Part shown: in pieces, positions 1 to 64,000 of the stretch
Layout of the letters: every line of letters begins with the position of its first letter
Position numbering within the stretch: position 1 is the stretch's first letter
Source: Candidatus Fusobacterium pullicola
GTDB lineage: Bacteria; Fusobacteriota; Fusobacteriia; Fusobacteriales; Fusobacteriaceae
Direction of reading: 5' to 3'
Length of the DNA stretch: 64,000 nt
NCBI GenBank assembly: GCA_018883725.1
Contig: JAHLFN010000068.1
Location: 1-64,000, forward strand
The notes under the pieces: model-generated
What the model was told of the DNA's origin: nothing
Seen by the model: only the letters and a program-made list of their open reading frames with translations
The model's database searches: none
Translations under genes and position numbers: made by a program

Positions 1-350
1 TACTCTAATTTATTTCCAGAACGTAGAGTACCTCTGTAAAATTTTGTAAATCCTTCTTCAGTAATAGCCTTTATAAACTTTATTTTTTCTGGCTCTTCAC
101 TATGTTCAGAAAACACATAAGTTATATTTAAATCACTATTAGATTTTATCAGATCAATTAGTACATTTTCTTCCAATTCACTTAATTTTCTATTAGTAAA
201 CTCAATAGCCATCTGTCCATGACCAATAAAACTTCTGGCCTCTTTAATTTTTTCAACTAAACTATCTCTTATAGCTAAAAAATCTACTTCATTATTTAGG
301 TGAATGGATAATCTATCTTTTTTACCTTTTAAAATGACATAATTACTCAT
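1..350 (-). CDS. minC: Septum site-determining protein MinC (N-terminal part, runs off the window)
   Basis: Minus-strand reading frame starting at an ATG at 348-350 behind a good AAAGGTGAT ribosome site and open to the window edge (116 codons seen). The translation starts MSNYVILKGKKDRLSI and reaches FYRGTLRSGN, which matches the junction between the MinC N-terminal FtsZ-inhibiting domain and the repeat-rich C-terminal beta domain (the family has a V/L-RSGQ motif here). MinC blocks Z-ring assembly away from mid-cell together with MinD. The C-terminal domain and any minD/minE genes lie outside the window. The identity rests on the N-domain fold pattern and the RGTLRSG motif, so it is likely but not certain. 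Confidence 0.82.
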   Translation of the reverse strand, partial: MSNYVILKGKKDRLSIHLNNEVDFLAIRDSLVEKIKEARSFIGHGQMAIEFTNRKLSELEENVLIDLIKSNSDLNITYVFSEHSEEPEKIKFIKAITEEGFTKFYRGTLRSGNKLE

Positions 351-382
351 AAAGTATCACCTTTTTTTATCCTTATACAGTG

Positions 383-411
383 AGTATACCACATGTTCAA
401 CATTTAATCAA
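383..411 (-). promoter_or_regulatory. Sigma-70-type promoter for minC
   Basis: On the minus strand, TTGATT (406-411) is followed after 17 bases by TATACT (383-388). It lies 33 bases upstream of the minC start and is divergent from the next gene. Confidence 0.6.
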
Positions 412-429
412 TACTATAGCTTATTATTA

Positions 430-458
430 TTGTAAGAATTATGAAAAAATGTTATAAT
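430..458 (+). promoter_or_regulatory. Sigma-70-type promoter for the flavin reductase gene
   Basis: TTGTAA (430-435), a 17-base spacer, then a perfect TATAAT (453-458), 32 bases before the start codon at 490. It is divergent from the minC promoter, so the two share a short control region. Confidence 0.65.
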
Positions 459-489
459 TTTAAATGAAATAAAAAAAGGAGCTAAGAGT

Positions 490-1155
490 ATGAGTAAAAA
501 TTATTTTAAAGGAAGTGTTGTTTTAAATCCTGTTCCAGTAGTTATGGTAACAAGTAGAAATAGTGAGGGAAAGGATAATGTTTTTACAGTTGCATGGACT
601 GGAACTGTGTGTACAAAACCACCAATGTTATCAATTTCAATAAGGCCAGAAAGATTATCTTATGAGTATATAAAAGAGAGTATGGAGTTTACTATAAATC
701 TTCCAACTAGAAGATTAACAAAAGAAACTGATTTCTGTGGAGTTCGTTCTGGGAGAGTTGTAGATAAAATAAGTGAGATGAAATTTACCATGAAAGAGGG
801 AAAAGAGGTAAATAGCCCCTATATAGATGAGTGTCCTGTAAATATTGAATGTAAAGTAAAATCAATAATTCCATTAGGAACACATGACTTATTTATAGCA
901 GAAGTACTTTGCTCACATATAGATAAAAAACTGATTGATGAAAATGGAAAAATCCATTTTGAATGGGCAAATCTTATAACTTATTCTCATGGGGAGTATT
1001 TTCCTGTTCCAAAGACACCAATAGGAAGTTTTGGATATTCAGTAGCTAAAAAAGCAACAGTAGAAAGAAAAAAATCTGAAATTAAAACAGAAGTGAAACC
1101 TAAAAAGAAAAAGAATAAATCAATAGAAAAATCAAAAAAGAAAGGAAAAAGATAA
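490..1155 (+). CDS. Flavin reductase-like (flavoredoxin-type) FMN-binding protein
   Basis: A 221-residue protein with the split-barrel fold pattern of the flavin reductase/flavoredoxin family: an N-terminal NPVPVVMVTSRN strand, a FTVAWTGTVCTKPPMLSISI flavin-pocket segment (about 33-52), and a middle FTINLP strand followed by CGVRSGR. Such proteins bind FMN and act as soluble reductases or electron carriers in anaerobes; the real partner is unknown. Residues from about 190 form a lysine-rich tail of some 30 residues not needed for the fold, possibly for nucleic-acid or acidic-partner binding. A GGAG ribosome site precedes the ATG. Its stop overlaps the next start by one base (TAATG), so the two genes are translationally coupled. 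Confidence 0.82.
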   Translation: MSKNYFKGSVVLNPVPVVMVTSRNSEGKDNVFTVAWTGTVCTKPPMLSISIRPERLSYEYIKESMEFTINLPTRRLTKETDFCGVRSGRVVDKISEMKFTMKEGKEVNSPYIDECPVNIECKVKSIIPLGTHDLFIAEVLCSHIDKKLIDENGKIHFEWANLITYSHGEYFPVPKTPIGSFGYSVAKKATVERKKSEIKTEVKPKKKKNKSIEKSKKKGKR

Positions 1156-1469
1156 TGTCAGATAGATTAAATGCTTTAGGACAATATATTGTTGAACAAA
1201 CTAAGAAAAATTTTAATTTTAAACAGATAAAGAATGATCCTATTTACTATAATATTTTATTTACTGTAGGAACAGATGATTATTTAGTAGCAGATGATAA
1301 AGGCGAGATAGAATCTACAATTAGATTAATGGAGTTCAGAGCATATCATAAGGATTACCCACCAAAGCAACTAAAGAGATATACACATAGAAAGTTTGAA
1401 AAGGTTCATAAAAAGAAAGAGGAGTATATTACAGTAAAGGGAAAAAGATATATAATAATTAAATTATAA
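1155..1469 (+). CDS. Small basic protein of unknown function
   Basis: A 104-residue protein that I do not recognise. It overlaps the stop of the flavin reductase-like gene by one base, so the two are co-translated. The sequence is mixed alpha/beta, rich in lysine and tyrosine, ends KGKRYIIIKL and has no membrane segment, signal peptide or cysteine. The YYNILFTVGTDDYLVADDKGEIEST stretch looks like a small beta-hairpin domain. A terminator follows directly, so this is the last gene of a two-gene operon. Confidence 0.7.
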   Translation: MSDRLNALGQYIVEQTKKNFNFKQIKNDPIYYNILFTVGTDDYLVADDKGEIESTIRLMEFRAYHKDYPPKQLKRYTHRKFEKVHKKKEEYITVKGKRYIIIKL

Positions 1470-1541
1470 TTTTATCAAGCTCAATTTTTATGTAATATAA
1501 ATTTTATTAAAATTAAAACAATAAAATAATTTAAAGTTATA

Positions 1542-1607
1542 AAAAAGGGAAAAAACTTACTTTAGTTTTTAGAGTAAATTTTTTCCTTTTTATTTGCAGT
1601 AAGTTTT
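1542..1607 (+). terminator. Terminator with two competing hairpins
   Basis: The arm at 1543-1561 (AAAAGGGAAAAAACTTACT) can pair with 1573-1590 (AGTAAATTTTTTCCTTTT), a rho-independent terminator ending in a T-rich run. The 10 bases at 1552-1561 are also perfectly complementary to 1598-1607 (AGTAAGTTTT), giving an alternative, longer-range hairpin. The gap from here to 1700 holds only AT-rich sequence, including a short palindrome near 1615-1632. Confidence 0.65.
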
Positions 1608-1699
1608 ATGATTGTTTATTTTAAATAAAATATAAAGAGTTTTCTTTTTATGAGAATATAACTTATAATCTAATTTATATAACAAAAAAATTAAAACTG

Positions 1700-1708
1700 T
1701 GTTATAAT
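1700..1708 (+). promoter_or_regulatory. Extended -10 promoter
   Basis: TGT followed by TATAAT (1703-1708), an extended -10 element without a clear -35. It lies 36 bases before the start codon at 1745. Confidence 0.5.
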
Positions 1709-1744
1709 TTTTAATGTTAAAGATAGATAAAGAGGAGTATAGAG

Positions 1745-2071
1745 ATGAGTAAAGAGTTAAAAGATATAGATATAAAAGTTATAAAGTTCCTATTGTCAGC
1801 TGGAGTTTACAGTGATTTGGCAATAGTTAAAAATTTAGGAATAACTTATGAGGAATTAGAAGAGTCATACACAAGACTTTTAAAAGAGGGGTACCTAGAG
1901 AGTTATGAGGAGTATAAAAAAAGAGAGCAGGAGGATTGTCATTCAGGTTCTAATTGTGGAGAATGTTCTAAAAATGATGGAACATGTAGGGCGTGTTGCT
2001 CAAATAATAAACAGGAGTATTCAGATGTAAAAGTAATTACTTGGAAAGCAATAGATAGATTTCAAGAGTAA
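1745..2071 (+). CDS. Small HTH-like protein with a cysteine cluster
   Basis: A 108-residue protein of unknown function. Residues 1-55 have the helix pattern of a small winged helix-turn-helix (DIDIKVIKFLLSAGVYSDLAIVKNLGITYEELEESYTRLLKEGYL). Residues 65-85 then carry six cysteines (65, 71, 74, 81, 84, 85) in a C-x5-C-x2-C-x6-C-x2-CC arrangement that could hold zinc or an Fe-S cluster. A metal- or redox-sensing DNA-binding protein is the simplest guess, but no family was recognised. It has its own promoter and ribosome site (AGAGGAG) and is 54 bases upstream of smc, with which it may be co-transcribed. Confidence 0.72.
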   Translation: MSKELKDIDIKVIKFLLSAGVYSDLAIVKNLGITYEELEESYTRLLKEGYLESYEEYKKREQEDCHSGSNCGECSKNDGTCRACCSNNKQEYSDVKVITWKAIDRFQE

Positions 2072-2125
2072 GAGAGTTTAAATAGTTAGAGGAGAAGAAG
2101 GTATTAAAAATTACTAGGAGGAGAA

Positions 2126-5100
2126 ATGTTTTTAAAGGCAGTTGAGATTTTTGGTTTTAAGTCTTTTGGAGAGAGAGTATATATAGAATTTAATAGAGGA
2201 TTAACTTCGATAGTGGGACCAAATGGAAGTGGAAAATCTAACATACTAGATGCTGTACTTTGGGTATTAGGAGAGCAATCATATAAAAATATTAGAGCTA
2301 AAGAGAGTGCGGATATAATATTTTCTGGAGGAAAAGATAAAAAGGCAATGAGTTTTGCTGAGGTTTCATTGTATATAGATAATGGAGATTCTTTTTTACA
2401 AATTGAAAGTGAAGAGGTAAAAATAACTAGAAAGTTATATTCATCTGGAGAAAATGAGTACTATATTAATGATTCAAAAGCTAGATTAAAAGATATTGGA
2501 AATCTTTTCTTAGATACAGGAGTGGGAAAGAGTGCATACTCTGTAATAGGACAAGGAAAGGTAGAGAGAATAATAGGTTCTTCATCAAAAGAGATAAAGG
2601 GAATAATTGAGGAAGCAGCAGGGATAAAAAAATTCCAGGGACAGAAAAATGAAGCAGTAAAGAATCTTGAAAATGTAGATGGAGAGTTAGAAAAGATAGA
2701 TTTAGTACTTAGAGAGGTAGGAGAAAATAGAGAAAAAGTAGAGAAACAAGCTGAAAAAGCACAGGAGTATTTAAAACTAAAAGATAATAGAGATTCATTA
2801 GCTAAGGGGATATATCTTTGTGAGTATGAAAGTAAAGATAAAGAGTTAGAAAAGAATAGTGTAGATAAAGAGAACTTAGTTAAAGAGACAGAAGGACTTC
2901 AAAGTGAATTCAAAAGTATAGAGTTAAGATTAGAGGAGATAGATAAAAATAAAGTTGAATTAAAAACTTATATAGAAGAGAGTGGAAATAAGAATCAAGA
3001 GCTAAAGCAGGAGATTGGTGAAAAAGAAAAGGAAAAAGTGAGGGTTAGTGAAAGATGTTCTAGCTATAAAAGAGATATAATTGATAGAGAGAATAGATTG
3101 AAACAGGGAGAAATAAAGATTGAAGAGAAGAGAAAAGCTCTATCTGAATTAGAAAAAGAAGCTACGACAATAGCAGAAAAAATAGAGACTCTTTCAAAGG
3201 AAAACCAAGAGTTTGAAAAAGAGATAAAGGAACTGGAGAAAGAAAAGGAGGATTTTAATACTGCAAGAGAGATAAAGAAGAGAAAGGTTATGGAGTTAGA
3301 GATCGAAAGAATGAAGCTTATTAACGAGATTGAAAACTCTAATAGAAGGGTAAAAGGAAGTAGTAATAAAATAAACTCTTTAAAAGAAGAGTTAGAAATA
3401 ACTAATAAAAAGATGATCGATGCTGAAACTGAGAGGGATAAGTCAAAGAAAGCATTAGATGAAAAAAATAAAAATCTTGAAGAGATAAAGGTAAGAGGGG
3501 AGTTTTTAGAGCAAGAGATTAGTAAATCAAGCCAAAGAATGAATAAGCTTTCTGAGATCATAAGAACTTCAGATTATGATGAAAAGAGATATTCATCAAA
3601 ACTACAGGCCTTACTTAGATTAGAAGAGAATAATGAGGGATTTTTTAAAGGGGTAAAAGAGGTACTAAATAGTAAAATTGAAGGAGTTGAAGGAGTATTT
3701 ATCTCCCTTGTAAACATTCCAGAGAGATATATGAAAGCAGTAGAAGCTGGAGTACCTGGAAATATTCAAGATATCATAGTATCTACAAGTGAGGTAGCTA
3801 AAAGGGCAATAAATTTATTGAAAGAGAAGAAAGTAGGAAGAGCATCTTTCTTAGCTTTAGATACAATAAAAGTAGGAGCCAAAAAAGATATCAAATTGAA
3901 TATAGATGGAGTAATTGGACTTGCATCAGAGCTAGTTGAAACATCTGAGAGATATAAAATAGTAGTGGATTTTATCCTTGGAAATCTACTTGTTGTTGAA
4001 AATATGGACGTAGCTTTAAAAATTATAAAAAATTCGATGTTTTCTGGAAATGTTGTAACCTTAGGTGGAGAATTACTTAGCTCAAGAGGAAGAATTACAG
4101 GGGGAGATTCAGGAAACTCTACAGCTAGCCAACTTTTTGAAAGAAAAAGAGAGATTAAACATCTAAAGGAAAAGGTTGAAGAGTTAAAAGAGGTTATTTC
4201 AAAAGGTGTGGATGAACAAAATAGATTAAGTAAAGAGTTAGAAAACTTTGAGAATGAGATTGATAAGATAGATAGTGCAGAAGAGGAATTAAGAAAGCAG
4301 GTAAGAGTAGCCAAAGAGTATCATGAGGATAATGGAGCTAAGGTAGAGAGAATAAGTAAAGAGATAAGAACCATAAAGATAGAGTTAGAGGAAGAGATAA
4401 AATACAATGAAGAGTTTGAAAAGAAAATAAATACCTCTAATGATGAGATGGAAAAAATAGTTTTAATAGTCGAAAAATTAAAACAAGAGGAAGAGGGAGA
4501 TATAGTAAAAGCTCAGGAGATAAATGGAGTTATAACTCAAAAAAGAGCAGAGTTTTCAGATAAGAAAATAGTATATCTAAATGTACAAGATAGAGTAAAT
4601 CAAATAGAAAGAGAGAGAGAAAGAGAGAAAAAAGATTTTGAGATATTGAATTTTGAGAGAGAGGAGTTAACTCAAAAGATATCTTTCTTACAAAAAGAGA
4701 TTGAAAAGCTAGAGAATTTAGAGCAAACTTTAATAAAAGAGATAGATGAAAAAGTTCAGAAATATGAAAGTGAAAATATAGAGATTGTTGAAAAGAAAAA
4801 ACTGAACGAAGAGCTTGGAGTTGAGGAGAGAGAACTTCTTAAAAAGAGAAAAGAGGTAGAGAGCTATCTTTTACATAAAAGAGACAGTTTAAACAAAGTT
4901 GATGAATTGCTTATAAGATTGAATGGGGACCTAGAGAGATTAAAAGAGGGCTTAGAAAATCTTAAAAAGATAGAAGCAATTACTATTGAAGTGGAGAATT
5001 TAAAAGAGAGTAAAGAGAGATTTAAAACATTAGATAGTAGATTAAAAAATTTCCAAGCGGTGAATTTACTTGCTATTGAAGAGTTTAAAGAGTTAAATGA

Positions 5101-5644
5101 GAAATATAACTTTTTAGCAACTCAAAGAGAGGACTTAACAAAGGGAAAAAATGTACTTTTAGAACTTATAAAAGAGATTGACGAAACTATACATAGTAGA
5201 TTTTTTACAGCATATAAGGCTATAGATGAAAACTTTAATAAAATGTGTATGGAAACTATAAATAATGCTGAGGGGAAATTGATACTAAATAATCCAGATA
5301 ATTTTGATGAGTGTGGAGTAGAGATATTTGTTAAGTTTAAAAATAAGAAAAGACAATCTCTTTCACTACTTTCTGGTGGAGAAAAATCAATGGTTGCTAT
5401 TGCATTTATAATGGGGATATTTATGTTTAAACCAAGTCCATTTACTTTCCTAGATGAGATAGAAGCGGCTTTAGATGAAAAAAATACTAGAAAGTTAATA
5501 GGAAAATTAAAGGAGTTCACAGATAAATCTCAATTTATTTTAATCACTCACAATAAGGATACTATGAGAGAATCAGAGAGTATCTTTGGAGTAACTATGA
5601 ATAAAGAGATAGGAATATCAAAAATTGTACCAGTAAAATTTTAA
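2126..5644 (+). CDS. smc: Chromosome segregation ATPase SMC
   Basis: A 1172-residue SMC protein, the usual full length. The Walker A motif GPNGSGKSN is at 31-39. Long coiled coils flank a hinge at about 505-660 (EGVFISLVNIPERYMKAVEAG and the conserved GGRITGGD-like segment). The ABC signature LSGGEK is at 1082-1087 and Walker B FTFLDE at 1106-1111, followed by the D-loop and an ITHNK switch. SMC with ScpA and ScpB forms the condensin that organises newly replicated origins; scpA is present at about 50.4 kb. The start follows an AGGAGGAG site. A short GA-repeat tract at 4606-4632 encodes an E/R-rich piece of coiled coil and is not a separate element. Confidence 0.97.
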   Translation: MFLKAVEIFGFKSFGERVYIEFNRGLTSIVGPNGSGKSNILDAVLWVLGEQSYKNIRAKESADIIFSGGKDKKAMSFAEVSLYIDNGDSFLQIESEEVKITRKLYSSGENEYYINDSKARLKDIGNLFLDTGVGKSAYSVIGQGKVERIIGSSSKEIKGIIEEAAGIKKFQGQKNEAVKNLENVDGELEKIDLVLREVGENREKVEKQAEKAQEYLKLKDNRDSLAKGIYLCEYESKDKELEKNSVDKENLVKETEGLQSEFKSIELRLEEIDKNKVELKTYIEESGNKNQELKQEIGEKEKEKVRVSERCSSYKRDIIDRENRLKQGEIKIEEKRKALSELEKEATTIAEKIETLSKENQEFEKEIKELEKEKEDFNTAREIKKRKVMELEIERMKLINEIENSNRRVKGSSNKINSLKEELEITNKKMIDAETERDKSKKALDEKNKNLEEIKVRGEFLEQEISKSSQRMNKLSEIIRTSDYDEKRYSSKLQALLRLEENNEGFFKGVKEVLNSKIEGVEGVFISLVNIPERYMKAVEAGVPGNIQDIIVSTSEVAKRAINLLKEKKVGRASFLALDTIKVGAKKDIKLNIDGVIGLASELVETSERYKIVVDFILGNLLVVENMDVALKIIKNSMFSGNVVTLGGELLSSRGRITGGDSGNSTASQLFERKREIKHLKEKVEELKEVISKGVDEQNRLSKELENFENEIDKIDSAEEELRKQVRVAKEYHEDNGAKVERISKEIRTIKIELEEEIKYNEEFEKKINTSNDEMEKIVLIVEKLKQEEEGDIVKAQEINGVITQKRAEFSDKKIVYLNVQDRVNQIEREREREKKDFEILNFEREELTQKISFLQKEIEKLENLEQTLIKEIDEKVQKYESENIEIVEKKKLNEELGVEERELLKKRKEVESYLLHKRDSLNKVDELLIRLNGDLERLKEGLENLKKIEAITIEVENLKESKERFKTLDSRLKNFQAVNLLAIEEFKELNEKYNFLATQREDLTKGKNVLLELIKEIDETIHSRFFTAYKAIDENFNKMCMETINNAEGKLILNNPDNFDECGVEIFVKFKNKKRQSLSLLSGGEKSMVAIAFIMGIFMFKPSPFTFLDEIEAALDEKNTRKLIGKLKEFTDKSQFILITHNKDTMRESESIFGVTMNKEIGISKIVPVKF

Positions 5645-5717
5645 AATGAAAGTCCTTATTAAAATATAGATATATAAAGCTTTAATAAATATAAAGAAAA
5701 TTCTTTGGGAAAATTCC

Positions 5718-5747
5718 TTGACTTTTTACTTTTTCTAAGGTTAAAAT
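5718..5747 (+). promoter_or_regulatory. Promoter for the lpxK operon
   Basis: TTGACT (5718-5723), an 18-base spacer, then TAAAAT (5742-5747), 32 bases before the lpxK start. A direct repeat of AAAATTC occurs just upstream. Confidence 0.55.
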
Positions 5748-5779
5748 ATAAAGTAGAACATTTTATTTGAGGAGTAATA

Positions 5780-6802
5780 ATGAGAATATTAGCATATATA
5801 TATTACCTCATAACTTCCCTTAGAAATTTTCTTTATGATAAGAGAATTTTACCAATAAGGAGAGTAGAGGGAGTAGAGATTATCTGTATAGGTAATATAA
5901 CTGTAGGTGGAACAGGAAAGACACCAGCTGTACAATATTTTGTAAAAAAGTTGCAAAAAATGGGAAGAAAAGTGGCTGTTGTTTCAAGAGGGTATAGAGG
6001 AAAAAGAAAAAGAGAACCTCTATTAGTGAGTGATGGTTATGAAATTTTTGCAACTGCTAGGGAGAGTGGAGATGAGCCATTCATTCATGCCTTGAATTTA
6101 AAAGTTCCTATAGTTGTCAGCTCAAATAGATACAAAGGGTGTCTTTTTGCTAAAAAACATTTTGATATAGATACTATTGTTCTAGATGATGGATTTCAAC
6201 ACAGAAAGCTTTATAGAGATAGAGATATAGTTTTGATAGATGCAACTAATCCATTTGGGTGGGGAGAGGTTCTACCTAAAGGTATGTTGAGAGAAGATTT
6301 TAAAAAGGGAGCTAAGAGAGCTACAGAGTTTATCATAACAAAATCAGATTTGGTAAGTGAAAGAGAAGTAGAGAGAATAAAAAAATATTTAAAAAAGAAG
6401 AGTGGAAAAGAGGTTTCTACAGCAAAGCATGGAGTAACTTCTCTATGTGATTTAAAAGGAAATCAAAAACCTCTTTTCTGGGTAAAAGGAAAGAGGGTAC
6501 TTCTTTTTTCAGGATTAGCTAATCCACTAAATTTTGAAAAAACAGTAATATCTTTGGAGCCCTCATATATAGAAAGAGTTGATTTTATGGATCATCATAA
6601 TTTTAAAAGAAAAGATATAGAGCTGATACAAAGACGTGCTGAAAGTATGAAGGCATCATTTATAATTATGACAGAAAAAGATCTTGTAAAATTACCTACA
6701 GATATGAATATGGAGAACTTTTTCGTTTTAAAAATAGAGTTTACTATTTTAGAGGATAATTGTTTAAAAGGAATTGGAGGAAATGTAAATAATGCAGTAT
6801 AA
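5780..6802 (+). CDS. lpxK: Tetraacyldisaccharide 4'-kinase (lipid A biosynthesis)
   Basis: A 340-residue LpxK. It phosphorylates the 4' position of the lipid A disaccharide at the inner membrane, so the organism makes lipopolysaccharide. An N-terminal membrane-associated helix (LAYIYYLITSLRNFLYD) precedes the conserved GNITVGGTGKTP P-loop (Walker A at 43-48). It is followed by SRGYRG and DDGFQH (the conserved catalytic/metal segment), then ATNPFGWGEVLPKGMLRE. Length is typical of the family. It is preceded by GAGGAG. The end overlaps the next gene by 11 bases. Confidence 0.95.
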   Translation: MRILAYIYYLITSLRNFLYDKRILPIRRVEGVEIICIGNITVGGTGKTPAVQYFVKKLQKMGRKVAVVSRGYRGKRKREPLLVSDGYEIFATARESGDEPFIHALNLKVPIVVSSNRYKGCLFAKKHFDIDTIVLDDGFQHRKLYRDRDIVLIDATNPFGWGEVLPKGMLREDFKKGAKRATEFIITKSDLVSEREVERIKKYLKKKSGKEVSTAKHGVTSLCDLKGNQKPLFWVKGKRVLLFSGLANPLNFEKTVISLEPSYIERVDFMDHHNFKRKDIELIQRRAESMKASFIIMTEKDLVKLPTDMNMENFFVLKIEFTILEDNCLKGIGGNVNNAV

Positions 6803-7586
6803 TATGCTTGATATAATAAGAGAAAAAGATGAGAAAAATCTTAGATCTTATTTAAAAGAAAGTGGAAAAATAGAAGTTTTGAGTGAAAGTGCTCAGTTTT
6901 TAGATAAAAGATCGTATTTAACTATTGATACAAAGGGAGATATAAAAAGAAAGAAGGGTAATTTTGCTTTACCTGTTTTTTCTTTTTTAAAGACAGAAGA
7001 TGATTATGTAGAGGTATTATTGAACTCTTGTGATATTAAAGAGAGACAAAACTTAGATAAGATAGAGAGATATTCTAATTTAGATATTGAAAAGGTAAAG
7101 TTAAATTATATAAAGACACTTTTTAATGGTAATTTAGAGTTTTCAAAAAGATATGGAAAGGAACTATTTTTAAGAGATAGAGAAACATTCTTTAAAATTT
7201 CTTCTAACTTTGCCCTAATAGGTGATGATAATATAAAACCATTAATGGTTTTAAGCCTAAAAGAATTAATGAAAGAGTACAATGAAAATATTTTCTATAT
7301 TTTTATATCATATATGACAAAATCAAGGGATAATACAGCTTTTTATGAGAATGCAGAAAGTTATTTAGGAAGTGTGGAGGAGTTAAGGTCAGAACTTTTT
7401 TTAAATAAAGAATTATTAGAAAGTTTAGAAGGGTTACAAATTCTTACTTCTTTAGCACTTATTGATGTTGTAGAGGTTGATAATAGGGAAAAGATACTTG
7501 GAAAATTAAAAGCTATGATAGAGAGTAAAAAATTATACACTCCTCTTAAAAATATAGAGAAAAGAGTTTTAAATGTTTTTTTATAG
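6792..7586 (+). CDS. Conserved-looking protein of unknown function between lpxK and a PTS EIIA
   Basis: A 264-residue protein that I do not recognise. There is no signal peptide, membrane segment or obvious motif; it is charged and mostly helical, with many short leucine-rich helices towards the C-terminus. The start at 6792 lies inside the end of lpxK and is supported by GGAGG at 6776-6780, 11 bases upstream; an in-frame ATG at 6804 is an alternative. It is 8 bases from the next gene, so it is part of an lpxK-unknown-EIIA-nadD operon. Its role may be in envelope or metabolic control, but that is only inferred from position. Confidence 0.75.
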   Translation: MQYNMLDIIREKDEKNLRSYLKESGKIEVLSESAQFLDKRSYLTIDTKGDIKRKKGNFALPVFSFLKTEDDYVEVLLNSCDIKERQNLDKIERYSNLDIEKVKLNYIKTLFNGNLEFSKRYGKELFLRDRETFFKISSNFALIGDDNIKPLMVLSLKELMKEYNENIFYIFISYMTKSRDNTAFYENAESYLGSVEELRSELFLNKELLESLEGLQILTSLALIDVVEVDNREKILGKLKAMIESKKLYTPLKNIEKRVLNVFL

Positions 7587-7594
7587 GAGGATAG

Positions 7595-8044
7595 ATGTTG
7601 AAATATTTTAATAGTAAGCTAATTACCTATATAAAAGGAAAACATAGTAAGAATGAAGCTTTGAAAATTTTAGTTGATTTAATAAGAGAGAATAGTGATG
7701 CTCTGAAAGATGAAAACCACTTTTATGAAAATATATTAGCTAGAGAAGAATTAGGTAGTACTGGTATAGGGCAGGGAATTGCCATTCCTCATGCAAGAAG
7801 TGAAAAAATAGACAAAATAGTAGTAGCTATAGGGTTATTAGAGCATAGAGTAGATTTTAAATCTCCTGATGGTGAAGGTGTAAAGATAGTAATTTTAGTT
7901 GGTGCACCAAAGGGACAAAATAAAGAGTATCTACACTTAGTTTCTGAACTAGTTAGAACTTTTAGAGATAAGAAATTGAGAGAAGCTGTAACATGTGCAA
8001 CAAATTATCAAGAACTTCTTGAGGCTATTGCGGAGTTAAAATGA
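7595..8044 (+). CDS. PTS EIIA component, fructose/nitrogen-type (PtsN-like)
   Basis: A 149-residue PTS_EIIA_2-family domain. The phosphorylatable histidine is His66 in IAIPHARSE, preceded by the family pattern LAREELGSTGIG. No EIIB or EIIC sits beside it, so a regulatory (PtsN-like) phosphoacceptor role is more likely than direct sugar uptake. It is not the glucose-type EIIA that the beta-glucoside permease at 17.3 kb would need. The AGGAGG site fixes the ATG at 7595. The stop overlaps the nadD start (ATGA), so the two are coupled. Confidence 0.85.
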   Translation: MLKYFNSKLITYIKGKHSKNEALKILVDLIRENSDALKDENHFYENILAREELGSTGIGQGIAIPHARSEKIDKIVVAIGLLEHRVDFKSPDGEGVKIVILVGAPKGQNKEYLHLVSELVRTFRDKKLREAVTCATNYQELLEAIAELK

Positions 8045-8607
8045 GAATAGGAATATATGGTGGGAGTTTTAACCCAATACATAGAGCTCATGTGGAGATA
8101 GTAAAATTTATTCTAGAAAAGATGAACTTAGATAAGATAATAATAATTCCAGTTGGAAAAGCATCACATAGGGCAGACATTATGTTGAGTGGTGAACTAA
8201 GAAAAAAGATGTGTGAATTAGCTTTTGAAGGTGAAGATAAAATAGTAGTTTCAGATATTGAGATAAAGAGTAAAAAAACTTCTTATACAGTTGACACCTT
8301 GAAAAAAATAATCTCTTATTATGGTGGACATAATGAATTTTATGAGATAATAGGAGAGGATTCAGCATATAATTTTTCGAAATGGAAGGATTATAAAAAG
8401 ATATTAGAGTTAAGTAAAGTTATTGTTTTTCGTAGAGAAGGATATGTGGGTGGAGTTGAAGATAGAAATATAATTTATCTAGATACACCACTATATAATA
8501 TATCGTCGACGATGATAAGAGAAAGAATAAAAAATGGTGAAGATATATCTGAGCTAGTTCCAGAGAAAGTAGAAGAGTTTATAAAAAAAAATGAGTTATA
8601 TAATTAA
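8041..8607 (+). CDS. nadD: Nicotinate-nucleotide adenylyltransferase
   Basis: A 188-residue NadD, which adenylates nicotinate mononucleotide in NAD synthesis. It has the nucleotidyltransferase GSFNPIHRAH motif (8-17, the T/HxGH-type site) and the C-terminal ISSTMIR motif (154-160), which binds ATP phosphates. Length is typical. It overlaps the EIIA gene by four bases. Unlike many Firmicutes, no yqeK or rsfS follows; a hairpin ends the operon. Confidence 0.95.
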   Translation: MRIGIYGGSFNPIHRAHVEIVKFILEKMNLDKIIIIPVGKASHRADIMLSGELRKKMCELAFEGEDKIVVSDIEIKSKKTSYTVDTLKKIISYYGGHNEFYEIIGEDSAYNFSKWKDYKKILELSKVIVFRREGYVGGVEDRNIIYLDTPLYNISSTMIRERIKNGEDISELVPEKVEEFIKKNELYN

Positions 8608-8615
8608 AAATGTAA

Positions 8616-8648
8616 AGGACTGTTAATCTATGACAGTCCTATTTTCAA
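8616..8648 (+). terminator. Hairpin terminator after nadD
   Basis: AGGACTGT (8616-8623) and ACAGTCCT (8633-8640) form a perfect 8-bp stem with a 9-base loop, followed by a short weak T run (ATTTTC). With that weak tail, read-through into the next gene is likely, and no separate promoter is obvious for it. Confidence 0.6.
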
Positions 8649-8659
8649 AAGGAGGAGTT

Positions 8660-9205
8660 ATGAGATTATTTATTATTTCTGATATTCATGGGTCACTTTA
8701 TTACTTGAAAAAAGCGATAGAGATATTTGAAAAGGGAGGGTATGATAAATTAGTAATATTAGGAGATGAATTATATCATGGACCTAGAAATCCTTTACCA
8801 AAGGATTACTCTCCTAAGGATGTAATAGAGATTTTGAATAGCTATAAAGACAGGATTATAGCAATAAGAGGGAATTGTGATAGTGAAGTTGATCAAATGG
8901 TTTTAAAGTATCCGATTATGAGTGACTATACTATGATATATTTAGGTGGAAGAAGAGTCTATCTAACACATGGTCATATATATAATATGGACAATCCTCT
9001 TCATATGTCAGAAGGAGATATTATGCTATATGGTCATTTTCATATACCAATGTTAGAAAAAAAAGATGGAAAATACTTTTTAAATCCAGGTTCGATCTCA
9101 TTACCTAAAAATGGAAGTAAAAATAGTTTTGCTATTTTAGATGAAGAGAAATTTGAAATTAGAGATTTAGAGGAAAATATCTTATTTCAGGGGTATTTTA
9201 ATTAG
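8660..9205 (+). CDS. YfcE-like metallophosphodiesterase
   Basis: A 181-residue calcineurin-like phosphoesterase. Metal-binding motifs appear in order: DIH (8-10), GDELYHGPRN, GNCD, LTHGH and YGHFH, then NPGSISLPK. This matches E. coli YfcE, which hydrolyses phosphodiesters in vitro with Mn2+; the cellular substrate is not known. An upstream in-frame ATG at 8630 exists but lies in the terminator hairpin. The start at 8660 follows AAAGGAGGAG directly and gives the normal family length. Confidence 0.88.
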   Translation: MRLFIISDIHGSLYYLKKAIEIFEKGGYDKLVILGDELYHGPRNPLPKDYSPKDVIEILNSYKDRIIAIRGNCDSEVDQMVLKYPIMSDYTMIYLGGRRVYLTHGHIYNMDNPLHMSEGDIMLYGHFHIPMLEKKDGKYFLNPGSISLPKNGSKNSFAILDEEKFEIRDLEENILFQGYFN

Positions 9206-9264
9206 TAGATAAACGGTTTTAAAACATATTTTTAATAAAAATTTTGAGAAATAAATAAAAAGAC

Positions 9265-9293
9265 TTACAATTATTTGAAAAGTATGTTACAAT
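9265..9293 (+). promoter_or_regulatory. Promoter for the DEAD-box helicase leader
   Basis: TTACAA (9265-9270), a 17-base spacer, then TACAAT (9288-9293) with an upstream TG (extended -10). It predicts transcription from about 9300, leaving a leader of some 185 bases before the start codon. Confidence 0.55.
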
Positions 9294-9337
9294 ATATCAT
9301 ACTGTATAAAAAAATATAGGATTATTCTCTGAATTAT

Positions 9338-9480
9338 AAATTAATAAAAAATTTATTAATCTTTTTATCCGCTAAATGCTTATATAAAATTTGAACAGAG
9401 GGGATTCCTATAATAAAACAGTTATCATTATATTATAGGACACTGCGGTGTTTAATGATGAATTTTAGATTATAAGGACG
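9338..9480 (+). promoter_or_regulatory. Long structured 5' leader of the DEAD-box RNA helicase
   Basis: Three structures can be drawn. (1) ATTAATAAA (9340-9348) pairs with TTTATTAAT (9352-9360), followed by CTTTTTAT: a weak, all-A/U terminator-like hairpin. (2) CCTATAAT (9407-9414) pairs with ATTATAGG (9432-9439). (3) Directly adjacent, ACAC (9440-9443) pairs with GTGT (9448-9451) around TGCG, a UNCG-type tetraloop. The loop of hairpin 2 contains ATCATTA (9424-9430), which is complementary to TAATGAT (9453-9459) after hairpin 3, so a pseudoknot is possible. No known riboswitch class was recognised. Long leaders of this kind are known on cold-shock RNA helicase genes. Confidence 0.5.
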
Positions 9481-9486
9481 TGAATA

Positions 9487-11133
9487 ATGGAAAAATTAGA
9501 AAAGTTTAGAGAATTAGGGTTGAGTGAAAAAACATTAAAGGCTTTGGCAAAAAAGGGATATGAGCAACCAACTCCAATACAAGCTTTAACAATACCAGCT
9601 CTTTTAAATGGAGATAAAGATATAATAGGACAGGCTCAAACTGGAACAGGAAAAACAGCTGCTTTTTCTTTACCAATTTTAGAAAACTTTGAAGCTGATA
9701 AGAATATTCAAGCAATTGTATTAGCTCCAACTAGAGAGCTTGCACTACAAGTAGCAGAGGAGATGAACAGTCTAGCTCATGGTAAAAAAATAAGAATAAC
9801 TCCTGTTTATGGTGGGCAATCTATAGAGTTTCAAATCAGACAATTAAAAAAGGGAACTGATATAATAGTAGGAACTCCTGGAAGAGTTATGGATTTAATG
9901 GATAGAAAGTTAATAAAACTTCGAAATCTTAAATACTTTATTCTAGACGAAGCTGATGAGATGTTAAATATGGGATTCGTAGAGGATATAGAGAAAATTT
10001 TAGAAGCTACAAATGAGGATAAGAGAATGTTATTTTTCTCAGCAACTATGCCTAATGAGATAATGAAAATAGCAAAAAATCATATGAAAGATTATGAGGT
10101 ATTAGCTGTAAAAGCAAGAGAGCTAACTACAGATTTAACTGACCAGATATACTTCGAGGTACAGGAGAAAGATAAGTTTGAAGCACTATGTAGAATAATA
10201 GATTTAACTAGAGATTTCTATGGAATAGTATTCTGTCGTACAAAAAATGATGCTAATGATTTAGTTGGAAAATTAAATGATAGAGGGTATGATGCTGAAG
10301 GACTACATGGTGATATCAGCCAAAACTATAGAGAGGTTACATTAAAAAGATTTAAAGCTAAGAAGATAAATGTTCTTGTAGCTACAGATGTAGCAGCAAG
10401 AGGAATAGATGTAAACGATCTATCACATGTTATCAACTATTCTATACCACAAGAGGCTGAAAGCTATGTACATAGAATAGGAAGAACTGGAAGAGCTGGA
10501 AAAGAGGGAACAGCAATAACTTTTATAACTCCACAAGAGTATAGAAAATTACTTCAAATTCAAAGAATAGTAAAAACTGAGATAAGAAAAGAGAGAGTTC
10601 CTGAGATAAAAGATGTAATTCAAGCTAAAAAGTTTAGATTAATGGAAGAGTTAAATATGATTTTAGCTGAGGGAAATTATGATAACTTTAAAGATTTTGC
10701 AAAAGAGTTATTAAATGGAGAGCAAGCTTTAGATATAGTAGCTGCACTATTAAAACATGCTTATGATGATATATTAGATGAAAATAATTACAATGAGATA
10801 AGTGAAGTTAAATTAGAAAAATCTGGAAAAGTTAGATTATTTATAGCTTTAGGAAGAAAAAATGCAATGACTCCTAAAAAACTTGTTGATTATGTAATAA
10901 AGAGATCTAAAGTTGATGATAGAAAGATAAAAAATGTAGAGGTATTTGAAAACTTCTCATTTATGTCTGTTCCTTTTACAGAAGCTGAGATAATATTAGA
11001 AGCTTTCCAAAAAGAAAAAAATGGTAAAAAACCTCTTGTTGAAAAAGCAAAGGATAAATCTGAAGAGGGAAGTAGCAAATCAAAATCTGGAAAAGATAGA
11101 GCTAAAAAAAGAAAAAAAGATAATCAAGAGTAG
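9487..11133 (+). CDS. DEAD-box ATP-dependent RNA helicase with DbpA-type RNA-binding domain
   Basis: A 548-residue RNA helicase of the DeaD/CsdA/CshA group. It shows the Q motif (GYEQPTPIQ), motif I AQTGTGKT (50-57), PTRELA, TPGR, DEAD (154-157), SAT (185-187), ATDVAARGID and HRIGRTGR. A linker leads to a DbpA/CsdA-type RRM-like domain (about 450-520; VRLFIALGRKNAMTPKKLVDYV), then a Lys/Ser-rich basic tail. Such enzymes unwind RNA in ribosome assembly and mRNA decay, especially in the cold. It stands alone between its own promoter and a strong terminator. The exact orthologue (deaD versus cshA) is not decided here. Confidence 0.94.
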   Translation: MEKLEKFRELGLSEKTLKALAKKGYEQPTPIQALTIPALLNGDKDIIGQAQTGTGKTAAFSLPILENFEADKNIQAIVLAPTRELALQVAEEMNSLAHGKKIRITPVYGGQSIEFQIRQLKKGTDIIVGTPGRVMDLMDRKLIKLRNLKYFILDEADEMLNMGFVEDIEKILEATNEDKRMLFFSATMPNEIMKIAKNHMKDYEVLAVKARELTTDLTDQIYFEVQEKDKFEALCRIIDLTRDFYGIVFCRTKNDANDLVGKLNDRGYDAEGLHGDISQNYREVTLKRFKAKKINVLVATDVAARGIDVNDLSHVINYSIPQEAESYVHRIGRTGRAGKEGTAITFITPQEYRKLLQIQRIVKTEIRKERVPEIKDVIQAKKFRLMEELNMILAEGNYDNFKDFAKELLNGEQALDIVAALLKHAYDDILDENNYNEISEVKLEKSGKVRLFIALGRKNAMTPKKLVDYVIKRSKVDDRKIKNVEVFENFSFMSVPFTEAEIILEAFQKEKNGKKPLVEKAKDKSEEGSSKSKSGKDRAKKRKKDNQE

Positions 11134-11137
11134 TCTT

Positions 11138-11168
11138 AAGAACGGTTAGAAATAGCCGTTCTTTTTTC
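11138..11168 (+). terminator. Rho-independent terminator after the helicase gene
   Basis: AAGAACGG (11138-11145) pairs with CCGTTCTT (11156-11163), followed by a T run (TTTTTCTTT). Confidence 0.85.
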
Positions 11169-11188
11169 TTTAAAAAGTTTCATATTTA

Positions 11189-11197
11189 TGCTATAAT
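11189..11197 (+). promoter_or_regulatory. Extended -10 promoter for the cob operon
   Basis: TG, one base, then TATAAT (11192-11197), 33 bases before the cobU start. No cobalamin riboswitch fits in the short space between this and the preceding terminator. Confidence 0.55.
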
Positions 11198-11230
11198 TAG
11201 AGCATTAAGAAAGTTTTGGGAAGTGAAATT

Positions 11231-11794
11231 ATGGGAAAAGTAATATACTTCACTGGGGGAGCTAGGAGTGGGAAAAGTCTACAGGCAGAGAGATATATTC
11301 TCAATAACAATTATATCTCAAAAATATATGTAGCAACTTCTATTCCCTTTGATGAAGAGATGAGAGCAAGAGTAGAAAAACATAGAGAGCAGAGGGGAGA
11401 AGATTGGATAACTATAGAAGCTTATAGGGAATTAATTAAAAAACTTACTCCATTTTCAAAAAAAGGAGGAGTTGTATTATTAGATTGTTTAACCAATATG
11501 GTTAGTAATTTGATGATTCTAGAAAAAGAGTATGATTGGGATACAATATCTATGAGTGAGATAAAAAACATAGAGAATGGAATAGAAAAAGAGGTGAGAG
11601 AACTTCTTGAATTTGTAAAGAGAGAGCCTATAGATATGGTAATTGTATCCAATGAGATAGGAATGGGGATAATACCAGCTTATCCTTTGGGGAGATATTT
11701 TAGAGATATTTGTGGAAAGATAAATCAATTAGCAGCAGAATATTCTGATGAAGCATATATGGCTGTATCAGGATTACAATTACAATTAAAATAG
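11231..11794 (+). CDS. cobU: Adenosylcobinamide kinase / adenosylcobinamide-phosphate guanylyltransferase
   Basis: A 187-residue CobU that phosphorylates adenosylcobinamide and then adds GMP. The P-loop GGARSGKS is at 9-16, followed by VEKHREQRGEDW with the conserved His that carries GMP, LLDCLTNMVSN, and VSNEIGMGIIP. A TTG 15 bases upstream is in frame, but the ATG at 11231 has the better-placed GGGAAG site and gives the normal length. First gene of a cobU-cobS-cobC-cobT set; only these late steps are present here, consistent with cobinamide salvage. Confidence 0.93.
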   Translation: MGKVIYFTGGARSGKSLQAERYILNNNYISKIYVATSIPFDEEMRARVEKHREQRGEDWITIEAYRELIKKLTPFSKKGGVVLLDCLTNMVSNLMILEKEYDWDTISMSEIKNIENGIEKEVRELLEFVKREPIDMVIVSNEIGMGIIPAYPLGRYFRDICGKINQLAAEYSDEAYMAVSGLQLQLK

Positions 11795-11812
11795 AAATAA
11801 TGGAGGAAATAT

Positions 11813-12586
11813 ATGAATGGAATAGCATTACTTTTTAAATTTATGACAAGATTACCAATAGGATTTGAACCAAAGTTTGAATCAGACTCACTAGGAAAAA
11901 GTATGAAGTTTTTTCCAGTAGTTGGAATGGTAATGGGAATTATACTTTTTATTTTCTTTTGGCTTTTTAGTCATTTTATATACTCTTCAATGTTAATGGC
12001 AGTACTTTTAGTTATAATAGAAGTTGTACTTACTGGAGGATTACACTTAGATGGTTTAGCTGATACCTTTGACGGAATATTTAGTTATAGAAGTAAGCAA
12101 AAGATGTTAGAAATAATGAAGGATTCTAGATTAGGAACAAATGGAGGATTAGTTTTAATTCTTTATTTTATTTTAAAAGTAGCACTTTTATACGACTTAG
12201 ATGTAACATTTGGTGTACCAAGTGGAATAGTGTTTTTATTAACACCAGCTTTTGCAAGATTAAATAGTGTTGTAAACTGTTATGCCGCTCCTTATGCTAG
12301 GGCAACTGGTATGGGAAAAACTTTTGTTGATAATACAAATGGAATAAGTTTAGTGATTGCAACACTACTTACACTTATCTATGGCTTTATCATATGCAAA
12401 GTATTTTTCCTACCATATATTTTATTAGGAATTATACCTGTATTAATGATATTAGGGTATATATTTGCTAAACTTATGACAAGAAAAATCGGAGGAGTTA
12501 CTGGAGATACACTTGGTGCTATAGTTGAGATATCAGAAATTTTAGTTATTTTTATGATATATCTATGTGCTTCTCTATTTGTATAG
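11813..12586 (+). CDS. cobS: Adenosylcobinamide-GDP ribazoletransferase (cobalamin synthase)
   Basis: A 257-residue integral membrane enzyme with about six or seven hydrophobic segments. It joins adenosylcobinamide-GDP and alpha-ribazole(-phosphate) to give cobalamin. The family motif GGLHLDGLADTFDG is at 75-88 with its metal-binding aspartates, and DSRLGTNG follows. It starts after TGGAGGAA, 18 bases from cobU, and is followed after 7 bases by the phosphatase gene. Confidence 0.94.
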   Translation: MNGIALLFKFMTRLPIGFEPKFESDSLGKSMKFFPVVGMVMGIILFIFFWLFSHFIYSSMLMAVLLVIIEVVLTGGLHLDGLADTFDGIFSYRSKQKMLEIMKDSRLGTNGGLVLILYFILKVALLYDLDVTFGVPSGIVFLLTPAFARLNSVVNCYAAPYARATGMGKTFVDNTNGISLVIATLLTLIYGFIICKVFFLPYILLGIIPVLMILGYIFAKLMTRKIGGVTGDTLGAIVEISEILVIFMIYLCASLFV

Positions 12587-12593
12587 GTAAAAA

Positions 12594-13175
12594 ATGGGAA
12601 AATTAATATTAGTAAGACATGGACAAACTGATATGAATATAGAGAACATATATTTTGGTTGGTTAGATCCAGAGCTTAATTCAAATGGAATAGAGCAGGG
12701 AAAAAGGGCTAGAGATATATTGAAAAATATACCATATGATAAAATCTATTCAAGTGATTTAAAAAGAACTAGAGAAACCGCAATATTGATTAACTATTTA
12801 GAGAGATATATAATCTTAGATAAAAGAATTAGGGAGTTAAACTTTGGAATATTTGAAGGATTAAGCTATCAGGAGATTCAAGAGAGATATCCGTTAGAGG
12901 CTAAAGAGAGTGCAGAAAATTGGAAAAACTTTAATTTTATTACTGGTGAGAGTCCAAGAGATTTACAAAAACGTGCTATTGATTTTGTAGAGAGTTTAGA
13001 TCTATCAAAAGATAACTTGGTAGTAACTCATTGGGGAGTGATAAACTGTATATTGAGTTGGTATTTTTCAAATGAGTTAGATAGTTATTGGAAATATTCT
13101 GTTGAAAATGGTGGAGTCTGTATAATAGAGTTTGTAGATAATTTTCCAATATTAAAAGGCTTAAATATAGGGTGA
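12594..13175 (+). CDS. cobC: Histidine phosphatase, probable alpha-ribazole phosphatase
   Basis: A 193-residue histidine-phosphatase (phosphoglycerate-mutase-like) protein. The catalytic RHGQTD motif starts at residue 8 (His9 is the phosphoacceptor), a conserved [10 protein letters not shown] carries the acid, and VTHWGVI the second His. Position between cobS and cobT argues for CobC, which dephosphorylates alpha-ribazole-5'-phosphate or cobalamin-phosphate. The fold alone would also allow other phosphatase roles. Confidence 0.85.
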
Positions 13176-13180
13176 GTGCT

Positions 13181-14233
13181 ATGACTGAGATAAAAGATAT
13201 TTTAGGGAATATAAAAGGATTAGATTTAGAGAGTATGAAGATGGCTCAAGAGGAGCTAGATAGTAAAATGAAACCCCAAGGAAGTTTAGGGATTTTAGAA
13301 AAAATAGCAAAAAATATGGCTGGAATTTACGGTTATCCAATAGAAAAAATTAGTAAGAGATGTCATATAGTAGCTTCAGCAGATAATGGGGTCATAGAGG
13401 AAGGGGTATCCTCTTGCCCTGTAGAATATACAAGAATAGTATCAGAGGCTATGTTGAATAAGATAGCTTGTATTGGTATTTTTACTCAAAGATTGGGAGT
13501 CGAGTTCAATTTGATAGATGTGGGAATGAAAACGCCTATTCCAAGAGCATATGGAAATCTTTATGAAAAAAATATAAGGCGAGGAACAGAAAACTTTTAT
13601 AAAATGCCTGCCATGAACAGAGATGAGTGTATTAGAGCTATAAAAGTTGGTATAGATATAATAGCTGAAAAATCTGATGGAGTGACAGTCTTTTCTAATG
13701 GAGAGATGGGAATAGGGAATACAACTACAAGTTCTGCAATATTATACTCTTTTACAAAATTTGATTTGGATAAAATTGTTGGAAGAGGTGGAGGATTAAG
13801 TGATTTAGCTCTTATAAAGAAGAAAACGATAATTAAAGAGGCATGTAAAAGATATAATACTTTTAATATGCAACCTATAGATATAATATCCCATGTTGGA
13901 GGTTTAGATATAGCTTGTATGGTTGGAATGTATCTAGGAGCTGTTAAACATAGAAAGCTTATGTTAGTTGATGGCTTTATCTCTGCTGTTGCAGCTTTTA
14001 CAGCATATAGAATAGAACCAAAAGTAAAAGATTTTATTTTATTTACCCATATGAGTGAAGAACCAGGAATGAAAGTAATTCTTGATCTTTTTGAAGAGAA
14101 AGCTTTTTTAAATCTAAATATGAGATTGGGTGAGGGAACTGGAGCTGTTTTGGCATATCCAATTTTAGATTGTGCTTTGGATATGTTAAATGGAATGAAA
14201 ACTCCAACAGCTGTATATAATCTTTTTAAATAG
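13181..14233 (+). CDS. cobT: Nicotinate-nucleotide--dimethylbenzimidazole phosphoribosyltransferase
   Basis: A 350-residue CobT that activates the lower-ligand base by transferring ribose phosphate from nicotinate mononucleotide. The N-terminal [15 protein letters not shown] segment and GNTTTSSAI are family landmarks, and the catalytic base is the Glu in GEGTGA (Glu318). A GTG at 13172 overlapping the cobC stop is an alternative start, but the ATG at 13181 has GGGTGAG just upstream. Which benzimidazole or phenolic base is used cannot be read from the sequence. Confidence 0.93.
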
Positions 14234-14251
14234 GAATAAAGAGGGCGGAAT

Positions 14252-14929
14252 ATGGAGAAAAAGTATGAGGGACATAGAGAAAGACTTAGAAAAAAATATC
14301 TACAGGGAGGGTATTTTGCTTTTCATGAGTATGAGGTACTAGAGCTTCTTTTAACATATGTGATACCTAGAAAAGATACAAAACCAATAGCAAAAGATTT
14401 AATTGAGAAATTTGGAAGTTTAGATGAAGTTGTAACAGCTAGTATAGAGGAGTTATGTAGTATCTCTGGAATAAAAGAGAATAGTGCAATATTTGTAAAG
14501 CTTCTAGGGGATCTTTCTAAAAATCTCTATAAAGGGGAGATAAAAAAAGAGGGAATACAATTAAAAGATAAAAACTCTCTGATAAGATATTTGAGAAGTG
14601 AGATTGGATTCTCTTCAAGAGAGGAGTTTCGTGTTATATTCTTAAATAATTATAATATGCTAGTTGGAAGTGAAACTCTTTTCATAGGAACTATAGATAA
14701 AAGTGCTGTTTATCCAAGAGAGATAGTTGAAAAAGTTTTATATTATAAAGCTAAAGGTATAATTTTTGCACATAATCATCCTTCTGGAAATTTGAGACCT
14801 TCAAAGCAGGATATTCAAATAACAGAGCATATGCAAGAGGCATTAGATCTGATAGATGTAAAGTTATTAGAACATATAATTATAACACAAGATGGATATT
14901 TTAGTTTTCTAGAAGAGGGACTAATCTAA
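14252..14929 (+). CDS. radC: RadC-family JAB/MPN-domain protein
   Basis: A 225-residue RadC. An N-terminal EGHRERLRKKYLQGG segment and a helix-hairpin-helix (IEELCSISGI) are followed by an MPN/JAB metalloprotease-like domain with the zinc motif HNHPSGN (174-180) and Asp187. The historical DNA-repair assignment is doubtful and the true biochemical role of the family is unsettled. It sits 18 bases after cobT, so it may be co-transcribed with the cob genes. Confidence 0.92.
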   Translation: MEKKYEGHRERLRKKYLQGGYFAFHEYEVLELLLTYVIPRKDTKPIAKDLIEKFGSLDEVVTASIEELCSISGIKENSAIFVKLLGDLSKNLYKGEIKKEGIQLKDKNSLIRYLRSEIGFSSREEFRVIFLNNYNMLVGSETLFIGTIDKSAVYPREIVEKVLYYKAKGIIFAHNHPSGNLRPSKQDIQITEHMQEALDLIDVKLLEHIIITQDGYFSFLEEGLI

Positions 14930-14994
14930 AAGCTTGTATTGAATTCAAAAGTATGATAAGATGATATAGACAGAAATAAAGTTTGGAGGAGTTA

Positions 14995-15918
14995 ATGGAA
15001 GAGATAAATAGAGAAGAACTTGAAAATATTAACCAAGAACCAAAATTTTATAAAGTTTTAGGTGTTATGTTTGAAGTTACTAAAAAAAGATATTATTTTG
15101 AAGTTATAGATAATGAAGTATATAAAAAGGGAGATAAGGTAATAGTAGATACTGTTAGAGGAAAAGAGATAGGTGTTGTATATGGGGAAGCTAGAATGCT
15201 ACCAGAATCTCAAGTTATATTACCTTTAAAACCTGTTTTAAAAAGAGCTAGTAAGGAAGAGGAAGAGAGATATTTAGAGATAAAAACTGATTCTTTAAAA
15301 GCTAAAGAGGTTTGTAGAGAGAGAATAACTCATCATAAATTACCAATGAAGTTAGTAGAGACTGAATATACTTTTGATAAAACAAAGCTTATATTCTACT
15401 TCACTGCTGAGGGAAGAATCGACTTTAGAGATCTAGTAAAGGATTTAGCTAATATTTTTAGAGTAAGAATTGAATTAAGACAGATAGGAGTTAGAGATGA
15501 AGCTAGAATTTTAGGAACTGTAGGAGTTTGTGGAAAAGAGCTTTGTTGTAGAACTTTTATAAATAAATTTGATTCTGTTTCTATAAAAATGGCTAGAGAT
15601 CAAGGGTTGGTAATAAATCCAGCAAAGATTTCTGGAGTTTGTGGAAGATTACTTTGTTGTATAAATTATGAATACCATCAATATGAAGAAGCTTTAAGAA
15701 ATTACCCAGCAGTAAACCAATTAGTAAAAACACCAAAGGGTGAGGGAAAAGTAATAAGTATTAGTCCACTAAATGGATATCTTTTTGTAGATATTGAAAA
15801 TAAGGGAATGATGAAGTTTGGTGTCGAAGAGGTAAGATTTAATAGAAAAGAAGCAAATAAGCTTAAAAATGAAAAAACTGCTGAAGAGCTTGCACACAAG
15901 GAGCTAGAAAAGGAATAG
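14995..15918 (+). CDS. ricT: PSP1-domain protein RicT (YaaT)
   Basis: A 307-residue PSP1-domain protein. It carries two conserved CGKELCC/CGRLLCC cysteine clusters (C179, C184, C185 and C216, C221, C222). In B. subtilis RicT (YaaT) works with RicA and RicF in an Fe-S complex that helps RNase Y process mRNA. No ricA or ricF homologue is in the window. An in-frame TTG at 14983 exists, but GGAGGAG lies right after it and serves the ATG at 14995. The stop is 2 bases from the next start. Confidence 0.9.
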   Translation: MEEINREELENINQEPKFYKVLGVMFEVTKKRYYFEVIDNEVYKKGDKVIVDTVRGKEIGVVYGEARMLPESQVILPLKPVLKRASKEEEERYLEIKTDSLKAKEVCRERITHHKLPMKLVETEYTFDKTKLIFYFTAEGRIDFRDLVKDLANIFRVRIELRQIGVRDEARILGTVGVCGKELCCRTFINKFDSVSIKMARDQGLVINPAKISGVCGRLLCCINYEYHQYEEALRNYPAVNQLVKTPKGEGKVISISPLNGYLFVDIENKGMMKFGVEEVRFNRKEANKLKNEKTAEELAHKELEKE

Positions 15919-15920
15919 TT

Positions 15921-16601
15921 ATGTTACATAAAGATGAAGATATAACATTGTTAAAAGATAACTATAAACTTATTCAAAAGAAAGATGGATTTAGATTTTC
16001 AGTTGATGCTATCATATTAGCAGATTTTTTTCATTCTAATAAGATTGGAAAAATTTTAGATATTGGAACAGGAAATGGAATAATACCAGTGTTATTGTAT
16101 TCTAAAGGAAAAGGAAAAGATATTATTGGTATTGATATTCAAGAGGAAAATGTATCTTTAGCAAAAAGAAATATGGAGCTAAATCAACTTGAAGAGAGTA
16201 TAAAAATAGAAAGTGCAGATATCAAAGAGTATCCATATGGAAATACTTTTGATTATATAGTTTCAAATCCACCCTATATGAAAGCAGATGGTAAGAAACA
16301 AAATGACTTGAATAGTAAGGCTATAGCAAGACATGAAATAAAGTTAACTCTGAAAGAATTAATAGAGAATGCTAAAAGAGTTCTAAAACCTATTGGAAGT
16401 TTTACCTTAGTTCATAGAAGCTATAGATTTACAGAGATATCAAGAATCTTAGAGGAGAATGGTTTTTCTCTAAAGAGAGTTAGATTTGTTTATTTTTCTA
16501 AAGAGAGAAGTTCAAATCTTGTTTTAATTGAAGCTTGGAAGGGAAAAAAATTCCAGTTGGAGATAGAACCACCTCTTTTCCTTGAGGAGAGTGGTTATTA
16601 A
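15921..16601 (+). CDS. tRNA1(Val) A37 N6-methyltransferase-like protein (TrmN6/YfiC type)
   Basis: A 226-residue SAM-dependent methyltransferase. Motif I DIGTGNG is at 47-53, and NPPY at 116-119 marks an N6-adenine (or amino-group) methylase. The KDGFRFSVDAIILADF start is typical of the TrmN6/YfiC group, which methylates A37 of tRNA-Val in E. coli. It is directly behind ricT, an order common in Firmicutes. Substrate is inferred from the family. Confidence 0.87.
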   Translation: MLHKDEDITLLKDNYKLIQKKDGFRFSVDAIILADFFHSNKIGKILDIGTGNGIIPVLLYSKGKGKDIIGIDIQEENVSLAKRNMELNQLEESIKIESADIKEYPYGNTFDYIVSNPPYMKADGKKQNDLNSKAIARHEIKLTLKELIENAKRVLKPIGSFTLVHRSYRFTEISRILEENGFSLKRVRFVYFSKERSSNLVLIEAWKGKKFQLEIEPPLFLEESGY

Positions 16602-16679
16602 AGGGTAAAGAAAAGTAAAGAGCTAAATAAAATTTTTTAATTGTTTAATAAAATAGAAGGAGAAAAATTAAAGAAAAAA

Positions 16680-17105
16680 ATGGAACTTTTAAGATTTGTG
16701 GAACAAAATGATTTAGAGAAATTTAAAGAGAATTTGGATATGGATGCAATTGAAGAGTTAGATGAGAAAAAAAATACAATTCTTCATCACTGTGTGGATA
16801 TGGACAAGTACGAATTTGTAGATGCCCTATTATACAATGGAGCAGATCCTAATACTAAAAATAAAGAAGGAAATACTCCACTTCACATAGCCGCTCAAAA
16901 AAATTATGGAAAAATAATGGAGCTATTATTAGAGTTTGGTGGAGATTTAGAGATAAAAAATAATCATCAAAGAACAGCTGTAAATTTAGCAATAGCTTCT
17001 AAAGCAAATAGTGTTTTAAAAACAATTGAAAACAGTGGAGCTGACTATAAAGGTTTAGGGGCTGGATTTGAAAAGATGGGACACCACAGAAAATTAGAAG
17101 ATTAA
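16680..17105 (+). CDS. Small ankyrin-repeat protein
   Basis: About 141 residues with roughly three ankyrin repeats (NTILHHCVDMDKYEFVDALLYNGADPN; GNTPLHIAAQKNYGKIMELLLEFGGDL; RTAVNLAIASKANSVLKTIENSGAD), so a protein-binding scaffold. There is no signal peptide or membrane segment, so it is probably cytoplasmic. The start is unclear: the ATG at 16680 has AAGGAG 17 bases upstream, which is too far, while an in-frame TTG at 16641 would add 13 residues but has only a weak AAAGAG site. Partner unknown. Confidence 0.72.
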   Translation: MELLRFVEQNDLEKFKENLDMDAIEELDEKKNTILHHCVDMDKYEFVDALLYNGADPNTKNKEGNTPLHIAAQKNYGKIMELLLEFGGDLEIKNNHQRTAVNLAIASKANSVLKTIENSGADYKGLGAGFEKMGHHRKLED

Positions 17106-17147
17106 TAATCCAAAGTTGATAAAGATGATCATTGTTGACAAAAATAC

Positions 17148-17176
17148 TTGCCTTTTTTCGAGATATATGTTAAGAT
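17148..17176 (+). promoter_or_regulatory. Promoter for the beta-glucoside PTS operon
   Basis: TTGCCT (17148-17153), a 17-base spacer, then TAAGAT (17171-17176) with an upstream TG. A perfect TTGACA at 17135-17140 lies just upstream but has no -10 at the right distance. Transcription would start about 117 bases before the coding region. Confidence 0.5.
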
Positions 17177-17214
17177 AGAACTGAGTTAGAAAGTAAGGCA
17201 CTAGTGATATATTT

Positions 17215-17272
17215 AGGTCGAGTTAGATAGATTTTGAAAAATTTTCAAAGTTTTTAGCTTGACCTTTTTTTA
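17215..17272 (+). terminator. Leader terminator in front of the PTS permease gene
   Basis: AGGTCGAG (17215-17222) pairs with CTTGACCT (17258-17265) with one G-U pair, enclosing an inner hairpin (TTTGAAAA 17233-17240 with TTTTCAAA 17242-17249), and is followed by a long T run. It lies between the promoter and the gene, so transcription must pass it: a candidate attenuator. No clear ribonucleic antiterminator (RAT) sequence and no BglG-type gene were found in the window. Confidence 0.6.
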
Positions 17273-17300
17273 TTGAAAAATTAAAGGGAGGTTGTCAAGA

Positions 17301-18671
17301 ATGAATTATAATCTTATAGCTAGGAATATTTTAGAAGCAGTAGGAGGAAATGAGAACATAATAAATTTTTCTCATTGTTTTACAAGGCTTAGATTTACAT
17401 TGAAAGAGAGTGAAAAAGCTGATAAAAAAAGAATAGAGAAATTAGAAGGAGTGATATCAGTAGTTGAAAGTGGAGGTCAGTTTCAAATTGTAATAGGAAC
17501 AAAGGTAGGTAAAGTATATGAAAAACTATTAGAATTAATAGATGTTACTAAAGAGCAAAAAAAGGAAAGTAGAGAAAATATCTGGAATAAACTACTGATA
17601 TCTATTTCAACGATATTTACTCCAATTGTACCAGCAATAGCAGCTTCTGGATTGCTAAAGGGATTCTTAACTATGGCTAAGATATTAGTAGCAAATAGAG
17701 GTGGAGATATAACGACAAGTAGTACATATAGTATTATGTTAGCTTCAACAGATGCAATATTTTATTTTATGCCAATCATATTAGCTTATACAAGTTCTAA
17801 GGTTTTTAAAGCTAATGAGTTTGTAGCTATGGCTTTAGGAGGAACAATGTGTTATCCTATGATAATATCTCTAATGACAGGAGTAAATAGTGTATCTATG
17901 TTTGGAATAGAGATTACAAAGGCAAGTTATACATCTTCAGTAATTCCAATAATATTAGGTGTTTTTATCTTATCCTATATACAAAAATTTTTAGAGAAGA
18001 TAATACCAGAGGTTTTAAAAATCATTTTAGTACCAGGATTTTCATTATTAATTATGGTTCCAGCTACATTCATAATCTTTGGACCTATTGGTATCTATAT
18101 AGGAGATCTTATAAGTTTTGCTTATAGAGGAATGATGAGTTTAAGCCCTATCTTATGCGGGGGATTTATAGGAGGAATGTGGTGTGTATTTGTAATATTT
18201 GGGGCACACAGAGCTTTGATACCTATTGGAATAAATGATGTTGCTCTATATGGTCAACAAAATCTTTTAGCATTTGCTGGAGCAGCTAATTTTTCACAAG
18301 GTGGAGCAGCTTTAGGAGTAATGTTAAAAACAAAAAATAAAAATTTAAAAACAATAGCAGCTTCAGCAAGTTTACCGGCAATACTTTGTGGAATAACAGA
18401 ACCAGCTATCTATGGATGCAATCTTCGTTTAAAAAGACCGATGATATATGCTGTTATATCAGGGGCAATAGGAGGAGCTATAATGGGAGCAGCTGGAGTT
18501 TATGGAGATGCTTTTGCTAATAATGGGGTTCTAACACTTGCCACATATGCAGCTTTTGGATTAAAGAAATTTATGTTTTACCTATTAGGAATAGGGGTTT
18601 CATTTTTTGGAGCAACTATTTTGACTATTATATTTGGATTTGAAGATATAGAGGAAAAAAGTAGAATTTAA
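17301..18671 (+). CDS. Beta-glucoside-type PTS permease EIIBC (no EIIA domain)
   Basis: A 456-residue EIIBC of the glucose/beta-glucoside superfamily. The N-terminal IIB domain has the phosphorylated cysteine Cys26 in FSHCFTRLRF. It is followed by about ten membrane segments of a IIC domain with the GITEPAIYG motif. It ends after IIC (FGFEDIEEKSRI), so the IIA domain of the roughly 620-residue BglP-type proteins is absent and a separate glucose-type EIIA must serve it. The ATG at 17301 has GGGAGG 10 bases upstream; a TTG at 17292 is too close to that site. It pairs with the phospho-glucosidase downstream. Confidence 0.9.
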   Translation: MNYNLIARNILEAVGGNENIINFSHCFTRLRFTLKESEKADKKRIEKLEGVISVVESGGQFQIVIGTKVGKVYEKLLELIDVTKEQKKESRENIWNKLLISISTIFTPIVPAIAASGLLKGFLTMAKILVANRGGDITTSSTYSIMLASTDAIFYFMPIILAYTSSKVFKANEFVAMALGGTMCYPMIISLMTGVNSVSMFGIEITKASYTSSVIPIILGVFILSYIQKFLEKIIPEVLKIILVPGFSLLIMVPATFIIFGPIGIYIGDLISFAYRGMMSLSPILCGGFIGGMWCVFVIFGAHRALIPIGINDVALYGQQNLLAFAGAANFSQGGAALGVMLKTKNKNLKTIAASASLPAILCGITEPAIYGCNLRLKRPMIYAVISGAIGGAIMGAAGVYGDAFANNGVLTLATYAAFGLKKFMFYLLGIGVSFFGATILTIIFGFEDIEEKSRI

Positions 18672-18689
18672 TTAAATAGAGGAGGATTT

Positions 18690-20114
18690 ATGAAAAGAGA
18701 GAGAGTAAAGTTTCCAAAGGATTTTTTATGGGGGGCATCATCTTCAGCCTTTCAGATAGAAGGTGGATGGAATGAAGATGGAAAAGGAAAAACAGTAGCA
18801 GATTTCAACTCTTTTAAACGTTCACATAAGCAAGCTGATTCAAAAATTGCAAGTGATTTTTATCATAATTGGAGAAGTGATATAGATTTAATGAAAGAGT
18901 TGGGAATGAAGGTATATAGATTTTCTATATCTTGGGCAAGAATAATTCCTACTGGTGATGGTGAAATAAATTTAAAAGGAATAGAGTTCTATAATAATGT
19001 TATAAATTATTTGTTAGAAAATGGAATAATACCTATGATAACTCTTTATCATTTTGATTTACCATATGCCTTAGTTGAAAAGTATAATGGGTGGGAGGCA
19101 AGGGAGAGTATATATGCCTTTGAACGTTATGCAAAGATATGTTTTGAGAATTTTGGGAATAGAGTAAAGTATTGGCAAGTTCATAATGAGCAAAATCTTA
19201 TGGTAAGAGTGGACGAAAGGGTAAATATAGTTACAGAGGATAAATTAGAGGCAGATAGAATGAGAGCTCAAATGGATTATCATATGTTCTTAGCACATGC
19301 CTTAGCTGTAAAAGCTTTCCATGAGATAGTAAAAGATGGAAAGATAGGGCCAGCTGTTTCTTCAACTTGCTCATATCCAGCAACTAATAAACCAGAGGAT
19401 GTATTAGCAGCTAAGATGAATGATTATTTTAAAACTGAGTATGCTCTTGATATACATATATATGGTGAGTATCCGGGATATTATATGCGTTATTTAAAAG
19501 AGCGTGGAATAGTACCTAAAATGGAAGGGGAAGATAAAGAGATTTTAAAAGGGGCTAAAATAGATTATATAGCTGTTAACTACTATAGAACTTTATGTGT
19601 AGAGTATCTTCCAGTTGATGAAAATCATTCAATAGGAGAGAGAGAAGCTATAATGAATGAGGTTGATTTTAATCAGTATGGATATTTTAAACACCTTAAA
19701 AATCCTAATTTAAAGGCTAGCGAATATGGAGCTCAGATAGATCCATCTGGTTTAAGATTAGTTTTAAATAATTATTACCAAAAATATCGTCTACCTCTAA
19801 TAATTACAGAAAATGGATTTGGTACAGCTGATACTCTAACAGAAGATGGAAGAGTTCATGATGACTATAGAATTGACTATTTAAGACAACATATAGAGGC
19901 GTGTAGATTGGCGATAGAAGATGGAGTTGAACTATTTGGTTACTGTCCATGGTCTTTTATGGATCTATTAAGTTCACATCAAGGTTTTAAAAAGAGATAT
20001 GGTTTTGTTTATGTAGACAGAGATGACTTTGATATAAAAGAGTTAAAACGTATAAAAAAAGATAGCTATTATTGGTATCAAAAAGTCATTGAGACAAATG
20101 GAGAAGAGTTATAA
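18690..20114 (+). CDS. 6-phospho-beta-glucosidase, GH1 family
   Basis: A 474-residue glycoside hydrolase family 1 enzyme that cleaves the phosphorylated beta-glucoside delivered by the upstream PTS permease. The acid/base Glu167 lies in HNEQN (the family usually has NEI/NEP) and the nucleophile Glu374 in ITENGFG. The C-terminal FKKRYGFVYVDRDD has the Lys/Tyr phosphate-binding pattern of 6-phospho enzymes. Cytoplasmic, no signal peptide. It follows the permease by 18 bases with AGGAGG before the ATG. The natural sugar (cellobiose, arbutin, salicin) cannot be told. Confidence 0.92.
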   Translation: MKRERVKFPKDFLWGASSSAFQIEGGWNEDGKGKTVADFNSFKRSHKQADSKIASDFYHNWRSDIDLMKELGMKVYRFSISWARIIPTGDGEINLKGIEFYNNVINYLLENGIIPMITLYHFDLPYALVEKYNGWEARESIYAFERYAKICFENFGNRVKYWQVHNEQNLMVRVDERVNIVTEDKLEADRMRAQMDYHMFLAHALAVKAFHEIVKDGKIGPAVSSTCSYPATNKPEDVLAAKMNDYFKTEYALDIHIYGEYPGYYMRYLKERGIVPKMEGEDKEILKGAKIDYIAVNYYRTLCVEYLPVDENHSIGEREAIMNEVDFNQYGYFKHLKNPNLKASEYGAQIDPSGLRLVLNNYYQKYRLPLIITENGFGTADTLTEDGRVHDDYRIDYLRQHIEACRLAIEDGVELFGYCPWSFMDLLSSHQGFKKRYGFVYVDRDDFDIKELKRIKKDSYYWYQKVIETNGEEL

Positions 20115-20140
20115 ATATATAAAGAAATTTAATTAAAAAG

Positions 20141-20203
20141 AAAGAGTTTTATCTTTAGTTGGTAATTGAGAGAATAATTACCATTGGAAAAACTCTTTTT
20201 TTA
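20141..20203 (+). terminator. Terminator after the beta-glucoside operon
   Basis: AAAGAGTTTT (20141-20150) pairs perfectly with AAAACTCTTT (20189-20198), with a nested 8-bp hairpin TGGTAATT/AATTACCA (20160-20183) and a T run at the end. Confidence 0.85.
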
Positions 20204-20232
20204 TTTCATCATTATAGAATTGAATATAAAAT

Positions 20233-20286
20233 TTTACATATCTTTTACAAAAAGTAAATATTATTTTAACATAAGAGAAATATAAT
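20233..20286 (+). promoter_or_regulatory. Pho-box-like direct repeats and -10 of the alkaline phosphatase promoter
   Basis: TTTACA (20233), TTTACA (20244), TAAATA (20255) and TTAACA (20266) recur every 11 bases exactly. Nine bases later comes a perfect TATAAT (20281-20286), with no good -35 at the normal place. This is the layout of PhoB/PhoP-activated promoters (TT-ACA-type repeats of period 11). It lies 40 bases before the alkaline phosphatase start. An ordinary TTTACA-N17-TAACAT reading of the same bases is also possible. Confidence 0.55.
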
Positions 20287-20326
20287 TAAAGTGTAAAAAG
20301 AAGTAAAAAAGTTTTGGAGGGATAAG

Positions 20327-21706
20327 ATGTTAAGTAGAAAGAAAGTAATGTTAGCAGGAATGGCTTTAATGGCGGCAACAAGTTTTGCTCAAGCTAAGTA
20401 TGTATTCTATTTTATAGGAGATGGAATGGGAGCGGGACAAAGACAGATTGCTGAAGAGTTTAAAAAAGGTGTGTTAAAAAAAGATGAGAAACTATTATTA
20501 AACTCACTACCATTTGCAGGAATAACAACTACATATTCAGCGGATACATTAATAACAGATTCGGCTGCTGCTGGAACGGCTTTAGCAACAGGATATAAAA
20601 CTAATAATGGATATATAGCTAAAGATGTAAATGGAAAAAATCTTCAAACGTTATTAGAGTTAGCACAAGATAAAGGTATGGCAACAGGACTTGTTTCTAC
20701 AACAAGAATAACTCATGCAACACCAGCTGTATTTGCAGCTCATAACTTAGATAGAGATGATGAAAATGGAATAGCAGAGGATTATGTAAATAGTAATGTA
20801 GATTACTTTGCTGGTGGAGGATATAGACACTTTGTTGGAAAAGATAGTGGTCTTTCAAGTAAAAGAAAAGATAATAGAGATCTAGTAAAAGAGTTTCAAA
20901 ATAAAGGGTATAAAACATTTATAGGAGAAGATTCAACAAAGGCTTTTGAAAAGTGGACTCCAAAGGATGGAGAAAAGGTATTTGCAGCTTTTAGAGCCTC
21001 TCATATGCCATATACTGTAGATGATATAAATGATAAGTTACCTACTTTAAGTGAGATGACACAAAAGGGAATAGAGTTATTATCACAAGATGAGGAAGGA
21101 TTCTTTATAATGGTAGAGGGTGGAAGAATAGACCACGCTTCTCATGCTCAAGATGTTGTAGGTTCAATATATGATACTCTAGCCTTTGATGAAGCAATAA
21201 AATCAGCATATGAATTTTATCAAAAACACCCACAAGATACTTTAATAGTTATTGCAGCTGACCATGAAACAGGTGGTATGGGATTAGGATTCGGAAATAA
21301 CTATTTTATGAATTTAGAAAATTTAAAAGATGTAAAAATTTCAGTTGAGGATACTTTACAAAAAGCATATAAGGGAAATAGAGATGAATATTTCAAATAT
21401 ATAGCTAAAAATATGGGATTAAATAATTTAACAGCTAAAGAGAAAGAGCGTATCTTAAAAGCGATGGATATAGAGGATAGTGGAGCAGATACAAAAGATG
21501 AATTTGGAGGATATAGTCCAACAGCCATAGCTGTAGCTCATATAGTATCAGAGAGAGCAGGGATGCAATGGACAACTTTTGCTCACACTGGAATACAAGT
21601 ACCTTTAGCAGCTGTAGGAGTAGATTCAGAAAAGTTTACAGGATTTAAAGATAATACAGATGTAGCTAGATTAATAGCTGAAAGTATGGGAAAGAAAATA
21701 AAATAA
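20327..21706 (+). CDS. Periplasmic alkaline phosphatase (PhoA superfamily)
   Basis: A 459-residue secreted phosphomonoesterase. The signal peptide MLSRKKVMLAGMALMAATSFAQA has an AQA cleavage site after residue 23. The mature enzyme has GDGMG (Asp32, metal), DSAAAGTALATG with the nucleophile Ser79, GGRIDHASHAQD, ADHETGG and a C-terminal HTG metal ligand. It releases phosphate from organic esters in the periplasm. The control region looks phosphate-responsive. It starts after TTGGAGGG and is followed after 19 bases by a membrane-protein gene. Confidence 0.93.
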   Translation: MLSRKKVMLAGMALMAATSFAQAKYVFYFIGDGMGAGQRQIAEEFKKGVLKKDEKLLLNSLPFAGITTTYSADTLITDSAAAGTALATGYKTNNGYIAKDVNGKNLQTLLELAQDKGMATGLVSTTRITHATPAVFAAHNLDRDDENGIAEDYVNSNVDYFAGGGYRHFVGKDSGLSSKRKDNRDLVKEFQNKGYKTFIGEDSTKAFEKWTPKDGEKVFAAFRASHMPYTVDDINDKLPTLSEMTQKGIELLSQDEEGFFIMVEGGRIDHASHAQDVVGSIYDTLAFDEAIKSAYEFYQKHPQDTLIVIAADHETGGMGLGFGNNYFMNLENLKDVKISVEDTLQKAYKGNRDEYFKYIAKNMGLNNLTAKEKERILKAMDIEDSGADTKDEFGGYSPTAIAVAHIVSERAGMQWTTFAHTGIQVPLAAVGVDSEKFTGFKDNTDVARLIAESMGKKIK

Positions 21707-21725
21707 CCTCAGGGGGATAATTAAG

Positions 21726-22877
21726 TTGAAAAAAATAGGGATTATTATATTTATAATCTTCCTAGCCCTTCTAGTTTTTTCTAAAAAACTAGAAGGGTAT
21801 ATTTTTAAAAAAGAAAATATAGGGAGAGTTTTAGTAGTTGATAATAGTAATACAATAGTTCAAGGAGTTTCTAAAGTAGGGAGTCAAGCTTTGACAGTTG
21901 AGATACTTACAGGAAAGAATAAAGGAAAAATATTAAAAATAAATAATCTATTAAATGGTAGTATGGAGTATGATGAGTTTTATCAAAGAAATGATAAGGT
22001 CCTCATGTATGTAATGGAAAAGGATGGAGAGTTGTTTGGAAAAGTTTTATCTTTATTGAGAGTTGATAAAATTATAGGATTAGGTCTTTTATTTGTTACA
22101 TTATTATTAGTTTATGCTAGAAAAGTTGGCTTTCAATCTCTACTTTCATTTATAGGAAGTGTAGTAATAATTTGGGAATTTTTAATACCAGCTTTAAAAA
22201 ATGGAGAAAATATTTTTCTGGTGACAATTTTAACTCTAATTTTTTTATCAGCTTTAATTATCTTTTTAGTGGCAGGTTTTACAAGAAAAGGATTTACAGC
22301 GTTTTTGGGGACAATGTTTGGACTGTTTGTAACAGCAAGTCTAACATTTATATTTGGGGATATATTTAGAATAGATGGAATGAGTCAGCCCTTTGCTCAA
22401 AGTGTTGTTTTTTCAAGTGCTATGAGATTGGATATTTTAAAGATATTTTATGCAGCTATTGTGATTGGTGCCAGTGGGGCAGCTATGGATATAGCAATGG
22501 ATATGTCAGCAACAATAGAGGAATTAAAATATCATAATCCAGCTTTGAATGGAAAAGAGTTGATAAAATCTGGATTCAATGTGGGGAGATCTGTTATAGG
22601 AACTATGACTACAACTCTTTTATTGGCTTATTCTGGGGGCTTTTTAACTTTATTAATACTTTTTTTAGAAAGAGATATGACATTGCTACAGATCTTGAAT
22701 ATGAAAATGATTACTTCTGAGATTATAAAGATAATAATAGGAAGTATAGGATTAGTTGTGGTAGCACCAATGACTACATATATAGGTGCAATAATATATT
22801 CTTTAGATGATGAGAAGGTAAGAAAAATAAATAGTAATTTTCAACTAAAAAGAATTATCAATATGATTTTAAAATAA
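21726..22877 (+). CDS. YibE/F-family membrane protein
   Basis: A 383-residue membrane protein: one N-terminal helix, an extracytoplasmic domain of about 90 residues, then around seven hydrophobic segments with the family pattern GASGAAMDIAMDMSATIEEL and SGFNVGRSVIGTMTTTLLLAYSGG. Function of the family is unknown; transport has been suggested. The start is probably TTG at 21726, behind AGGGGG; no ATG fits. The coding bases for the first helix contain a perfect 15-bp inverted repeat (21766-21797), described separately. Probably co-transcribed with the phosphatase gene. Confidence 0.83.
   Translation: MKKIGIIIFIIFLALLVFSKKLEGYIFKKENIGRVLVVDNSNTIVQGVSKVGSQALTVEILTGKNKGKILKINNLLNGSMEYDEFYQRNDKVLMYVMEKDGELFGKVLSLLRVDKIIGLGLLFVTLLLVYARKVGFQSLLSFIGSVVIIWEFLIPALKNGENIFLVTILTLIFLSALIIFLVAGFTRKGFTAFLGTMFGLFVTASLTFIFGDIFRIDGMSQPFAQSVVFSSAMRLDILKIFYAAIVIGASGAAMDIAMDMSATIEELKYHNPALNGKELIKSGFNVGRSVIGTMTTTLLLAYSGGFLTLLILFLERDMTLLQILNMKMITSEIIKIIIGSIGLVVVAPMTTYIGAIIYSLDDEKVRKINSNFQLKRIINMILK
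21766..21805 (+). terminator. Intragenic terminator-like hairpin at the start of the YibE/F gene
   Basis: CCCTTCTAGTTTTTT (21766-21780) and AAAAAACTAGAAGGG (21783-21797) are perfect reverse complements with a 2-base centre, followed by TATATTTTTAAA. It lies 40-70 bases inside the coding sequence and 60 bases after the alkaline phosphatase stop. Confidence 0.5.
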
Positions 22878-22906
22878 AAATTTATTCTAAGAAAAATAGT
22901 TTAATT

Positions 22907-22957
22907 AAAGAAGAGTATAGAGATTATTTTAGTAATATTTACTCTTCTTTTTATTTT
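22907..22957 (+). terminator. Terminator after the YibE/F gene
   Basis: AAAGAAGAGTA (22907-22917) pairs perfectly with TACTCTTCTTT (22940-22950), then TTATTTT. Confidence 0.8.
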
Positions 22958-22990
22958 GCCAAAAGAAAAATATTATATATAGAAAAATTA

Positions 22991-22999
22991 TGTTATAAT
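22991..22999 (+). promoter_or_regulatory. Extended -10 promoter for uvrB
   Basis: TG, one base, TATAAT (22994-22999), 36 bases before uvrB. No strong -35 and no recognisable LexA box was seen. Confidence 0.5.
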
Positions 23000-23035
23000 G
23001 AAAGTGTAATTTTAATTATGTAAATAGGTGATTTA

Positions 23036-25018
23036 ATGTTTAAACTACATTCAAAATATACTCCGATGGGAGATCAACCAGAAGCGATAAAAAAAATTGT
23101 TGAAAATATCAATGATGGAATAGCAGATCAAGTGTTATTGGGAGTAACGGGATCTGGAAAAACTTTTACAATAGCAAATATTATAAAAGAGACAAATAGA
23201 CCAGCTTTGATATTAGCTCCAAATAAGACTTTAGCAGCTCAACTTTATAGTGAGTATAAAAGTTTTTTTCCGGAGAATGCTGTAGAGTATTTCGTTTCAT
23301 ACTATGATTATTATCAACCGGAAGCTTATATTGCTGTAACAGACACTTATATAGAGAAGGATTCATCTGTTAATGATGAGATAGAGAAATTAAGACAAGC
23401 AGCTACAGCTGCCTTAATTAATAGAAGAGATGTTATTATTGTGGCATCAGTTTCAGCTATATATGGATTAGGATCAGCTGAAACATATAAGAAGATGACT
23501 ATTCCTATAGATAAAAAGACTGGGATAGGGAGAAAAGAGTTAATTCAAAGGTTGATAAGTATAAGATATGAGAGAAATGATATGGCTTTTGAAAGAGGAA
23601 AGTTTAGAATAAAGGGAGATGTAATAGATATATATCCTTCATATATGGAGACAGGTTATAGATTAGAGTTTTGGGATGAAGATTTAGAGGAGATTTCCGA
23701 GATAAATACTCTAACAGGGCAGAAAATAAGAAAAAATTTAGAAAGAATAATGATATATCCAGCTACTCAATATTTAACTGAAGATGGAGATGTAGAAAGA
23801 ATAATAGGTGAAATTCAAAAGGATAAAATAGAAGAGGTAAAGGCTTTTGAAGATAAAGGAAAACTTTTAGAAGCTCAAAGATTGAAGCAAAGAACAGAAT
23901 ATGATATTGAGATGATAAGAGAGATAGGATATTGTAAAGGAATAGAAAATTATTCAAGATACTTATCTGGGAAAAAACCAGGAGAAACTCCAGATACGTT
24001 ATTAGAGTATTTTCCAAAAGATTTTGTGACATATATAGACGAATCTCATATCTCAATACCACAGATAAGAGGAATGTATAATGGAGATAGAGCTAGAAAA
24101 GAGGCCTTAGTAGAAAATGGTTTTAGATTAAAAGCTGCCCTTGATAATAGACCACTGAAATTTGAAGAGTTTAGAAATATAACTGGGCAAACAGTATTTG
24201 TTTCAGCAACACCAGGAGATTTTGAGGTACAAGAGGCAAACGGTCATATAGCAGAACAATTAATTCGCCCAACAGGTATACTTGATCCTATTATAGAGGT
24301 AAGGGAGACTAAAAATCAAGTTGATGATTTGATGGAAGAGATAAGATTAAGAGTAGAAAAAAATCAGAGAGTATTGGTAACAACACTAACGAAAAAAATG
24401 GCTGAGGAATTAACAGAGTATTACTTAGGTTTTGGACTCAGAGTAAAATATATGCATTCAGATATTGATACTTTAGAAAGAATAGAAATAATAAGAGGAT
24501 TGCGTAAGGGAGAATTTGATGTTCTAGTAGGAATAAATCTACTTAGAGAGGGATTAGATATTCCAGAAGTATCTTTAGTTGCTATTTTAGAGGCTGATAA
24601 GGAGGGATTTTTAAGAAGTAGACGTTCTTTAGTGCAGACAATAGGAAGAGCAGCTAGAAATGTAGATGGGAGAGTAATTCTTTATGGAGATATAATGACA
24701 GATTCTATGAAAGAAGCTATTGACGAGACTAATAGAAGAAGGAAAATACAACATCAATATAATATAGATAATGGAATAGATCCTAAAACTGTAATAAGAG
24801 AGATAAGTGAAGATATAATAAACCTTGATTATGGTTTACCAGAAGATATGATAAAAGAGAGGGAGAAAAAGTTATTCACTTCAAAAGAGGATATTGAAAA
24901 AGAGATATCTAAACTTCAAAAAGAGATTACAAAGCTTTCAAAGGAGTTAGATTTTGAAAATGCTATTACAAAAAGAGATGAGATGATGAAATTAAAAAAA
25001 TTACTATTAGAGTTTTAA
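23036..25018 (+). CDS. uvrB: Excinuclease ABC subunit B
   Basis: A 660-residue UvrB, the DNA-damage-verifying helicase-like subunit of nucleotide excision repair. Walker A GVTGSGKT is at 36-43. The beta-hairpin region YFVSYYDYYQPEAYI, helicase motifs VTTLTKKMAEELTEY and QTIGRAARN, and a C-terminal UVR domain (about 620-655; EKEISKLQKEITKLSKELDFENAITKRDEM), which contacts UvrA or UvrC, are all present. Full length. AGGTGA precedes the ATG. It heads a run of DNA-maintenance genes; uvrA and uvrC are elsewhere. Confidence 0.97.
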   Translation: MFKLHSKYTPMGDQPEAIKKIVENINDGIADQVLLGVTGSGKTFTIANIIKETNRPALILAPNKTLAAQLYSEYKSFFPENAVEYFVSYYDYYQPEAYIAVTDTYIEKDSSVNDEIEKLRQAATAALINRRDVIIVASVSAIYGLGSAETYKKMTIPIDKKTGIGRKELIQRLISIRYERNDMAFERGKFRIKGDVIDIYPSYMETGYRLEFWDEDLEEISEINTLTGQKIRKNLERIMIYPATQYLTEDGDVERIIGEIQKDKIEEVKAFEDKGKLLEAQRLKQRTEYDIEMIREIGYCKGIENYSRYLSGKKPGETPDTLLEYFPKDFVTYIDESHISIPQIRGMYNGDRARKEALVENGFRLKAALDNRPLKFEEFRNITGQTVFVSATPGDFEVQEANGHIAEQLIRPTGILDPIIEVRETKNQVDDLMEEIRLRVEKNQRVLVTTLTKKMAEELTEYYLGFGLRVKYMHSDIDTLERIEIIRGLRKGEFDVLVGINLLREGLDIPEVSLVAILEADKEGFLRSRRSLVQTIGRAARNVDGRVILYGDIMTDSMKEAIDETNRRRKIQHQYNIDNGIDPKTVIREISEDIINLDYGLPEDMIKEREKKLFTSKEDIEKEISKLQKEITKLSKELDFENAITKRDEMMKLKKLLLEF

Positions 25019-25030
25019 TAGAGGAGAGTT

Positions 25031-26239
25031 ATGTTTGAAGAGAGAACTTATACAGTAAGTGATTTTAACAGAATGATAAAGGGATATATAGAAGAAAATC
25101 CTAATCTGAGAGAATTTTTCTTAGAAGGAGAGTTATCAGGGGTTACTTATTATAAGAGTGGACACCTATATTTTAACTTAAAAGATAATGAGGCTCAAAT
25201 AAAATGTGTAGCTTTTAAATATAAATTCAAAAGAATAGCTGAGGATTTGAAAGATGGAGATTCAGTAAAACTATTTGGAGATGTAGGTTTTTATGAAAAT
25301 AAGGGTGATTTTCAAGTTTTAGTAAGACATATAGAAAAAAAGAATAAACTTGGGGATATGTTTGCTAAGCTAGAAGAGTTAAAAAAGATGATGGAAAAGA
25401 GGGGATATTTTTCCTCTTTATATAAGAAAGAGTTACCTAGATATCCAAGAAATATAGGTGTAGTAACAGCTATTACTGGGGCAGCAGTACAAGATATAAT
25501 AAAGACCATAAAAAAAAGAGATAATACTATAAATATATATGTATATCCTGCTAAAGTTCAAGGTAGTGGAGCTAGTGATGAGATAGTTAGAGGTATAGAA
25601 AAATTAAACGAAATTCCAGAAATTGATTTGATAATAGCTGGAAGAGGTGGAGGAAGTATTGAAGATTTATGGGCTTTCAATGAAGAGAAAACAGCAATGG
25701 CATTTTTTAACTCTAAAAAGCCAATAATATCTGCAGTAGGGCATGAGATAGATAATCTTTTAACAGATTTAGTAGCAGATGTAAGAGCGGCAACTCCTAC
25801 TCAAGCAGTAGAAATTTCAGTGCCAGAGAGAAAAAAAACGCTTGAAAGTCTTGAAGATAGAGAAAGATATATTGTGGCACTAATGAAAAATATACTTTCA
25901 AATAAAAAAAAGGAGTTGGAAGTCAGAAAGGAAAGTTATTATCTAAAAAATTTCTCTAAACTAATAGAGGAAAAAAATAGATTGCTAATGGAAAGAGAGA
26001 GTAGATTACTAAGAGCTATTGATTACTATTTAAATACTAAAAAAAATCAATTAGAAAATAAAATACAGAGACTAATTACTTTAAATCCATTAAAAATATT
26101 AGAGAGAGGTTATTCTGTAGTAACTAAAGAGGGAATGGGGGTAAAAACTATATCTGATATCAATATAGGAGATGAGATAGAGGTTAGAATTAATGATGGA
26201 AAAATTATAAGTAAGGTAGAAAAAATAGTTAAGAATTAA
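25031..26239 (+). CDS. xseA: Exodeoxyribonuclease VII large subunit
   Basis: A 402-residue XseA. The N-terminal OB-fold domain (LREFFLEGELSGVTYYKSGHLYFNLKD) is followed by the catalytic domain with RYPRNIGVVTAITGAAVQDI, AGRGGGSIEDLWAFNEE and ISAVGHEIDN. A coiled-coil region follows, then LERGYSVV. With XseB it degrades single-stranded DNA to oligonucleotides. No xseB gene lies next to it. It is 12 bases after uvrB behind a GAGGAG site. Confidence 0.95.
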   Translation: MFEERTYTVSDFNRMIKGYIEENPNLREFFLEGELSGVTYYKSGHLYFNLKDNEAQIKCVAFKYKFKRIAEDLKDGDSVKLFGDVGFYENKGDFQVLVRHIEKKNKLGDMFAKLEELKKMMEKRGYFSSLYKKELPRYPRNIGVVTAITGAAVQDIIKTIKKRDNTINIYVYPAKVQGSGASDEIVRGIEKLNEIPEIDLIIAGRGGGSIEDLWAFNEEKTAMAFFNSKKPIISAVGHEIDNLLTDLVADVRAATPTQAVEISVPERKKTLESLEDRERYIVALMKNILSNKKKELEVRKESYYLKNFSKLIEEKNRLLMERESRLLRAIDYYLNTKKNQLENKIQRLITLNPLKILERGYSVVTKEGMGVKTISDINIGDEIEVRINDGKIISKVEKIVKN

Positions 26240-26257
26240 GAGGATAAGGAGAAGTTA

Positions 26258-26953
26258 ATGAAAAGAATATTGGGAGTATTTATATTAATTACAAGTTTAG
26301 TATATGGAGAAGGGTTATTATTTTGGAATGAAAATTCAGAAGAGAAGGCTCAAATAGAGGCTAAAAAACAAGAAATGGCTTTGAGGTGGAAAAAAATAAA
26401 AGAATTAGATAAAAAGATATCTTTTGATAAAAATAAAGAAAACTTAGAAAAAAACTATAAAAAGTATGTAGAGGAATTCAATATATATTTGGAATATATC
26501 AAACAAGATAGCGAAGAATTATTTAAAGTAGGAGATTATTATTTTAAAGATGGTAGATATGAGAAAGCTTATGAAGTTTTTTCTCAAGATAATACAAACT
26601 TAAAAAATGTATTTGGAGCTGCTACAACAGCTAGATTTCTAAGTGAGTATGATAAATCATTAAAGTTATATACTCAAGCAATAAATATGGCACCAGATTT
26701 TTATGAGTCATATTTAGGAAGAGGAATAGTCAATAGAAATATAAAAAATTATTCAGAAGCTATAGAAGATTTTAAAAAATATATGGAATATAAAAAAGAT
26801 GAAGCTGTATATACTGGACTTGGAGATCTTTATATGGTAACAGAGAATTACCAAGAGGCTAAAAAAGTATTAGAAGTAGCAAGAAATAGATATCCAAATT
26901 CTAAGGTAATAAAAGATATGTTAATTAGGGTTTATGCAGAGCTAAAAAGTTAA
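26258..26953 (+). CDS. Exported tetratricopeptide-repeat protein
   Basis: A 231-residue protein with an N-terminal signal peptide (MKRILGVFILITSLVYG, cleavage probably after Gly17). A helical linker leads to about four or five TPR units from residue 80 onward (YFKDGRYEKAYEVF; LKLYTQAINMAPDFYESYLGRGIV; NYSEAIEDFKKYM; NYQEAKKVLEVARNRYPNS). It probably scaffolds periplasmic or outer-membrane complexes; partner not known. It lies between xseA and dprA in the same direction and is probably co-transcribed. Confidence 0.82.
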   Translation: MKRILGVFILITSLVYGEGLLFWNENSEEKAQIEAKKQEMALRWKKIKELDKKISFDKNKENLEKNYKKYVEEFNIYLEYIKQDSEELFKVGDYYFKDGRYEKAYEVFSQDNTNLKNVFGAATTARFLSEYDKSLKLYTQAINMAPDFYESYLGRGIVNRNIKNYSEAIEDFKKYMEYKKDEAVYTGLGDLYMVTENYQEAKKVLEVARNRYPNSKVIKDMLIRVYAELKS

Positions 26954-27001
26954 AACAGATTCAACATATGAATAAAAAATCACAAAAAAGAGGGTGGGAT
27001 C

Positions 27002-28063
27002 TTGGAGTGGTATAGATTAGTAGTTGTAAAATTAAAAGATAGTAGTTTTAGAAGTATAATAAAAAAATTTGAAAAATATGAGGACATTTTTTTGTTAGAT
27101 AAAGTATATTTAAAAAAATATTGTAACTTAGATGAAAGTGAAATAGAAAAAATATATGCTTCTAAAAATATTGATTTAGAGAGTGAGTTAGAAAAATTAA
27201 AAAAACAGAGAGTTTTTTTACTATTTATAAGAGATGAAGGATATCCAGAGGAATTAAGAAATATAGCAAAACCTCCTATATTTTTATATTATCGTGGAGA
27301 TATAACTTTATTAAGCAAAAGAAAAATAGCTATAGTTGGAACTAGAAGAGCAACTTCTTATGGAAGAATTACTTGTGATAAATTAGTTAGAGATTTGGTA
27401 GAGAATGATATTGTCACAGTGAGTGGATTAGCTACAGGTATAGATAGTATCTGTCATCAAAAAACATTGGAGTATGGAGGAAAAACTATAGCTATAGTAG
27501 GAAGTGGCTTAGATGTAGTTTATCCCAAAGAAAATGAAAAAATATGGAAATTGATAGAGATAAAGGGGTTAATTATGAGTGAATATCCCTTAGGTACAGA
27601 ACCATTTCAGTATAATTTTCCGATGAGAAATAGAATAATAGTTGAGATTTCTCAAGGGGTGGTTGTAATAGAGAGTCGTTCAAAAGGTGGAAGTTTAATA
27701 ACAGCAGAGCTAGCTCTAGAAGAGGGGAGAGAGGTGTTTGCTATTCCTGGAGAAATTTCTTCTCCAGCTTCAGAAGGGTGTAATAATTTAATAAAAAATT
27801 CAAGTGCAAAATTAATAACAAATGTAGATGATATCTTAGATGAGTTTGGTTGGAATAAGATTAAAATTAATAGTAGAGATAAATTAAATTTGACAGATTA
27901 TGAGAAAAAAATATACAATGTTTTAGAGAGAGAAAAAAATCTCGATGAAATAATAGAGGAAACTTCTATGAAAGCAGGTGAAATACTATCTATTTTAATG
28001 GATTTGGAGGTAAAAAAGGTAGTAGTGAGTGTGGCTGGAGGAAAGTACAGGAGAAAATTTTAA
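27002..28063 (+). CDS. dprA: DNA-processing protein DprA (Smf)
   Basis: A 353-residue DprA, which loads RecA onto incoming single-stranded DNA in natural transformation. The Rossmann-like core shows AIVGTRRATSYG, VSGLATGIDSICHQ, GSGLDVVYPKEN, NRIIVEISQGVVVIES and GSLITAELALEEGREVFAIPGE. A C-terminal winged-helix domain (about 295-353) is present. The start is the TTG at 27002, behind GGGTGGG; no ATG is suitably placed. Its neighbour topA follows, as in many bacteria. Confidence 0.93.
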   Translation: MEWYRLVVVKLKDSSFRSIIKKFEKYEDIFLLDKVYLKKYCNLDESEIEKIYASKNIDLESELEKLKKQRVFLLFIRDEGYPEELRNIAKPPIFLYYRGDITLLSKRKIAIVGTRRATSYGRITCDKLVRDLVENDIVTVSGLATGIDSICHQKTLEYGGKTIAIVGSGLDVVYPKENEKIWKLIEIKGLIMSEYPLGTEPFQYNFPMRNRIIVEISQGVVVIESRSKGGSLITAELALEEGREVFAIPGEISSPASEGCNNLIKNSSAKLITNVDDILDEFGWNKIKINSRDKLNLTDYEKKIYNVLEREKNLDEIIEETSMKAGEILSILMDLEVKKVVVSVAGGKYRRKF

Positions 28064-28142
28064 ATAGAAGTATTGATTTTTTCTGGAGAATTTAGTAGAA
28101 TGAAACGGAAAAGAGACAAGGAAAACAACAGAGGTGAAGAAA

Positions 28143-30413
28143 ATGGCAAAAGCAGCAGAAAAAAAGAACTTAGTGATAGTTGAGTCACCAGCAAAGGCTA
28201 AAACCATTGAAAAAATCTTGGGAAAGACATATCAAGTAGTAGCGTCTTTTGGACATGTAAGAGATTTACCTAAAAGTAAATTAGGAGTTGATATAGAAAA
28301 TAATTTTACTCCCTCATACTCTACAATAAAAGGTAAGGGAGATGTAATAAAAAATTTAAAAGCATTAGCTAAAAAATCTGATAAGGTTTATCTTGCTTCC
28401 GATCCGGATAGAGAGGGAGAAGCTATAGCTTGGCACATAGCACATGCTTTAAAATTGGATGAAAATGATAATAATAGAATAGAGTTTAATGAGATAACTG
28501 AACATGCAATAAAAGATTCTATTACTCATCCAAGAAAGATAGATATGAATAAGGTTAATGCTCAACAAGCAAGAAGAATATTAGACAGATTAGTGGGATA
28601 TGGAATTAGTTCCCTTCTTTGGAAGAGTGTAGCTTCTAATACGAGTGCTGGTAGAGTTCAGTCAGTAGCTTTAAAACTTATTTGTGATTTAGAGCATGAG
28701 ATAAAGAAATTTGTACCAGTTAAATTTTGGGAAGTAAAGGGAGATTTTACTAATGATTTAAAACTATCTCTATATAGAGTAGAAAATAAAAAGATAGATA
28801 GATTAACTGATGAGGATATAGTAAAAGAGATAAAAAAAATTGAGAAAAAAGAATTTACAATAGTAGAGGCTAAAGTAACTAAGAAAACTAAAAATTCACC
28901 TCTGCCATTAAAAACAAGTACTTTACAACAATTAGCCTCATCTTATTTAGGATTTTCTGCTTCAAAAACTATGAGAATAGCTCAAGGATTATATGAAGGA
29001 ATAGATGTAAATGGGGTACACAAAGGGCTTATAACATATATGAGAACAGACTCTACAAGAATTTCTGAAGATGCTCAAGAGATGGCTAAGAATTATATAT
29101 TAGAAAATTTCGGAAAAGAGTATTTAGGAGTGAAAAAAGAGAGTAAGAGTAAGCAAAAAATTCAAGATGCTCATGAGGCAATTCGTCCAACAGATATAAC
29201 TCTTACACCAGAAATTTTAGAAAATTCCTTAGATAAAGATCAAATTAAGTTGTATAAGCTTATCTGGGATAGATTTTTAATATCACAGCTAGCTCCTATG
29301 AAGTATGAACAGTTTGAACTTGTAGCAAACTATGAAAAATTTGATTTTAGAGGAACGATAAATAAGATAATATTTGATGGGTATTATAAAATATTTAAAG
29401 AAGATGAGGATTTACCTCTTGGTGATTTTCCAGAGATAAAAGTTGGAGATAAGAGTAAACTTGAAAAGCTACATATAAAAGAGGACTTTACAAAACCACC
29501 TTCAAGATTTACAGAGTCTTCACTTGTTAAAAAACTTGAGGCTGAAGGGATTGGAAGACCATCTACCTACGCTTCTATAATAGAGACATTGAAAAAGAGA
29601 GAGTATGTAAAAATAGAGGGAAAAAGTTTTATTCCTACAGAGTTAGGGTTTGAAATAGAGGAAGCCTTAGATGAAAATTTCCCAAATATAATGAATGTTA
29701 AGTTCACAGCTGAAATGGAAACAGAGCTTGATGAAATAGCTGATGGTGAAAAAGATTGGATAAAATTATTATCTGATTTCTATAGAGAGTTAAAGAGATA
29801 TATAGATAAGTATGCTCAAAAAGTTGAAGAGGAATCAAATAGAATAGTTGAATCTGATGTTCCGTGTAGTTGTGGAAAGGGAAATATGATATTAAAAACA
29901 GGAAGATTTGGAAGATATTTAGCTTGTCCACATGTAGATGATGAGAGTGGATGTCAAGAGAAAATATCCTTAAAAGGGATAGAGATTCCTGCAGAAGATA
30001 TAAAAAATGGTAAAATATTTGTCAAAGATAGAGTGGAAGAGCTTGTAAAATCAAAACAAGGAAAACCAACAGATGTTAAAACGGAAAATGGAGATATCTA
30101 TCTTTTAAAAACAGGAAGATTTGGAAGCTATCTTGAGAGTGAAAATTACGCTAAGGATAATTTGAGAATGCCGTTGCCACCTGAAATAAGGAAAGCTTTG
30201 GCTAATAATCAAGTGATAGAAAAAGATGGTGTTGTCCAAATTAATTCAGAATTGAGAAAACTTCTAGATGAAGATGAAAAAATATTAAAAGAGGCTGGAG
30301 TATGTGAAAAGTGTGGAAGACCATTTAAAATAGGAAGAGGAAGATGGGGGAAATTCCTAGCTTGTACAGGATATCCAGAGTGTAAAAATATAAGAAAAAT
30401 AGAGAAAAAGTAA
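28143..30413 (+). CDS. topA: DNA topoisomerase I
   Basis: A 756-residue type IA topoisomerase that relaxes negative supercoils. The Toprim domain runs from VIVESPAKAKTIEKIL to SDPDREGEAIAWH (87-98), and the active tyrosine is Tyr299 in ITYMRTDSTR. The C-terminus has two four-cysteine zinc-ribbon domains (CSCGKGNMILKTG...C and CEKCGRPFKIG...C). A GTG at 28134 is in frame, but AGAGGTG (28130-28136) serves the ATG at 28143. Order dprA-topA-trmFO-xerC-hslV resembles Firmicutes. Confidence 0.97.
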   Translation: MAKAAEKKNLVIVESPAKAKTIEKILGKTYQVVASFGHVRDLPKSKLGVDIENNFTPSYSTIKGKGDVIKNLKALAKKSDKVYLASDPDREGEAIAWHIAHALKLDENDNNRIEFNEITEHAIKDSITHPRKIDMNKVNAQQARRILDRLVGYGISSLLWKSVASNTSAGRVQSVALKLICDLEHEIKKFVPVKFWEVKGDFTNDLKLSLYRVENKKIDRLTDEDIVKEIKKIEKKEFTIVEAKVTKKTKNSPLPLKTSTLQQLASSYLGFSASKTMRIAQGLYEGIDVNGVHKGLITYMRTDSTRISEDAQEMAKNYILENFGKEYLGVKKESKSKQKIQDAHEAIRPTDITLTPEILENSLDKDQIKLYKLIWDRFLISQLAPMKYEQFELVANYEKFDFRGTINKIIFDGYYKIFKEDEDLPLGDFPEIKVGDKSKLEKLHIKEDFTKPPSRFTESSLVKKLEAEGIGRPSTYASIIETLKKREYVKIEGKSFIPTELGFEIEEALDENFPNIMNVKFTAEMETELDEIADGEKDWIKLLSDFYRELKRYIDKYAQKVEEESNRIVESDVPCSCGKGNMILKTGRFGRYLACPHVDDESGCQEKISLKGIEIPAEDIKNGKIFVKDRVEELVKSKQGKPTDVKTENGDIYLLKTGRFGSYLESENYAKDNLRMPLPPEIRKALANNQVIEKDGVVQINSELRKLLDEDEKILKEAGVCEKCGRPFKIGRGRWGKFLACTGYPECKNIRKIEKK

Positions 30414-30423
30414 GGAGCAATTA

Positions 30424-31737
30424 ATGATATATAATAAGGATGTAATAGTAGTAGGGGCAGGACTTGCAGGGAGTGAAGCGGCTTATCAATTAGCTAAAAG
30501 AGGAATAAAAGTAAAGCTTTACGAGATGAAAAAAGTAAAGAAAACCGAGGCTCATAAAAGTGAAAATTTTGCTGAATTAGTATGTAGTAACTCTTTAGGA
30601 GCAGATAACTTAGCAAATGCTTCTGGTCTTATGAAGGAAGAACTTAGAAGAATGGATTCTCTAGTTATAAAAAGTGCAGATAATAATAGAGTACCTGCTG
30701 GACAAGCATTAGCTGTTGATAGAGATGGTTTTTCTCAAGAGATTACAGATAAATTAAGAAATATGGAAAATATAGAGATAATAGAGGAAGAGTTAACTGA
30801 GATACCAGAGGATAAAATTGTTTTGATTGCTTCTGGTCCACTTACTTCAGATGCACTATCTAAGAAGATAGGAGAGATAACACATAGTGACTATCTATAT
30901 TTCTACGATGCAGCAGCACCTATAGTAACATTGGAGTCTATAAATATGGATATAGCTTATCGTCAATCTCGTTATGGTAAAGGAGATGGAGAATATATTA
31001 ACTGTCCAATGGATAAGGAGCAATATTACAATTTTTACAATGCTCTTATAACTGCTGAAAGAGCACCACTAAAAGCTTTTGAAGAGGAAAAAATATTTGA
31101 TGCCTGTATGCCAGTGGAGAGAATTGCAATGACTGGAGAGAGAACATTAGTATTTGGACCTCTAAAACCAAAGGGACTTATAAATCCTAAAACTGATAAG
31201 ATGGATTATGCTGTTGTTCAGTTAAGACAGGATGATAAAGAGGGGAAATTATATAATCTAGTAGGCTTCCAAACAAACTTAAAATGGGGAGAGCAAAAAA
31301 GAGTATTTTCTATGATACCAGGGCTTGAAAATGCAGAATTTATAAGATATGGAGTTATGCATAGAAATACATTTATCAATTCAACTCAATTGTTAGATGA
31401 AAGTCTAAAACTAAAGACAAAAGATAATGTTTATTTTGCTGGACAAATTACAGGGAGTGAAGGGTATGTATCTTCTATAGCTACAGGAATGATGGCTGCT
31501 ATTAATATAGCTCATAGATTGGAAGGAAAAACACCGTTTATTCTAGATGATAGAAGTGCTATAGGAGCAATGGTAAAATATATAACAGAAGATAAAAAGA
31601 ATTTTCAACCAATGGGACCTAACTTTGGAATAATAAGAAGTTTAGATGAAAGAATAAGAGATAAAAAAGAGAAATATAGTAAAATATCAGCAATAGCATT
31701 AGAATATTTAGAAACAAAACTAGATGAGATAAAATAA
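30424..31737 (+). CDS. trmFO: Methylenetetrahydrofolate--tRNA (uracil-5-)-methyltransferase TrmFO
   Basis: A 437-residue FAD-dependent enzyme that makes 5-methyluridine at tRNA position 54 using methylenetetrahydrofolate. The N-terminal FAD motif VVGAGLAGSEAA (9-20) is followed by HKSENFAELVCSNSLGA with the conserved catalytic-region Cys, GPLTSDALS, and a C-terminal GYVSSIATGMMAAINIA. It starts 10 bases after topA with AGGAG. Confidence 0.96.
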   Translation: MIYNKDVIVVGAGLAGSEAAYQLAKRGIKVKLYEMKKVKKTEAHKSENFAELVCSNSLGADNLANASGLMKEELRRMDSLVIKSADNNRVPAGQALAVDRDGFSQEITDKLRNMENIEIIEEELTEIPEDKIVLIASGPLTSDALSKKIGEITHSDYLYFYDAAAPIVTLESINMDIAYRQSRYGKGDGEYINCPMDKEQYYNFYNALITAERAPLKAFEEEKIFDACMPVERIAMTGERTLVFGPLKPKGLINPKTDKMDYAVVQLRQDDKEGKLYNLVGFQTNLKWGEQKRVFSMIPGLENAEFIRYGVMHRNTFINSTQLLDESLKLKTKDNVYFAGQITGSEGYVSSIATGMMAAINIAHRLEGKTPFILDDRSAIGAMVKYITEDKKNFQPMGPNFGIIRSLDERIRDKKEKYSKISAIALEYLETKLDEIK

Positions 31738-31742
31738 AAAAA

Positions 31743-31771
31743 TTGCAATATTTAGAAAAATAGTATATAAT
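31743..31771 (+). promoter_or_regulatory. Promoter for the xerC-like gene
   Basis: TTGCAA (31743-31748), a 17-base spacer, then TATAAT (31766-31771). The predicted transcription start is only about 14 bases before the ATG at 31792, so the mRNA leader would be very short. Confidence 0.6.
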
Positions 31772-31791
31772 GTGGAGTGGTCTTGTAAACG

Positions 31792-32661
31792 ATGGAGAAG
31801 AAAAATATAGAAAGAGAGATTAAAGATTTTCTATATTTAGCTGAATTTGGAGAGAATAAAAGTTTAAATACAGTTAGATCGATGAAAAAAGATCTATATC
31901 AAATGGCCCAGTATCTCTATGACACCGAGAAGATAGAGAATAGTATGGAGATAGATTCAGTAATGTTAAGAAGTTTTCTTGCAAAGTTACAAGAAGATGG
32001 AATTACCAAACGAACGATAAACAGAAAACTATCTTCAATGCGTTCTTTCTTCAAATATCTTGTAAAGAATAAACTAATAAATCAAAGTCCAATAGAGGTA
32101 ATAGCATCTCCAAGCTTTTATGTAGAAAAACCAGATATATTATCAATAGAAGAGATAAATAGATTAAGAGAAGCTATATCTTTAAAAAATACAAATGGAT
32201 TAAGAGACAGATTGATATTAGAGCTACTTTATTCTAGCGGAATAACTTCAAATGAGATGTTAGGAGTTGGAGAAAGTGTATTTGATTTAGATAGAAGAGA
32301 ACTCTATGTAGCTAATGGAAAAAATAGAAGAGTAGTATTTTTTAGTGAAAGAACAAGAGAGTTTTTTAAAAAATATGTAGAGTCTAAAAAAGAGAAATAT
32401 AAAGATAGATATAATCCTGATATATTATTTGTAAATGGATCAGCAACGAGATTAAGTGATAGATCACTACGTAGAATAATTGATAGATATGCTTTAAAAG
32501 CTGGAATAGAGAGAGAGATCAGTCCATATAGCTTTAGACATACATTTGCTGTTCATATGCTATCTAATGGAATGGATATACTGTATCTAAAAGAGCTGAT
32601 GGGACATGTAACATTAGAAAGTACAAAAATATATCAAGAATTAGTTAAGATAAAAGTTTAG
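31792..32661 (+). CDS. XerC-like tyrosine recombinase lacking two catalytic residues
   Basis: A 289-residue protein with an N-terminal SAM-like core-binding domain and a C-terminal tyrosine-recombinase domain, in the place of codV/xerC. Arg249, His272 and Tyr281 (STKIYQ) are present and Lys177 is likely. The first catalytic Arg, normally in GLRVSEL, is replaced: here GITSNEM, with Thr at 152. The first His of HxLRH is Tyr246 (PYSFRH). Without Arg I, normal strand exchange is doubtful, so it may be an accessory or degenerate Xer partner. The ATG has no ribosome site at the usual distance and sits close behind its promoter. Confidence 0.85.
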   Translation: MEKKNIEREIKDFLYLAEFGENKSLNTVRSMKKDLYQMAQYLYDTEKIENSMEIDSVMLRSFLAKLQEDGITKRTINRKLSSMRSFFKYLVKNKLINQSPIEVIASPSFYVEKPDILSIEEINRLREAISLKNTNGLRDRLILELLYSSGITSNEMLGVGESVFDLDRRELYVANGKNRRVVFFSERTREFFKKYVESKKEKYKDRYNPDILFVNGSATRLSDRSLRRIIDRYALKAGIEREISPYSFRHTFAVHMLSNGMDILYLKELMGHVTLESTKIYQELVKIKV

Positions 32662-32684
32662 TATGAAGCAATGAGGAGAGAGAT

Positions 32685-33215
32685 ATGATAAAAGCTACTA
32701 CTATAGTTGCTGTAAAGAAAGATGGAAGAGTTGCTATGGCTGGAGATGGTCAAGTGACTTTTGGAGAAGTAGTATTTAAAAGCAATGCTAAAAAGATAAG
32801 AAAAATAGAAAAGTATGAGATAATGGCTGGATTTGCAGGAGCAGCAGCTGATGCTTTTGCTCTTATGGATAAATTTGAAAGTAAATTAGATGAATTTGGT
32901 GGAAATCTGAAAAAGTCAGCAGTAGAACTAGCTAAAGAATGGAGAAATGATAAAGCATTAAGAGTTTTAGATGCTATGTTAATAGTAGCAGATAAAAATA
33001 CAATTTTAGTTCTTTCAGGAAATGGAGATGTAATAGAACCGGATGGAGATGTTGCAGCTATAGGAAGTGGTGGAAGCTATGCCTATGCAGCTGCGAGGGC
33101 AATGATTTTATATGGAAAAGAGATGCCTGTTGAGGAGATAGCAATTGGTGCTATGGCTATTGCTGGAGAAATGTGTATTTACACAAATTCAAATATTACT
33201 TATGATGTAATTTAA
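32685..33215 (+). CDS. hslV: ATP-dependent protease peptidase subunit HslV
   Basis: A 176-residue proteasome-beta-like peptidase. It begins [27 protein letters not shown]; the family nucleophile is the N-terminal Thr, here Thr5 if a four-residue propeptide is removed, as in a B. subtilis ClpQ-like arrangement with a longer N-terminus. Later motifs are [19 protein letters not shown] and [16 protein letters not shown]. It needs the HslU ATPase, but no hslU follows; yqeH comes next. AGGAGAG precedes the ATG. Confidence 0.93.
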
Positions 33216-33232
33216 ATAGAGGAGAAGATGCT

Positions 33233-34348
33233 ATGAGTAAGAAAATTTGTATAGGGTGTGGAATAGAATTACAAAGTGATTACCCAGAGAAAAATGGATA
33301 TCTTCCAGCAGCAAAGTTAGAGGAAGCTGGAGAGCATTATTGTCAAAGATGTTTTAAAATAAAAAATTATGGGAAGTATATGCCTGTAAGACTTACTAGA
33401 GATGACTATAGAAGAGTAGTACAAGAGGAAATGAATAATGCACAAGTTGCAATAGCTGTATTTGATATTATTGATTTTGAAGGATCATTTGACGATGAGA
33501 TATTAGATGTTTTAAGAGAAATGGATTCAATAGTTGTAATTAATAAGTTAGATCTTATTCCAGATGAGAAACATCCTTCAGAGGTTGCAAATTGGGTAAA
33601 AACAAGATTAGCAGAAGAAGGAATAGCTCCATTAGATATAGCTATAGTAAGTAGTAAAAATGGATATGGAATAAATGGAATATTTAAGAAAATAAAGCAT
33701 TTTTATCCAGAAGGGGTAGAAGCCTTAGTTTTGGGAGTAACAAATGTTGGAAAATCAAGTATTGTAAATAGATTACTTGGATTAAAAAAAGTAACAGTTT
33801 CTAAATACCCTGGAACAACATTAAAAAGTGTAAGAAATCAAATTCCTCATACTAAGATAACATTGATTGATACTCCTGGATTAATTCCAGAAGGAAGAAT
33901 ATCAGATTTAGTCTGTGAAAATTGTAACTTAAAGATGATACCTGCAAATGAGATATCTAGAAAAACTTTCAAAATGTCAAAGGGAAGAGCTTTAATTATT
34001 GGTGAATTATTATGGTTTAAGGTTTTAAATAATGATGAGACAAAACCAATTTTCTCATTATATGCAGCTAAAGATGTAACTTTCCATGAAACAAATGAAG
34101 AGAAGTTAAAAGAGCTTTTAAAGGCAGATAGAGGAGATTTATTGACACCACCTTGTGAAGAGTGTAGAGATAGATACAGAAGTTTAGAAAAAGTAAAACA
34201 TAAAATTACAGTAAAAACAGGAGAAGAGCTTGTATTTAAAGGACTTGGATGGATATCTGTAAAAAGAGGACCTTTAGATATAGAGATAACAGCACCAAAA
34301 GAAGCTGGTATAGTTATAAGAGATGCTTTTATCAAGCCAAGAAGATAG
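33233..34348 (+). CDS. yqeH: Ribosome-biogenesis GTPase YqeH
   Basis: A 371-residue circularly permuted GTPase. An N-terminal zinc finger (C6, C9, C37, C40) is followed by G4 NKLD (104-107), then G1 GVTNVGKSS (168-176) and G3 DTPG (213-216), the permuted order typical of YqeH/RbgA relatives. It has a C-terminal zinc-containing region (CENCNLKMIP; CEECRDRY). In B. subtilis it is needed for 30S subunit assembly. GAGGAG precedes the ATG; the next ATG is 1 base after its stop. Confidence 0.94.
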   Translation: MSKKICIGCGIELQSDYPEKNGYLPAAKLEEAGEHYCQRCFKIKNYGKYMPVRLTRDDYRRVVQEEMNNAQVAIAVFDIIDFEGSFDDEILDVLREMDSIVVINKLDLIPDEKHPSEVANWVKTRLAEEGIAPLDIAIVSSKNGYGINGIFKKIKHFYPEGVEALVLGVTNVGKSSIVNRLLGLKKVTVSKYPGTTLKSVRNQIPHTKITLIDTPGLIPEGRISDLVCENCNLKMIPANEISRKTFKMSKGRALIIGELLWFKVLNNDETKPIFSLYAAKDVTFHETNEEKLKELLKADRGDLLTPPCEECRDRYRSLEKVKHKITVKTGEELVFKGLGWISVKRGPLDIEITAPKEAGIVIRDAFIKPRR

Positions 34349-34349
34349 T

Positions 34350-34835
34350 ATGACTAAGATTATAAAAGAGTTTAAAGAAAAGATTATTGTAGGTTTTTTT
34401 TCAATAATTGTTATAATTGCTGTTATTGCTTTAGGAAGTTATAATGTAAAGGATTTAAAAGAGGTAAAAAAAGCAGAAGAAACATTAAATAATTTAGTAG
34501 AATTAAGAGCAGCTTTAGAGAAATATTATCAATTGACTCAAAGTTATCCTGATTTATCAAAAGAGGGAGTAAAGGATAATTTACAACTTTTAGATTATAA
34601 AGATGATAAAGGGAAAGTAATATCTTTTGCTAAAATTTATGGACATAACTCTATTCCTAAAACCTCTGGAAGTGAAGTAAGTGCAGCAAGCAATATAGTA
34701 TATGACACATCAGAATTTACAAAAGGGAATAATAATGGTGGATGGAACTATGACTTTTCTGGAAAAACAGGAGAAATTCATGCCAATCTTCCATATAACG
34801 TTTATTCTCAAGGAATTAATTGGTGTGAATATTAA
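34350..34835 (+). CDS. Pilin-like protein with a degenerate prepilin motif
   Basis: A 161-residue protein with one N-terminal hydrophobic helix (about 11-29) followed by LNNLVELRAALEKYYQLTQSYPDL, the pattern seen in type II/IV pseudopilins (helix, then a Y-P turn). The canonical prepilin site (G-F-x3-E) is not met: VGFFSIIVIIAV has Gly15-Phe16 but Ile, not Glu, at +5. The C-terminal half has a Gly-rich NNGGWNYDFSGKTGEIHANLP segment like pilin beta-sheets. It is probably anchored in the membrane. It is tightly linked to yqeH, with an ATG 1 base after its stop. Confidence 0.75.
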   Translation: MTKIIKEFKEKIIVGFFSIIVIIAVIALGSYNVKDLKEVKKAEETLNNLVELRAALEKYYQLTQSYPDLSKEGVKDNLQLLDYKDDKGKVISFAKIYGHNSIPKTSGSEVSAASNIVYDTSEFTKGNNNGGWNYDFSGKTGEIHANLPYNVYSQGINWCEY

Positions 34836-34871
34836 TATAAATGTATAAGGAAAATAGAAAGGAAAGTAAGT

Positions 34872-36260
34872 ATGAAGTACGATATTATTTTTTTAGGTGG
34901 CGGACAAGCTGGTATTTTTGGAGCTTATGAAGCAATAGAAAAGAAAGAGGATCTAAAAATACTAATAATAGATAAGGGAAGGATGTTAAAGCAAAGAGTT
35001 TGCCCTAAAGAAAAATTAGGAAAATGTGTAAACTGTCCAATTTGTTCTATAATATATGGAGTTAGTGGAGCTGGAGCTTTTTCAGATTCTAAATTTAACA
35101 TGGATTATAGAGTTGGAGGAGACGTTCATACAGTAGCTGGAAAAAAATTAGTAAACGACACTATAAAGGATATAGTTGAAGTTTATAGAAAATTCGGTTT
35201 TAATGAAGAGCCTACAGGGTTAAAATATAATCCAACAATGGAAAGAATTAAGAAAAGCTGTATTGAAAATGGAGTTCAACTAGTTGATACTCCAACGATG
35301 CATTTAGGAACTGATGGTTCAAGAAAATTATATAGTCAACTAATAGATTATCTTTTAGAAAAAGGTGTTGAATTTAAAACAGAAAGAGAGATTGAAAGTT
35401 TAATTGTAGAGGATAATCAGGTAAAAGGAGTAATAGTTACACACAAAGGTGAAACTGAAGAGTATTATTCTGATAATATAGTAGCTGGAATGGGTAGAAG
35501 TGGTGCAAAAAAAATGATGGAGCTTTGCCAAAAACATAATATAAAATATGAAAATGGAGCTATAGATATAGGAGTTAGAGCAGAGATACCAGATATTATT
35601 ATGAAAGAGATAAACGAAAACTTCTATGAAGCTAAGATGATATACTATTCAAGAAACTATAGAGATAAGATGAGAACTTTCTGTAGTAATCCAAGTGGAT
35701 TTATTGCTGCTGAAAAATATGATGATTTCATATTAGCAAATGGACATGCATATAAGGATAGAAAATCAACAAATACTAACTTAGCTTTACTATGTACTAA
35801 AAAATTTACAGAGCCATTTAATCAACCTTTTGAATATGCTACAGCAATAGCTAAGATATCATCAATGCTTACAGGTGGAAAACTTTTAGTTCAATCATAT
35901 GCTGATCTGAAAGAGGGAAGAAGATCTACAGAAGAGAGATTAGAGAGATTAAATATTGTTCCAACAACTGAAGATTATGTAGCTGGAGATATAGCTCTTG
36001 CTTGTCCTCAAAGATTATTGGATAACATAATGGAATTTATAGAAGTATTGGATAAAATAACACCAGGATTTGCTTCTAGAGATTTACTTCTTTATTTCCC
36101 AGAAATTAAATTTAGAAGTACTAGATTAGAGATAAATGAGCATATGGAAACTTCTATGAAGGGGTTATATGCAGTAGGAGATAGTTCAGGTTATGGTAGT
36201 GGATTAAATATAGCAGCGGTAATGGGAATGTTGGCAGTTAGAGATATTTTAAATAAATAA
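34872..36260 (+). CDS. FAD-dependent oxidoreductase (COG2509-type flavoprotein)
   Basis: A 462-residue flavoprotein. The N-terminal dinucleotide motif FLGGGQAGIFGAYEA (7-21) is followed by a CPKEKLGKCVNCPICSIIYG cysteine run (possible redox or metal site) and GVSGAGAFSDSKFN. A C-terminal YAVGDSSGYGSGLNIAAVMGM closes the FAD site. Members of this group are annotated as NAD-utilising dehydrogenases with unknown substrate. GGAAAG precedes the ATG. A strong terminator follows. Confidence 0.85.
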   Translation: MKYDIIFLGGGQAGIFGAYEAIEKKEDLKILIIDKGRMLKQRVCPKEKLGKCVNCPICSIIYGVSGAGAFSDSKFNMDYRVGGDVHTVAGKKLVNDTIKDIVEVYRKFGFNEEPTGLKYNPTMERIKKSCIENGVQLVDTPTMHLGTDGSRKLYSQLIDYLLEKGVEFKTEREIESLIVEDNQVKGVIVTHKGETEEYYSDNIVAGMGRSGAKKMMELCQKHNIKYENGAIDIGVRAEIPDIIMKEINENFYEAKMIYYSRNYRDKMRTFCSNPSGFIAAEKYDDFILANGHAYKDRKSTNTNLALLCTKKFTEPFNQPFEYATAIAKISSMLTGGKLLVQSYADLKEGRRSTEERLERLNIVPTTEDYVAGDIALACPQRLLDNIMEFIEVLDKITPGFASRDLLLYFPEIKFRSTRLEINEHMETSMKGLYAVGDSSGYGSGLNIAAVMGMLAVRDILNK

Positions 36261-36264
36261 TCTT

Positions 36265-36313
36265 AAAATGGTGTTTTGTTTTTCATTTTGTGGAGAAAAA
36301 AACACCATTTTTT
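36265..36313 (+). terminator. Terminator after the flavoprotein gene
   Basis: AAAATGGTGTTTT (36265-36277) and AAAACACCATTTT (36299-36311) are perfect 13-bp complements followed by TT. Confidence 0.85.
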
Positions 36314-36324
36314 ATAGCTTTGAA

Positions 36325-36353
36325 TTGAAAAAAAGAAAAAATTGTGGTAAAAT
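36325..36353 (+). promoter_or_regulatory. Promoter for ftsY
   Basis: TTGAAA (36325-36330), a 17-base spacer, TAAAAT (36348-36353) with an upstream TG, 30 bases before ftsY. Confidence 0.6.
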
Positions 36354-36383
36354 CTAATTGATAAGAAAAATAGGAGGATAAAA

Positions 36384-37553
36384 ATGGGTTTTTTTAGCAA
36401 ACTGTTTGGGAAAAAGAAAGAGGAAGAAAAGGAAAGTTTTAAAGTTGCTGAAGTAGAAATTGATGAAATTTTAAATAAAAAAAATGAAAAAGAAAGCATT
36501 AATGAAAAAAAAGATATAGAATTAGAAGAAAAAATTGAAATAAAGGATGTTGAAAGTGAAAAAATAGATACACTAGAGACAAAGATAATTGAAAAGCAAA
36601 AAGAGGAAGCTGAAGAATATAAAGAAGTAAAAAAAGAAAAAAAAGGTTTTTTTACCTCTTTAAAAGAAAAACTTTTTAAATCAAGGGAAGGGTTATTTGG
36701 AACATTAAAGTCATTTATCTTAGGAAGAAATGTAATAGATGCTGAGATGTATGAGGAGTTAGAGGATATCTTAGTTCAATCTGATATAGGAATGGATATG
36801 ACAATAAAAATAGTTGCTGCCCTTGAAAAAGAGGTTAAAAAGAGGGGAATTAAAGATCCTAAAGAGGTTTATCCAGTATTAAAAGAGGTAATGGAAGGAT
36901 TTCTGATTAAAGAAAATAATGAAATTTATATAGAAGATGGAAAATTAAATGTTATTTTAGTTGTAGGTGTAAATGGTGTTGGAAAGACTACTACTATAGG
37001 AAAATTAGCTTCTAAGTATGTAAAAGAGGGTAAAAAAGTTATCTTAGGAGCAGGGGATACTTTTAGAGCAGCGGCTATAGAACAGTTAGAGGAATGGGCT
37101 AATAGATCGGGAGCCGAAATAGTGAAAAGTACTCAAGGTTCAGATCCAGGAGCAGTTGTTTTTGATACATTGGAAGCAGCTCAAGCTCGTAAAGCTGATA
37201 TTGCTATTATTGATACTGCTGGAAGATTACACAATAAAAATAATTTAATGAAAGAGTTAGAAAAGATACATAATATTATTAAGAAAAAATTAGGAGATCA
37301 GAAGTATGAATCAATTTTAGTTATAGATGGAACTACTGGTCAAAACGCTTTGTCACAAGCAAAGGTATTTAATGAAGTTACTGATTTAACGGGATTTATT
37401 ATTACTAAACTTGATGGAACTGCTAAAGGTGGTATAGTATTTAGTATATCTGAAGAGTTGAAAAAACCTATAAAATTTATTGGAGTCGGTGAAAAGATAG
37501 AAGATTTAAGAAAATTTGATGCAAAAGAATATATACAAGCTATATTTGATTAG
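36384..37553 (+). CDS. ftsY: Signal recognition particle receptor FtsY
   Basis: A 389-residue SRP receptor that docks ribosome-SRP complexes at the membrane. An amphipathic start (MGFFSKLFGKKK) and a Lys/Glu-rich A-domain (about 10-85) lead to a second amphipathic helix (FFTSLKEKLFKSREGLFGTL). The NG GTPase domain follows, with GVNGVGKTT (195-203), DTFRAAAIEQL, DTAGR (277-281) and TKLDGTAKGG. Full length; AGGAGG precedes the ATG. It forms a single-gene unit. Confidence 0.96.
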   Translation: MGFFSKLFGKKKEEEKESFKVAEVEIDEILNKKNEKESINEKKDIELEEKIEIKDVESEKIDTLETKIIEKQKEEAEEYKEVKKEKKGFFTSLKEKLFKSREGLFGTLKSFILGRNVIDAEMYEELEDILVQSDIGMDMTIKIVAALEKEVKKRGIKDPKEVYPVLKEVMEGFLIKENNEIYIEDGKLNVILVVGVNGVGKTTTIGKLASKYVKEGKKVILGAGDTFRAAAIEQLEEWANRSGAEIVKSTQGSDPGAVVFDTLEAAQARKADIAIIDTAGRLHNKNNLMKELEKIHNIIKKKLGDQKYESILVIDGTTGQNALSQAKVFNEVTDLTGFIITKLDGTAKGGIVFSISEELKKPIKFIGVGEKIEDLRKFDAKEYIQAIFD

Positions 37554-37591
37554 TGTAAAATATTTATTTTGTAAATTTTTTAAAAAAATAA

Positions 37592-37650
37592 TTGTAATTA
37601 TACTTAAAATTTGTTAGTATATACTTAACAACAACAAAGTTGTTATTAAT
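37592..37650 (+). promoter_or_regulatory. Promoter, direct repeat and inverted repeat upstream of pta
   Basis: TTGTAA (37592-37597), a 17-base spacer and TAGTAT (37615-37620) with an upstream TG. ATACTTAA occurs twice, at 37600-37607 and 37621-37628 (spacing 21, two helical turns), bracketing the -10. Just downstream, AACAAC/GTTGTT form an inverted repeat around 37627-37646, a possible operator or leader hairpin. Confidence 0.45.
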
Positions 37651-37699
37651 GATATATATAAAAAATTAAGATAAAATATTATTTAAGGAAGTGAGAGTT

Positions 37700-38698
37700 T
37701 TGAGTTTTTTAGTTAAAATTAGAGAAAAAGCAAGAGAAGTTAACAGATCAGTTGTTTTACCAGAAGGAACTGATGAAAGAGTAGTAACAGCTGCAGCTAA
37801 AGTAGTTGAATTAGGTATAGCTAGACCAATAGTTATAGGAAACAAAGAAGAAATGGAAAGAGTAGCAAATGACTTAGGTCTTAGTTTAAAAGGAGTAGAA
37901 ATAGTAGAAGTAAAAAATTCTTCTAAATTAGAGGCTTATGCTGAAAAATTAGCTGAATTAAGAGCTAAAAAAGGTATGACAGTAGAAAAAGCAAGAGAGA
38001 TCTTATTAAATGATCCAAACTTCTTTGGTGCTATGATGGTAAAGATGGGAGATGCTGATGCAATGGTATCTGGATCTGACTCACCTACAGCAGATGTTTT
38101 AAGAGCAGGACTACAAGTAATAGGAACTAGACCTGGAATAAAAACTGTATCTTCTGTATTTGTTATGGAATTAACAGAAAGACAAGAAACTTATGGAGAC
38201 GTATTATTATTTGGAGATTGTTCAGTAATACCAGTTCCTACTGCAGAACAACTAGCAGATATAGCTGAAGCATCAGTTATTACTGCACAAAACGTAGTTG
38301 GAATGCAAGGAAAAGTAGCATTAATGACTTTCTCAACAAAAGGATCAGCTAGTCATCCAGATATAGATGTTGTAATAGAAGCTGGAAAAATCTTAGATGA
38401 AAGAAAAGTAAATTTCCAATATGAAGCTGAAGTTCAAGCAGACGCAGCTATAGTGAAATCTGTAGCAATGAAAAAATGCCCTAACTCTCAAGTTGCAGGA
38501 AGTGCAAATATTTTAATATTCCCTAACTTAGCAGCAGGAAATATAGGATATAAATTAGTACAAAGATTAGCTGGTGCAAATGCATACGGACCAATAATCC
38601 AAGGACTTGCAGCACCAATAAATGACCTATCAAGAGGATGTTCAGTAGACGATATAGTTAACTTAGTAGCAATTACTGCAGTACAAGCAGCAGAGTAA
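37700..38698 (+). CDS. pta: Phosphate acetyltransferase
   Basis: A 332-residue Pta that converts acetyl-CoA and phosphate to acetyl phosphate. The family start VVLPEGTDERVV leads to MVSGSDSPTADVLRAGLQVIG, PVPTAEQLADIAEAS, KCPNSQVAGSANILIFPNLAAGNIGYKLVQRLAGANAYGPIIQGLAAPINDLSRGC. The start is probably TTG at 37700 (AAGGAAG 8 bases upstream); a GTG at 37691 is an alternative but too near that site. ackA follows after 50 bases; together they make ATP from acetyl-CoA produced by the pyruvate oxidoreductase. Confidence 0.95.
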   Translation: MSFLVKIREKAREVNRSVVLPEGTDERVVTAAAKVVELGIARPIVIGNKEEMERVANDLGLSLKGVEIVEVKNSSKLEAYAEKLAELRAKKGMTVEKAREILLNDPNFFGAMMVKMGDADAMVSGSDSPTADVLRAGLQVIGTRPGIKTVSSVFVMELTERQETYGDVLLFGDCSVIPVPTAEQLADIAEASVITAQNVVGMQGKVALMTFSTKGSASHPDIDVVIEAGKILDERKVNFQYEAEVQADAAIVKSVAMKKCPNSQVAGSANILIFPNLAAGNIGYKLVQRLAGANAYGPIIQGLAAPINDLSRGCSVDDIVNLVAITAVQAAE

Positions 38699-38748
38699 TA
38701 AAAGCTATTTAAAAAATATAATAAATAATTATTTTAAGGAGATAAAGA

Positions 38749-39951
38749 ATGAAAGTTTTAGTAATTAACTGTGGAAGCTCATCATTAAAATATCAATTAA
38801 TGAATCCAGAAACAAGAGAAGTTTATGCAAAAGGATTATGTGAAAGAATAGGAATTGAAGGTTCTAAAATGGAATATGAGGTTCCAGCTAGAGATTATGA
38901 AATAAAAGTTGAGAAACCAATGCCAACTCATAAAGAAGCTTTAGAATTAGTTATCAATGCAATAACTGATAAAGAAAATGGAGTAATAGCTTCAGTAGAA
39001 GAAGTAGAAGCAATAGGACATAGAGTAGTACATGGAGGAGAAACATTTGCTAAATCTGTATTAATAACAGATGAAGTTATGAAAGCTATAGAAGCTAACA
39101 ATGAATTAGCTCCTTTACATAATCCAGCTAACTTAATGGGAGTTAGAACTTGTATGTCATTAATGCCTGGGAAACCAAATGTAGCTGTATTTGATACTGC
39201 TTTCCACCAAACAATGCCAGCTGAAGCATTCATGTATGCATTACCATATGAAGATTATACAGAATTAAAAGTAAGAAAATATGGATTCCACGGAACATCT
39301 CACTTATATGTTTCAGAAACAATGAGAGAGATTATGGGAAATCCAGAGCACTCAAAAATAATAGTTTGTCACTTAGGAAACGGAGCATCTGTATCTGCAG
39401 TAATGGATGGTAAATCAGTAGATACATCAATGGGATTAACTCCATTACAAGGATTAATGATGGGAACTAGATGTGGAGATATAGATCCAGCAGCTGTATT
39501 ATTTATAAAAAATAAAAGAGGATTAACTGATAGAGAAATGGATAACAGATTAAATAAAGAATCTGGAATCCTAGGAGTATTTGGAAAATCATCTGACTGT
39601 AGAGATATGGAAAATGCAGTAGCTGAAGGAGATGCAAGAGCTAAATTAGCAGAGGATATGTTTATTTATAGAATCAAATCTTATGTAGGAGCTTATGCAG
39701 CAGTAATGGGTGGAGTAGACGCTATCTGTTTTGCAGGAGGAATTGGAGAAAATGCTTCTGGAATAAGAGAGAGAGTTATTGAAAGCTTAGGATTTATAGG
39801 AGCTAAAATAGATAAAGAAGTTAACTCAGTTAGAAAGAAAGGAAATGTAAAATTATCAACTGATGATTCTAGAGTATTAGTTTATAAAATACCTACAAAC
39901 GAAGAGTTAGTAATTGCTAGAGATACATATAGAATTGTAACTGGAAAATAA
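38749..39951 (+). CDS. ackA: Acetate kinase
   Basis: A 400-residue AckA that makes ATP and acetate from acetyl phosphate. It has VINCGSSSLKYQL at the start, GHRVVHGGE, FDTAFHQTMP, KYGFHGTSHLYV with its catalytic-region histidines, HLGNGASVSA, MGTRCGDIDPA and CFAGGIGENA. Full length. TAAGGAG precedes the ATG. Like pta and the pyruvate oxidoreductase, it uses more AAC/TTC-type codons than the rest of the window, which suggests high expression. Confidence 0.97.
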   Translation: MKVLVINCGSSSLKYQLMNPETREVYAKGLCERIGIEGSKMEYEVPARDYEIKVEKPMPTHKEALELVINAITDKENGVIASVEEVEAIGHRVVHGGETFAKSVLITDEVMKAIEANNELAPLHNPANLMGVRTCMSLMPGKPNVAVFDTAFHQTMPAEAFMYALPYEDYTELKVRKYGFHGTSHLYVSETMREIMGNPEHSKIIVCHLGNGASVSAVMDGKSVDTSMGLTPLQGLMMGTRCGDIDPAAVLFIKNKRGLTDREMDNRLNKESGILGVFGKSSDCRDMENAVAEGDARAKLAEDMFIYRIKSYVGAYAAVMGGVDAICFAGGIGENASGIRERVIESLGFIGAKIDKEVNSVRKKGNVKLSTDDSRVLVYKIPTNEELVIARDTYRIVTGK

Positions 39952-39990
39952 TAAAGTAGAAAAATTTTATAAAAAATTTTTAAATAATTA

Positions 39991-40018
39991 TTGACAAATT
40001 TTAAATATGATTTAAAAT
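39991..40018 (+). promoter_or_regulatory. Strong promoter for the pyruvate:ferredoxin oxidoreductase gene
   Basis: A perfect TTGACA (39991-39996), a 16-base spacer, then TAAAAT (40013-40018), 59 bases before the start. Upstream, AAAAATTTT/AAAATTTTT (39960-39981) makes an all-A/U hairpin that may partly end the pta-ackA transcript. Confidence 0.6.
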
Positions 40019-40077
40019 AGTATATAGAAGTAAATTAAAAAAATACTTTCATAAAAGATTTTATAGGAGGAATTGTA

Positions 40078-43000
40078 ATGGTTAAAAAAATGCAGACAAT
40101 GGATGGAAACCAAGCTGCAGCATATGCATCATATGCCTTTACTGAAGTAGCTGGAATTTATCCTATCACTCCATCATCACCAATGGCAGAGTACACAGAT
40201 GAATGGGCTTCAAAAGGAATGAAAAATATATTTGGAGTACCTGTAAAAGTTGTAGAAATGCAATCAGAGGCTGGAGCAGCAGGAACTGTACACGGTTCTT
40301 TACAAGCAGGAGCTTTAACTACTACTTATACAGCTTCACAAGGATTATTATTAAAAATACCTAACATGTATAAAATAGCTGGAGAATTATTACCAGGAGT
40401 AATACACGTATCAGCTAGAGCATTATCAGCTCAAGCACTATCTATCTTTGGAGATCACCAAGATATATATGCAGCTAGACAAACTGGTTTTGCTATGTTA
40501 GCAACAAACTCAGTTCAAGAAGTTATGGACCTTGCAGGAGTAGCTCACTTAGCAGCTATCAAAACAAGAGTACCTTTCTTACACTTCTTTGATGGATTCA
40601 GAACTTCTCACGAAATTCAAAAAGTAGAAGTAATGGATTATGAAGTATTTAAAAACTTAATCGATATGGAAGCTGTTCAAGCATTCAGAGAGAGAGCTCT
40701 TAACCCAGAGCACCCAGTAACAAGAGGAACTGCAGAAAATGATGACGTTTACTTCCAAACAAGAGAAGCACAAAACAAATTCTATGATGCAGTACCAGAT
40801 GTAGTAGCTCACTACATGGCAGAAATCTCTAAAGTAACTGGAAGAGATTACAAACCTTTCAATTACTATGGAGCTCCAGATGCTGAAAGAATTATAATAG
40901 CTATGGGATCAATTTGTCCTATATCAGAAGAAACAATAGATTACTTAAATGCTAAAGGGGAAAAAGTAGGAATTTTATCTGTACACTTATACAGACCATT
41001 CTCTGCTAAATACTTCTTTGATGTATTCCCATCAACAGTTAAGAAAATAGCAGTTTTAGACAGAACAAAAGAGCCTGGATCACAAGGAGAACCATTATTA
41101 CTTGATATTCAATCTCTATTCTACGGAAGAGAAAATGCTCCAGTAATAATCGGAGGAAGATACGGATTATCTTCAAAAGATACTACACCAGCTCACGTAA
41201 TTGCTGTATTTGATAACTTAAAATTAGACCAACCAAAAGACAGATTCACAGTAGGAATAGTAGATGACGTTACATTTACTTCATTAGAAGTAGGAGCACC
41301 TGTAACTGTAACTGGTGATGACGTAAAAGAATGCTTATTCTTCGGATTAGGAGCAGACGGAACAGTTGGAGCTAACAAAAACTCAATAAAAATCATCGGA
41401 GATAAGACAGATTTATATGCACAAGGATACTTCGCATATGACTCTAAAAAATCTGGAGGAGTTACTAGATCTCACTTAAGATTTGGAAAATCTCCAATAA
41501 AAGCAAGCTACTTAATTTCAAATCCACACTTTGTAGCATGTTCAGTTCCAGCATATTTACACCAATATGATATGACTTCTGGAATCAGAAAAGGTGGATC
41601 ATTATTAGTTAACTGTATTTGGGATGCAGAAGAAGCTGTAAATCAAATACCTAACAAAGTAAAAAGAGATCTAGCTAAAAATGGAGCAAGATTATTCATA
41701 ATCAATGCAACTAAATTAGCTGAAGAAATTGGATTAGGGCAAAGAACAAATACAATAATGCAAGCTGCTTTCTTTAAACTAGCTGACATTATTCCATTTG
41801 AAGAAGCTCAACAATATATGAAAGATTATGCTAAAAAATCATATGCTAAAAAAGGTGACGATATAGTTCAAATGAACTATAAAGCTATCGATAAAGGAGC
41901 AGAAGGATTAATCGAAGTACCAGTAGATCCAGCATGGGCTAACTTACCAGTTGAAGAGTTAAAAGCAGCTGAAGAGTGTTGTTCTTGTAGATGTGGACAC
42001 GAAAAATCAAAAACTGAATTATTCGTAGAAAGAATTGCAAAACCTATCAACGCAATTAAAGGATATGATTTACCAGTTTCTGCATTCAACGGATATGAAG
42101 ATGGAACATTTGAAAACGGAACTACTGCATATGAGAAGAGAGGAATTGCAGTTCACGTACCTGAGTGGAAAGCTGAAAACTGTATCCAATGTAACCAATG
42201 TTCATATGTATGTCCACATGCAGTAATCAGACCATTCTTAATGACTGAAGAAGAAAAAGCTGCATCTCCAGTAGAATTAACAACTATTAAACCAGTTGGA
42301 AAAGGATTAGAAGGATTACAATATAGAATGCAAGTATCTACTTTAGACTGTACAGGATGTGGATCATGTGCTAACGTATGTCCAGCTAAAGAGAAAGCAT
42401 TAGTAATGGTAAGCATCGGACAATCTTTAGAAAATAAAGAAGATAAGAAAGCTGATTACTTATTCAACAAAGTTGAGTACAGAAGTGACTTAATGTCTAA
42501 AGATACTGTAAAAGGATCTCAATTCTCTCAACCATTATTCGAATTCCACGGAGCATGTCCTGGATGTGGAGAAACTCCATACTTAAAAGCTATAACTCAA
42601 TTATTTGGAGAAAGAATGATGATAGCTAATGCTACTGGATGTTCTTCAATATACAGTGGATCTGCACCATCTACTCCATATACAACTAACAAAGATGGAC
42701 ACGGACCATCATGGGGATCTTCTCTATTCGAAGACAACGCTGAGTACGGAATGGGAATGCACGTTGCTGTAGAAACTTTAAGAGATAGACTTCAAAATAT
42801 AATGGAAGAAAATATGGACAAAGTTCCAGCAGAAGTTGCTGAACTATTCAAAGAATGGATAGAAAACAGATCATTTGCTGCTAAATCAAGAGAAGTATCT
42901 GATAAGATAATCGCTGCTTTAGAAGGAAAAGACTGTGAAGTATGTAAAGAAATCTTAAGCTTAAAACAATACTTAGCTAAGAAATCTCAATGGATCTTTG

Positions 43001-43653
43001 GAGGAGACGGATGGGCATATGACATCGGATATGGTGGAGTAGACCACGTTCTAGCTTCTAAAGAAGATGTAAATATCGTAGTTTTAGATACAGAAGTTTA
43101 CTCAAATACAGGAGGACAAGCTTCTAAATCAACTCCTACAGGAGCAATTGCAAAATTCGCAGCTGCAGGAAAAGCAGTTAAGAAGAAAGACCTTGCTGCA
43201 ATAGCTATGTCTTATGGACACATCTATGTTGCACAAGTATCTATGGGAGCTAACCAACAACAATATTTAAAAGCTTTAAAAGAAGCTGAAGCTCACAACG
43301 GACCATCTTTAATCATTGCATACGCTCCATGTATCAACCACGGATTAAAGAAAGGAATGGCTAAAGTACAAAACGAAATGAAGATGGCAACTGAGTGTGG
43401 ATACTGGCCAATATTCAGATATAACCCTGCATTAGAAGCAGAAGGTAAAAACCCTCTTCAAATAGATTGTAAAGAGCCTAACTGGGATAAATATGAAGAG
43501 TACTTATTAGGAGAAGTAAGATATGCTACTCTTTCTAAATCTAACCCAACAGAAGCTAAAGAACTTTATGAAAGAAATAAAGCTGAAGCTCAAAGAAGAT
43601 GGAGACAATATAACAGACTTGCTGCTATGGATTTCTCTACAGAGAAAAAATAA
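40078..43653 (+). CDS. nifJ: Pyruvate:ferredoxin (flavodoxin) oxidoreductase
   Basis: A 1191-residue single-chain PFOR that oxidises pyruvate to acetyl-CoA and CO2 and reduces ferredoxin. The N-terminal core has MDGNQAAAYASYAFTEVAGIYPITPSSPMAE. Two ferredoxin-type [4Fe-4S] motifs follow, CIQCNQCSYVCP from residue 702 and CTGCGSCANVCP from 758. The C-terminal part has CPGCGETPYLKA and the thiamine diphosphate motif GDGWAYDIGYGG (from 976). Odd: a short Cys cluster, CCSCRCGH at 634-641, sits between domain III and the ferredoxin domain. It follows AGGAGG. Codon use suggests high expression. Confidence 0.97.
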   Translation: MVKKMQTMDGNQAAAYASYAFTEVAGIYPITPSSPMAEYTDEWASKGMKNIFGVPVKVVEMQSEAGAAGTVHGSLQAGALTTTYTASQGLLLKIPNMYKIAGELLPGVIHVSARALSAQALSIFGDHQDIYAARQTGFAMLATNSVQEVMDLAGVAHLAAIKTRVPFLHFFDGFRTSHEIQKVEVMDYEVFKNLIDMEAVQAFRERALNPEHPVTRGTAENDDVYFQTREAQNKFYDAVPDVVAHYMAEISKVTGRDYKPFNYYGAPDAERIIIAMGSICPISEETIDYLNAKGEKVGILSVHLYRPFSAKYFFDVFPSTVKKIAVLDRTKEPGSQGEPLLLDIQSLFYGRENAPVIIGGRYGLSSKDTTPAHVIAVFDNLKLDQPKDRFTVGIVDDVTFTSLEVGAPVTVTGDDVKECLFFGLGADGTVGANKNSIKIIGDKTDLYAQGYFAYDSKKSGGVTRSHLRFGKSPIKASYLISNPHFVACSVPAYLHQYDMTSGIRKGGSLLVNCIWDAEEAVNQIPNKVKRDLAKNGARLFIINATKLAEEIGLGQRTNTIMQAAFFKLADIIPFEEAQQYMKDYAKKSYAKKGDDIVQMNYKAIDKGAEGLIEVPVDPAWANLPVEELKAAEECCSCRCGHEKSKTELFVERIAKPINAIKGYDLPVSAFNGYEDGTFENGTTAYEKRGIAVHVPEWKAENCIQCNQCSYVCPHAVIRPFLMTEEEKAASPVELTTIKPVGKGLEGLQYRMQVSTLDCTGCGSCANVCPAKEKALVMVSIGQSLENKEDKKADYLFNKVEYRSDLMSKDTVKGSQFSQPLFEFHGACPGCGETPYLKAITQLFGERMMIANATGCSSIYSGSAPSTPYTTNKDGHGPSWGSSLFEDNAEYGMGMHVAVETLRDRLQNIMEENMDKVPAEVAELFKEWIENRSFAAKSREVSDKIIAALEGKDCEVCKEILSLKQYLAKKSQWIFGGDGWAYDIGYGGVDHVLASKEDVNIVVLDTEVYSNTGGQASKSTPTGAIAKFAAAGKAVKKKDLAAIAMSYGHIYVAQVSMGANQQQYLKALKEAEAHNGPSLIIAYAPCINHGLKKGMAKVQNEMKMATECGYWPIFRYNPALEAEGKNPLQIDCKEPNWDKYEEYLLGEVRYATLSKSNPTEAKELYERNKAEAQRRWRQYNRLAAMDFSTEKK

Positions 43654-43683
43654 GAGTAGGCTGTTAAAGAGTCATAAATATAG

Positions 43684-43714
43684 GAGACTGATAGAAATAT
43701 CAGTCTCTTTTTAT
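43684..43714 (+). terminator. Terminator after the pyruvate oxidoreductase gene
   Basis: GAGACTGAT (43684-43692) and ATCAGTCTC (43699-43707) are perfect complements around a 6-base loop, followed by TTTTTATA. Confidence 0.88.
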
Positions 43715-43760
43715 ATTATTATAAAAATAAAAAAATTTTTAAAAATGATAAAATTAAAAA

Positions 43761-43789
43761 TTGACTATTTATTTAAATTCATGTATAAT
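43761..43789 (+). promoter_or_regulatory. Promoter for the CNNM/CorC-type gene
   Basis: TTGACT (43761-43766), a 17-base spacer, TATAAT (43784-43789), 35 bases before the start. Confidence 0.7.
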
Positions 43790-43824
43790 TGATCTAAATT
43801 AAAATATATTAGGAGGAATTATTA

Positions 43825-45165
43825 ATGGACACGGTGCCCGAATTTAATCTTTATTTAAATCTTTTATTTTTAATTTTTTTAACTCTAACAAATGCTTTTT
43901 TTGCTTGTACAGAGATAGCGATGGTTTCTATTAATAAGAATAAAATTAATTTGTTAGCTGAAAATGGGAATAAAACAGCAAAACTTATTCAGAAAGTTTT
44001 AGCTGAACCAACTAATTTTTTATCAACAATTCAAGTTGCAATTACTCTTTCTGGTTTTTTTGCTAGTGCATCTGCAGCTACAGGATTTGCAGATATTTTG
44101 AGTAAAAAACTTACAGTATTTAATATTGCGTATACCAAAGAGTTATCTATTGTAATTGTAACAATAATATTATCATATTTTACTCTTGTATTTGGAGAGC
44201 TTGTACCGAAAAGAATTGCTTTACATAAAGCAGAAGCAATAAGTATGTTTTCTATAAGACCAATATATATAATAGCAAAGTTAACATTTCCATTTATAAA
44301 GTTACTTTCTATTTCAACAAATACAATATTACGTATATTAGGTTTCAAAATTGACAATATAGAGGAACAAGTATCTGAAGAGGAGATAAAATCGCTATTA
44401 GAAGTAGGACAAATTCATGGAGTTTTCAATAAAACTGAAAAAGATATGATAACTTCTGTTCTATCTTTTGATAATAAAAATGCTAAAGAGATTATGACTC
44501 CTAGAACAGCTACATACATGATAGATATTAATTCACCGTTAGATGAGTATCTAGATGAATTATTAAATAGAAAACATTCAAGAGTTCCAGTTTATGATAC
44601 CGAAGTAGATAATATAATTGGAATTTTATTTATAAAAGATTTTATTTTAGAAGCTAGAAAAAAAGGATTTGAAAAAGTAGATGTTAAAACTATAATGAGA
44701 AAACCATATTTTATACCTGAGACAAAGAAGATAGATATTCTTTTTAAGGAGATGCAACAATCTAAAATCTTCATGTCAATCATTATTGATGAATATGGGG
44801 GATTTTCAGGAATAGTTACAATGGAAGATTTAATTGAAGAGATAGTGGGTTCTATAGAAGAGGAATATCAAAATAAAGAACCAAAAATTACTCCAGTTGA
44901 AGAAAATACATATATTGTAGATGGACTTTTTTCAATAGATGCTTTAAATTATGAATTAGGATTGGATTTTTATTCAGATAACTATGATACTCTTTCAGGA
45001 TTTATTACTGGTGAGCTAGAGAGAATACCAGAGGAAAAAGAGAAAATAGTATTGGAGTATACAAATGTAAGGTTAGAAGTTTTAGAGATAAAGGATAAAA
45101 GAATTACAAAAGTAAAATTAACTTTAAAACCAAAGGAATTAGATACGGAAACTATAGAGGAGTAA
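43825..45165 (+). CDS. CNNM/CorC-family membrane protein (HlyC-like, CBS domains)
   Basis: A 446-residue membrane protein. A DUF21/CNNM domain with three or four helices (FLIFLTLTNAFFACTEIAMVSINKNKI) comes first, then a pair of CBS domains (IMTPRTATYMIDINSPLDEYLDELLNRKHSRVPVYD and a second ending IIIDEYGGFSGIVTMEDLIEEIVGSIEEEYQ). A C-terminal CorC_HlyC domain ends the protein. Such proteins are linked to Mg2+/cobalt efflux or Na+-driven Mg2+ export; older annotation calls them hemolysins. AGGAGGAA precedes the ATG. A bidirectional terminator separates it from the convergent ssb gene. Confidence 0.92.
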   Translation: MDTVPEFNLYLNLLFLIFLTLTNAFFACTEIAMVSINKNKINLLAENGNKTAKLIQKVLAEPTNFLSTIQVAITLSGFFASASAATGFADILSKKLTVFNIAYTKELSIVIVTIILSYFTLVFGELVPKRIALHKAEAISMFSIRPIYIIAKLTFPFIKLLSISTNTILRILGFKIDNIEEQVSEEEIKSLLEVGQIHGVFNKTEKDMITSVLSFDNKNAKEIMTPRTATYMIDINSPLDEYLDELLNRKHSRVPVYDTEVDNIIGILFIKDFILEARKKGFEKVDVKTIMRKPYFIPETKKIDILFKEMQQSKIFMSIIIDEYGGFSGIVTMEDLIEEIVGSIEEEYQNKEPKITPVEENTYIVDGLFSIDALNYELGLDFYSDNYDTLSGFITGELERIPEEKEKIVLEYTNVRLEVLEIKDKRITKVKLTLKPKELDTETIEE

Positions 45166-45171
45166 AACAAT

Positions 45172-45206
45172 AAATGAGGGGATAATTGAAAAACCCCTCA
45201 TTTTTA
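45172..45206. terminator. Bidirectional terminator between the CNNM-type gene and ssb
   Basis: AAATGAGGGG (45172-45181) and CCCCTCATTT (45194-45203) are perfect complements, with T-rich sequence on both outer sides, placed between two converging genes. Confidence 0.85.
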
Positions 45207-45213
45207 AATTTAA

Positions 45214-45630
45214 TTAGAATGGAAATTCATCATCATCTTCATATGGAATCTCTTCTACTTCTTTAGAAATAGATTTTGGAGCAGGTGATGAATACTCAGG
45301 CTCATATCTACCCATAGAATCACTGCTTCCTTTTGCTTCTAAGAACTCAATTGCTTCTACAAGAACATCATATGAAGTTCTTTTTTCTCCGTTCATTTCA
45401 TATCTATTCATTTGAAGTCTTCCATTTACTCCAACTTTTCTTCCTTTTCTTAGGTACTCTCCAATAAGTTCAGCTGTTTTTCCAAAAGCTACACAGTTTA
45501 TAAAATCAGCTTCACCTTTAGAGAACGGTCTATCTACAGCTAAAGAAAATCTTGAGTAAGCTTTTCCACTTTGTCCAAATTTTAATTCAGGATCTCTAGT
45601 AAGTCTACCAACTAAAACTACTATATTCAT
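45214..45630 (-). CDS. ssb: Single-stranded DNA-binding protein
   Basis: A 138-residue SSB. The OB fold occupies about 1-105 (MNIVVLVGRLTRDPELKFGQSGKAYSRFSLAV; KVGVNGRLQMNRYE). A short linker leads to an acidic tail ending DDDEFPF, which recruits repair and replication proteins. It is shorter than E. coli SSB, in the linker. It is not flanked by rpsF/rpsR. Divergent from polA, with AGGAGG before the ATG. Confidence 0.96.
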   Translation of the reverse strand: MNIVVLVGRLTRDPELKFGQSGKAYSRFSLAVDRPFSKGEADFINCVAFGKTAELIGEYLRKGRKVGVNGRLQMNRYEMNGEKRTSYDVLVEAIEFLEAKGSSDSMGRYEPEYSSPAPKSISKEVEEIPYEDDDEFPF

Positions 45631-45664
45631 ATTAAAACCTCCTATTAAATTATATTCTTAACTA

Positions 45665-45694
45665 ATTATAGCATATTTTCAAGAGTAGCACCAA
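45665..45694 (-). promoter_or_regulatory. Promoter for ssb
   Basis: On the minus strand TATAAT (45665-45670) is preceded by TGC, an extended -10, with a poor -35 (TTGGTG at 45689-45694, 18-base spacer). Confidence 0.5.
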
Positions 45695-45747
45695 TATTTT
45701 TTAAAGGAAAACAGAAGAAAAAATTATAAGCAAAATGGTAGTATTTA

Positions 45748-45756
45748 TGATATAAT
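45748..45756 (+). promoter_or_regulatory. Extended -10 promoter for polA
   Basis: TG, one base, TATAAT (45751-45756), 32 bases before polA; no good -35. Confidence 0.5.
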
Positions 45757-45788
45757 AATACAGTAAAATGTTAAGCTAGGAGGCTATA

Positions 45789-48506
45789 ATGGAAAAGAAA
45801 AGAGCTGTACTTTTAGATGTAAGTGCCATAATGTATAGAGCATATTTTGCAAATATGAATTTTAGAACTAAAACAGAGCCAACTGGAGCAGTATATGGTT
45901 TTGTAAATACTTTGATGAGTATAATAAAAGAATTTAATCCAGATTTTATAGGAGCAGCTTTTGATGTTAAAAGAGGCTCTTTAAAGAGAAGTGAAATTTA
46001 TAAGGATTATAAAGCCCAAAGAGAATCAGCACCTGAAGATTTAATCGTTCAAATTCCAAGAATAGAAGAGGTATTGGATTGTTATAATATATCGAGATTT
46101 AAAATTGAAGGATATGAGGCTGATGATGTATTAGGAACTTTAGCAAAAAAGCTTTCAGAGGAAAATATAGAGGTTTATGTTATAACTGGAGATAAGGATT
46201 TAGCTCAAATTTTAGATGAAAATATAAATATAGCTTTACTAGGAAAAGGTGAAGGTGGAGATAAATTTAAAATAATAAGAACAGATGAGGATGTTATAGA
46301 ATATTTAGGAGTATCAGCTAAAAAAATTCCTGATCTTTTTGGACTTATAGGAGATTCTAGTGATGGCATTCCTGGAGTAAGAAAAATTGGACCTAAAAAA
46401 GCTATTCCTATGTTGAAGAAATATGAAACTTTAGAGGGAATATATGAAAATATAGATTCATTAACAGAGATACCCGGGATAGGAAAGTCTCTTGTGAGTA
46501 ATTTAAAAGAGGATAAAGATATTGCTTTTATGAGTAGAGAGTTGGCTATAATTTGTCAGGAGGTTCCTCTAGAATTTAATTTAGAAAAATTATCTTATGA
46601 GCAGGATAAAGAAAAACTTTTAGAGTTATTTAAGATATTAGAGTTTAAAGCTCTTATTAAAAAAATGGGGCTTGAGATTGTAGAAGGGAAAGAAGAAGAG
46701 TTAGAAAAACAAAGTAGAAGTAGAGAGAATAGAGATTTTAAAATTTTATCTAAAAAAGATGATATTAAGGATATGATTAAAACTTTAAAAAAAGAGGAGC
46801 TAGTCTCTATTTTTTATACTGATTATGGAATAGCTTTAAGTTCATATGGTAAAGATTTTTATTATCCTTTTGATAAAAAATGTGAAAATAAAATAGGGGC
46901 TAATATCTCATTATTTGATGTTGAGCCAGCACTAGAAACGCAGAAAAAAGATTATCCAGAGATACAGGAATTTTTTGATAATTATACTGGAAATATAATA
47001 ACATATAATTTAAAAAATTTATTAAATAAGAGTTTTGATATAAAAAATTGTGGAATGGATATAATGATAGCTCATCATTTAGTTACTTCTCAAACAAAGG
47101 AAAATGTAGAGCTACCTATTGAGCAATTCACAGGAATAGAGTTAGAGGATTATACGGAGAAGTTTGGAAAAGAGAAACCAGAAAATTTAAGTGCAGAAGA
47201 GTATGGAAAATATATTTGTCAAAGGACAAGAGGACTTTTAGAGTGTTTTGATATCTTAAAAGAGGAATTAACGGATAGAAATTTAATGAAAGTTCTAAAT
47301 GAGATAGAGATGCCACTGATAGAGATACTTTCATCTATGGAAAAAAAGGGAATAATGATAGACCCAGATTATTTTTCAAAATATGGAAAAGAATTAGAGA
47401 GAGCAATAGATGAACTTCAAGAAAAAATATATGAAGAAGCTGGAGAAAATTTTAATATCAACTCTCCAAAACAGCTAGCCGAGATACTTTTCTTTAAATT
47501 AAATCTTCCACCAGTTAAGAAAACTAAAACAGGTTTATCTACAGATGAAGAGGTATTGGAGAAGTTAAAGGAAGATGGAGCAGAGATAGCAAAGGCTATA
47601 TTAGAGTATAGAAAACTAGCTAAATTAAAAAATACATATGTAGACGCTATTCCTAAATTAAGAGATGAAAATAATAGAGTTCATACTACATTTAATCAAA
47701 TAGGAACTACTACAGGAAGACTTTCATCTTCTGATCCAAATTTACAAAATATTCCAGTTAAAACAGATGAAGGTATAAAGATAAGACAAGGGTTTGTAGC
47801 GGAAAAAGGATCAATTTTAATGGGAATTGACTATTCACAAATAGAATTGAGAGTTTTAGCTCAATTATCGGGAGATGAAAATTTAAGAGCAGCTTATCAA
47901 AATAATATGGATCTACATAGTTTAACAGCCAGAAAGATTTTTGAACTTTCTGAAAACGATGAGGTAACAAGGGAACAAAGGATAATTGCTAAGACAATAA
48001 ACTTTAGTATAATCTATGGAAAAACAGCCTTTGGTTTAGCAAAAGAGCTTGGAATTACTCAAAGAGAAGCGAGTGAATATATAGAGAGATACTTCAATCA
48101 ATATCCAAGAGTAAAAGAGTTTGAAAAAGAGATAGTTGAATTTACAGAGAAAAACGGATATACAGAGACTTTATTTGGAAGAAGAAGAATTATAGAGGGA
48201 ATAAATTCTAAAAATAAAAATATAAAGAGTCAGGCAGAAAGAATGGCTGTGAACAGTGTTATTCAAGGAACAGCAGCTGAAGTTTTAAAGCAAGTTATGA
48301 TAGAGATATATAGATATATTAAGGATAAAGCTGGAGTATCATTATTACTTCAAGTACATGATGAGCTTATTTTTGAAATATCTCAGGATAGATTAGAAGA
48401 ATATAGAGAAAATATAGAAAAAATAATGAGAGAGTGTGTAAAATTTGATAGTGTACCACTTGAAATTAATACTAATATAGGAGTTAACTGGGCTGAAACA
48501 AAATAG
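45789..48506 (+). CDS. polA: DNA polymerase I
   Basis: A 905-residue PolA. The 5'-3' exonuclease domain (1-about 290) has FDVKRGSLKRSEIYKDYKA and YEADDVLGTLA...TGDKDLAQ. The polymerase domain has motif A DYSQIELRVLAQLSGDENL, motif B RIIAKTINFSIIYGKTAFG and motif C QVHDELIFE. The middle 3'-5' exonuclease region (about 310-480) is degenerate: the expected D-x-E of ExoI is replaced by FYTDYGIA, so proofreading is probably absent, as in Bacillus and Taq enzymes. Full length, with AGGAGG before the ATG. Confidence 0.96.
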   Translation: MEKKRAVLLDVSAIMYRAYFANMNFRTKTEPTGAVYGFVNTLMSIIKEFNPDFIGAAFDVKRGSLKRSEIYKDYKAQRESAPEDLIVQIPRIEEVLDCYNISRFKIEGYEADDVLGTLAKKLSEENIEVYVITGDKDLAQILDENINIALLGKGEGGDKFKIIRTDEDVIEYLGVSAKKIPDLFGLIGDSSDGIPGVRKIGPKKAIPMLKKYETLEGIYENIDSLTEIPGIGKSLVSNLKEDKDIAFMSRELAIICQEVPLEFNLEKLSYEQDKEKLLELFKILEFKALIKKMGLEIVEGKEEELEKQSRSRENRDFKILSKKDDIKDMIKTLKKEELVSIFYTDYGIALSSYGKDFYYPFDKKCENKIGANISLFDVEPALETQKKDYPEIQEFFDNYTGNIITYNLKNLLNKSFDIKNCGMDIMIAHHLVTSQTKENVELPIEQFTGIELEDYTEKFGKEKPENLSAEEYGKYICQRTRGLLECFDILKEELTDRNLMKVLNEIEMPLIEILSSMEKKGIMIDPDYFSKYGKELERAIDELQEKIYEEAGENFNINSPKQLAEILFFKLNLPPVKKTKTGLSTDEEVLEKLKEDGAEIAKAILEYRKLAKLKNTYVDAIPKLRDENNRVHTTFNQIGTTTGRLSSSDPNLQNIPVKTDEGIKIRQGFVAEKGSILMGIDYSQIELRVLAQLSGDENLRAAYQNNMDLHSLTARKIFELSENDEVTREQRIIAKTINFSIIYGKTAFGLAKELGITQREASEYIERYFNQYPRVKEFEKEIVEFTEKNGYTETLFGRRRIIEGINSKNKNIKSQAERMAVNSVIQGTAAEVLKQVMIEIYRYIKDKAGVSLLLQVHDELIFEISQDRLEEYRENIEKIMRECVKFDSVPLEINTNIGVNWAETK

Positions 48507-48545
48507 AAGAGGTAGAAAAGGTAATATGTTTTAATAGGAGGTAAG

Positions 48546-49448
48546 ATGTCTTATACATATAGTGTTAAAGAGGAGATACTAAGTAATGATATGGTAACAG
48601 CAATTGAAAAAACTGCTGAATTATCTGCTATATTTCTGAGCAAAAATGCTTTTTATAATGATAGAATTGAACTTAGATTAGAAAATTTACCTTTAGCTAA
48701 AAGAGTATATAAATTTATAAAAGATACAACAGATTTAAAAATAGAGATAAAGTATTCAATATCTAAAAGGTTGGGAGAGCATAATGTATACATAATTGTT
48801 ATTCCCAAGCAAAAGGGATATAGAGACTTTATTGAAAAGATGAAGAGTTTAAATGTAGATTTGATACTTACAAGTGAAGAAATTTTAAAAGGATTTATTA
48901 GAGGAATATTTCTTTCTTGTGGGTATATAAAGGATCCAGAAAAAGAGTATGCCCTTGATTTTTTCATGGATAATGAAGAGGCGGCAGATAAATTGTATAC
49001 CCTGCTTTTATCTAAAGGAAAGAAAGTTTTTAAAACTTTAAAAAGAAATAAACCATTAGTTTATCTTAGAAATTCAGAAAATATTATGGATATAATTGTT
49101 CTGATAGGATCAATTCAATCTTTCTTTAAATATGAAGAAACTACAATGATAAAAGATTTGAAAAATAAAACAATTAGAGAGATGAACTGGGAAGTAGCTA
49201 ATGAAACTAAGACTTTGAATACAGGTAATAATCAAATTAAAATGATAAATCATATAGATAGAGAGATTGGACTTAATTCATTAAGTCCAGTCCTTGAAGA
49301 GATAGCTCATATGAGACTTAATAATCCTGAGAGTACACTTCAAGAGATAGCAGAGATGATTGGAATTTCAAAGTCTGGAGTTAGAAATAGGTTTAGAAGA
49401 ATAGAAGAGATTTATAATAATCTAATAAAAGATGAGATAGAGGAATAA
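48546..49448 (+). CDS. whiA: DNA-binding protein WhiA
   Basis: A 300-residue WhiA. The N-terminal part resembles a LAGLIDADG endonuclease fold without cleavage residues (SYTYSVKEEILSN...GFIRGIFLSCGYIKDPEKEYALDF). The C-terminal helix-turn-helix reads SPVLEEIAHMRLNNPESTLQEIAEMIGISKSGVRNRFRRI. In Firmicutes and Actinobacteria WhiA affects cell division and chromosome segregation. AGGAGG precedes the ATG. It leads the run whiA-ribF-scpA-murJ-methylase-corA. Confidence 0.93.
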   Translation: MSYTYSVKEEILSNDMVTAIEKTAELSAIFLSKNAFYNDRIELRLENLPLAKRVYKFIKDTTDLKIEIKYSISKRLGEHNVYIIVIPKQKGYRDFIEKMKSLNVDLILTSEEILKGFIRGIFLSCGYIKDPEKEYALDFFMDNEEAADKLYTLLLSKGKKVFKTLKRNKPLVYLRNSENIMDIIVLIGSIQSFFKYEETTMIKDLKNKTIREMNWEVANETKTLNTGNNQIKMINHIDREIGLNSLSPVLEEIAHMRLNNPESTLQEIAEMIGISKSGVRNRFRRIEEIYNNLIKDEIEE

Positions 49449-49451
49449 AGT

Positions 49452-50408
49452 ATGAGAATAATAAGAGATATCTTGAATTTTAATGAGTGTCTAAGAAATA
49501 GTTATGTAGCAATAGGAACATTTGATGGAGTTCATTATGGACATCAAAAGCTTATAAAACAGGCTATAGAAGCAGCAAAAAAAAATAGTGGTTATTCAGT
49601 TGTTTTTACATTTTCAAATCATCCAATGGAATTAATAAAGGGAGAGGCAGCTCCAAAAGTTATAAATACTATAGAAGAAAAACTTTATTTGTTAGAACAA
49701 TTAGGAGTAGATTGTGTTATTGTACAAGAGTTTTCCCAAGAGTTTGCCAATTTAACTGCAGAGGAGTTTGTAGATATTTTAGAAAAGAAATTGGGAAGTA
49801 AGGAGTTATTTGTAGGATTTAATTTCTCTTTTGGAGTGGGAGGAAAATCTACTGCCAAGGATCTGGTTAGATTAGGGGAAGTTAGAGGAATAGTTGTTAA
49901 TGAACTTTCTCCAATATATTTAGAAGGAAAACTAGTAAGTTCAACACTTTTAAGAGATAAAGTATTACATAAAGATATAGAAACAATAAATAGATATTTG
50001 GGGCATAATTTTGTTATTATGGGTGAAGTTGTACATGGGAAAAAAATAGCAAGAGAGTTAGGATTTCCAACTGCAAATATAAAAATGTCTACAAGATTAT
50101 ATCCTAAAAATGGAATATATGGAGCTAAAGTAAAGATAGAAGGAGAGGATTTCTATCGTTATGGAGTTGTTAATATAGGAGTTAATCCAACTTTAAAACC
50201 GGGAGAAAAAACAGTTGAAGTAAATATACTAAATTTTAATGAATTTATATATGGAAAAACTGTAGCTATTGAATTGGAAGAGTATTTAAGAGAAGAGAAA
50301 AAATTCTCATCAATAGATGAACTAAAAAGAGTGATTGGAAATGATATAGAAACTTGGAGAAGGGTAGTAGAAGAGAGAAAAAATGGATATAGTACTAAAG
50401 ATAGATAA
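49452..50408 (+). CDS. ribF: Bifunctional riboflavin kinase / FAD synthetase
   Basis: A 318-residue RibF that makes FMN and FAD from riboflavin. The N-terminal adenylyltransferase domain has AIGTFDGVHYGHQKLI and FVGFNFSFGVGGKST. The C-terminal kinase domain has GEVVHGKKIARELGFPTANI and YGVVNIGVNPT. It starts 3 bases after whiA and its 3' end overlaps the scpA start by 26 bases. No FMN riboswitch is present. Confidence 0.96.
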   Translation: MRIIRDILNFNECLRNSYVAIGTFDGVHYGHQKLIKQAIEAAKKNSGYSVVFTFSNHPMELIKGEAAPKVINTIEEKLYLLEQLGVDCVIVQEFSQEFANLTAEEFVDILEKKLGSKELFVGFNFSFGVGGKSTAKDLVRLGEVRGIVVNELSPIYLEGKLVSSTLLRDKVLHKDIETINRYLGHNFVIMGEVVHGKKIARELGFPTANIKMSTRLYPKNGIYGAKVKIEGEDFYRYGVVNIGVNPTLKPGEKTVEVNILNFNEFIYGKTVAIELEEYLREEKKFSSIDELKRVIGNDIETWRRVVEERKNGYSTKDR

Positions 50409-51060
50409 TTTTGAAGGACCACTTGATTTACTTCTTCATTTAATAGAAAAGAAAAAATTAAAAATTTCAGAGATAAAAATTTCACAAATAATAGATGAAT
50501 ATCTAGGTGTTTTAAAGGAAGCTCAAGAGGAAAATTTACATATCAAAGTAGAATTTTTAGTTACAGCTTCAGAATTATTGGAAATAAAAGCTTCAACGCT
50601 TTTAGCTATCAATGAGGAAGAGAATAAAGAAAAAGAGTTAAAAAGAAGATTAGAAGACTATAAAATCTTTAAAGAGGTAGCATTAAAGATAGGTGAGATG
50701 GAAAAAGAGTACAACATCTCCTATACACGTGGTGAAGGAAGAAAGATTATAAAAAAGGCAGCTAAAGAGTATGATATTTCAAAGTTAAAAGCTAGTGATC
50801 TATATTTAGCTTATAAAAAATATATTGGAAAGAGTGAAAAAGAGTATTTAGAATTAGAGCTAGGAAAAAAATACACTTTAAAAGATGAGATGGATAAATT
50901 ATATATAAAATTATACTCTCAAAGAAGAACTTTTGATTCAATATTTAGTGAAGCTGAAGGAAGAATGCATCTAGTATATATATTTTTAGCTATCTTAGAA
51001 CTCTATAAAGAGGGACTTATAGAGATAGAAGAAGATACAGTATCAAGAATAAATAGATAA
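50383..51060 (+). CDS. scpA: Segregation and condensation protein A
   Basis: A 225-residue ScpA (kleisin) that bridges SMC heads. It begins MDIVLKIDNFEGPLDLLLHLIEKKKLKISEIKI, the family hallmark, with a C-terminal winged helix (RTFDSIFSEAEGRMHLVYIFLAILELYKEGLIEIEE). It overlaps ribF by 26 bases, which is unusual but supported by AGAGAG upstream of the ATG. scpB is not adjacent. Works with the smc product at 2.1-5.6 kb. Confidence 0.94.
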   Translation: MDIVLKIDNFEGPLDLLLHLIEKKKLKISEIKISQIIDEYLGVLKEAQEENLHIKVEFLVTASELLEIKASTLLAINEEENKEKELKRRLEDYKIFKEVALKIGEMEKEYNISYTRGEGRKIIKKAAKEYDISKLKASDLYLAYKKYIGKSEKEYLELELGKKYTLKDEMDKLYIKLYSQRRTFDSIFSEAEGRMHLVYIFLAILELYKEGLIEIEEDTVSRINR

Positions 51061-51069
51061 GGAGTTTTT

Positions 51070-52530
51070 ATGTTTAGAAGTGGACTTCTAGTAATGATAA
51101 TAACAATGATAAGCAGAGTATTAGGCTTAGTAAGAGCTGGAATAATAGCTTATTACTTTGGAGCATCTGCTATGACAGATGCTTTTTTCAGTGCTTTTAA
51201 AATAAGTAATTTTTTTAGGCAACTTTTAGGAGAGGGAGCTTTAGGTAGCTCATTTATCCCACTTTATAATGAAAGAGTAGAAATAGAGGGAGAAGAGAGA
51301 AGTAAGGAGTTTATATATTCAATACTAAATTTACTCTTTGTTTTTAGTACGATAATTACAATATTGATGATAATATTTTCACAGGGAATAATAGATGGAA
51401 TAGTAAGTGGATTTTCGGCAGAAACTAAATTACTAGCTTCAAGACTATTAAAGATAATGTCAGTATATTTTATCTTTATAAGTTTATCAGGAATGATATG
51501 TGCTATTTTAAATAATTTTAAACAATTTGCTGTTCCAGCTTCTACATCAATATTTTTTAATTTAGCAATAATTTTAGCCTCTATGTATTTTGGAAAAAGC
51601 TATGGAATAGATGCCTTAGCTTATGGAGTTGTAATTGGAGGAGTTCTTCAATTTTTAGTAGTTTTACCAGCGTTTTTTAAAATAGTAAAGGGATATTCTT
51701 TCAAAATAGATTGGAAGGATCCTTATTTAAAAAGAATATTTATAATGATATGTCCAATGCTTATAGGGATAGTAGCTAGACAGGTAAACACCATTGTAGA
51801 TCAGATGTTTGCTTCATATTTAGCCGCTGGAGGGGTATCAGCCCTTGAAAATGCTACAAGGTTATATTTATTACCAGTAGGAGTTTTTGGAGTATCAATA
51901 TCTACAGTAATATTTCCAGGATTGTCAAAGGCGATGTCAAGAAATAATTATAAAGAGGCAACGGATAATATAGTAAAAGGATTAAACATACTACTATTTT
52001 TAATAATTCCATCAACTGCTGTACTGACTTTTTATGCTCCAGAAGTTATTAGATTAACACTATCTTATGGAAAATTTGATGAGGAAGCAGTAAAAGTAAC
52101 AGCTCAAGTTTTACTATATTACTCTTTAGGATTATATTTTTATACGGCTATATACTTAATGACAAGAGCTTTTTATAGTGTAAAAGATAGTAGACATCCA
52201 GTAAAGTTTTCTATAGTATCTATAGTAGTTAATATAGTTTTAAATTTTCTATTGATAGAAAAATTAGAGTATAGAGGAATTGCACTGTCTACTTCAGTAG
52301 CTGCCGCAGTTAACTTTATTTTACTTTTAATAGTTTTCAGAAAAAAATATATTAATTTTAGTTTGAAAAAAAGTTATATTTTCTTTGCTAAAACACTAAT
52401 AGTTACAAGTTTTGCTCTATTAGCAAGTTTTAAAGTAGAAAATACAATTTTAAAACTGATAGTTTTTTCTGCTGTATATATGTTATTTTGGACAAGAAGC
52501 TTAATAAAAAATAAAATGGAAGTATTCTAA
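51070..52530 (+). CDS. murJ: Lipid II flippase MurJ
   Basis: A 486-residue MATE/MOP-fold membrane protein with about 13-14 helices. It starts with MITMISRVLGLVRAGIIAYYFGASAMTDAFFSAFKISNFFRQLLGEGALGSSFIPLY, the MurJ signature, and has YLLPVGVFGVSISTVIFPGLS later. It flips lipid II across the inner membrane for peptidoglycan synthesis. AAGGAG precedes the ATG. Its stop overlaps the next start by one base. Confidence 0.95.
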   Translation: MFRSGLLVMIITMISRVLGLVRAGIIAYYFGASAMTDAFFSAFKISNFFRQLLGEGALGSSFIPLYNERVEIEGEERSKEFIYSILNLLFVFSTIITILMIIFSQGIIDGIVSGFSAETKLLASRLLKIMSVYFIFISLSGMICAILNNFKQFAVPASTSIFFNLAIILASMYFGKSYGIDALAYGVVIGGVLQFLVVLPAFFKIVKGYSFKIDWKDPYLKRIFIMICPMLIGIVARQVNTIVDQMFASYLAAGGVSALENATRLYLLPVGVFGVSISTVIFPGLSKAMSRNNYKEATDNIVKGLNILLFLIIPSTAVLTFYAPEVIRLTLSYGKFDEEAVKVTAQVLLYYSLGLYFYTAIYLMTRAFYSVKDSRHPVKFSIVSIVVNIVLNFLLIEKLEYRGIALSTSVAAAVNFILLLIVFRKKYINFSLKKSYIFFAKTLIVTSFALLASFKVENTILKLIVFSAVYMLFWTRSLIKNKMEVF

Positions 52531-54056
52531 TGGAAGAGAAGGTATATAATTATAAGATTTATACTCCAAATAAGATTGCTGATAAAATTACTAAAATTGC
52601 AATTGATAATTATTTTAATGGTGAAATGAGTAAAGAGAAATTAGATAAAATAAGGGTTTGTGATCTTTCTTGTGGAAGTGGAAATCTATTACTTCCATTT
52701 TTAGAAGCTCTTATTATAATTTCAAAAGAGATTACAGGAGAGTATTATTATAATTCTAATTGGATAAAGGGTTATGATATTGATAATGAGGCAGTAAAGC
52801 TAACTAAGGAGAAGGGAAGAGAGCTATTAACAAGCTACTCTTTAGATGGAATACTAAATATCGAAAATAGTGATGGATTGCTTTTAGAAGAGAGTGGATA
52901 TAATATCATTTTAGGAAATCCACCATATCTTGGTGAAAAAAATAATAAAGAGATATTTCAACAGGTAAAAAATACGAATTTTGGAAAAAAGTATTATGAA
53001 GCGAGAATGGATTATTTTTACTTTTTTATTGAGAAAGCTATTGAAATATTAGATGAAAATGGTATCCTTGTTTATCTAACTACAAACTATTGGCTTAAGG
53101 CAGATAGTGGAAAGAAATTAAGAAATACCTTAAAAGAAAATGGCTTGTTTTCTGAAATTATATTCTATGATAACTCACTTTTTTCAAAGGCAAAAGGTCA
53201 GCATAATATTATTTTTAGTTGGATAAAATCTACTAAAGAAAAAAAAAGTGTAAATATAGAGCTACCAGAAAAAAGTTTTAAGATAGAAAATTCTTTATTA
53301 TATGATGAAAATGATAAAATAATCTTGGCAGATGAAGAGAGTAGAGAGTATAATAGAAGAGTGATCAGTATCTCAAATTATAAATTGGGAGATTTGGTAA
53401 ATATAAATCAAGGAATAGTTTCTGGTTATGATAAAGCTTTTATTTTCAATAGCTTTCAAAATGAGTTTTCAAAGTATTTAAAACCTTTTTATAAAAATAA
53501 GGATATAGGAAAATATACTAATAGTAAGAATCAGTTTTGGATACTTTATTTAGATAGAGAAACTGAATTAGATGAGGAGTTAGAGCTATATTTAAAAAAT
53601 TATTATGAAGAGCTTTCAAAAAGAAGAGAGGTATTGACTGGTCAGATAAAATGGTGGCAACTTCAATGGGCTAGAGATAGAGAGATATTTTGCAAACCTA
53701 AGATTCTTGTAAGACAAAGATGTAAGACAAATCAATTCTCTTACGATGAAAGTGAATTTTATGGAAGTGCTGATATTTACTTTATAACAACTAAGAGTAA
53801 TGAGATAGATATTTTTTATATTTTAGGATATATGAATTCTACTTCATTTTTAGAATGGTTTAAGTATAATGGAAAATCAAAAGGAAAAAATTATGAATTT
53901 TATTCTACACCATTAAAAGAAACACCAATATATTATCCAAAAGTTAAAGAAGATATAGAGTATATATCTTCTCTTGTAAAGAAGCAGATAGATAAATATG
54001 ATTTAGAGATTCAGAGAGAGATTGATAATTATTTTGAAAAAATTTTTAGTAAGTGA
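52530..54056 (+). CDS. Solitary N6-adenine DNA methyltransferase (TaqI/Eco57I-like)
   Basis: A 508-residue class I DNA methyltransferase. Motif I is DLSCGSGN (45-52) and motif IV NPPY (130-133), the gamma-type N6-adenine pattern. A C-terminal half (LGDLVNINQGIVSGYDKAFIF; FCKPKILVRQRCK) resembles the TaqI-type specificity domain. No PD-(D/E)XK-type nuclease domain was seen within it and no restriction gene lies next to it. It overlaps murJ by one base, so it is embedded in a housekeeping run. It may be an orphan regulatory methylase or the remnant of a restriction system. Confidence 0.87.
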   Translation: MEEKVYNYKIYTPNKIADKITKIAIDNYFNGEMSKEKLDKIRVCDLSCGSGNLLLPFLEALIIISKEITGEYYYNSNWIKGYDIDNEAVKLTKEKGRELLTSYSLDGILNIENSDGLLLEESGYNIILGNPPYLGEKNNKEIFQQVKNTNFGKKYYEARMDYFYFFIEKAIEILDENGILVYLTTNYWLKADSGKKLRNTLKENGLFSEIIFYDNSLFSKAKGQHNIIFSWIKSTKEKKSVNIELPEKSFKIENSLLYDENDKIILADEESREYNRRVISISNYKLGDLVNINQGIVSGYDKAFIFNSFQNEFSKYLKPFYKNKDIGKYTNSKNQFWILYLDRETELDEELELYLKNYYEELSKRREVLTGQIKWWQLQWARDREIFCKPKILVRQRCKTNQFSYDESEFYGSADIYFITTKSNEIDIFYILGYMNSTSFLEWFKYNGKSKGKNYEFYSTPLKETPIYYPKVKEDIEYISSLVKKQIDKYDLEIQREIDNYFEKIFSK

Positions 54057-54066
54057 GGTGAATTAG

Positions 54067-55134
54067 ATGAATGATTCATCAAATAGAGTAAAAAAAGTTG
54101 GACTTCCCCCAGGAAGTATAATATATACTGGTGAAAATCCACAACATAAGATACATATAGATATACTTGCTTACAATGATAGTATAACTAAAAGAGAACT
54201 TTTTGATGAGAATAGTGATTTGAGTGAGATAAAAAAAGACTTTAAAGGGATTACTTGGATAAATATAGATGGAATACACAATATTCCACTGATAAAAAGG
54301 ATAGGAGAGCTTTTTAATCTTGATAATCTAGTAATGGAGGATTTAGTTAATAGTACTCAAAGAGCTAAAGTAGAAGAACGGGAAGATTATCTATTCATAG
54401 TTATGAAGATGCTAAATTTAAATCTTATATCCAAGGATATAGCTTATGAGCAAGTTTCCTTTATTGTAAAAGAGGATTATCTTATTACATTTCAAGAAAC
54501 TCCAGGGGATGCTTTTGATTCAATTAGAGCTAGAATAGAAGCTCCAAATTCAAGAATGAGAAAGAAGAGTGTAGGTTATTTAACTTATGTAATATTAGAT
54601 AGTATAGTAGATAACTATTTTATGATACTAGATGAAGTAGAGATAGAGATAGATAGATTAGAATCTAAAGTTATTAATAATCCTGAAAGAGAGGATTTAC
54701 AAACTATTATTACATTAAAACAAAAAGTTACTACATTAAAAAGAACGATAGGACCTATTAGAGAGTTAATCAGTAGACTACAGACGAATAGTGTAGCAGA
54801 ATATTTGAATGATGATATTAAAATTTATCTGACAGACTTATCAGATCATGGAATTATAGTACATGATACTCTAGATATATTAAATAGTAGAGTAACGGAA
54901 TTAATTCAACTATATCATTCTACAATTAGTAATGGAATGAACGAGGTTATGCAAATATTAGCAATAATCTCTACAATATTTATGCCACTTAGTTTCTTAG
55001 CAAGCTTGTATGGAATGAACTTTGAATATATGCCAGAGTTACAGAGCAGATATGGATATTTTGTAATATTAGGAATAATGTTTGTACTTGTACTAGCTAT
55101 GATTGCATATTTTAAGAAGAAGAAGTGGATTTAA
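54067..55134 (+). CDS. corA: Magnesium/cobalt transporter CorA
   Basis: A 355-residue CorA. A cytoplasmic funnel domain leads to two C-terminal helices. The selectivity motif GMN is at 316-318 (YGMNFEYMPEL), and the protein ends in a Lys-rich tail. It makes a pentameric channel for Mg2+ and Co2+. It starts 10 bases after the methylase, is the last gene of the run and is followed by a strong terminator. Confidence 0.95.
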   Translation: MNDSSNRVKKVGLPPGSIIYTGENPQHKIHIDILAYNDSITKRELFDENSDLSEIKKDFKGITWINIDGIHNIPLIKRIGELFNLDNLVMEDLVNSTQRAKVEEREDYLFIVMKMLNLNLISKDIAYEQVSFIVKEDYLITFQETPGDAFDSIRARIEAPNSRMRKKSVGYLTYVILDSIVDNYFMILDEVEIEIDRLESKVINNPEREDLQTIITLKQKVTTLKRTIGPIRELISRLQTNSVAEYLNDDIKIYLTDLSDHGIIVHDTLDILNSRVTELIQLYHSTISNGMNEVMQILAIISTIFMPLSFLASLYGMNFEYMPELQSRYGYFVILGIMFVLVLAMIAYFKKKKWI

Positions 55135-55179
55135 GAAAACTCTGTATAAATATTAAAGTATTATAAAAAATGGGAATAA

Positions 55180-55218
55180 AAAACTCAAGAGAAGAAAGTT
55201 AGCTCTTGAGTTTTTTAT
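55180..55218. terminator. Bidirectional terminator between corA and the choloylglycine-hydrolase-type gene
   Basis: AAAACTCAAGAG (55180-55191) and CTCTTGAGTTTT (55203-55214) are perfect 12-bp complements with T or A runs on the outer sides, between converging genes. Confidence 0.85.
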
Positions 55219-55252
55219 CAAAATATAGTTAAATAACTACTAGAACATCAAT

Positions 55253-56353
55253 TTAAAATGTTAATTCTTGTATATTTTCTTGAGGTTTTTCATCTAAAGG
55301 AATAGATGTAAATTTAACAGTTGAAAAATTTATCTTCTTTAAATCAACTTTTCTTATTTGACTATTATACATAGTTTTGTAATAAAACTCTCTATCACTT
55401 AAATTACTTATAGCTGTCCATTGAGTAGCACTAGGTAAATCTTTTGGAATATATGCTTGTTGATCAGCAGGATATTCAACACCTATAGGCAAATCAAAAT
55501 TATTAAGAATATGAATAGCTTCATCTACGGCTTCTTTAGTAGTAGCAGCAGGTTTCATAGCTGTAAGAAGATAAAAAGCTCTGATAAATCTCGATGGAGG
55601 AGTGATATCTCCAGGTAATCCTAAAGCTCCTGTTCCTACTCCAAAAGAGAATATCTCTTCACCATTTACGTTATAGTTTTTAGCATTTCCAGAATAAAGA
55701 TTTATATAGTTATTAAGATTTTTTACGTGCCAATCAAAATCTGGAGCATTAGTTAGAACTCCTACTTTGTTATCATAGATTTTAACTTCACCATTATTAA
55801 TAATTTCAATAACTATATTTCCACCCTTTGCATCTGCAACTCTCCAGTGAGCTGTAGGAAGAGGGTTTCCATTTTTATCATAACCAACATTGACAACTTT
55901 AATATTTTTAATTCCTTCTTTTACCTCTTCGACAGTTGAGAAGTTAGATAAGATCCAACTCACAAATTGCATATCAACAACAGATTTTTTTGATATTTTT
56001 GGAGTATATTTTGTAAGACTACCATAATGAGGGAAATAAAAAAGACCAGCATTAAGCCCAGCTTCATTGATCCCTTCTCCGATGAATAAATCATTTATGA
56101 CAGAGGCTCCAACATAACCATACTTAGCTTTCCATTTGTGCCCCTCCATCTTTCCATCAGGAGTTAAAGATTGATACTCTTTTCCTCTTGGAGATACTAC
56201 TAATTTACTATTCAGATTACTTTCACCATACTCTATCGTTCTACCTTGAATCATTTGGTTATCTATTGTTCTAATAGTAATACCAGTACATGCAAGAGCA
56301 ACACCAGAGAAAATTAAAAATAAACTAAGTGACAATTTAAAAATTTTTTTCAT
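55253..56353 (-). CDS. Periplasmic choloylglycine hydrolase-family enzyme (bile salt hydrolase / penicillin V acylase type)
   Basis: A 366-residue Ntn-hydrolase. The signal peptide MKKIFKLSLSLFLIFSGVALA ends in an AxA site directly before Cys22, so cleavage would expose the catalytic cysteine of the CTGITIRTID start. Family landmarks follow: GRTIEYGE, LTNAPDFDWH with the conserved Asn, and TPPSRFIRA with an Arg. The Asp beside the active site in gut BSHs is here Glu. The substrate (conjugated bile salts, penicillin V or acyl-homoserine lactones) cannot be decided. AGGAGG precedes the ATG. It faces corA across a terminator. Confidence 0.86.
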   Translation of the reverse strand: MKKIFKLSLSLFLIFSGVALACTGITIRTIDNQMIQGRTIEYGESNLNSKLVVSPRGKEYQSLTPDGKMEGHKWKAKYGYVGASVINDLFIGEGINEAGLNAGLFYFPHYGSLTKYTPKISKKSVVDMQFVSWILSNFSTVEEVKEGIKNIKVVNVGYDKNGNPLPTAHWRVADAKGGNIVIEIINNGEVKIYDNKVGVLTNAPDFDWHVKNLNNYINLYSGNAKNYNVNGEEIFSFGVGTGALGLPGDITPPSRFIRAFYLLTAMKPAATTKEAVDEAIHILNNFDLPIGVEYPADQQAYIPKDLPSATQWTAISNLSDREFYYKTMYNSQIRKVDLKKINFSTVKFTSIPLDEKPQENIQELTF

Positions 56354-56412
56354 GAAACCCCTCCTAAAATTATTTGATAATACATTATACCATATAAAAA
56401 CTGTAGAGCAAT

Positions 56413-56441
56413 AAAAAAAGAGAAGAAAAACATCTTCTCTT
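56413..56441 (-). terminator. Terminator after ybaB
   Basis: Read on the minus strand, AAGAGAAG (56434-56441) pairs with CTTCTCTT (56418-56425) and is followed by a T run (complement of 56413-56419). Confidence 0.8.
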
Positions 56442-56458
56442 AAATTTCTTTCTATAGA

Positions 56459-56815
56459 TTAGAAAAGTCCAGGGATATTGATACCACCAGTTATTTTTCC
56501 CATTTCAGCTTCAGCTAATTCATCAGCTTGTCTCATAGCTTCTTTTACTGCAGAAAGAACTAAATCTTCTAACATCTCTTTATCTTGTGCAGCTTCTTTA
56601 ACTATTTCATCAGTTAATTTAACTTCTAATAGTTCTTTTTGCCCATTAACTTTTACAGTTACAGCTCCTCCACCAACAGAAGAAGTTAACTCTTTTTCTT
56701 TAAGTCCTTCTTGAACTAATAACATTTGTTGTTGCATAGCTTGAGCTTGTTTTAATATATTCATTTGGCTTCCTGCACCTTGAGATGTTTTTCCACCTTT
56801 TAATTTTCTTACCAT
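56459..56815 (-). CDS. ybaB: YbaB/EbfC nucleoid-associated protein
   Basis: A 118-residue YbaB/EbfC protein. The family pattern appears as QAQAMQQQMLLVQEGLKEKELTSSVGGGAVTVKVNGQKELLEVKL, then LEDLVLSAVKEAMRQADELAEAEMGKITGG. It binds DNA as a dimer. An unusually long basic/Gly N-terminus (MVRKLKGGKTSQGAGS) precedes the usual start. It is not linked to dnaX or recR here, unlike in many genomes. AGGAGGAG precedes the ATG. Confidence 0.94.
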   Translation of the reverse strand: MVRKLKGGKTSQGAGSQMNILKQAQAMQQQMLLVQEGLKEKELTSSVGGGAVTVKVNGQKELLEVKLTDEIVKEAAQDKEMLEDLVLSAVKEAMRQADELAEAEMGKITGGINIPGLF

Positions 56816-56890
56816 TATAATTCTCCTCCTGATATTTTTCTCACTAACAGTGATTATATCATATAACTATATAAAGTTTCAATAGTTTTC

Positions 56891-58615
56891 TTATAGATTA
56901 TATGGGAAAAAATAGCTAGGTTTGAAGAATAATTCATTATTTTCATCTAAAGATGAAAAATTTTGAATTAAAGTTTTAAAAGGTAGATATTGTTTAAGAA
57001 TAGTTTCAAAACTATCACTTTCAACAATTTCAATAACTTCATAATTACTTAATTTTAAATCTTTAGCCAGAGTATTTATAGTCAGCTCTAAGCCACCAAT
57101 TTCATCTATAAGTTTAAGATTTTTTGCCTCTTCTCCCAACCAAACTTTTCCTTGAGCAATAGAGTGTACATAATCTCTATCTAACTCTCTTCCTTGTGCT
57201 ACAATATCTAAAAACTCACTATATACCTTAAAGCTAGAAGCATAAATTTTTTCTTCATCTTCCTCAGTAAAATCTTTAGTCAAAGAGAATAGATCAGAAT
57301 ATTTACCTTTTTTAACAGTTTCAATATTAATATCTAATTTTTTCATAAGACCGTTGAAGTTTGGAATAAGGGAAACAACTCCAATAGAGCCAGTAATACT
57401 TTCTTTATCAGCAAAAATCTTGTTTCCAGAAACAGCAATATAGTATCCTCCAGAAGCAGCAACTCCACCTACAGATATGTAGATAGGTTTCTGCTTATTA
57501 GCTTCTTTTAATTTATGATGAATGATATTAGAAGCAAGTGCAGAACCACCAGGGGAATTAAGTCTTAAAACAATTCCTTTTATCTCTGGATTTTCCAAAG
57601 CTTTATCAATTTCATTTGATATTTTATCAGGAGTTATAGAGTTACCGATACTACCTTTTTCACTGCTAAGAAGTATACTTCCTTCACCATAGATGATAGC
57701 AATTTTCTCTGGGGAGTTGATTTTAGTTTCTTGATATTTTTCAATAGGAATTAATTTTTTCTTTCCTATTGTATTAAATATATCCTCTTCATAAGCAAGT
57801 TTATCAATAAGATGAAATTTTTCCATTTGATGTGGTTCAGAAAAAACAAAATCACCATTTAAAATTCTATCATTAATAAGTTCTTTATTAATTTTTCTTT
57901 CTATAATAATTTTATTTAAGAAGTTATCATATATTTTATCATGAAGTCTTTTAATATTCTCTCTATACTCATTAGACATCTCTTTTTTAGTAAAATTTTC
58001 ACCATAAGACTTATAATCTCCAACGTGGATAACATTAAATTTTACTCCAAATTTATCTGCTAATCCCTTATAGTATGCTAATTCACTATAATAACCAGTG
58101 AGATTAACATTAGCACTCATAGTAGGTGGCATAATTATCTCATTAGAGTTAAGTGCAAGTGAATAGTTTCTATTATTTAAGTTAAGAGCAAAAGAGAGAA
58201 TTTTTTTATTATTCTCTTTTAAAATATTTAATTTTGATCCAAGCTCCTCAATTTGAGCTCTATCCAATGTTATATTATCAAGTTTAAGGAAAATACCTTC
58301 AACATTGGGATTAGAATTGATAGAATCTAATTTTTTTAACAGTGAGAAAAAATTGATCTCTCCATCTTTGAGAAAATTAGGAATAGCTTCAGATTTCTCA
58401 CTATATTTATTCCCTAAGTCAATAACAATATAACTTCCTTTTTCAATTTTTAAATTATTTTTTTCTTTTTGTGCTGAATATTTATTAAATACTCCAATTA
58501 TTATAAGTAATAGTATTGACATTAAAACTAATTTTATAAAGAATGAAAATATCTCCTTTATAATAAAAATAACAGTTCCAAATATCAAATTTTTTAAAAA
58601 TTTAAAGAGTTTCAT
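56891..58615 (-). CDS. sppA: Signal peptide peptidase SppA (67K type)
   Basis: A 574-residue SppA with an N-terminal membrane anchor (about 10-43) and two peptidase-like domains. The catalytic pair is Lys202 (VGDYKSYGENF) in the N-domain and Ser388 (VAASGGYYIAVSG) in the C-domain, the E. coli arrangement; RLNSPGGSALAS (351-362) lines the site. It degrades cleaved signal peptides in the membrane. It is divergent from the EamA transporter gene. Confidence 0.94.
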   Translation of the reverse strand: MKLFKFLKNLIFGTVIFIIKEIFSFFIKLVLMSILLLIIIGVFNKYSAQKEKNNLKIEKGSYIVIDLGNKYSEKSEAIPNFLKDGEINFFSLLKKLDSINSNPNVEGIFLKLDNITLDRAQIEELGSKLNILKENNKKILSFALNLNNRNYSLALNSNEIIMPPTMSANVNLTGYYSELAYYKGLADKFGVKFNVIHVGDYKSYGENFTKKEMSNEYRENIKRLHDKIYDNFLNKIIIERKINKELINDRILNGDFVFSEPHQMEKFHLIDKLAYEEDIFNTIGKKKLIPIEKYQETKINSPEKIAIIYGEGSILLSSEKGSIGNSITPDKISNEIDKALENPEIKGIVLRLNSPGGSALASNIIHHKLKEANKQKPIYISVGGVAASGGYYIAVSGNKIFADKESITGSIGVVSLIPNFNGLMKKLDINIETVKKGKYSDLFSLTKDFTEEDEEKIYASSFKVYSEFLDIVAQGRELDRDYVHSIAQGKVWLGEEAKNLKLIDEIGGLELTINTLAKDLKLSNYEVIEIVESDSFETILKQYLPFKTLIQNFSSLDENNELFFKPSYFFPYNL

Positions 58616-58651
58616 AACAACTATCTTCTCCTATATTGATTTATATTTTAA

Positions 58652-58680
58652 ATGATATCAATATTATAAAAGATAGTCAA
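58652..58680 (-). promoter_or_regulatory. Promoter for sppA
   Basis: On the minus strand TTGACT (58675-58680), a 17-base spacer, TATCAT (58652-58657), 36 bases before the start. Confidence 0.6.
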
Positions 58681-58699
58681 ATAAAATAAATATTTTCTT

Positions 58700-58726
58700 T
58701 TGATTTTTTAATATATATAATATAAT
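58700..58726 (+). promoter_or_regulatory. Probable promoter for the EamA transporter gene
   Basis: TATAAT at 58721-58726, 32 bases before the start, with TTGATT at 58700-58705 (15-base spacer, short). Confidence 0.4.
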
Positions 58727-58758
58727 CATAGTTAAGAAAGGTATAGAAGGAGGATTTA

Positions 58759-59643
58759 ATGAAGTATTTAGGAGAGATTTTTGCATTGATAACAGCTTTA
58801 GGTTGGGCTTTGAGTTCTTTATTTTTTGAAAAAGCATCAAAAAGAGCTGATAGTATTTCAGTAAATGTAATAAGATTAGTAATAGGAATAATATTTTTAG
58901 GGGTATTTACCTTCGTAGAAAGAGGAGTATTTTTACCAACTGATTCTACTAGTTATAATTGGAAGATACTAGGAGTTTCTGGGATAATAGGGTTATTTTT
59001 AGGGGATATATTTCTATATGAATCTTATGTTTTAATAGGTGCTAGATTATGTATGTTGTTTATGACATTAACACCTCTTATAGTTGGAGTTTTTGGATAT
59101 GTATTTTTAGGAGAAGTTTTAACTTTAACTCAATTATTAGCTATGATAATAACATGTAGTGGAGTATTAATAGTTGTTTTAAAATCTAAAGATGGGGAGC
59201 AAAATAAAAAAATATCTTCAAAAGGGATAATGTATATATGTATAGCTACTATTTTTGAAGCTATAGGAACTATTTTTACAAAAATGGGTTCGATTGGATA
59301 TAATCCTAGTTCATCTACTCAGATTAGAATGATATGTGCTTTATTAGTTTTCATTATTTTTATAACTATAAAAAAGTTATGGAGAAAAGTATTTAAAGTA
59401 GCTGGAGATTTTAGAAATTTACTTTTAATTACAGCTGGAACTATTACTGCAACAGCAGGAATAACATTTTTGGTTGCAGCATTGAATCTAGGAAATGCAG
59501 GAGTTATATCAACAATTGCCTCAACGAGTCCTATATTAATTATTCCTATTTCATATTTATTTTTTAAAGAAAAAATAGCACTAAAAGAGATTATTGGAGC
59601 ATGTATATCAGTTTTAGGAATAGTTTTATTTTTTTATAAATAA
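58759..59643 (+). CDS. EamA-family (drug/metabolite) transporter
   Basis: A 294-residue transporter with ten hydrophobic segments in two EamA repeats (the first starts ITALGWALSSLFFEKASKRADSISVNVIRLVIG; the second ends ISVLGIVLFFYK). Transports an unknown metabolite. AGGAGG precedes the ATG. No neighbouring enzyme points to the substrate. It is a single-gene unit before a hairpin. Confidence 0.88.
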   Translation: MKYLGEIFALITALGWALSSLFFEKASKRADSISVNVIRLVIGIIFLGVFTFVERGVFLPTDSTSYNWKILGVSGIIGLFLGDIFLYESYVLIGARLCMLFMTLTPLIVGVFGYVFLGEVLTLTQLLAMIITCSGVLIVVLKSKDGEQNKKISSKGIMYICIATIFEAIGTIFTKMGSIGYNPSSSTQIRMICALLVFIIFITIKKLWRKVFKVAGDFRNLLLITAGTITATAGITFLVAALNLGNAGVISTIASTSPILIIPISYLFFKEKIALKEIIGACISVLGIVLFFYK

Positions 59644-59665
59644 GATATGGATTTTACAAAAAACG

Positions 59666-59700
59666 ATAAAGAAGTCCCTTCGGCCTCAGGACTTCTTTAT
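59666..59700 (+). terminator. Hairpin after the EamA gene
   Basis: ATAAAGAAGTCC (59666-59677) and GGACTTCTTTAT (59689-59700) are perfect 12-bp complements around an 11-base loop. The T residues are inside the stem and no T run follows, so it is unusual as a terminator. Confidence 0.5.
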
Positions 59701-59850
59701 ACGTAGAAATTAAAATGTAATTTAAGGAAATGTCTTATGACAATATTATTATAACATATATTTTGTTATTGTCAATAAATATTTTGAAAAACTAATTATT
59801 TTTTTATAAATATATGAGATTAAATATATTTTAATGATATAAAAAATATA
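59701..59850. other. AT-rich gap between the EamA gene and the lysine riboswitch
   Basis: No gene seen. It contains GACAATA/TATTGTC around nested ATAACA/TGTTAT (about 59738-59777), a symmetric hairpin or operator of unknown use. Confidence 0.4.
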
Positions 59851-59880
59851 TTGTACAATAAGAATAAACTAATGTATACT
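59851..59880 (+). promoter_or_regulatory. Promoter for the lysine riboswitch operon
   Basis: TTGTAC (59851-59856), an 18-base spacer, TATACT (59875-59880). The expected start of transcription, about 59887, is just before the aptamer. Confidence 0.6.
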
Positions 59881-59892
59881 AATAGTAAAAGC

Positions 59893-60059
59893 AAGATAGA
59901 GGAGCAAATGACAGGAGTAAAAATATATAGCTTGGCAGGCGTTATGATATTTTGAAAGGGGAATTTGCCGAAATGGAAGAGAGAGCTAAACTCTTTTGTT
60001 GGCAATGTGGATAATATTTACATTGTTGTCATTGAATTTTTTCAGTGGAGAGCTATCTG
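59893..60059 (+). promoter_or_regulatory. Lysine riboswitch (L-box) aptamer
   Basis: The conserved blocks of the lysine riboswitch appear in order: AGAGGAGC (59898-59905), AGTA (59916-59919), GAAAGGGGAA (59954-59963), GCCGAAAT (59967-59974), TTGTTGTCATT (around 60023-60032) and GTGGAGAGC (60045-60053). AGATAG (59894-59899) pairs with CTATCT (60053-60058) to close P1. Spacing and order are those of the L-box class, which senses free L-lysine and usually turns genes off. Confidence 0.9.
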
Positions 60060-60130
60060 TGAGAATAAGAGAGGGATTATTTTATCTTTTTTGTAATTTA
60101 TCACAGTTTAGTCAGCTGTGATTTTTTTAT
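60057..60130 (+). terminator. Riboswitch expression platform: terminator and competing antiterminator
   Basis: ATCACAG (60100-60106) pairs with CTGTGAT (60116-60122), with extra G-U and A-U pairs inside, followed by a T run (TTTTTTATTTT): a rho-independent terminator. CTGTGA at 60057-60062 overlaps the 3' strand of aptamer P1 and is also perfectly complementary to TCACAG (60101-60106). So without lysine an antiterminator can form; with lysine, P1 forms and the terminator stops transcription. Confidence 0.8.
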
Positions 60131-60160
60131 TTTGCTAAAAATTTGAGGAGGTATATATTA

Positions 60161-60757
60161 ATGATTAATGCAATTTGGTGTGGACTTATAGTTATAGGAA
60201 TTTTAGTAGGAATATTTACAGGTAATGTACAGGCTGTCACAGACTCAGCAATTAAATCAGCGGGAACAGCAGTAACTTTATCTATAGAGATGATAGGTGT
60301 TATGGTACTTTGGCTTGGGTTAATGAAAATAGCAGAGGAAGCTGGAATGGTAAAGGCTATTGGAAATTTAATGAAACCAATCTTAGTAAGATTATTTCCA
60401 GAAGTACCTGCTGATCATCCAGCAATGGGAAGTATGGTAGCCAATATGGCAGCAAACTTTTTTGGATTAGGAAATGCAGCAACTCCTTTAGGAATAAAGG
60501 CTATGCAAGAGTTACAATTATTAAATGATAATAAAGATGAAGCTTCAAATTCAATGGTAATGTTTTTAGCTATAAATACTTCATCAATAACTCTTATATC
60601 ATCAAGTACAATAGCTTATAGAGTAGCTGCAGGTTCAGCTAATGCAACAGAGATAATAGCTCCTACTATAGTAGCAACAATAGCGTCTACAGCAGTAGCT
60701 ATAATTTCGTGCAAATTTTTAGAAAAATTACCAAAGTATAGAAGAGAAAAAATATAA
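60161..60757 (+). CDS. spmA: SpmA-like membrane protein (nucleoside-recognition/Gate domain)
   Basis: A 198-residue integral membrane protein with about five hydrophobic segments. It has the SpmA pattern NLMKPILVRLFPEVPADHPAMGSMVANMAANFFGLGNAATPLGIKAMQEL and FLAINTSSITLISSSTIAYRVAAGSANATEI. SpmA and SpmB are needed for spore-core dehydration in Bacillus/Clostridium, but the Gate-domain family is wider and probably transports solutes. An in-frame TTG at 60143 lies in the ribosome site; GAGGAGG serves the ATG at 60161. It is directly behind the lysine riboswitch, so lysine should repress it. Confidence 0.9.
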   Translation: MINAIWCGLIVIGILVGIFTGNVQAVTDSAIKSAGTAVTLSIEMIGVMVLWLGLMKIAEEAGMVKAIGNLMKPILVRLFPEVPADHPAMGSMVANMAANFFGLGNAATPLGIKAMQELQLLNDNKDEASNSMVMFLAINTSSITLISSSTIAYRVAAGSANATEIIAPTIVATIASTAVAIISCKFLEKLPKYRREKI

Positions 60758-60802
60758 TATTGAAATAATTTTGAATATTTAGTAAAATTTAGGAGGAAGA
60801 AT

Positions 60803-61342
60803 ATGTTTGTAAGAATAATGGAGAGTATCTCACTTTATGCAATACCATTAATAATTTTAATAATAGTAGGATATGCTTATTTTGTAAAAAAAATAAAAGT
60901 ATATGAGGTATTTTGTGAAGGAGCAAAGGAAGGATTTAATACATCAATAAGAATTATACCATTTTTAGTAGCAATGTTAGTTGCAATAGGGATATTTAGA
61001 GCTTCTGGATGTATCGATATAATGATGAAGATATTAGATCCTGTATTTGGATTGATAGGAATGCCTGGAGAGGTATTACCAATGGCAATATTAAGACCAT
61101 TATCAGGTGGTGGAGCAACTGGGGTAATGAATGATTTAATGTTAACATATGGACCAGACTCTTTAATAGGAAGAATAGCTTCAACAATGATGGGATCTAC
61201 AGAAACTACTTTCTATGTTCTTGCTGTATATTTTGGAGCAGTAAGCATAAGAAAAACGAGGCATGCTGTTGCAGTTGGATTACTAGCCGACCTAGCTGGA
61301 TTACTAACTGCAGTATGGATTTGTAGAATTATGTTTGCATAA
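60803..61342 (+). CDS. spmB: SpmB-like membrane protein (nucleoside-recognition/Gate domain)
   Basis: A 179-residue membrane protein, partner of SpmA. It carries TSIRIIPFLVAMLVAIGIFRASGCIDIMMKILDPVFGLIGMPGEVLPMAILRPLSGGGATGVMNDLM and GSTETTFYVLAVYFGAVSIRKTRHA, family hallmarks. It is 45 bases after spmA with AGGAGGAA before the ATG, in the lysine-riboswitch operon. In B. subtilis the same pair follows dacB. Confidence 0.9.
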   Translation: MFVRIMESISLYAIPLIILIIVGYAYFVKKIKVYEVFCEGAKEGFNTSIRIIPFLVAMLVAIGIFRASGCIDIMMKILDPVFGLIGMPGEVLPMAILRPLSGGGATGVMNDLMLTYGPDSLIGRIASTMMGSTETTFYVLAVYFGAVSIRKTRHAVAVGLLADLAGLLTAVWICRIMFA

Positions 61343-61363
61343 AAATATAATTTGGAGTAGAAA

Positions 61364-63031
61364 ATGAAAAAAATTAAATTATTATTAGTAGCTATAATTT
61401 TATTAACTGGATGTACTAATACAAAAGTAGAAAATGAAAATCAGAATCTTGCTCAAAATCTTGAAGTTTCAGAGCAAACCCAAATAGATTCACCAAGTGA
61501 TATCTTAAAAAATCTTCAAAACACTAACGAGAGTCTTCAAGAAGCAAAGGAAGCTAGAATAGATATCAAAAAAGAGAGTTTAGAAAATAGTATTAAAAGT
61601 ATAGATGAAGTAGATTCAACTAAAAAAGAGACTATACTTAACGATATTAAAGAGAAAAAAAATGAAAAACAGATTTTTAAAAGTAAAAAAAATATAGTTA
61701 AGGAAAAAACTCAAAAAGCTATAGATAAATTTGTAAATTTAGAAACATTAAGATATAGTAATGTAGGAATTAGTATTGTAGATTTAAAAACTGGAGAAAC
61801 CATAGGAAGTTATCATAAAGAGGCAGCAATGAATCCGGCTTCAGTTTTTAAAGTTATAACATCAGCTACAGCTTTAGAAGTTTTAGGAGCTAATACTAGA
61901 TTGGAAACTAAACTTTTATATGATGGAAAAATAGATAATGAAGGTATATTAAAAGGGGATATATATATAATAGGTGGTGGAGATCCAACATTAGGATCTG
62001 ATGGAATAAAGGTTAAACAAAGTGCATTCATGGAAGAATGGTTAAGTAAAATAGAAGCTGCTCAGATTAAAAAAATAGATGGAGATATAATTGTAATAGA
62101 TAATCTATTTGGTTATGTAGGAGTAGAGGAGAAATGGCTATGGGAAGATTTTGGAACTAGCTATGGACAGGGAACATATGGAGTTAGTATATTTGATAAT
62201 CTCTATACTTTATATTTAAAATCAGATGATAAAAATGTAAAAATTGTTGGAACTAAGCCAGAAATAGAAGGATTAAAATTTGAAAATAGATTAAAGGTAT
62301 CTGAAAAGGGTAGAAAGAGTTTTTCAGTAAGAGGAGTAGCTTTTGAAAATAAGAGAATCTTAAACGGAGAAGTACCAGCAAATCAAGAGAAAATAGTTAC
62401 AAAAAGTGATATTCCAAATCCAGGTTTATTTTTAGGGCAATACTTTAAAAATAGTTTAAAAACTGTTGGAATTGCTGTAAATGGAGAGGTAAAAACAAGT
62501 AGAAATACAAATAAAAGACCTAAAAACCCAAATACTTTAGCTATTACAAAATCAGCTACAATAGAAGAGATGGTAAGAGTACTTCTAAAAAGAAGTGATA
62601 ATCACTATACAGAGCATCTATATCAACTTATAAAACTAAAAGATGTAGATATTGAAGAGTTTTGGAAAGCAAAAGGAGTTGATACAAAAGCCCTCGTGAT
62701 GAATGATGGAAGTGGACTTTCTCGTGGAGATTATGTATCAGCAGATATTTTAACAAATATATTAGTATATATGAATAAAAACTATTCTGGGTTTGATAAG
62801 CTTTTACCAAGAGGGGGTTATGAGGGAACTGTTTCAGATTTCTTAGAACCAAGTGTATTCTCTGGAGATATAAGAGTAAAAAGTGGAAGTATGAGTGGAA
62901 TTCAATCTTATACTGGATATGTAAAGAAAGATGGACGTGAGCTTGCATTTACAATAATTGTTAATCATTGGAATGGAAGTAGAAATAAATTAAAAGATAA
63001 TATGGAAACGTTAATTAATGATTTATTTTAG
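61364..63031 (+). CDS. dacB: Lipoprotein D-alanyl-D-alanine carboxypeptidase/endopeptidase (PBP4, S13 family)
   Basis: A 555-residue penicillin-binding protein. A lipoprotein signal (MKKIKLLLVAIILLTGC, lipid on Cys17) is followed by a Glu/Lys/Asn-rich helical linker (about 20-125) that is extra for the family. The S13 catalytic domain has SxxK at 160-163 (SVFK), SDN at 411-413 and KSGS (506-509). It trims D-Ala-D-Ala stems or cuts crosslinks in the periplasm. It is 21 bases after spmB and thus probably under lysine control. Confidence 0.92.
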   Translation: MKKIKLLLVAIILLTGCTNTKVENENQNLAQNLEVSEQTQIDSPSDILKNLQNTNESLQEAKEARIDIKKESLENSIKSIDEVDSTKKETILNDIKEKKNEKQIFKSKKNIVKEKTQKAIDKFVNLETLRYSNVGISIVDLKTGETIGSYHKEAAMNPASVFKVITSATALEVLGANTRLETKLLYDGKIDNEGILKGDIYIIGGGDPTLGSDGIKVKQSAFMEEWLSKIEAAQIKKIDGDIIVIDNLFGYVGVEEKWLWEDFGTSYGQGTYGVSIFDNLYTLYLKSDDKNVKIVGTKPEIEGLKFENRLKVSEKGRKSFSVRGVAFENKRILNGEVPANQEKIVTKSDIPNPGLFLGQYFKNSLKTVGIAVNGEVKTSRNTNKRPKNPNTLAITKSATIEEMVRVLLKRSDNHYTEHLYQLIKLKDVDIEEFWKAKGVDTKALVMNDGSGLSRGDYVSADILTNILVYMNKNYSGFDKLLPRGGYEGTVSDFLEPSVFSGDIRVKSGSMSGIQSYTGYVKKDGRELAFTIIVNHWNGSRNKLKDNMETLINDLF

Positions 63032-63040
63032 AGGGATAAA

Positions 63041-63964
63041 ATGTTAGGAAAAAAACTAAAAAAAGGTGATACAATAGGAATTATAGCACCAGCTAGCTGT
63101 ACAACTTATGAGAAAGTTTTAGAGGCAAAGAAAAACATAGAAGACATGGGATATCAGGTAATTTTGGGAGAGTGTACTAAAAAACAGTGGTATTCATATG
63201 CTGGAACAGACGAAGAAAGAGCAGAAGAGATAAATAGTTTTTTTGATGATAAAAGTATTGATGCTATAATTTGTATGCGTGGAGGATATGGATGTAATAG
63301 ATTAATAGAGCTTTTAGATTTTGAAGTTATAAAAAGAAATCCAAAAATATTTGTAGGTTATAGTGATATAACAACACTACATATAGCATTAAATGAAAAA
63401 GCTAATCTAATAACATTTCATGGACCAATGGCAGTAAGTAATTTTACTGGTAATTATAACAGAGATACATATGAAAATTTCATAGAGATACTTTCTAACT
63501 CAAGAGATAAACAAAGTATAAAAAATATTACAAAAGAGTTGGAAGTTTTAAATGAAGGAAGAGCAAAGGGAAAGCTTGTAGGTGGAAATTTAGCTACTCT
63601 TATAGCAACACTTGGAACTGAATATGATTTAGATTATAATGGAAAGATACTATTTTTAGAAGAGATTGGAGAAAAAACTTATAAAATAGATAGATTTCTA
63701 AATCAATTAAAAAAGCATGGTGTTTTTGAAAAAATAGAAGGTTTAGTTCTAGGAGATTTTAAAAACTGTATTCAAGATTCAGAAAAAGATATGACACTTT
63801 TAGAGGTTTTTCAGAATTATTTTAAGGAGTTAAAAAAGCCTGTAATATATAATTTTGAAAGTGGGCATTCAGAGCCAATGTTGACTCTTCCATTAGGGGC
63901 TATATGTGAAATAGATACTTATAATAAAGAGCTAAAAGTATTGGAGAGAGTAGTTAGTGAATAA
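63041..63964 (+). CDS. ldcA: L,D-carboxypeptidase (LdcA, S66 family)
   Basis: A 307-residue LD-carboxypeptidase that removes the terminal D-Ala from tetrapeptides. The nucleophile is Ser108 in VGYSDIT. The catalytic Glu is 207 or 208 (FLEEIGEKTYKIDRFL) and His276 lies in ESGHSEPMLTLPLG. Cytoplasmic, no signal peptide, so it acts in muropeptide recycling. AGAGGG precedes the ATG, 9 bases after dacB, so it is part of the same operon. Confidence 0.93.
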   Translation: MLGKKLKKGDTIGIIAPASCTTYEKVLEAKKNIEDMGYQVILGECTKKQWYSYAGTDEERAEEINSFFDDKSIDAIICMRGGYGCNRLIELLDFEVIKRNPKIFVGYSDITTLHIALNEKANLITFHGPMAVSNFTGNYNRDTYENFIEILSNSRDKQSIKNITKELEVLNEGRAKGKLVGGNLATLIATLGTEYDLDYNGKILFLEEIGEKTYKIDRFLNQLKKHGVFEKIEGLVLGDFKNCIQDSEKDMTLLEVFQNYFKELKKPVIYNFESGHSEPMLTLPLGAICEIDTYNKELKVLERVVSE

Positions 63965-63981
63965 AGTAGAGATGAGGTATT

Positions 63982-64000
63982 ATGAGTTTAATTCAAAATA
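63982..64000 (+). CDS. Start of a further gene, cut by the window edge
   Basis: ATG at 63982 behind GATGAGG, 17 bases after ldcA in the same direction; only MSLIQN can be read. It is probably the next gene of the operon. Nothing can be said about its function. Confidence 0.45.

Follow-up and report, generated by a model that had tools for sequence, protein, structure and literature searches.

The helicase gene and its leader

The window, the whole 64-kb stretch of AT-rich DNA that was analysed, is part of genome G000 (1.94 Mb, 87 contigs) and carries a gene for a DEAD-box RNA helicase preceded by a long leader. The features of the locus are listed in Table 1. The gene product matched the Pfam domains DEAD (1e-51), Helicase_C (5e-33) and DbpA (2e-15), and its best NCBIfam model was that of the degradosome helicase CshA, with 560.8 bits, under the cut-off of 646. 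The helicase was found in all 12 genomes of the window's genus and, with E <= 1e-100, in 57 of the 61 genomes of the family. In G009 (L022/L023) the helicase matches 4-382 and 378-530 are not in the same frame, indicating that the gene or its sequence is frameshifted.

Eleven leaders of this one genus were compared, which in effect represent two clades: clade A (G000, G001, G002, G004 and G005) and clade B (G006, G011 and G007-G010). Genome G003, of the same species as G000, was not counted among the leaders, since over 120 bases its leader does not differ from that of G000. A collection of named genomes gave 80 helicase loci, three of them titled Fusobacteriaceae or Psychrilyobacter and none from the window's genus, and the viral contigs searched for more leaders gave two distant helicases and no leader. 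No article naming a helicase leader in Fusobacterium was found in a literature search that lay outside subscription papers and preprints.

Promoter boxes CTTACA/TTTACA and TACAAT/TATAAT, nearly identical and with an equal spacing of 18 bases, were present upstream of all 11 leaders; the identity of the promoter between the two clades was 0.76 (shuffled, 0.55). These conserved boxes place the start, predicted and not mapped, near position 9300 and thus give a leader of about 187 bases. Counted from just after the -10 box, the leaders were 183 to 234 bases long. The promoter and the Pfam domains uphold the initial annotation of a structured leader of about 185 bases before a DEAD-box helicase, an arrangement that characterizes the helicase-autoregulation type of Caulobacter rhlE. 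The leader also lay, as had been proposed, outside the known riboswitch classes: no Rfam family matched the window leader or 14 related loci at the gathering score, nor positions 9150-9600 at E values up to 5. The sole Rfam match in the window was a lysine riboswitch (RF00168, 113.9 bits) at 59889-60063.

In the other genera where the DNA upstream of the helicase was read, some leaders were long and unrelated, and the others short, to judge by eye from a promoter-like box located about 20-50 bases upstream of the ribosome-binding site. The helicase leaders L074 and L075 of genus g11 carry a hairpin resembling TATCTAG..GCTA / TAGC..CTAGATA, kept between two genomes, and L059 (genus g13) is also long and contains ATGCAT and CTAATG/CATTAG repeats.

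Table 1. Coordinates of the features at the helicase locus (positions of the window). P1, P3 and P4 are predicted helices.
Feature	Position	Strand	Remarks
Promoter	9264-9293	+	-35 box CTTACA (9264-9269), 18-base spacer, -10 box TACAAT (9288-9293); predicted start near 9300
P1c 5' strand, ACTG	9301-9304	+	Pairs with 9419-9422; GTAG/CTAC in clade B; 43/44 cells paired
P1b 5' strand (strand I), TATAGGA	9315-9321	+	Pairs with 9406-9412; 69/77 cells paired
P1a 5' strand, TTCTCTG	9325-9331	+	Pairs with 9396-9402; 69/77 cells paired
A/U-only hairpin with T run, in the P1 loop	9340-9366	+	Stem 9340-9348/9352-9360, then CTTTTT
CCGCTAAA	9369-9376	+	Conserved, reading CCG(C/T)T(A/G)AA in 11/11 leaders (alignment); within the P1-enclosed domain
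P1a 3' strand, CAGAGGG	9396-9402	+	From the leader comparison
Strand II, TCCTATAAT(A)	9406-9415	+	P1b 3' strand and P3 5' strand; complementary in clade A to the ribosome-binding site as well
P1c 3' strand, CAGT	9419-9422	+	Inside the otherwise variable P3 loop; CAG invariant in clade A
Strand III, TATTATAGGA	9431-9440	+	3' strand of P3; pairs with 9406-9415
P4, small hairpin ACAC-TGCG-GTGT	9440-9451	+	Stem of 3-4 bp drawable in 11/11 leaders (by eye); loop of 4 to about 44 bases
ATTATAAGGA with ribosome-binding site	9469-9478	+	Third possible partner of strand II; beyond UCCU/AGGA in clade A only
DEAD-box RNA helicase gene	9487-11133	+	548 aa; C-terminal DbpA RNA-binding domain

Alternative helices P1 and P3

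Together with the promoter and the conservation of the leader, comparison of the 11 leaders showed two putative helices, P1 and P3, which exclude each other. Hairpin P3 had been described initially as an 8-bp stem (CCTATAAT, 9407-9414, with ATTATAGG, 9432-9439); letters and coordinates are right, but the stem really has 10 bp (9406-9415/9431-9440). Since 99 perfect 8-bp hairpins with loops of 3-20 bases occur on the + strand of the window, or 0.29 per 187 bases, such a hairpin in the leader is unremarkable; perfect 10-bp hairpins numbered 20 in the window. Folding of the whole leader barely exceeded that of shuffled sequences (z -1.66; 9 of 200 shuffles). As the hairpin does not go beyond chance, and with this z value for the fold, the case for the leader rests on comparison.

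P3 was kept in 11 of 11 leaders, with 106 of 110 cells paired and a constant loop of 14-15 bases, the sequence of which is largely unconserved; the 3' strand of P1c lies in the conserved bits of the loop, CAG of clade A and CTACAA of clade B. Strand II (TCCTATAAT, 9406-9414) is identical in all 11 leaders, as expected for a strand with two partners. The changes in P3 are U-A to U-G at three positions and A-U to G-U, with one pair lost in G007-G010; they appear consistent with pairing but are not compensatory. Conservation across the orthologous leaders thus holds for the annotated hairpin, but covariation does not, as the shuffle test on the 11 leaders gave nothing beyond shuffles.

The initial annotation contained neither P1 nor the two mutually exclusive conserved partners of the 5' strand of the hairpin. 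P1 is a three-part helix of 9301-9331 with 9396-9422, whose start roughly coincides with the predicted +1 in each clade. In clade A it consists of ACUG:CAGU, UAUAGGA:UCCUAUA and UUCUCUG:CAGAG(G/A)(G/A), and in clade B of GUAG:CUAC, (U/C/G)AUAGG(A/U):UCCUAUA and UUCUUUG:CAGAGAA, with a slipped form in G007-G010. To judge from the aligned sequences, P1 shows compensatory changes between the clades (ACUG:CAGU against GUAG:CUAC), and one P1a pair varies as C-G, U-G and U-A across the genus. P1b adds nothing to the covariation because its 3' strand never changes, and the pairing of the P1c columns is our choice of register, given that the P1c offsets differ slightly between clades. At the 5' end of the clade A leaders, and only there, a small hairpin (9302-9307 with 9314-9319) is possible even without P1.

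With the P1a register of G007-G010 and the P1c columns set by hand, 181 of 198 P1 cells were paired and the covariation score was 0.291 against 0.167 in shuffled alignments, reached by none of 2000 shuffles that keep relatedness in; four pairs changed on both sides, a count reached by 416 of the 2000. The CM-fitted alignment, which leans towards the structure to which it was fitted, had 88.5% of the P1 cells paired, against 46-55% when slid, and a covariation score of 0.195 against 0.149 ± 0.013 (0 of 500 shuffles). The duplex formed by the own strands of P1 ranged from -15.6 to -19.9 kcal/mol in the 11 leaders; swapped between clades, duplexes averaged -16.4 with the clade A 5' strand and -12.5 with the clade B 5' strand and the clade A 3' strand. 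The own value was reached by 0-2 of 300 shuffles in 10 of the 11 leaders and by 15 of 300 in G002. When the 11 loci were searched with a covariance model made only from clade B leaders, all five clade A leaders were found, with 17-40 bits.

P1 and P3 cannot coexist, because P1b and P3 use the same bases, and the leader would thus be bistable. Strand II has two conserved partners, strand I in P1 and strand III in P3, in 11 of 11 leaders, both partners containing the heptamer TATAGGA (at 9315 and 9434); a conserved strand able to pair with either of two rivals looks like an expression switch. In the window leader, the predicted populations at 37 °C were 0.16 for P1, 0.36 for P3 and 0.39 for strand II on the ribosome-binding site. 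The predicted dominant fold was P1 in G004, G005, G006 and G011 and P3 in G001 and G002, while three states share G000; in G007-G010 neither helix appeared in the predicted ensemble, the better one lying 5-7 kcal/mol above. This disagreement among predicted populations argues against taking the energies at face value, and nearest-neighbour predictions perform poorly on AU-rich leaders containing an inserted loop and take no account of co-transcriptional folding. A further pairing, P5, of strand III with a downstream ATGATGAAA stretch, is drawable in clade B; it was rejected, being no better than strand swaps.

Just downstream of P3, a UNCG hairpin and a pseudoknot had been annotated. The hairpin (P4) is present and has A9440 in common with P3, but its loop is of the UNCG kind in only two of the 11 leaders (TGCG, TACG) and is not a conserved part. 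In G007-G010 (L021, L019, L022 and L020) the P4 loop has about 40 extra bases, with the ACAC/GTGT stem kept. The complementarity on which the pseudoknot was based, ATCATTA (9424-9430) with TAATGAT (9453-9459), was read correctly, but the pairing is private to the window's species. Even in the window leader the pairing of the loop with downstream sequence was matched by 68 of 300 shuffles (z -0.6), and in the other 10 leaders 120-272 of 300 did as well (z -0.2 to +1.2). Against everything downstream, the own pairs of the loop gave -2.0 to -7.1 kcal/mol in the 11 leaders (mean -4.2), and -2.0 to -5.3 in the 10 besides that of the window, and did not exceed the stability of interspecies swaps (group means -4.3 to -6.1). 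The pseudoknot, unconserved in the other 10 leaders and no better there than strand swaps or shuffles, was dropped; in spite of seven perfectly complementary bases in the window's own sequence, a compact functional pseudoknot just before the start codon is extremely improbable.

The early termination that had been suggested at the A/U hairpin was not supported. The stem consists of A-U pairs with no G-C pair, and a terminator scan of 9150-9550 found no site, so that no attenuator of the intrinsic-terminator kind was recognized; the early-terminator idea is weak.

Segment conservation and distribution

For the comparison of segments, a script divided the leaders at fixed offsets, clade B being represented by G006, G011 and G007. 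The 17-base strand with TCCTATAAT at its end was 0.85 identical between the clades, and strand III 0.83, against 0.49 for the P3 loop (shuffled, 0.48). Identity was 0.61 for the P1b/P1a 5' strand (shuffled, 0.48), 0.61 for the P1-enclosed domain (shuffled, 0.55) and 0.49 for the tail (shuffled, 0.46). The 80 bases preceding the promoter reached 0.57 (shuffled, 0.55). Within clade A the values were 0.93 for the 5' strand, 0.84 for the P1-enclosed domain and 0.59 for both the P3 loop and the upstream DNA.

In the P1-enclosed domain, a clade B stem, P2 (TACATTT/AAATGTA vs GATATTT/AAATATC), looks compensatory but involves different alignment columns and was discarded. A three-codon frame (ATG, two codons and a stop) lies at 9375-9389 in six of the 11 leaders, with TTG in G005 and no such frame in G007-G010; no ribosome-binding site was seen before it by eye in the 11 leaders. 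At the inner end of P1, the largely conserved GAACAG (9393-9398) is the reverse complement of CUGUUC, a sequence that we place in the A-loop hairpin of 23S rRNA, to which DbpA domains bind.

A covariance model of the leader (R1) gave matches with E <= 1 in 13 of the 61 family genomes, including 10 of the 12 genomes of the genus, in each of them at the helicase leader; G002 and G004, missed in the genome search, scored 17.3 and 23.7 bits when searched locally. Weak single matches were obtained in G015, G020 and G059 (E 0.37-0.81), as well as a second match in G006 (0.51). A three-strand pattern matched the helicase leader of 11 of the 12 genus genomes, being missed in G004, which has TGGG, and also occurred in five of 84 other genomes of the order, where it was taken as chance. 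Extra matches to the pattern occurred once each in G000 and G003 and once on the other strand in G002; a second copy of the leader at G000:C19 or G003:C272 was rejected, as these weak matches look like AT-rich chance. By these searches, within the family the element appears to precede only the helicase gene and only in the window's genus.

Proposed function and comparison with known systems

The leader is tentatively interpreted as a bistable cis-regulatory RNA, in which the helicase, or cold through a lack of helicase activity, may shift the balance between P1 and P3 and thereby set the fate of its own mRNA; this reading is quite possible, though short of probable. The most likely purpose of the leader is autoregulation by the helicase, as a negative feedback on its own mRNA through this balance. 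Helicases controlling their own mRNA are on record (Caulobacter rhlE, CrhR), for which reason feedback by the helicase on its own leader is proposed. In the first fold, the first ~30 bases of the mRNA would pair with 9396-9422 (P1), tying up the 5' end and enclosing a conserved domain of about 65 bases; in the second, strand II would leave P1 and pair with strand III in hairpin P3. P1 could form first during transcription, and strand III would compete by branch migration through the shared heptamer TATAGGA. With ample helicase, P1 would be opened and the RNA would settle in P3, exposing its 5' end to decay, and the clade A strand II could also reach the ribosome-binding site; with scarce helicase, P1 would persist and the mRNA would be kept and translated. 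The regulatory output is not obvious, because P1 and P3 both leave the ribosome-binding site free, but mRNA decay is the more likely one, since P1 ties up the 5' end. A difference in expression between the two folds, a role of the helicase in driving the change and an output through decay instead of translation are all inferred.

A wider and rather doubtful extension is that helicase activity is sensed by the leader RNA itself. P1 would be a built-in substrate, strand III would capture strand II after opening and the P1/P3 ratio would report free helicase, unrelated leaders that close the 5' end having arisen in other Fusobacteriota such as Psychrilyobacter.

In clade A, the chief functional rival of a decay output is a translational one. 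Strand II would act as an anti-ribosome-binding-site strand that, when free, prevents translation by pairing with ATTATAAGGA (9469-9478), P1 and P3 both keeping translation on. The clade A duplex of strand II with the site has 9-10 pairs and one bulge (-6.1 to -6.6 kcal/mol), G005 keeping it through a U-G pair, and it is the predicted minimum in the window leader (39% of the ensemble); the closing helix of Psychrilyobacter likewise has an anti-ribosome-binding-site-like UCCU in its 3' strand in four of six leaders. However, clade B has only four pairs (-4.2 to -4.5 kcal/mol), and in 10 of the 11 leaders the predicted population at 37 °C is <= 0.1%, which leaves such a switch unlikely. It is also somewhat unlikely that the leader is an ordinary AU-rich structured 5' UTR with no switch, P1 being a constitutive stabiliser of the mRNA and P3 incidental. 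The absence of covariation in P3, fold energies barely above those of shuffles and the sufficiency of a short leader in other genera would suit this; against it, strand III is conserved between clades (0.83), unlike the preceding loop and the tail that follows, and the differences in strand III mostly keep P3.

Other readings account for single features of the leader. Strand II contains a perfect TATAAT (9409-9414) in 11 of 11 leaders and might be conserved as the -10 box of a second, internal promoter, which we regard as improbable: the best -35 sequences have only 3-4 of 6 matches at spacings of 15-19, with differing sequences and spacings, strands I and III would be left unexplained, and the upstream promoter is conserved in all 11. 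The closed domain, its conserved core motif and an alternative fold correspond to the usual layout of a riboswitch, in which the P1-enclosed domain with CCG(C/T)TAAA would bind a small molecule and stabilise P1 against P3; with no Rfam match, a restriction to one gene of one genus and an enclosed domain hardly more identical between clades than when shuffled (0.61 vs 0.55), a ligand-binding riboswitch is very improbable. Much the same low probability is given to a temperature sensor of the cspA kind, in which cold would change the fold, and thereby translation, without a protein. The helicase class is linked to cold by analogy with the accessible part of one report (PMC5472812), and the rival folds are close in energy in some leaders. 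However, the predicted shifts between 37 and 20 °C differed in direction among the 11 leaders and by species, and opening of the ribosome-binding site was inconsistent, so the folding predictions do not support a simple thermometer.

Control of DEAD-box helicase levels in bacteria is known in few cases, and the pathways that set these levels were called not well characterized in the available text of one study (PMC3485376). The leader offers a small comparative model with named strands, in which point mutations could lock either fold, and self-sensing by the helicase is directly testable.

The E. coli cspA mRNA is reportedly a thermosensor with a long leader, belonging to a cold-linked gene and having two possible folds; for the window leader no consistent temperature shift was predicted. 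The helicase leaders of Psychrilyobacter (L078, L079, L160, L161, L162 and L166; genus g14) also belong to an orthologous gene, are long and have a long-range helix from near the 5' end, but they show no sequence similarity to the window leader and their helix stops about 13 bases short of the ribosome-binding site. In G057 the changes in this closing helix are still paired (AAGGUGGA/UCCUGCCUU vs AAGGUGAU/AUCACCUU). These leaders are almost identical in five of six genomes, the sixth changing on both sides of the helix and still pairing; two of the loci, tested against Rfam, gave no match.

In Helicobacter pylori, the rnj leader is controlled by RNase J and the helicase RhpA, as far as the accessible part of the article goes (PMC5874925); degradosome parts feed back on a 5' UTR there too, but the regulated gene is the nuclease and not the helicase. 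The cyanobacterial helicase CrhR autoregulates its own expression (PMC3485376): according to the available text, the Synechocystis crhR gene shares with the present one an RNA helicase product and autoregulation, transcriptional and post-transcriptional and with temperature, but no RNA element is defined in that text, from which the words UTR and leader are absent. In Caulobacter crescentus, rhlE encodes a cold-induced DEAD-box helicase. In the part of that report available (PMC5472812), its leader was tested by experiment, that of the window by comparison only; no conserved rival helices are described in that part, and the helicase belongs to another phylum and another subfamily. The two leaders are alike in preceding a DEAD-box helicase gene, in length (186 nt against about 187 here) and in their predicted stem-loops. 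By the same partial source, the structured 186-nt 5' UTR of rhlE is required for full expression, reporter expression is higher in the rhlE null mutant, and expression fusions suggest that this helicase regulates its own mRNA levels (PMC5472812).

What the first reader, a model, noticed from the sequence alone, without database searches (positions are those of the whole stretch)
59851..63964. Lysine riboswitch in front of a spmA-spmB-dacB-ldcA operon in a Gram-negative, apparently non-sporulating bacterium
Seen: the L-box aptamer at 59893-60059 and four tightly spaced co-directional genes (gaps of 45, 21 and 9 bases) with no internal terminator. Known: lysine riboswitches normally repress lysine synthesis or uptake genes; SpmA/SpmB are studied as spore-maturation proteins, and B. 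subtilis has dacB-spmA-spmB as one operon. Inferred: here SpmAB would be a lysine-repressed membrane system, perhaps importing lysine, diaminopimelate or a cell-wall peptide. DacB and LdcA would release or recycle stem-peptide pieces. This joins amino-acid sensing to peptidoglycan turnover and gives a testable function to SpmAB outside spores.
Basis: partly seen in the sequence, partly recalled or inferred. Interest (0 to 1): 0.85.

Follow-up and report, generated by a model that had tools for sequence, protein, structure and literature searches.

The report
Lysine switch on cell-wall recycling genes
A lysine-sensing RNA sits in front of an operon that pairs a probable membrane transporter (SpmAB, known mainly from spores) with two cell-wall peptide-trimming enzymes, which suggests that these non-spore-forming bacteria turn on salvage of cell-wall peptides when lysine runs low.

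Summary
Rfam's lysine riboswitch matches 59889-60063 (113.9 bits; cut-off 30), followed by a terminator at 60100-60122 and spmA-spmB-dacB-ldcA with gaps of 45, 21 and 9 bases. The aptamer precedes spmA in 11 of 12 genomes of the genus, but in none of 11 spmAB loci of the two neighbouring genera and none of the Bacillota loci checked. The leader is built as a transcriptional OFF switch: in 9 of 11 leaders the 3' strand of P1 runs into an antiterminator (CUGUGA/UCACAG) that competes with the terminator.

Context supports a wall-peptide link. In relatives the same switch heads spmA-spmB-ldcA-thrE-thrE2-lysA-M20, with dapF close by. In Peptostreptococcaceae spmAB-ldcA follows alanine racemase, beside a D-aminopeptidase. 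This ldcA is the genome's only S66 peptidase. These SpmAB fall outside the Bacillus sporulation clade. A natural SpmA-SpmB fusion folds confidently and weakly resembles elevator transporters.

Best reading: low lysine turns on salvage of diaminopimelate-containing wall peptides. OFF control is well supported and the salvage operon likely; the substrate of SpmAB is open (DAP peptide, D-alanine or lysine). 'DacB' is family S13, not the S11 DacB of Bacillus. All evidence is computational.

The parts
59852..59880 (+). candidate promoter TGTACA-17-TATACT, just before the aptamer
   Evidence: 9 of 12 matches; the number of such sites is chance-level, chosen by position
59889..60063 (+). lysine riboswitch aptamer (RF00168)
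59894..59899 (+). P1 helix, 5' strand AGAUAG
   Evidence: CM alignment
60053..60058 (+). P1 helix, 3' strand CUAUCU
   Evidence: CM alignment
60057..60062 (+). antiterminator, 5' strand CUGUGA (shares 2 nt with P1)
   Evidence: conserved in 9 of 11 leaders
60101..60106 (+). antiterminator 3' strand UCACAG, also the terminator's 5' arm
60100..60129 (+). intrinsic terminator: hairpin 60100-60122 (9 bp), then a T run
   Evidence: kept in all 11 leaders
60161..60757 (+). spmA, 198 aa, Gate-domain membrane protein (ATG start chosen by homologues)
60803..61342 (+). spmB, 179 aa, Gate-domain membrane protein
61364..63031 (+). dacB, 555 aa, S13 DD-carboxypeptidase/endopeptidase (PBP4 type), likely lipoprotein (LLTGC at residue 13; SVFK 160, SDN 411, KSG 506)
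63041..63964 (+). ldcA, 307 aa, S66 LD-carboxypeptidase (GYSD 106, EEIGE 207, GHSEP 275); no signal peptide seen; only S66 in the genome

Best explanation
A transcriptional OFF lysine riboswitch controls a salvage operon for peptidoglycan stem peptides. When lysine is plentiful it binds the aptamer, P1 closes, the terminator forms and the operon is off. When lysine is scarce, CUGUGA (end of P1 and just after) pairs with UCACAG (terminator 5' arm), and RNA polymerase reads into spmA-spmB-dacB-ldcA. DacB, probably a periplasmic lipoprotein, trims or un-crosslinks stem peptides; SpmA and SpmB together form an elevator-type secondary transporter that moves a wall-derived compound (favoured: a diaminopimelate-containing peptide or free DAP); cytoplasmic LdcA removes the terminal D-Ala from DAP so that DAP can be freed and decarboxylated by LysA to lysine. 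Shown by computation: the riboswitch, its competing structures, the operon, its conservation, the catalytic motifs, and the linkage to lysA and dapF in relatives. Inferred: the response to lysine in cells, the enzyme substrates, the transport activity and its direction.
For: Aptamer 113.9 bits; present before spmA in 11 of 12 genomes of the genus. Terminator kept in all 11 leaders, antiterminator in 9, with CUGUGA changing to CUGUGG (still pairing, G-U) in four and a different inner hairpin; in those 9 the ON and OFF folds lie within about -2.6 to +3.6 kcal/mol of each other; both hairpins of the window fold far better than shuffles (z -4.2, -4.4). In G025, G026 and G028 one riboswitch heads spmA-spmB-ldcA-thrE-thrE2-lysA-M20 (in G027 lysA was read as two ORFs), with dapF close by in all four; LysA scores 447 bits against a cut-off of 298. 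The window's genome has lysA-dapF, lysC-asd-dapA-dapB-dapH and an amino-acid ABC transporter under its other three lysine riboswitches, so spmAB-dacB-ldcA is the fourth member of a lysine-supply regulon. Only one S66 gene in the genome. spmA-spmB-ldcA is also found in Cetobacterium and Bacillota, beside murI, alr, an M55 D-aminopeptidase, M20 and a glucosaminidase-domain gene. Fused SpmAB modelled at pLDDT 89.9, pTM 0.86; top structural matches are elevator-type transporters: VcINDY, NaS1, TRAP SiaQM, CNT, YdaH.
Against: No measured lysine response, enzyme activity or transport. Structural matches are weak globally (TM about 0.4; only two with E below 0.001). LdcA does not reach the cut-off of the E. 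coli-type equivalog model (180.5 against 378), and S66 includes enzymes with other roles. E. coli AmpG and MpaA queries found nothing in the genome, so how DAP would be freed from the tripeptide is unknown, though these negatives are weak. lysA is in the operon in only four genomes, and dacB is absent from those. Two genomes (G022, G023) have low-scoring aptamers (60.8, 78.4 bits) without the antiterminator; one (G029) has none. Within G025-G028 a second spmAB copy has no riboswitch.
Confidence: 0.5

Rival explanations
1. SpmAB carries D-alanine (or a D-Ala dipeptide), the shared product of its partner enzymes; lysine control acts through LdcA and DacB, or as a proxy for wall precursor supply.
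For: DacB (S13 here, S11 in Bacillus), LdcA, the M55 D-aminopeptidase and alanine racemase all make or use D-Ala and sit beside spmAB in different lineages. It would explain spmAB in Bacillus, where dacB removes D-Ala and no lysine link is known.
Against: Does not explain why a lysine sensor was recruited or why lysA and dapF are in the same cluster in four relatives; alr was not seen next to spmAB in the Fusobacteriota loci listed.
Confidence: 0.25
2. SpmAB is itself a lysine importer (or imports lysine-containing peptides) and the enzymes are passengers.
For: Lysine riboswitches usually control lysine synthesis or uptake (PMC5584792). The spmA aptamers resemble those in front of transporter genes (DcuC/YfcC type, NhaC type; mostly 70-82% identity) more than those of lysA and lysC (57-67%). 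Structural matches are to secondary transporters.
Against: spmA-spmB-ldcA stays together without the riboswitch in Cetobacterium and Bacillota, next to wall-peptide enzymes; the genome already has an amino-acid ABC transporter under a lysine riboswitch. Trees of short aptamers are weak evidence.
Confidence: 0.15
3. The switch is ON: lysine activates the operon and SpmAB exports excess lysine or wall amino acids, alongside the ThrE-type exporter.
For: A survey lists lysine catabolic genes under lysine riboswitches, including kal in F. nucleatum, and describes such genes as activated at high lysine (PMC5584792); ThrE exporter genes lie in the operon in G025-G028.
Against: The antiterminator uses the 3' strand of P1, which is OFF logic; lysA, a biosynthetic gene, is in the same operon in relatives.
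Confidence: 0.06
4. Regulatory accident: a mobile riboswitch copy landed before an unrelated operon and is now decaying.
For: Absent in neighbouring genera; degenerate in G022 and G023; absent in G029.
Against: Kept at about 110-122 bits with a working-looking platform in 9 genomes, although orthologous aptamers differ by up to about a quarter of their positions; combined with lysA downstream in four.
Confidence: 0.08

Closest known systems
Lysine riboswitch (L box, RF00168), e.g. in front of lysC, lysA, lysW, lysXY
   Same: full-length aptamer match; P1/antiterminator/terminator logic
   Different: controls SpmAB plus DacB and LdcA, a target not found in the distribution survey or the paper searches made (PMC5584792)
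dacB-spmA-spmB sporulation operon of Bacillus
   Same: homologous SpmA and SpmB (about 50-55% identity) next to a DD-carboxypeptidase
   Different: non-spore-former; S13 instead of S11 DacB; ldcA added; different SpmAB clade; lysine riboswitch in front
E. coli yjiH-yjiG-iadA
   Same: pair of adjacent genes related to SpmA/SpmB followed by a peptidase gene
   Different: distant (YjiG 34% over 86 residues, YjiH only marginal); isoaspartyl dipeptidase, not LdcA
SpoVV (YlbJ), Gate-family dipicolinate transporter of B. subtilis (PMC5629000)
   Same: Gate domain; transports a compound from the DAP/lysine pathway
   Different: single protein, sporulation-specific; homology beyond the Gate domain not tested here
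E. coli murein tripeptide recycling (AmpG, MppA-Opp, LdcA, MpaA, Mpl)
   Same: LdcA step on DAP-type tetrapeptides (function from general knowledge)
   Different: AmpG and MpaA not detected with E. coli queries; lysine control by riboswitch

Membership tests
Lysine riboswitch RF00168 | covariance-model score over the gathering cut-off, full length | tested here: met
   113.9 bits against 30, positions 1-182
Lysine riboswitch RF00168 | expression platform in which P1 and an antiterminator exclude each other | tested here: met
   2 nt shared by P1 and antiterminator, 6 nt by antiterminator and terminator in the window; the genome's ABC-transporter riboswitch shows the same logic; for lysA and lysC the automatic scan was not decisive
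Lysine riboswitch RF00168 | binds lysine and changes expression | not testable with these tools
   needs in vitro transcription or a reporter
SpmA/SpmB | two adjacent Gate-domain proteins aligning end to end with Bacillus SpmA/SpmB | tested here: met
SpmAB sporulation operon | S11 DacB next to SpmAB in a spore-former | tested here: not met
   S13 here, S11 in B. velezensis; no Spo0A; separate clade
LdcA (S66 LD-carboxypeptidase) | both S66 domains with Ser-Glu-His motifs | tested here: met
   143.4 and 133.6 bits; motifs
LdcA (S66 LD-carboxypeptidase) | cleaves D-Ala from DAP in tetrapeptides | not testable with these tools
   below the E. coli-type equivalog cut-off
PBP4 (S13 DD-carboxypeptidase/endopeptidase) | TIGR00666 over cut-off, SxxK/SxN/KTG motifs | tested here: met
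   178 against 107.8 bits; SVFK, SDN, KSG
Elevator-type secondary transporter | fold similarity to solved elevator transporters | tested here: inconclusive
   probability 1.00 but TM about 0.4, E 6e-4 at best, on a fused homologue

The most novel reading that the evidence does not exclude
SpmAB is an elevator-type transporter of DAP-containing wall peptides (or DAP), and lysine-starved cells of this Fusobacteriota genus switch on, through a riboswitch, the salvage of their own or other bacteria's peptidoglycan to make lysine. This would give SpmAB, including the spore SpmAB, a first biochemical function.
Probability: 0.3. Interest if true: 0.85.

Novelty: new variant of a known kind. Interest (0 to 1): 0.62.

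Why it matters
A 2012 survey of sporulation genes found no data on activity and no structure for SpmA or SpmB (PMC3533761), and no solved chain credibly matches them by sequence. A riboswitch names the metabolite that matters to the cell. Here lysine control, lysA in the same operon in relatives and the partner peptidases narrow the candidates to a few testable compounds (DAP, DAP peptides, D-Ala, lysine). If right, amino-acid sensing is wired directly to wall recycling in non-spore-forming bacteria of the phylum Fusobacteriota.

Tried and rejected
Riboswitch in front of spmAB outside the genus: none in 13 named loci scanned or in the other genera of the phylum, although most of those organisms have lysine riboswitches elsewhere. 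DapF presence as a marker to explain which genera have spmAB: DapF is nearly universal in the phylum, so uninformative. Viral contigs with SpmB: nothing. E. coli AmpG and MpaA queries: nothing, no positive control. Sequence search of solved structures with the SpmAB profile: no credible hit. Structure search in viral models: nothing. Descent of the spmA aptamer from the lysA aptamer: not supported, it is closer to transporter aptamers. A scan for P1/terminator complementarity in the genome's other three riboswitches was clear only for the ABC one.
Full report
What was checked. The lysine riboswitch is real: RF00168 at 59889-60063, 113.9 bits, full length. The four genes and the gaps of 45, 21 and 9 bases are as described, and the only terminator-like site of the region lies between aptamer and spmA. 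SpmA and SpmB each carry one Gate domain; DacB is S13/PBP4 with intact active-site motifs and a lipobox; LdcA is S66 with its three motifs. The genome has no Spo0A match, and LdcA is its only S66 protein.

Organism and regulon. The window lies in a 1.94 Mb assembly of the phylum Fusobacteriota (one genome of a sister genus, G014, is the named uncultured Cetobacterium). It holds four lysine riboswitches: before lysA-dapF and two sodium:dicarboxylate-family symporters, before lysC-asd-dapA-dapB-dapH-aminotransferase, before an amino-acid ABC transporter, and before spmA-spmB-dacB-ldcA. The first three are lysine synthesis and uptake, so the fourth joins a lysine-supply regulon. Gene names in the first two are from sequence recognition; DapF was confirmed by TIGR00652.

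Distribution. Among 98 genomes of the phylum, SpmA occurs in 23, in three genera only. Comparing coordinates, and scanning the fetched loci, the riboswitch precedes spmA in 11 of 12 genomes of the window's genus (G000, G019-G028) and in none of the 11 spmA-bearing genomes of the two sister genera, whose operon is spmA-spmB-ldcA without dacB in the loci read. Six Bacillota loci (Romboutsia, Clostridium sp. CCUG 7971, Faecalimicrobium, three MAGs) have closely related SpmAB, five of them followed by ldcA, but no riboswitch within about 6 kb, although their genomes have lysine riboswitches elsewhere. So lysine control was added to an older spmA-spmB-ldcA module.

How the switch works. All 11 leaders keep the terminator TATCACAG...CTGTGAT-Tn. 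In nine, the aptamer ends in CUGUGA or CUGUGG, which repeats the terminator's 3' arm and can pair with its 5' arm, closing a longer hairpin of -8 to -16.6 kcal/mol. It shares one to three nucleotides with P1, so closing P1 on lysine weakens it. The two global folds are nearly equal in energy (difference -2.6 to +3.6 kcal/mol), as expected of a switch, and both hairpins in the window are much stronger than in shuffles. This is OFF logic: lysine gives termination. Two genomes (G022, G023) have weak aptamers and no antiterminator but keep the terminator; there the switch may be decaying.

What the operon is for. In G025, G026 and G028 the same riboswitch heads spmA-spmB-ldcA-thrE-thrE2-lysA-M20, with a DcuC-family carrier or dapF after that; in G027 the order is the same but lysA was read as two ORFs. 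dapF lies close to the cluster in all four, and glutamate racemase lies just upstream of the riboswitch. LysA is a clear diaminopimelate decarboxylase (447 bits, cut-off 298). In Peptostreptococcaceae, spmA-spmB-ldcA follows alanine racemase, with an M55 D-aminopeptidase divergent from it and, in L033, a glucosaminidase-domain gene behind (L034 has a similar-looking gene that was not scanned); in two Bacillota MAGs an M20 peptidase follows. In E. coli a distant Gate pair, yjiH-yjiG, precedes the isoaspartyl dipeptidase iadA. So this branch of SpmAB keeps company with enzymes that take peptidoglycan stem peptides apart. A tree of joined SpmA and SpmB puts the Fusobacteriota and these Bacillota together (support 0.94), apart from the Bacillus sporulation clade. 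The dacB beside spmAB in Bacillus is S11, so pairing with a DD-carboxypeptidase involves two different peptidase families.

SpmAB as transporter. A natural SpmA-SpmB fusion (L051, 52% and 58% identical to the window's SpmA and SpmB) was modelled at pLDDT 89.9 and pTM 0.86. Its best structural matches are elevator-type secondary transporters: VcINDY, NaS1, the TRAP transporter SiaQM, CNT and the AbgT-family YdaH. Global TM-scores are only about 0.4, so this is support for a transporter, not proof. SpoVV, another Gate protein, carries dipicolinate, a product of the same pathway (PMC5629000).

Mechanism favoured. Low lysine, no P1, antiterminator, operon on; DacB trims or opens stem peptides; SpmAB moves a wall-derived compound; LdcA removes D-Ala next to DAP; LysA turns freed DAP into lysine. 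The switch direction I hold at about 0.85, wall-peptide salvage at about 0.65, and DAP or a DAP peptide as the SpmAB substrate at about 0.3, with D-Ala and lysine as the main rivals. The step that frees DAP from the tripeptide is unidentified.

Novelty. The riboswitch class, SpmAB, DacB and LdcA are all known. A lysine riboswitch on SpmAB and peptidoglycan peptidases was not found in the searches made, which cover an open-access library only. I call it a new variant of a known kind.

Noticed in passing
window 59775-59652, minus strand: Candidate small RNA upstream of the riboswitch: consensus promoter TTGACA-16-TATAAT with TG, a nearly invariant 5' part of about 40 nt (one A/G variant and one 10-base insertion among 7 genomes), then a terminator hairpin with a few compensatory changes. 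DNA conserved in 11 of 12 genomes of the genus; no Rfam family over its cut-off.
   Followed up: partly
L013-L020 (genomes G025-G028): A second spmAB copy without a riboswitch lies after an oligopeptide-type ABC ATPase gene. The two copies are 98-99% identical over the spmAB stretch only in three genomes, more than the same loci between genomes (87-95%): likely gene conversion.
   Followed up: partly
L128, L131, L132 (genomes G025-G027): M20 amidohydrolase as the first gene behind another lysine riboswitch, about 53% identical to the M20 of the spmAB operon.
   Followed up: no
L115, L117, L120, L123-L127, L129, L130, L133, L134: Na+/H+ antiporter-family (NhaC type) and DcuC-family (YfcC type) carriers as first genes behind lysine riboswitches in this genus; probable lysine transporters.
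   Followed up: no
L007:9449-9510, minus strand: RAGATH-18 RNA (RF03064, 70.7 bits) in the window's own genome.
   Followed up: no
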